Notes under the pieces: generated by a model
The model's input: only the letters and a program-made list of their open reading frames with translations
Told to the model about the DNA's origin: nothing
The model's database searches: none
Shown: in pieces, positions 1-10,717 of the stretch
Layout of the letters: each line of letters begins with the position of its first letter
Numbering within the stretch: the first letter of the stretch is position 1
Assembly: GCA_937995275.1 (NCBI GenBank)
Contig: CALKKN010000288.1
Coordinates: forward strand, 1 to 10,717
From: an uncultured Lysobacterales bacterium
GTDB lineage: Bacteria > Pseudomonadota > Gammaproteobacteria > Xanthomonadales > SZUA-36
Length of the DNA stretch: 10,717 bases
Direction: 5' to 3'
Translations under genes and position numbers: made by a program

Positions 1-1
1 C

Positions 2-904
2 CTGCTGTTCATCACAATCCTGTTTTTCATCTTCTTCGGCCTCGTGCCGCTGGTGTCGCGCCAGTTGACGCAACTCGTGCAGCAGTTTCCGGCTTACATC
101 ACCACCGGGCAGGACTTGCTCCGGCAACTGCCCGAGGCCTATCCCCAGCTCGTTTCCGAGACGCAGATCGAGGACCTGATCAGGCAACTCGGCCAGGAAG
201 TGGCCAGCCTCGGTCAGCAGGCACTGGGCTGGTCGCTCGCGTCGGTGGCCAGCATCATCGGGCTGGTGATTTACCTGGTCCTGGTGCCGGTGCTGGTGTT
301 TTTCTTCCTGAAGGACAAGGATCTGATGATCGGCTGGATCGCCGCGCGGCTGCCCAGCGAACGATCGCTGGCCACTCGTGTCTGGAGCGAATCGGAGGCC
401 CAGATCGCCAACTACGTGCGGGGCAAGGTGGCCGAGATCTTTATCGTCGGCGTCGTCACCTACGTCACTTTCCTGTTCCTGGACCTGCAGTACGCGGCGC
501 TGCTGGCGACGATGGTCGGTTTTTCGGTCCTGGTGCCGTACATCGGCGCGGCGGTGGCCACGTTGCCGATCGCCATCGTGGCCTATTTCCAGTTCGGCTG
601 GGGCTGGGATTTCGGCCAGGTGATGATCGCCTACGCCATCATCCAGGCGCTGGACGGCAACCTGCTGGTGCCGCTGATGTTTTCCGAGGTGGTCAACCTG
701 CATCCGGTCGCCATCATTCTGGCCATCCTCGTGTTCGGCGGCATCTGGGGTTTCTGGGGCATATTTTTCGCGATCCCGCTGGCGACGCTGGTCAAGGCCA
801 TCATCAATGCCTGGCCCAAGAAACAGGCGCCGGAGGGCGACGGCGAAGGCTCCGAGGTTCCATCCGAGGGCGAGGCAGTACCCGCTGAGGCCGGCGAGCC
901 GTAG
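2..904 (+). CDS. perM: AI-2E/PerM family permease, 3' part
   Basis: This is an inner-membrane protein of the AI-2E transporter/PerM family (PF01594 type). The transported substrate cannot be told from sequence. The reading frame is open to the left edge, so the start lies outside the window and about 300 residues are visible. The order is: end of a hydrophobic segment (FITILFFIFFGLV), a polar helical stretch of about 60 residues, then several membrane segments. These include VIYLVLVPVLVFFFL, a block around VPYIGAAVATLPIAIVAYF, and the C-terminal GGIWGFWGIFFAIPLATLV, which is typical of the family. A cytoplasmic-looking acidic Gly/Glu/Pro-rich tail follows. The TAG stop is formed by the first bases of a dispersed palindromic repeat. 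A perM-like gene close to bcp and dapA is, to my knowledge, also the arrangement in Pseudomonas. Confidence 0.9.
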   Translation: MLFITILFFIFFGLVPLVSRQLTQLVQQFPAYITTGQDLLRQLPEAYPQLVSETQIEDLIRQLGQEVASLGQQALGWSLASVASIIGLVIYLVLVPVLVFFFLKDKDLMIGWIAARLPSERSLATRVWSESEAQIANYVRGKVAEIFIVGVVTYVTFLFLDLQYAALLATMVGFSVLVPYIGAAVATLPIAIVAYFQFGWGWDFGQVMIAYAIIQALDGNLLVPLMFSEVVNLHPVAIILAILVFGGIWGFWGIFFAIPLATLVKAIINAWPKKQAPEGDGEGSEVPSEGEAVPAEAGEP

Positions 905-1112
905 GAGCGGCTTTAGCCGCGATTAGGGGTTGGTCGCTTCGAACCCGGCCGCTATCGGGCAGGGCCTTCCACAACCCGCTCTAGACATCCCTGTGCGCTT
1001 GTCGACTGTGTCCCGACAGCTCGACAGTTCTGGAAGGCCCTGCCCGACAGCGACCTGGATGCAGCGGCGATTTCGCTGCGACCAACCCATCAATCGCGGC
1101 TAAAGCCGCCCG
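902..1112. repeat. Nested inverted repeat (REP-like palindromes around a structured core), copy A
   Basis: This fills the convergent gap between the permease and PhoH genes. The outer arms are REP-like: 904-937 and 1077-1110 are inverted copies of a block containing GCGGCTTTAGCCGC (907-920 and 1096-1109) followed by a GGTTGGTCGC motif. The inner arms, 950-971 and 1031-1052, are 22-base inverted repeats (CGCTATCGGGCAGGGCC and onward) with one mismatch. The middle holds a further hairpin at 1000-1026. The minus-strand reading of 977-1052 aligns with 10643-10717 at the other end of the window, so this is a dispersed element. No U-tract follows the palindromes. There is no ORF inside that I would call a gene. 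It may act as a bidirectional 3' end or mRNA stabiliser, by analogy with REP/BIME elements. Confidence 0.85.
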
Positions 1113-2501
1113 TTACAAAGCGTCGGAGGCGTAATGCGCCAGGCGTGACCGCTCGCCGCGCTTCAGCGTGATATGGCCCGCGTGGTCCCAGTCCTTGAAG
1201 CGGTCCACCGCAAAGGTCAGGCCGGACGTCGTTTCCGTCAGGTACGGCGTGTCGATCTGTTCGACATTGCCGATGCAGACCATTTTGGTGCCCGGCCCGG
1301 CCCGCGTCAGCAGCGCCTTCATCTGCTTCGGCGTGATGTTCTGAGCCTCGTCGATGATCACGAAGCGGTTCAGGAAGGTGCGGCCGCGCATGAAGTTCAT
1401 GGCGCGCACCTTGACCCGGCTGGCCAGCAGGTCGTTGGTTGCCGCGCGGCCCCACTCGCCGCCCTCCTGAGGCTGGGTCAGCACTTCGAGATTGTCCGTC
1501 AGCGCGCCCATCCAGGGCGTCATTTTTTCCTCTTCGGTGCCGGGCAGGTACCCGATGTCCTCGCCGATCGAGACCGTGGCCCGGGTCACGACGATTTCGC
1601 TGTAGCGCTTCTCGTCCATGGTCTGGGCCAGCCCGGTGGCCAGCGCCAGGAGGGTTTTGCCGGTGCCGGCGGTGCCCATCAGCGTGACAAAGTCGATTTC
1701 CGGATCCATCAGCAGGTTCAGGGCGAAATTCTGCTCGCGATTGCGCGCGTTGATGCCCCAGACATTCTTGCGGCCGTCGTAGTAATCGTCCACCAGACGC
1801 AGCATGACGCTGTCGTCCCCGACGCTCTTGACCAGAGCCTCGATACCGTTGCCGATGGCCACGCACTGGTTCGGGTACCAGTTATTTTCCCGCCCCCTGC
1901 CGAAGCGATAGTGCGTCCGGCCGTTCTCGCTCCACGATTCGATCTGGGGGTGGTCATCCCAGAAATCCTCACCGTGCTGGCGCAGGCCGCGATACAGCAG
2001 GCTGAGGTCGTCCAGTGCCCGGTCGTTGTAATAGTCCTCGGCCTGTACGCCGAGGATGGCAGCCTTGATGCGCAGGTTGATGTCCTTCGATACGAGCACG
2101 ATGGACTTGTCGGGGTATGCATCCTGCAGGGACAGGGCGGTGCTGAGGATCTCGTTGTCGGCGAACGACCCGTCGCGCAGCAGGCTGGAATGCGTGTCGG
2201 GCATGGTGGTCTGGAAATACAGCCGACCGGTACCGGCGCTCAGGTCGAGGCCGTCGGGCTCCTGTAGCTCGAGGCCCTCGTCGAGACGGGTGGCGTGCTG
2301 ACGCTGCATCATTTCACCTACGAACCGGCTGACCTGGCGGACGTTACGTGCGACTTCGGACAGGCCTTTCTTGGCCGCGTCGAGCTCCTCCAGCACCATC
2401 ATCGGCAGAAAAACGTCGTGTTCCTCGAAGCGGAAGATAGCGGTGGGGTCGTGCATCAGCACGTTGGTGTCTATGATGTACAGGCGTTTCTTGAGTCCCA
2501 T
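1113..2501 (-). CDS. PIN-PhoH family ATPase (PhoH2/YlaK type)
   Basis: The 462-residue protein has an N-terminal PIN nuclease-like domain and a C-terminal PhoH P-loop ATPase domain. The PIN part starts with the acidic motif YIIDTNVLMHDP (Asp11) and continues through VLEELDAAKKG and a later DNEIL and SKDINLRIKA. The ATPase part has Walker A GTAGTGKT (about residues 276-283, Lys282) and Walker B FVIIDEAQN (Asp384, Glu385). In mycobacterial PhoH2 this architecture is linked to ATP-dependent RNA unwinding and cleavage, and the same role is inferred here. The start is the ATG at 2499-2501. The ribosome binding site is weak (AGGGA about 12 bases upstream). The gene lies 40 bp downstream of bcp on the same strand, so the two are probably cotranscribed. 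It ends against the repeat in the convergent gap. Confidence 0.93.
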   Translation of the reverse strand: MGLKKRLYIIDTNVLMHDPTAIFRFEEHDVFLPMMVLEELDAAKKGLSEVARNVRQVSRFVGEMMQRQHATRLDEGLELQEPDGLDLSAGTGRLYFQTTMPDTHSSLLRDGSFADNEILSTALSLQDAYPDKSIVLVSKDINLRIKAAILGVQAEDYYNDRALDDLSLLYRGLRQHGEDFWDDHPQIESWSENGRTHYRFGRGRENNWYPNQCVAIGNGIEALVKSVGDDSVMLRLVDDYYDGRKNVWGINARNREQNFALNLLMDPEIDFVTLMGTAGTGKTLLALATGLAQTMDEKRYSEIVVTRATVSIGEDIGYLPGTEEEKMTPWMGALTDNLEVLTQPQEGGEWGRAATNDLLASRVKVRAMNFMRGRTFLNRFVIIDEAQNITPKQMKALLTRAGPGTKMVCIGNVEQIDTPYLTETTSGLTFAVDRFKDWDHAGHITLKRGERSRLAHYASDAL

Positions 2502-2541
2502 GGGCGGGCTGTTCCCTGGTGCCTTCGAGCGGGGTAGAGGA

Positions 2542-3003
2542 TCAGATCGATTGTGCGGCTGCGAGCACTTCGTCGACGTGTCCCTTCACCCGCACCTTGC
2601 GCCATTCGTGGCGGAGCACGCCGTCAGCGTCGAGCAGGAAGGTGCTGCGGACCACGCCCATGACCTTGCGGCCATACATGTTTTTTTCGTGGATGACGTC
2701 GAATTGGCGGCACAGTTCTTCGTCGGCGTCGGACAGCAGGTCGAAGGGGAAATCCTGCTTGGTTTTGAAGTTCTCATGGGATTTCACGCTGTCGCGGGAA
2801 ACGCCCAGGATGGCGGTGCCGGCCTCCTCGAACGCCGGGTAGCGGTCACGGAAGTCCTGGCCTTCCAGTGTACAGCCCGGCGTGTTGTCCTTGGGGTAGA
2901 AGTAAATGACCAGCCTGGAGCCTTTGAAGTCGTCGAGTGACAGCGTCTTGTCGCCGGTGGCAGGGAGGGAAAATTTGGCGACTTTCTTGCCGATCTGTAC
3001 CAT
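2542..3003 (-). CDS. bcp: Thiol peroxidase of the PrxQ/Bcp family
   Basis: This 153-residue cytoplasmic peroxiredoxin should reduce peroxides at a cysteine thiol with electrons from thioredoxin or a similar donor. The length is normal for the family. The peroxidatic motif is YPKDNTPGCT with Cys44, and the family C-terminal block RSTFLLDADG and WRKVRVKGHVDEVL is present. The position five residues after the peroxidatic Cys, which is the resolving Cys in E. coli Bcp, is Gln49 here. The second place where PrxQ proteins carry a resolving Cys, in the NFxxKQ helix, is Lys80. The only other cysteine is Cys98 in DADEELCRQF. The start is supported by GGAG five bases before the ATG. It is divergent from dapA and upstream of the PIN-PhoH gene. 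Confidence 0.95.
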   Translation of the reverse strand: MVQIGKKVAKFSLPATGDKTLSLDDFKGSRLVIYFYPKDNTPGCTLEGQDFRDRYPAFEEAGTAILGVSRDSVKSHENFKTKQDFPFDLLSDADEELCRQFDVIHEKNMYGRKVMGVVRSTFLLDADGVLRHEWRKVRVKGHVDEVLAAAQSI

Positions 3004-3041
3004 CGATGCTCCAGTTTCCGTGTCGGTCCCGGTTCTGCGGC

Positions 3042-3070
3042 AGCATACTTGTCAGCATGGGGTACCGCAA
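3042..3070 (-). promoter_or_regulatory. Candidate sigma70 promoter for bcp-phoH
   Basis: Read on the minus strand, TTGCGG (3070-3065) and TATGCT (3047-3042) are separated by 17 bases. The -35 box matches the consensus at three positions and the -10 box at four. Transcription would start near 3035, giving a leader of about 30 bases with GGAG before the bcp ATG. The boxes interleave with the candidate dapA promoter on the other strand. Confidence 0.45.
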
Positions 3071-3077
3071 GTACCAT
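3049..3077 (+). promoter_or_regulatory. Candidate sigma70 promoter for dapA-bamC
   Basis: TTGTCA (3049-3054, five of six consensus bases) and TACCAT (3072-3077, four of six) are separated by exactly 17 bases. Transcription would start near 3084, about 22 bases before the dapA ATG at 3106. The -10 box covers an upstream in-frame ATG at 3076, which argues against that ATG as the start of dapA. Confidence 0.5.
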
Positions 3078-3078
3078 G
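3056..3078. promoter_or_regulatory. Inverted repeat between the divergent bcp and dapA promoters
   Basis: GGTAC (3061-3065) and GTACC (3071-3075) are perfect inverted copies five bases apart. CATG sits on both outer sides (3056-3059 and 3075-3078), with two extra G on the left. The repeat lies in the spacer of the dapA promoter and over the -35 box of the bcp promoter, so a dimeric regulator bound here could act on both genes. No regulator is identifiable from the site. Confidence 0.35.
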
Positions 3079-3105
3079 ACGCCGAATTCCGAGCGGAACG
3101 GGTCC

Positions 3106-3987
3106 ATGTTCAGCGGCAGCATCGTAGCACTGGTGACACCCTTCACCGATGACGGCGTCGTGGACTACACCGCGCTTCGCGGTCTGCTCGAATTTCACCT
3201 CGGGGCAGGGACGGACGGCCTGGTCATCGCCGGCACCACCGGGGAGTCCGCCACGCTGGGTGCGGTGGAGTTCGGGGAGTTGGTAGGCGCGGTGGTGAGG
3301 CAGGTCGGCGGCGCCGTGCCGGTCCTGGCCGGTACCGGCAGCGCATCGACCGCGCGCGCCGTCGAGCGGACCGTGCTGGCGGGCGAACTGGGCGCGGACG
3401 GCGCTCTCGTCGTGACGCCCTATTACAACCGGCCGACGCAGGCTGGCCTGGAAGCGCATTTCAAAGCGGTCGCCAGCGCCTCCGGGATTCCGGTCGTGCT
3501 GTACAACGTGCCCTCGCGCACCGCCGTGGACATGCTGCCCGCCACGGTCGAAAAGCTGGCTGCCCATCCGCGCATCGTCGGCATCAAGGAAGCGGTGACC
3601 GATCCGCACCGCGTCGAGGAGTTGCGGGCGCGCTGCAGCCGGGAATTCGTTTTGCTCAGCGGCGACGATCCCAGCTGCCTCCAGGCGATGCGGAGCGGCG
3701 CCGAGGGCGTCGTGTCGGTGGCCGCCAACGTCGTGCCGGGGCTGATGCATGAACTCTGCGTCGCGGCCGCCGAGCAGGAATGGGAGGCTGCCGAAGGGAT
3801 CGACGGACGATTGCGGCCGCTGTTCGAAGCCTTGTTCGTCGAGAGCAACCCGATTCCTGTAAAATGGGCGCTGTTCGAGTTGGGCCGGGTGGGCCAGGGA
3901 ATTCGCCTGCCCCTGACGGCGCTGGCCGAAACGCACCGGGCCCCGCTACGGCGATGCCTCGAGGCGCTGAACCTGACTGGGGTGTGA
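3106..3987 (+). CDS. dapA: 4-hydroxy-tetrahydrodipicolinate synthase
   Basis: This enzyme condenses pyruvate with aspartate semialdehyde in the diaminopimelate/lysine pathway, in the cytoplasm. The 293-residue protein has every active-site residue at the E. coli number: Thr44 and Thr45 in AGTTGES, Tyr107 in TPYYNRPTQ, Tyr133 in VLYNVPSRT, Arg138, and Schiff-base Lys161 in IVGIKEA. This register and the start MFSGSIVALVTPF fix the ATG at 3106, although the frame is open further upstream. The ribosome binding site is weak. bamC follows after 37 bp, the usual gammaproteobacterial pairing. No gcvR gene lies between bcp and dapA, where Pseudomonas has one. Confidence 0.97.
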   Translation: MFSGSIVALVTPFTDDGVVDYTALRGLLEFHLGAGTDGLVIAGTTGESATLGAVEFGELVGAVVRQVGGAVPVLAGTGSASTARAVERTVLAGELGADGALVVTPYYNRPTQAGLEAHFKAVASASGIPVVLYNVPSRTAVDMLPATVEKLAAHPRIVGIKEAVTDPHRVEELRARCSREFVLLSGDDPSCLQAMRSGAEGVVSVAANVVPGLMHELCVAAAEQEWEAAEGIDGRLRPLFEALFVESNPIPVKWALFELGRVGQGIRLPLTALAETHRAPLRRCLEALNLTGV

Positions 3988-4024
3988 CCACAGCCAGGTT
4001 GGGCCCGGAGATAGAAGACAGAAT

Positions 4025-4642
4025 ATGATGACAGTCCGAGTTTGTTCCGTTGTGTCGACCGTGTTGGCGCTTACGCTGGTTGCCGGTTGCGCCCGCGATT
4101 CGCGCCAGCGCGAGTATTACGACGCCGTCGAAACCGAGCCCCTGGAAATTCCCGAGGGCCTGGCGGAGCCGACATCCGACGCGGCCCTGGTGATCAACGC
4201 GCCGCTGATGCCGCTCTCGCCGATGCAAATGGACCCCAAACCGCCGCGTATATCCAGCACAACCTCGGGGCTGGACAGCAATTCCAATTTCAGATGGTCT
4301 GCGCAGGGCCTGTATCTGCTGGTGGACGATTCGCCCGAGAGCGTACACCGTCGTCTGGGCCTGGTTATCGAGCGAGCCGGCATGCAGCGGATTCGCATCG
4401 ATGACCAGGGGGTCTACCGCTTCGACTACTACCAGACTTTCGGTGGCGGGGACGCGGGCATTCTCAGCCGGATGGCGTTCTGGAACCGCGACGACGTGGA
4501 GGACTACAGCGGCGCCTACCAGGCCTTTATCCGGCCCGACGGCCGGCAGACCCGCGTTTACATCAAATACGCCGACGGTACGGATTGCGAGCTCGACGCC
4601 GCTGAACACGTCCTGGACGTCGTGCGCTCCAGGCTCGGTTGA
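4025..4642 (+). CDS. bamC: BamC-like outer membrane assembly lipoprotein (short form)
   Basis: This is probably the BamC subunit of the BAM complex that folds beta-barrel proteins into the outer membrane. The 205-residue product starts with a lipoprotein signal peptide ending in the lipobox LVAGC, with lipidated Cys22. Ala follows at +2, which suits Lol export to the outer membrane. Residues 23 to about 90 are low-complexity, Pro- and acid-rich, like the extended BamD-binding part of BamC. The remaining 115 residues hold one helix-grip-like domain (RWSAQGLYLLVDDSPESVHRRLG through the C terminus). E. coli BamC is about 344 residues with two such domains. Position after dapA supports the name. 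Two ATG codons stand in tandem at the start, and the first is used here. The stop codon abuts that of fdxA on the other strand. Confidence 0.8.
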   Translation: MMTVRVCSVVSTVLALTLVAGCARDSRQREYYDAVETEPLEIPEGLAEPTSDAALVINAPLMPLSPMQMDPKPPRISSTTSGLDSNSNFRWSAQGLYLLVDDSPESVHRRLGLVIERAGMQRIRIDDQGVYRFDYYQTFGGGDAGILSRMAFWNRDDVEDYSGAYQAFIRPDGRQTRVYIKYADGTDCELDAAEHVLDVVRSRLG

Positions 4643-4966
4643 TCAGCGCTCCAGCAGTTTGAGTTTGTCGGGCTTGCCGTCCCAGGATTCCGCGTCGGGC
4701 GGCGGATTCTTCTGCTCGGTAATGACGGGCCATTCCCGCGACAGTTCGGCGTTGAGCTCGAGAAACATCTCCTGCCCGGGCGGCATATCGTCCTCCGGAT
4801 AGATCGCCTCGGCCGGGCATTCCGGCTCGCAAAGGGTGCAGTCGATGCACTCCTCGGGATCGATGACGAGAAAGTTCGGGCCCTCGTGAAAGCAATCAAC
4901 GGGGCAGACCTCGACGCAGTCGGTGTACTTGCACTTGATGCAGTTTTCGGTAACGACAAATGTCAT
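4643..4966 (-). CDS. fdxA: Seven-iron ferredoxin, FdxA / Azotobacter FdI type
   Basis: This 107-residue soluble electron carrier should hold one [3Fe-4S] and one [4Fe-4S] cluster. The cysteine pattern equals Azotobacter vinelandii ferredoxin I shifted by one because of the initiator Met. Cys9, Cys17 and Cys50 should bind the 3Fe cluster, and Cys21, Cys40, Cys43 and Cys46 the 4Fe cluster; Cys12 and Cys25 are also kept. The C-terminal extension ([27 protein letters not shown]) also matches. The start ATG at 4964-4966 follows a tRNA-Glu gene on the same strand by 16 bases. No Shine-Dalgarno sequence is visible in that space. The physiological partner is not evident from the neighbours. Confidence 0.96.
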
Positions 4967-4982
4967 GTGATCAGCCAGTAAA

Positions 4983-5058
4983 TGGCGCTCCCTACGAGAA
5001 TCGAACTCGTGTTTCCGCCTTGAGAGGGCGGCGTCCTGGACCGCTAGACGAAGGGAGC
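4983..5058 (-). tRNA. tRNA-Glu (anticodon CTC)
   Basis: The 76-base gene has an encoded CCA end (4983-4985). The acceptor stem is GCTCCCT paired with AGGGAGC, with discriminator G. The anticodon stem CCGCC/GGCGG carries the loop CTCTCAA, giving anticodon CTC (complement of 5022-5024), which reads GAG. The T stem is ACGAG/CTCGT with loop TTCGATT. The TTCGTCTAG D-arm start is typical of bacterial tRNA-Glu. I saw no convincing promoter upstream (5059-5158). The downstream gene is fdxA. Confidence 0.97.
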
Positions 5059-5105
5059 GTCCTGATTTGAGCGGCCATGCAAACCCACGACCGGCTGGCG
5101 GCTCA

Positions 5106-5114
5106 TGTTAAACT
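5106..5114 (+). promoter_or_regulatory. Candidate extended -10 promoter for pcnB operon
   Basis: TG-T-TAAACT (5106-5114) fits an extended -10 element in otherwise GC-rich sequence, with four of six -10 bases matching. No -35 box stands 16-18 bases upstream. Transcription would start near 5121, about 38 bases before the proposed ATC start of pcnB. Confidence 0.3.
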
Positions 5115-5158
5115 AGCCGCACCGCTACATTCAACCTGTCACCATAGCGTAAACCGCC

Positions 5159-6436
5159 ATCAACGAGTTTGTCACCATCCCCCAGGCCGAGCACCGGATC
5201 AGGCTGAAGGAGCTCTGTCCGCACGCCGCCGATGTCGTTCGTGAACTGCAGGACGCCGGCTTCGAGGCTTTTATCGTCGGCGGCAGTGTTCGCGACCTGT
5301 TGCTGGGCAAGGTGCCGAAGGATTTCGACGTTGCCACCAGCGCGACGCCGGAGCAGGTGCAGCAGGTTTTCCCCCGCTGCCGCCTGATCGGCCGGCGATT
5401 CCGCCTGGCTCATGTTCGCAAGCGCGGCAACCTGATCGAGGTGGCGACCTTTCGCGGCGTGCCCGATCCGGGCGATGAGCGCGAACTGGACAACGGCCGG
5501 ATCCTGCGTGACAACGTGTTCGGCACCGTGGAGGAAGACGCGCTGCGCCGGGACTTCACCATCAACGCGTTGTTTCTGGACCCGGTCAGCGGTGATATCC
5601 GCGATTACGTGGGCGGGTACCGGGACCTGGCCGAGAGGCGCCTGCGGCTGATCGGCGACCCCGCAGTCCGCTACCGCGAAGACCCGGTGCGCCTGCTGCG
5701 TGCGGCGCGCTTCGTGGCGAAGCTGGGGGTGGAGCCGGATGAGGAATCCGCCAATCCGATAACGGAACTGGCGCCGCTGCTGGAGCAGGTGCCCCCGGCC
5801 CGGCTGTTCGAAGAGGTCTGCAAGCTGTTCATGACCGGGCACGGCATGCGCAGCATGGAGGCCCTGCAGCGGTTCGGCCTGAGCAGGACACTGTTCCCCG
5901 GCCTGCGCCCGGGCACAGGATCCGGCAAGGTCCAGCTCGGCGGGGTCCTGCGCCAGTCGCTCCAGAACACCGACGAGCGGGTCCGGGTTTCCAAGCCGGT
6001 GACTCCTGCCTTCCTGTTCGCGGCCCTCTTGTGGGAGCCGGTGGAAGAGGTCGTGGGGGTGCTGGCGAGTGAGGGTGAATCGGAATACGTCGCCATGATG
6101 AAGGCCGCTGAGCAGGCGATTGCCGTCCAGGCCCAACGGACGTCCATCCCACGCCGCTTCAGTGCGGTAACGCGGCAGATCTGGATGCTGCAGGTGCGGT
6201 TCAGGAAGACGCGTGGCAAGCGCTGGAAACGCCTGCTTTACGAAGAACGGTTCCGGGCCGGCTACGATTTCCTGTTGCTGCGGGCCAGGGAGGACAAGGC
6301 CCTCGAGGAATTGGCGGAATTCTGGACCCGGGCGCAGGAAGGCCTGACGCTGCCGCCCGCGGGGGCGAGGTCGCGGCCGGAACGGCGCGACCGCCCACGC
6401 CGGCGCCGGCGCCGGCGGCCCCGGAAGACGGGCTGA
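5159..6436 (+). CDS. pcnB: Poly(A) polymerase I, with a proposed ATC start codon
   Basis: This enzyme adds 3' poly(A) tails to RNA and promotes RNA decay. From the proposed start the protein has 425 residues. In order: the N-terminal block TIPQAEHRI, corresponding to TVIPREQHAI of E. coli; the nucleotidyltransferase motif IVGGSVRDLLLG (39-50); the metal ligands Asp55 and Asp57 in KDFDVAT and Asp132 in RRDFTINALF; the RNA/nucleotide-binding part with RYREDPVRLLRAARF and PPARLFEEVCKLF; and an Arg-rich tail, partly encoded by three CGCCGG hexamers (6398-6415). The frame opens after TAA at 5150-5152. It has no ATG, GTG or TTG before the TTG at 5300, which would cut through the catalytic motif. 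ATC at 5159 is the first near-cognate start, and ATC at 5177 is the alternative. folK begins 12 bp after the stop. Confidence 0.9.
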   Translation: MNEFVTIPQAEHRIRLKELCPHAADVVRELQDAGFEAFIVGGSVRDLLLGKVPKDFDVATSATPEQVQQVFPRCRLIGRRFRLAHVRKRGNLIEVATFRGVPDPGDERELDNGRILRDNVFGTVEEDALRRDFTINALFLDPVSGDIRDYVGGYRDLAERRLRLIGDPAVRYREDPVRLLRAARFVAKLGVEPDEESANPITELAPLLEQVPPARLFEEVCKLFMTGHGMRSMEALQRFGLSRTLFPGLRPGTGSGKVQLGGVLRQSLQNTDERVRVSKPVTPAFLFAALLWEPVEEVVGVLASEGESEYVAMMKAAEQAIAVQAQRTSIPRRFSAVTRQIWMLQVRFRKTRGKRWKRLLYEERFRAGYDFLLLRAREDKALEELAEFWTRAQEGLTLPPAGARSRPERRDRPRRRRRRRPRKTG

Positions 6437-6448
6437 GCGGAACGACCG

Positions 6449-6958
6449 ATGCGCGCCTGGATCGGCCTCGGCGGCAATCGGGACGATTCCGCAGACCTGC
6501 TGTCCACGGCCCTGGTCCGGCTGGCGGCGGAACCCGGGCTCGCGCTGCTGCAGCGTTCCCGGCTGTACCGTTCGCCGCCCTGGGGTGTCACGGACCAGCC
6601 CTGGTTCGTCAATGCCGTTGCCGAGTTCGAAACCGATCTGGAGCCCCGCCACCTGCACGCCCGGTTAACGGCCACGGAACGGAATCTCGGACGGGAGCCG
6701 CAGATACAGCGCTGGGGCCCCCGATGCATCGATCTGGACCTGCTAACATATGAAGACTTGCGGCTGCGTTCGGACGAACTCGTTCTGCCGCACCCGCGTA
6801 TGCATTTGCGCACTTTCGTACTGGTGCCGCTGCTGGAACTGGAACCCGGGTTCGTGATTCCCGGGATCGGCTCCGCGGCGGCCTGCCTGCAAGAGATCGA
6901 CCCACGGGAGACGGCCGGTGTCGAACCGCTGGATTTAACCGGCCAGGAGGAATCATGA
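6449..6958 (+). CDS. folK: 6-hydroxymethyl-7,8-dihydropterin pyrophosphokinase
   Basis: HPPK transfers pyrophosphate from ATP to 6-hydroxymethyl-dihydropterin in folate synthesis. The 169-residue protein begins MRAWIGLGGNRDD, the usual start with the GxGxN-type motif. It has SRLYRSPPWG and QPWFVNAV, and the family signature RWGPRCIDLDLL at residues 88-99. The magnesium-binding Asp95 and Asp97 fall at the E. coli numbers, which supports the ATG at 6449. The stop TGA overlaps the panB start (ATGA), so panB is translationally coupled. The pcnB-folK-panB-panC order is conserved in gammaproteobacteria. Confidence 0.97.
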   Translation: MRAWIGLGGNRDDSADLLSTALVRLAAEPGLALLQRSRLYRSPPWGVTDQPWFVNAVAEFETDLEPRHLHARLTATERNLGREPQIQRWGPRCIDLDLLTYEDLRLRSDELVLPHPRMHLRTFVLVPLLELEPGFVIPGIGSAAACLQEIDPRETAGVEPLDLTGQEES

Positions 6959-7749
6959 CGCAAACAGCCCTTACCGTACATCAACTCGATGCCATGAAGC
7001 GGGACGGCGAAAAGATCGCCATGCTGACCTGCTACGATGCGACCTTTGCGCGCGCGACGGACCTGGCGGGTGTCGATATCGTGCTGGTCGGCGACTCCCT
7101 GGGCATGGTCGTGCAGGGCCGCGCTTCCACGGTCGGCGTCAGCCTGGCCGATATCGCCTACCACGTGGAGTGTGTCGCCCAGGGGTTGGAACGGACGTTC
7201 CTGCTCGCCGACCTGCCCTTCGGCAGCTATCACGATGCCGCGACCGCGATGGCGAGCTCCGTGCGGCTGATGGGCGCCGGCGCCGCGATGGTGAAGCTGG
7301 AAGGCGCGGGTCCGATGATCGACGTGGTCGACTATCTGACCGATCGTGGCGTGGCGGTCTGCGGCCACCTCGGGCTGACGCCGCAGAGCGTGAACCAGCT
7401 GGGCGGTTTCCGGGTTCAGGCCCGCGACGACGCAGCGGTCGACAGGCTGCTGCGCGACGCCAGGGCCCTCGAGGATGCGGGTGCGCAACTGCTGGTGGTG
7501 GAGTGCGTCCCGTCCGCGGTCGGGCGCGAGGTCAGCTCCAATCTCGGCATACCGGTCATCGGGATCGGCGCCGGCGCCGGTTGCGACGGACAGGTGCTGG
7601 TGATGCACGACATGCTCGGGCTGGGCGACCGCCCGCCGAAGTTCGTCGCTGATTTCATGGCCGATGCCGGTACCATCAGGGGCGCGTTCGAGGCCTACGT
7701 GCTGGCCGTCCGCGAGGGCCGATTCCCCGGACCGGAGCACGAGTACTGA
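6955..7749 (+). CDS. panB: 3-methyl-2-oxobutanoate hydroxymethyltransferase
   Basis: PanB makes ketopantoate from 2-oxoisovalerate and methylene-tetrahydrofolate, the first committed step of pantothenate synthesis. The 264-residue protein carries KIAMLTCYDATFA, the metal ligand Asp47 in VGDSLGMVVQG, Asp86 in ADLPFGSY, Lys114 and Glu116 in AMVKLEG, HLGLTPQSVNQLGGF, and catalytic Glu183 in LLVVECVPS. A strong ribosome binding site, AGGAGG (6945-6950), lies four bases before the ATG. The start overlaps the folK stop by ATGA. The folate-derived cofactor links this gene to folK next door. panC follows after one base. Confidence 0.98.
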   Translation: MTQTALTVHQLDAMKRDGEKIAMLTCYDATFARATDLAGVDIVLVGDSLGMVVQGRASTVGVSLADIAYHVECVAQGLERTFLLADLPFGSYHDAATAMASSVRLMGAGAAMVKLEGAGPMIDVVDYLTDRGVAVCGHLGLTPQSVNQLGGFRVQARDDAAVDRLLRDARALEDAGAQLLVVECVPSAVGREVSSNLGIPVIGIGAGAGCDGQVLVMHDMLGLGDRPPKFVADFMADAGTIRGAFEAYVLAVREGRFPGPEHEY

Positions 7750-7750
7750 G

Positions 7751-8605
7751 ATGCAGGTCGCGCGGACTCGCGAGGAACTGTGGTCGTTCACGCGGCCGTG
7801 GCGGCGGGAACATCTTCGCGTGGCGCTGGTGCCCACCATGGGCAACCTGCACGAGGGCCACCTGGCCCTGGTGAAAGCAGCCGGGGGGCAGGCCGACCGG
7901 GTCGTCACCAGCATCTTCGTCAACCCGACCCAGTTCGGGGCGGGCGAGGATTTCGACGCCTATCCGCGCACGCTGGACGCCGACCGGCGCAAGCTGGCGG
8001 AGACGGGCTGCGACCTGGCGTTCGTTCCTGACCTGCAGACAATGTATCCCGGCGGCCTGGACGACGTGGTGCGCCTGCGGGCCGCGCCATCCCTGGCGAA
8101 CATCCTGGAAGGTGAATTCCGCCCGGGTCATTTCGATGGCGTGGTCACCGTGGTGGCCCGCCTGTTCAACCTCGTCGGCCCGGACCTCGCCGTGTTCGGC
8201 GAGAAGGACTTCCAGCAGTTGCTGGTGATTCGGCGCCTGGTCGAGGACCTGGGCTATCCGCTGCAGGTGCTCGCGGTGCCCACGGTACGCGGCCACGGCG
8301 GAGTCGCCCTGAGTTCCCGCAACGCCTACCTGGACGAGGTGGAGCTGGCGGAGGCCGGCTACCTGAATGTCGTGCTGCGGGAGGCGGCCGAAAAGCTGGC
8401 ATCCGGCGCAGCGGATCGCGCCGCGGTGGAACGGGAGGGGCGGCAGCGGCTGGAGGGCGCCGGGTTGCGCGTCGATTACGTTGCCGTGCGGCGTGCCGCG
8501 GATCTGGCGGTGCCCGCCGCTGACGACCCGGCCGTGCGCATTCTTGCAGCGGCCTGGTGCGGGTCGACGCGCCTCATCGACAACCTCCCCGTTTCACACG
8601 ATTGA
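7751..8605 (+). CDS. panC: Pantoate--beta-alanine ligase
   Basis: PanC joins pantoate and beta-alanine with ATP to give pantothenate. The 284-residue protein has the nucleotide-binding motif PTMGNLHEGHLALV with His34 and His37, then SIFVNPTQFGAGEDFDAYPRT, the RPGHFDGVVTVVARLFNLV block, FGEKDFQQL, and the ALSSRNAYL loop. The ATG at 7751 is chosen because it begins the conserved N-terminus and sits one base after the panB stop. The frame is open upstream inside panB, but that part has no family similarity. The ribosome binding site is poor (GGAG 13 bases upstream), so translation probably depends on coupling to panB. panD is not found after it. Confidence 0.97.
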   Translation: MQVARTREELWSFTRPWRREHLRVALVPTMGNLHEGHLALVKAAGGQADRVVTSIFVNPTQFGAGEDFDAYPRTLDADRRKLAETGCDLAFVPDLQTMYPGGLDDVVRLRAAPSLANILEGEFRPGHFDGVVTVVARLFNLVGPDLAVFGEKDFQQLLVIRRLVEDLGYPLQVLAVPTVRGHGGVALSSRNAYLDEVELAEAGYLNVVLREAAEKLASGAADRAAVEREGRQRLEGAGLRVDYVAVRRAADLAVPAADDPAVRILAAAWCGSTRLIDNLPVSHD

Positions 8606-8612
8606 ATCGGCG

Positions 8613-8641
8613 TTTGCATTTGTGGTCATTAGTGGTATTAT
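8613..8641 (+). promoter_or_regulatory. Sigma70-like promoter downstream of panC
   Basis: TTTGCA (8613-8618) and TATTAT (8636-8641, five of six consensus bases) are 17 bases apart in a locally AT-rich stretch. The -35 box matches four of six. A start near 8648 is predicted. Between it and the terminator at 8721-8753 no ORF starts. TGGT and ACCA flank the -10 region as short inverted half-sites, a possible operator. Confidence 0.55.
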
Positions 8642-8647
8642 TACAAC

Positions 8648-8753
8648 CAACCTTGGTAAAACTGCAACGTTTACCAGGGTTGCAGGGCGCGAAAGACGGG
8701 TACATCACTCCAAAAGCCTACCTCTCCTCTTCATTGAGGAGAGGTTTTTTTTT
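8648..8753 (+). ncRNA. Candidate small RNA, about 105 nt, unknown family
   Basis: The stretch is bounded by a promoter-like pair upstream and an intrinsic terminator downstream, and has no start codon with an ORF inside. The 5' part can fold as CCTTGGTAAA (8651-8660) with TTTACCAGGG (8670-8679), ten pairs including one G-U, leaving a nine-base loop. That loop contains CTGCAAC (8662-8668), perfectly complementary to GTTGCAG (8679-8685) just after the stem. The RNA therefore has two competing hairpins or a strained pseudoknot. A presumably unpaired stretch, ACATCACTCCAAAAGCCTAC, leads to the terminator and contains pyrimidine-rich CUCC of the kind that can pair with Shine-Dalgarno sequences. 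I do not recognise the family. It could instead be a leader or attenuator for pgi, or just the 3' end of the pan operon mRNA. Confidence 0.5.
8721..8753 (+). terminator. Intrinsic (Rho-independent) terminator
   Basis: CCTCTCCTC (8721-8729) and GAGGAGAGG (8736-8744) pair perfectly around a six-base loop TTCATT, followed directly by nine T (8745-8753). It ends the candidate small RNA and would also stop readthrough from panC. An A-run (AAAA at 8712-8715) precedes the stem but is not continuous with it. Confidence 0.92.
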
Positions 8754-8848
8754 GGCCCTCGCCATGCACCCGCGTGTCTGCCGGGAGAATTCGAAAAAAT
8801 ACAGAAAATCCAATCAATTGTGAATGGGAACGGTGGGGCTTCAAGAGC

Positions 8849-8921
8849 CCGGGAAATTCCCGGCGTCGAATCCTTCCCCTGAGTGGCAACCTTTCCGCCC
8901 GGGCGGCCCGTGGCCGGGCGG
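8849..8921 (+). promoter_or_regulatory. Palindrome and GC-rich hairpin in the pgi leader
   Basis: CCGGGAA-A-TTCCCGG (8849-8863) is a perfect palindrome around one base. CCGCCCGG (8895-8902) and CCGGGCGG (8914-8921) form a strong eight-pair stem with an eleven-base loop, ending six bases before the AGGAG of pgi. The AT-rich stretch at 8785-8820 upstream may hold the pgi promoter, but no good -35/-10 pair was found. The function as operator or mRNA element is inferred only. Confidence 0.3.
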
Positions 8922-8927
8922 CAACAC

Positions 8928-8932
8928 AGGAG
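8928..8932 (+). promoter_or_regulatory. Ribosome binding site deciding the pgi start
   Basis: AGGAG stands five bases before the ATG at 8938. It favours this start over the ATG at 8824 in the same open frame, whose extra 38 residues do not resemble any Pgi N-terminus. Confidence 0.85.
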
Positions 8933-8937
8933 CAACG

Positions 8938-10572
8938 ATGAACACCAAGCGTGCCGACTTCCGTGAATTCTTCGATTTGTTGCACAAATACAACAAAAAT
9001 CAGCCAGACCTGGCCGCGCGCATGGAAGCCGACGGGGACCGATGTGACCGGTTCTCGCGCCAGGTAGAGGGCTTGCTGGTCGACTTCTCGCGGACCGGTA
9101 TCGGAGAGGAGGCCTTCGAGACCTTGATGGACCTGGCCGGCGCCGCCGGCGTCGAGGCGGAGCGCGACCGCCTGTTCCGCGGCGAGGAACTGAATTTCAC
9201 CGAACACCGGGCGGTACTGCATCCGCTGTGGCGATCACGGAGTTTCCACGATCTGCTCGATCCGGCCGAGGCTGCCCTGCTGGACGATGCGACACAGCGC
9301 ATGCGGAAGATCGCTGTCGCGCTGCATGCCGGCCGCCTGCCGGGCGACGAAGAAGCGGGTCCGATCCGTCACATCGTGCACGTCGGGATCGGCGGTTCGC
9401 TGCTGGGCCCCCGGCTGTTGTGCGAGGCTTTTGCGCCCGCCGGCGAGACGCCGCAGATCCATTTCCTGAGTTCGGTCGATGCACTCGACCGCGAACGGCT
9501 GCTTGCCCGCATCGACCCGCGGGAGACGGCTGTCATCCTGGTTTCCAAGAGTTTCACGACCAGCGAGGTCCTGCTCCACGCCGAGCGGATCCGCGAGTGG
9601 CAGCTGGCAACGATGGAGAGGCAGGGGGCGAATCAGCGGCTGTTTGCGGTCACCGCGGCGGCCGGCAAGGCGGAGGACTTCGGGGTGCCGGCGGACCATG
9701 TGCTGCAGATGGGCGAATGGACAGGCGGCCGCTTTTCCGTCTGGTCCCCGGTCGGCGTGACCGCGGCGGCGGCCATGGGGCCCGACGCCTTCGATGCCTT
9801 CCTGGCTGGCGGCGCGTCGATGGACCGCCACTTCCGGGAGACGCCCCTGGCCGACAACCTGCCGGTAATCCTGGCCATGCTGGCCGTCTGGCACCGGAAT
9901 GTCTGCGGCTACGACGTGCACGGGCTCATCCCCTACGACAGCCGCCTGGCCGGGCTCCCCTCGTGGCTGCAGCAAGTGGAGATGGAATCCAACGGCAAGT
10001 CCGTGGACGTCGACGGGCAGCCGGTTGCGCTGGCCACCGCGCCGGTCGTCATGGGCGACAGCGGAACGGATGCGCAGCATGCGTTGTTCCAGGCCTTCCA
10101 CCAGGGAACCGCGGTGGTGCCGCTGGACTTCATCGGCGTCATTCAACCGGACCATTCGGACCTCGAGGCCCAGCAGCAGCTGCTGTCGCACATGCTGGCC
10201 CAGGCGACCGCGCTGGCGGTCGGCCGTAACGAGGAGCGGACACGGGCATCGATGCGGAGACAAGGCGTACCCGAAGCCGAGATCGAAACCCTGTTGCCGC
10301 ACCGGCTGATGCCCGGCAATCGGCCTTCCATCGTGCTGCTGCTGGACCGCCTGACGCCGGCCATCCTGGGGCGGCTGCTGGTCCTGTACGAGCACATGGT
10401 GTTCGTCGAGAGTGTGATCTGGCGGATCAACGCCTTCGACCAGTGGGGCGTGGAACTTGGCAAAATCCTCGCTGACGCGATCGAGCCGTCGCTGGCGGGT
10501 ACAGCCGCCGAACTCCCTGCCGATATCCCCGGCCTCGACACCCTGATCCGCTACATCCGCGAGCGATTGTAG
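8938..10572 (+). CDS. pgi: Glucose-6-phosphate isomerase
   Basis: Pgi interconverts glucose 6-phosphate and fructose 6-phosphate in glycolysis and gluconeogenesis, in the cytoplasm. The 544-residue length is close to the 549 of E. coli. Both family signatures are present: GEWTGGRFSVWSPVG, and VIWRINAFDQWGVELGK near the C terminus. The phosphate-binding HVGIGGSLLGPRLL motif is there. Catalytic residues are Glu350 in MESNGKS, His381 in GTDAQHALFQ and Lys509 in GVELGK, all exactly five below the E. coli numbers. The gene stands alone after a terminator, so it is probably transcribed separately from the pan operon. Its TAG stop codon is part of a dispersed REP-like repeat. Confidence 0.98.
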   Translation: MNTKRADFREFFDLLHKYNKNQPDLAARMEADGDRCDRFSRQVEGLLVDFSRTGIGEEAFETLMDLAGAAGVEAERDRLFRGEELNFTEHRAVLHPLWRSRSFHDLLDPAEAALLDDATQRMRKIAVALHAGRLPGDEEAGPIRHIVHVGIGGSLLGPRLLCEAFAPAGETPQIHFLSSVDALDRERLLARIDPRETAVILVSKSFTTSEVLLHAERIREWQLATMERQGANQRLFAVTAAAGKAEDFGVPADHVLQMGEWTGGRFSVWSPVGVTAAAAMGPDAFDAFLAGGASMDRHFRETPLADNLPVILAMLAVWHRNVCGYDVHGLIPYDSRLAGLPSWLQQVEMESNGKSVDVDGQPVALATAPVVMGDSGTDAQHALFQAFHQGTAVVPLDFIGVIQPDHSDLEAQQQLLSHMLAQATALAVGRNEERTRASMRRQGVPEAEIETLLPHRLMPGNRPSIVLLLDRLTPAILGRLLVLYEHMVFVESVIWRINAFDQWGVELGKILADAIEPSLAGTAAELPADIPGLDTLIRYIRERL

Positions 10573-10717
10573 GAGCGGCTTCAGCCGCGATTGGCGCCTA
10601 CCCCGAAACGGATTCGCAGCATGATGACCGCTCCGTCGAGGCCGCTGTCGGGCAGGGCTTTCCAGGACCGTAACTTGTCGGGAACAAGTTATCGAGCGCC
10701 CAGGGATGGCTCGAGCG
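10570..10717. repeat. Composite repeat copy B, cut by the window edge
   Basis: It begins with TAGGAGCGGCTTCAGCCGCGATT (10570-10592), the same palindrome as at 902-923, and its first three bases are the pgi stop codon. After about 50 variable bases the core 10643-10717 aligns over its whole length with the minus strand of 977-1052. Shared blocks are CGCTGTCGGGCAGGG, TTCCAG, TGTCGGGA, GCGC and CAGGGATG. The internal hairpin here is TAACTTGT-CGGGA-ACAAGTTA (10671-10691). No gene is seen in this final 145 bases. The inverted right half is expected beyond the window. Confidence 0.85.

Follow-up and report, generated by a model that had tools for sequence, protein, structure and literature searches.

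The 10,717-nucleotide stretch of DNA analysed here (the window) raises the question of where translation of its pcnB gene begins, as ORF reading leaves no canonical start codon in the pcnB frame from which a full catalytic domain could be made. The frame opens after the in-frame TAA at 5150..5152 on the forward strand and, as the initial annotation stated, contains no ATG, GTG or TTG until the TTG at 5300..5302. This codon lies 3' of the GGSVRD motif (5279..5296), which we take to be the catalytic motif, and leaves an ORF of 378 residues. The near-cognate codons listed in the same annotation, ATC at 5159, 5177 and 5198 and CTG at 5204, are present in this frame at those positions. Translation very probably starts at the ATC at 5159..5161, separated from the TAA by two codons (ACC GCC), and an AUH start of this kind appears to be conserved in the family. 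The gene would then occupy 5159..6436 of the forward strand, stop included, and encode 425 residues.

The product is predicted to be poly(A) polymerase I by its TIGR01942 score and its alignment to E. coli PAP. Read from 5153 (P0001), it scores 462.3 bits against a cut-off of 305.65 and covers model positions 2-420 of 425. Residues 7-396 align with the E. coli PAP structures 3aqm and 3aql (8-396 with 3aqk), GGxVRD in the alignment to 3aqm being followed by PKDFDV just as it is in E. coli PAP, and CCA-enzyme models score far under their cut-offs. The C-terminus, encoded at 6380-6433, consists of a long stretch rich in arginine (RRDRPRRRRRRRPRK), and a basic C-terminal tail is also present in E. 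coli PcnB. The window derives from a MAG contig (assembly G000, 379 contigs, 77.9% complete) whose nearest named relatives are MAGs labelled Lysobacterales, Xanthomonadales, Chromatiales, Oceanospirillales or only Gammaproteobacteria.

The -40 codon in the family

Codons were numbered backwards from the GG of GGSVRD, so that 5159 is the first base of codon -40, and ATH (AUH in RNA) denotes ATC, ATT or ATA. The pcnB gene was found in 36 of the 39 family genomes, and the 36 loci used were L002-L034, L037, L126 and L130, with L066 (the same as L126) and L070 (the same as L130) each counted once. Setting aside L007, which is cut at its 5' end, and the divergent genus g7 (L032-L034) left 32 loci, in which codon -40 is ATC in 17, ATT in 13, ATA in one, GCT in one and ATG in none, whereas the adjoining columns hold ATH in only 6/32 and 1/32 loci. 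A column of ATC or ATT in close relatives had been set beforehand as a test of the proposed ATC start, and such a column is seen here.

The rule is not absolute. L017, the locus with GCT, has ATG one codon upstream (-41); in genus g7, ATA stands at -39 in L032 and L033 and neither codon is found in L034; and two database homologues, P0006 and P0010, have serine at -40 and a called start two codons upstream of it. Canonical codons are missing between the upstream stop and -28 in 21 of the 35 uncut family loci, and those in the other 14 are scattered from -32 to -108. They include ATG in four loci (L010, L017, L026 and L030), lying in L010, L026 and L030 in frame at unrelated places 72 to 204 nt 5' of the ATH codon. 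The database homologue P0017, which shares the N-terminus of L010, has its start assigned to an ATG 93 nt 5' of the ATH start; the N-terminal extension of P0017 is probably spurious, because this ATG precedes the conserved promoter-like element described below. In L037 (G005:C28:9558-10807), pcnB matches fall in two overlapping frames, reflecting a frameshift or an assembly error.

Outside the clade that contains the window, and with L017 omitted, all 23 family loci have SD-like pairing (-3 kcal/mol or better in the 18 bases before codon -40), in 13 of them with AGGA exactly 7 nt 5' of this codon. In L028 and L029 the upstream frame ends within the AGGA-ATT spacer itself, so that just one codon remains and no other start can fit.

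The third base of the -40 codon has undergone at least nine changes on the family tree, none of them to G, although G is the commonest four-fold third base in the same genes (0.38; crude P 0.014 for never reaching G). This evidence is weakened because almost every third base is C or T and most of the changes are transitions. ATG as initiator would give the same protein, so drift should yield ATG, yet none of the 31 ATH loci has it.

Distribution in the order and class

Outside the family only strict counts of loci without a canonical codon were used, as lower bounds. A class-wide count by SD strength was rejected; at -4 kcal/mol it gave 27/124 'ATH only' loci against 11-26 for eight control codon triples. 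At the same threshold the count was 21/45 in the order of E. coli (controls 4-12) and 21/35 in the family (controls 4-13), and at -5.5 kcal/mol ATH stood out in the order of E. coli only (22/45 against 1-10, compared with 3/35 against 2-5 in the family and 21/124 against 5-19 in the class).

By the strict count, the rest of the order contains one locus in 23 without a canonical start upstream of -28 (L052), and the 44 loci of named genomes contain three (L081, L111 and L119, the last being a Lachnospiraceae protein merely 36% identical). One member of the order set, L041, was anchored on a false GG and has canonical codons regardless. The class sample comprised 140 genomes, 131 with a pcnB match and 130 without the window, and was reduced to 125 loci by the omission of G134 and G155, which begin too late in the gene, and of three loci that could not be placed by the motif. 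Fourteen of these 125 lack a canonical start, including one from the single-contig genome G132 (L183). By our reading, eight of the 14 look like ATT starts at -40 (L135, L162, L176, L183, L208, L212, L215 and L224) and L237, L246 and L250 have longer openings like that of E. coli; L237 was first anchored on a false GG and still lacks a canonical start upstream of -28, with ATT at -55 and -54. In L081 (Granulosicoccaceae sp. 1_MG-2023 strain I2M11) and L145, which share the same N-terminus, codon -40 is CTG and no canonical start is present.

ATH occupies -40 in 20 of 124 class loci. SD pairing before this codon has a median of -4.75 kcal/mol in these 20 against -2.2 kcal/mol in the other 104 (one-sided P 1e-4), and the codon is ATT in 16 of the 20, compared with 121 of 330 internal isoleucine codons (P 2e-4).

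The order of G183 was taken as that of E. coli by sequence similarity. Matches were obtained in 52 of its 59 genomes and 50 loci were fetched, of which four lacked the motif, leaving 46 loci including E. coli after one duplicate was dropped. An opening like that of E. coli was found in 34 of the 46, with ATT in 24, ATC in five, other codons in five and ATG in none; openings were located by regular expression, the first match being taken, so that a few positions are wrong (for example L296). The other 12 have different N-termini, some with ATG (L297, L333, L337 and L339). Under the strict criterion only 3/47 loci of this order lack any canonical codon, because most of them, E. coli included, have an in-frame canonical codon around the opening.

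On a FastTree phylogeny of 183 loci, built from a segment that begins 20 residues ahead of GG and extends no more than 160 beyond it, the absence of a canonical start (35 loci) required at least 23 changes and ATH at -40 (52 loci) at least 21, on a rough tree that does not recover the family as one group (L031-L034 fall apart). Frequent gain and loss, or frequent misjudgement of upstream codons, must therefore be assumed, and this scatter, together with the count of 1/23 in the order, speaks against one unbroken ancient feature.

If pcnB of the window starts as proposed, the initiator tRNA would read the ATC at 5159-5161 as it reads AUU in E. coli. The third-base mismatch with the initiator anticodon would slow initiation and expose it to rejection by IF3, and slow or rejected initiation would keep the amount of poly(A) polymerase low, with the missing SD site weakening initiation further in the window clade. 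We regard the chances that the mismatch start is slow, rejectable by IF3 and keeps poly(A) polymerase low as roughly even. A broader proposal is that much of Gammaproteobacteria has long used AUH initiation of pcnB as a selected control, in two N-terminal architectures, one short and starting at -40 and the other long and like that of E. coli, with the window clade as an extreme case lacking an SD site. Poly(A) polymerase would then join infC as a second gene with an output set by IF3. This proposal is put forward tentatively and may fall short, its probability being lowered by the patchy count in the order and the scatter on the tree.

It is rather doubtful, although a possibility of real weight, that the AUH start is instead tolerated, PcnB being dispensable and weak starts drifting free of IF3 control. 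Such drift would agree with the variety of start codons (ATC, ATT, ATA and, in L145 and L081, CTG), with the ATG of some relatives and with the patchiness of the strict pattern outside the family, as counted above. It is harder to reconcile with the lack of ATG among 31 loci despite the third-base changes, with the SD sites kept in sister clades, and with the recurrence of the AUH start in the family, in the order of E. coli and in other families. The conservation of ATC, ATT or ATA in the family hints that evolution keeps the amount of poly(A) polymerase low. If AUH is kept while codon, position and SD vary, weakness itself may be the conserved trait, and RNA tailing would then be tied to the supply of initiation factors.

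Position of the start within the frame

The window clade (L002-L006 and L008-L010, with L007 a member that is cut) has ATH at -40 in 8/8 loci and an SD-like site before it in 0/8, with a median pairing of 0 kcal/mol; in the window, the leader at 5115..5158 has no recognisable Shine-Dalgarno sequence (best anti-SD pairing 0.1 kcal/mol). The start of this clade consequently rests on homology and on codon pattern. Folding of the mRNA around the start is unremarkable (z 0.57).

Within the clade, the first two positions of codon -40 are identical in all pairs and the third differs in 61%. Codons -47 to -41 differ by 0.46-0.58 at all three positions and show no periodicity, and 3' of -40 there is a third-position excess that is weak in codons -39 to -35 and clear afterwards. 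The synonymous share in -39 to -35 is 0.23, low for coding sequence, compared with 0.03-0.04 upstream, and it reaches 0.61-0.80 in codons -27 to -1, a clear sign of constraint at the protein level. The same codon pattern is present in the g8 group (nine loci) and the g11 group (six), and across the three groups the third position of codon -40 differs in 56-61% of pairs. E. coli PcnB has arginine in the -40 column by hand count, so that isoleucine there is not a residue held in common with E. coli.

Initiation further downstream, at ATC 5177, ATC 5198 or CTG 5204, would give a shorter PcnB and is improbable. ATH is present at -34 and at -27 in 8/8 window-clade loci each (33/34 and 31/34 in the family set in which two loci are counted twice), and weak SD-like pairing precedes -27 in the clade (median -2.5 kcal/mol, no locus reaching -3). 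These isoleucines belong to the IPR..H.I motif of E. coli PcnB, which has isoleucine at both positions within IPREQH.I, and would thus be conserved as residues. The ATC at 5177..5179 is therefore rejected as a start, being an internal isoleucine of the shared motif IPREQH, and the ATC at 5198..5200 is not favoured, as coding periodicity is already present upstream of it, with the third-position excess seen in codons -39 to -28. Outside the clade, moreover, SD-like pairing precedes -34 in 1/22 loci and -27 in 6/20, compared with every locus at -40. An ATC start as the initial annotation proposed is supported, and among its candidates the SD position of the sister clades and the codon periodicity point to 5159.

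The leader agrees with this position. In the 26 loci that have a conserved element, TGnTAAACT, within 160 nt, its distance to the ATH codon is spread over the three phases (11, 11 and 4 loci), as fits an untranslated leader. The distance measures 42-44 nt in the window clade, 69-79 nt in most other family loci and 119-120 nt in L011 and L037. In the window the element occupies 5106-5114, with TTCAACC 15 nt away at 5130-5136 (5106..5136 together, probably on the reverse strand), between pcnB and its divergent neighbour, the tRNA-Glu (CTC) gene at 4983..5058 of the reverse strand. Of 35 family leaders, 28 carry TGnTAAACT within 160 nt, against 0.019 expected per leader. Extending the range to 400 nt gives 31 loci with the element, 20 of which also have TTCAACC at a spacing of exactly 15 nt. 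The two are most likely the -10 and -35 of the divergent tRNA-Glu promoter, and TGnTAAACT could also be usable by pcnB as an extended -10. A role as the promoter of pcnB itself was considered and rejected, since TTCAACC at 15 nt is better explained by a promoter of the divergent tRNA-Glu gene. On neither strand did a sigma-70 pattern scan match a site.

A start at TTG 5300, with PcnB truncated or decaying, is very improbable, although this codon is the sole canonical start and is the one used in the database. The best match there (P0002) is a protein of 378 residues identical over 89% of the query, exactly the product that the initial annotation expected gene callers to give, and P0003 (99% identical, from a contig of another length) is truncated at the same place. 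Such a product would be without GGSVRD. Codons -27 to -1 are nevertheless constrained at the protein level, no stop interrupts the rest of the frame and the TIGR01942 match is well over its cut-off. Among the best 120 of 7,994 database homologues, 84 have a start called past -28 (79, with four more past GG, and P0080), three between -39 and -28, two at -40 and 31 further upstream, some of the short calls possibly reflecting contig ends. Isoleucine occupies -40 in 29 of these 31 longer calls, P0006 and P0010 being the other two, and the methionine at -40 in P0021 and P0024 may stand either for a genuine ATG or for an ATH codon annotated as the start. The gene thus shows a systematic annotation fault, in which starts are called too far downstream.

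A sequencing or assembly error that hides an ATG, or a frameshift that joins the frame to an upstream start, named at the outset as a refuting case, would suit a MAG contig and is just as improbable as the TTG start, given the ATH codon in 31/32 family loci, the missing canonical starts in 21/35 family and 14/125 class loci (the single-contig G132 among them), the leaders of different length that end at the same ATH codon, and the in-frame ATG at 5105, whose frame is closed by TAG after two more codons.

Comparison with infC and E. coli pcnB

Among the papers listed by searches of a collection with few subscription journals, none was found that deals with whether the pcnB start is conserved outside E. 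coli. The features that appear to be new, on the sequence comparisons made here, are an AUC, AUU or AUA start at a shifted position throughout the family, a subset of loci that lacks an SD site, and the repeated presence of such starts in further families of the class.

The infC gene is a different gene that shares the AUH start with pcnB of the window family. It begins at ATC in all 18 family loci fetched (L266, L267, L270, L272-L280, L282, L283, L286, L288, L289 and L292), with no canonical start in the sequence examined, which in L282 runs off the contig 23 codons upstream; in eight of the 18 the stop leaves just one or two codons before the ATC. The window genome has an infC fragment only, under the cut-off. 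From infC, AUC initiation looks like an established habit of the family, and classical IF3 autocontrol of infC is plausible there. Such autocontrol of an infC gene with an AUU start is described for E. coli in two papers (PMC9410913, PMC5559785). Because infC of the family also starts at ATC, the amounts of PcnB and IF3 would respond together to IF3 activity.

Non-canonical starts have also been mapped in S. aureus, at AUU in cvfC1 and AUA in ccpN, where AUH starts lower the protein yield of reporters and that of cvfC1 is said to be conserved in staphylococci (PMC13009471). These two genes have extended SD motifs, in contrast to the window clade, which has none.

The closest known system is pcnB of E. 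coli, whose RefSeq start at ATT agrees with the AUU start given in the initial annotation and is preceded by GAGGT (-7.2 kcal/mol). Binns and Masters reportedly described this AUU start in 2002 (Mol Microbiol 44:1287). It is treated as already known in three papers (PMC9764084, PMC9410913, PMC4245954), one of which cites infC and pcnB as the sole E. coli genes with AUU starts (PMC9410913). According to another, PAP I is kept at low levels by AUU together with a poor ribosome-binding site (PMC9764084), a description with which the pairing energy of GAGGT sits oddly. Like its E. coli counterpart, pcnB of the window would start at AU followed by a base other than G, in the same gene. Unlike the ATT of E. 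coli, which lies at -65, the ATC of the window lies at -40, 25 codons nearer the catalytic motif, so the N-terminal extension of E. coli PcnB is absent from window PcnB; and whereas E. coli pcnB has GAGGT, the window clade is without an SD-like site.
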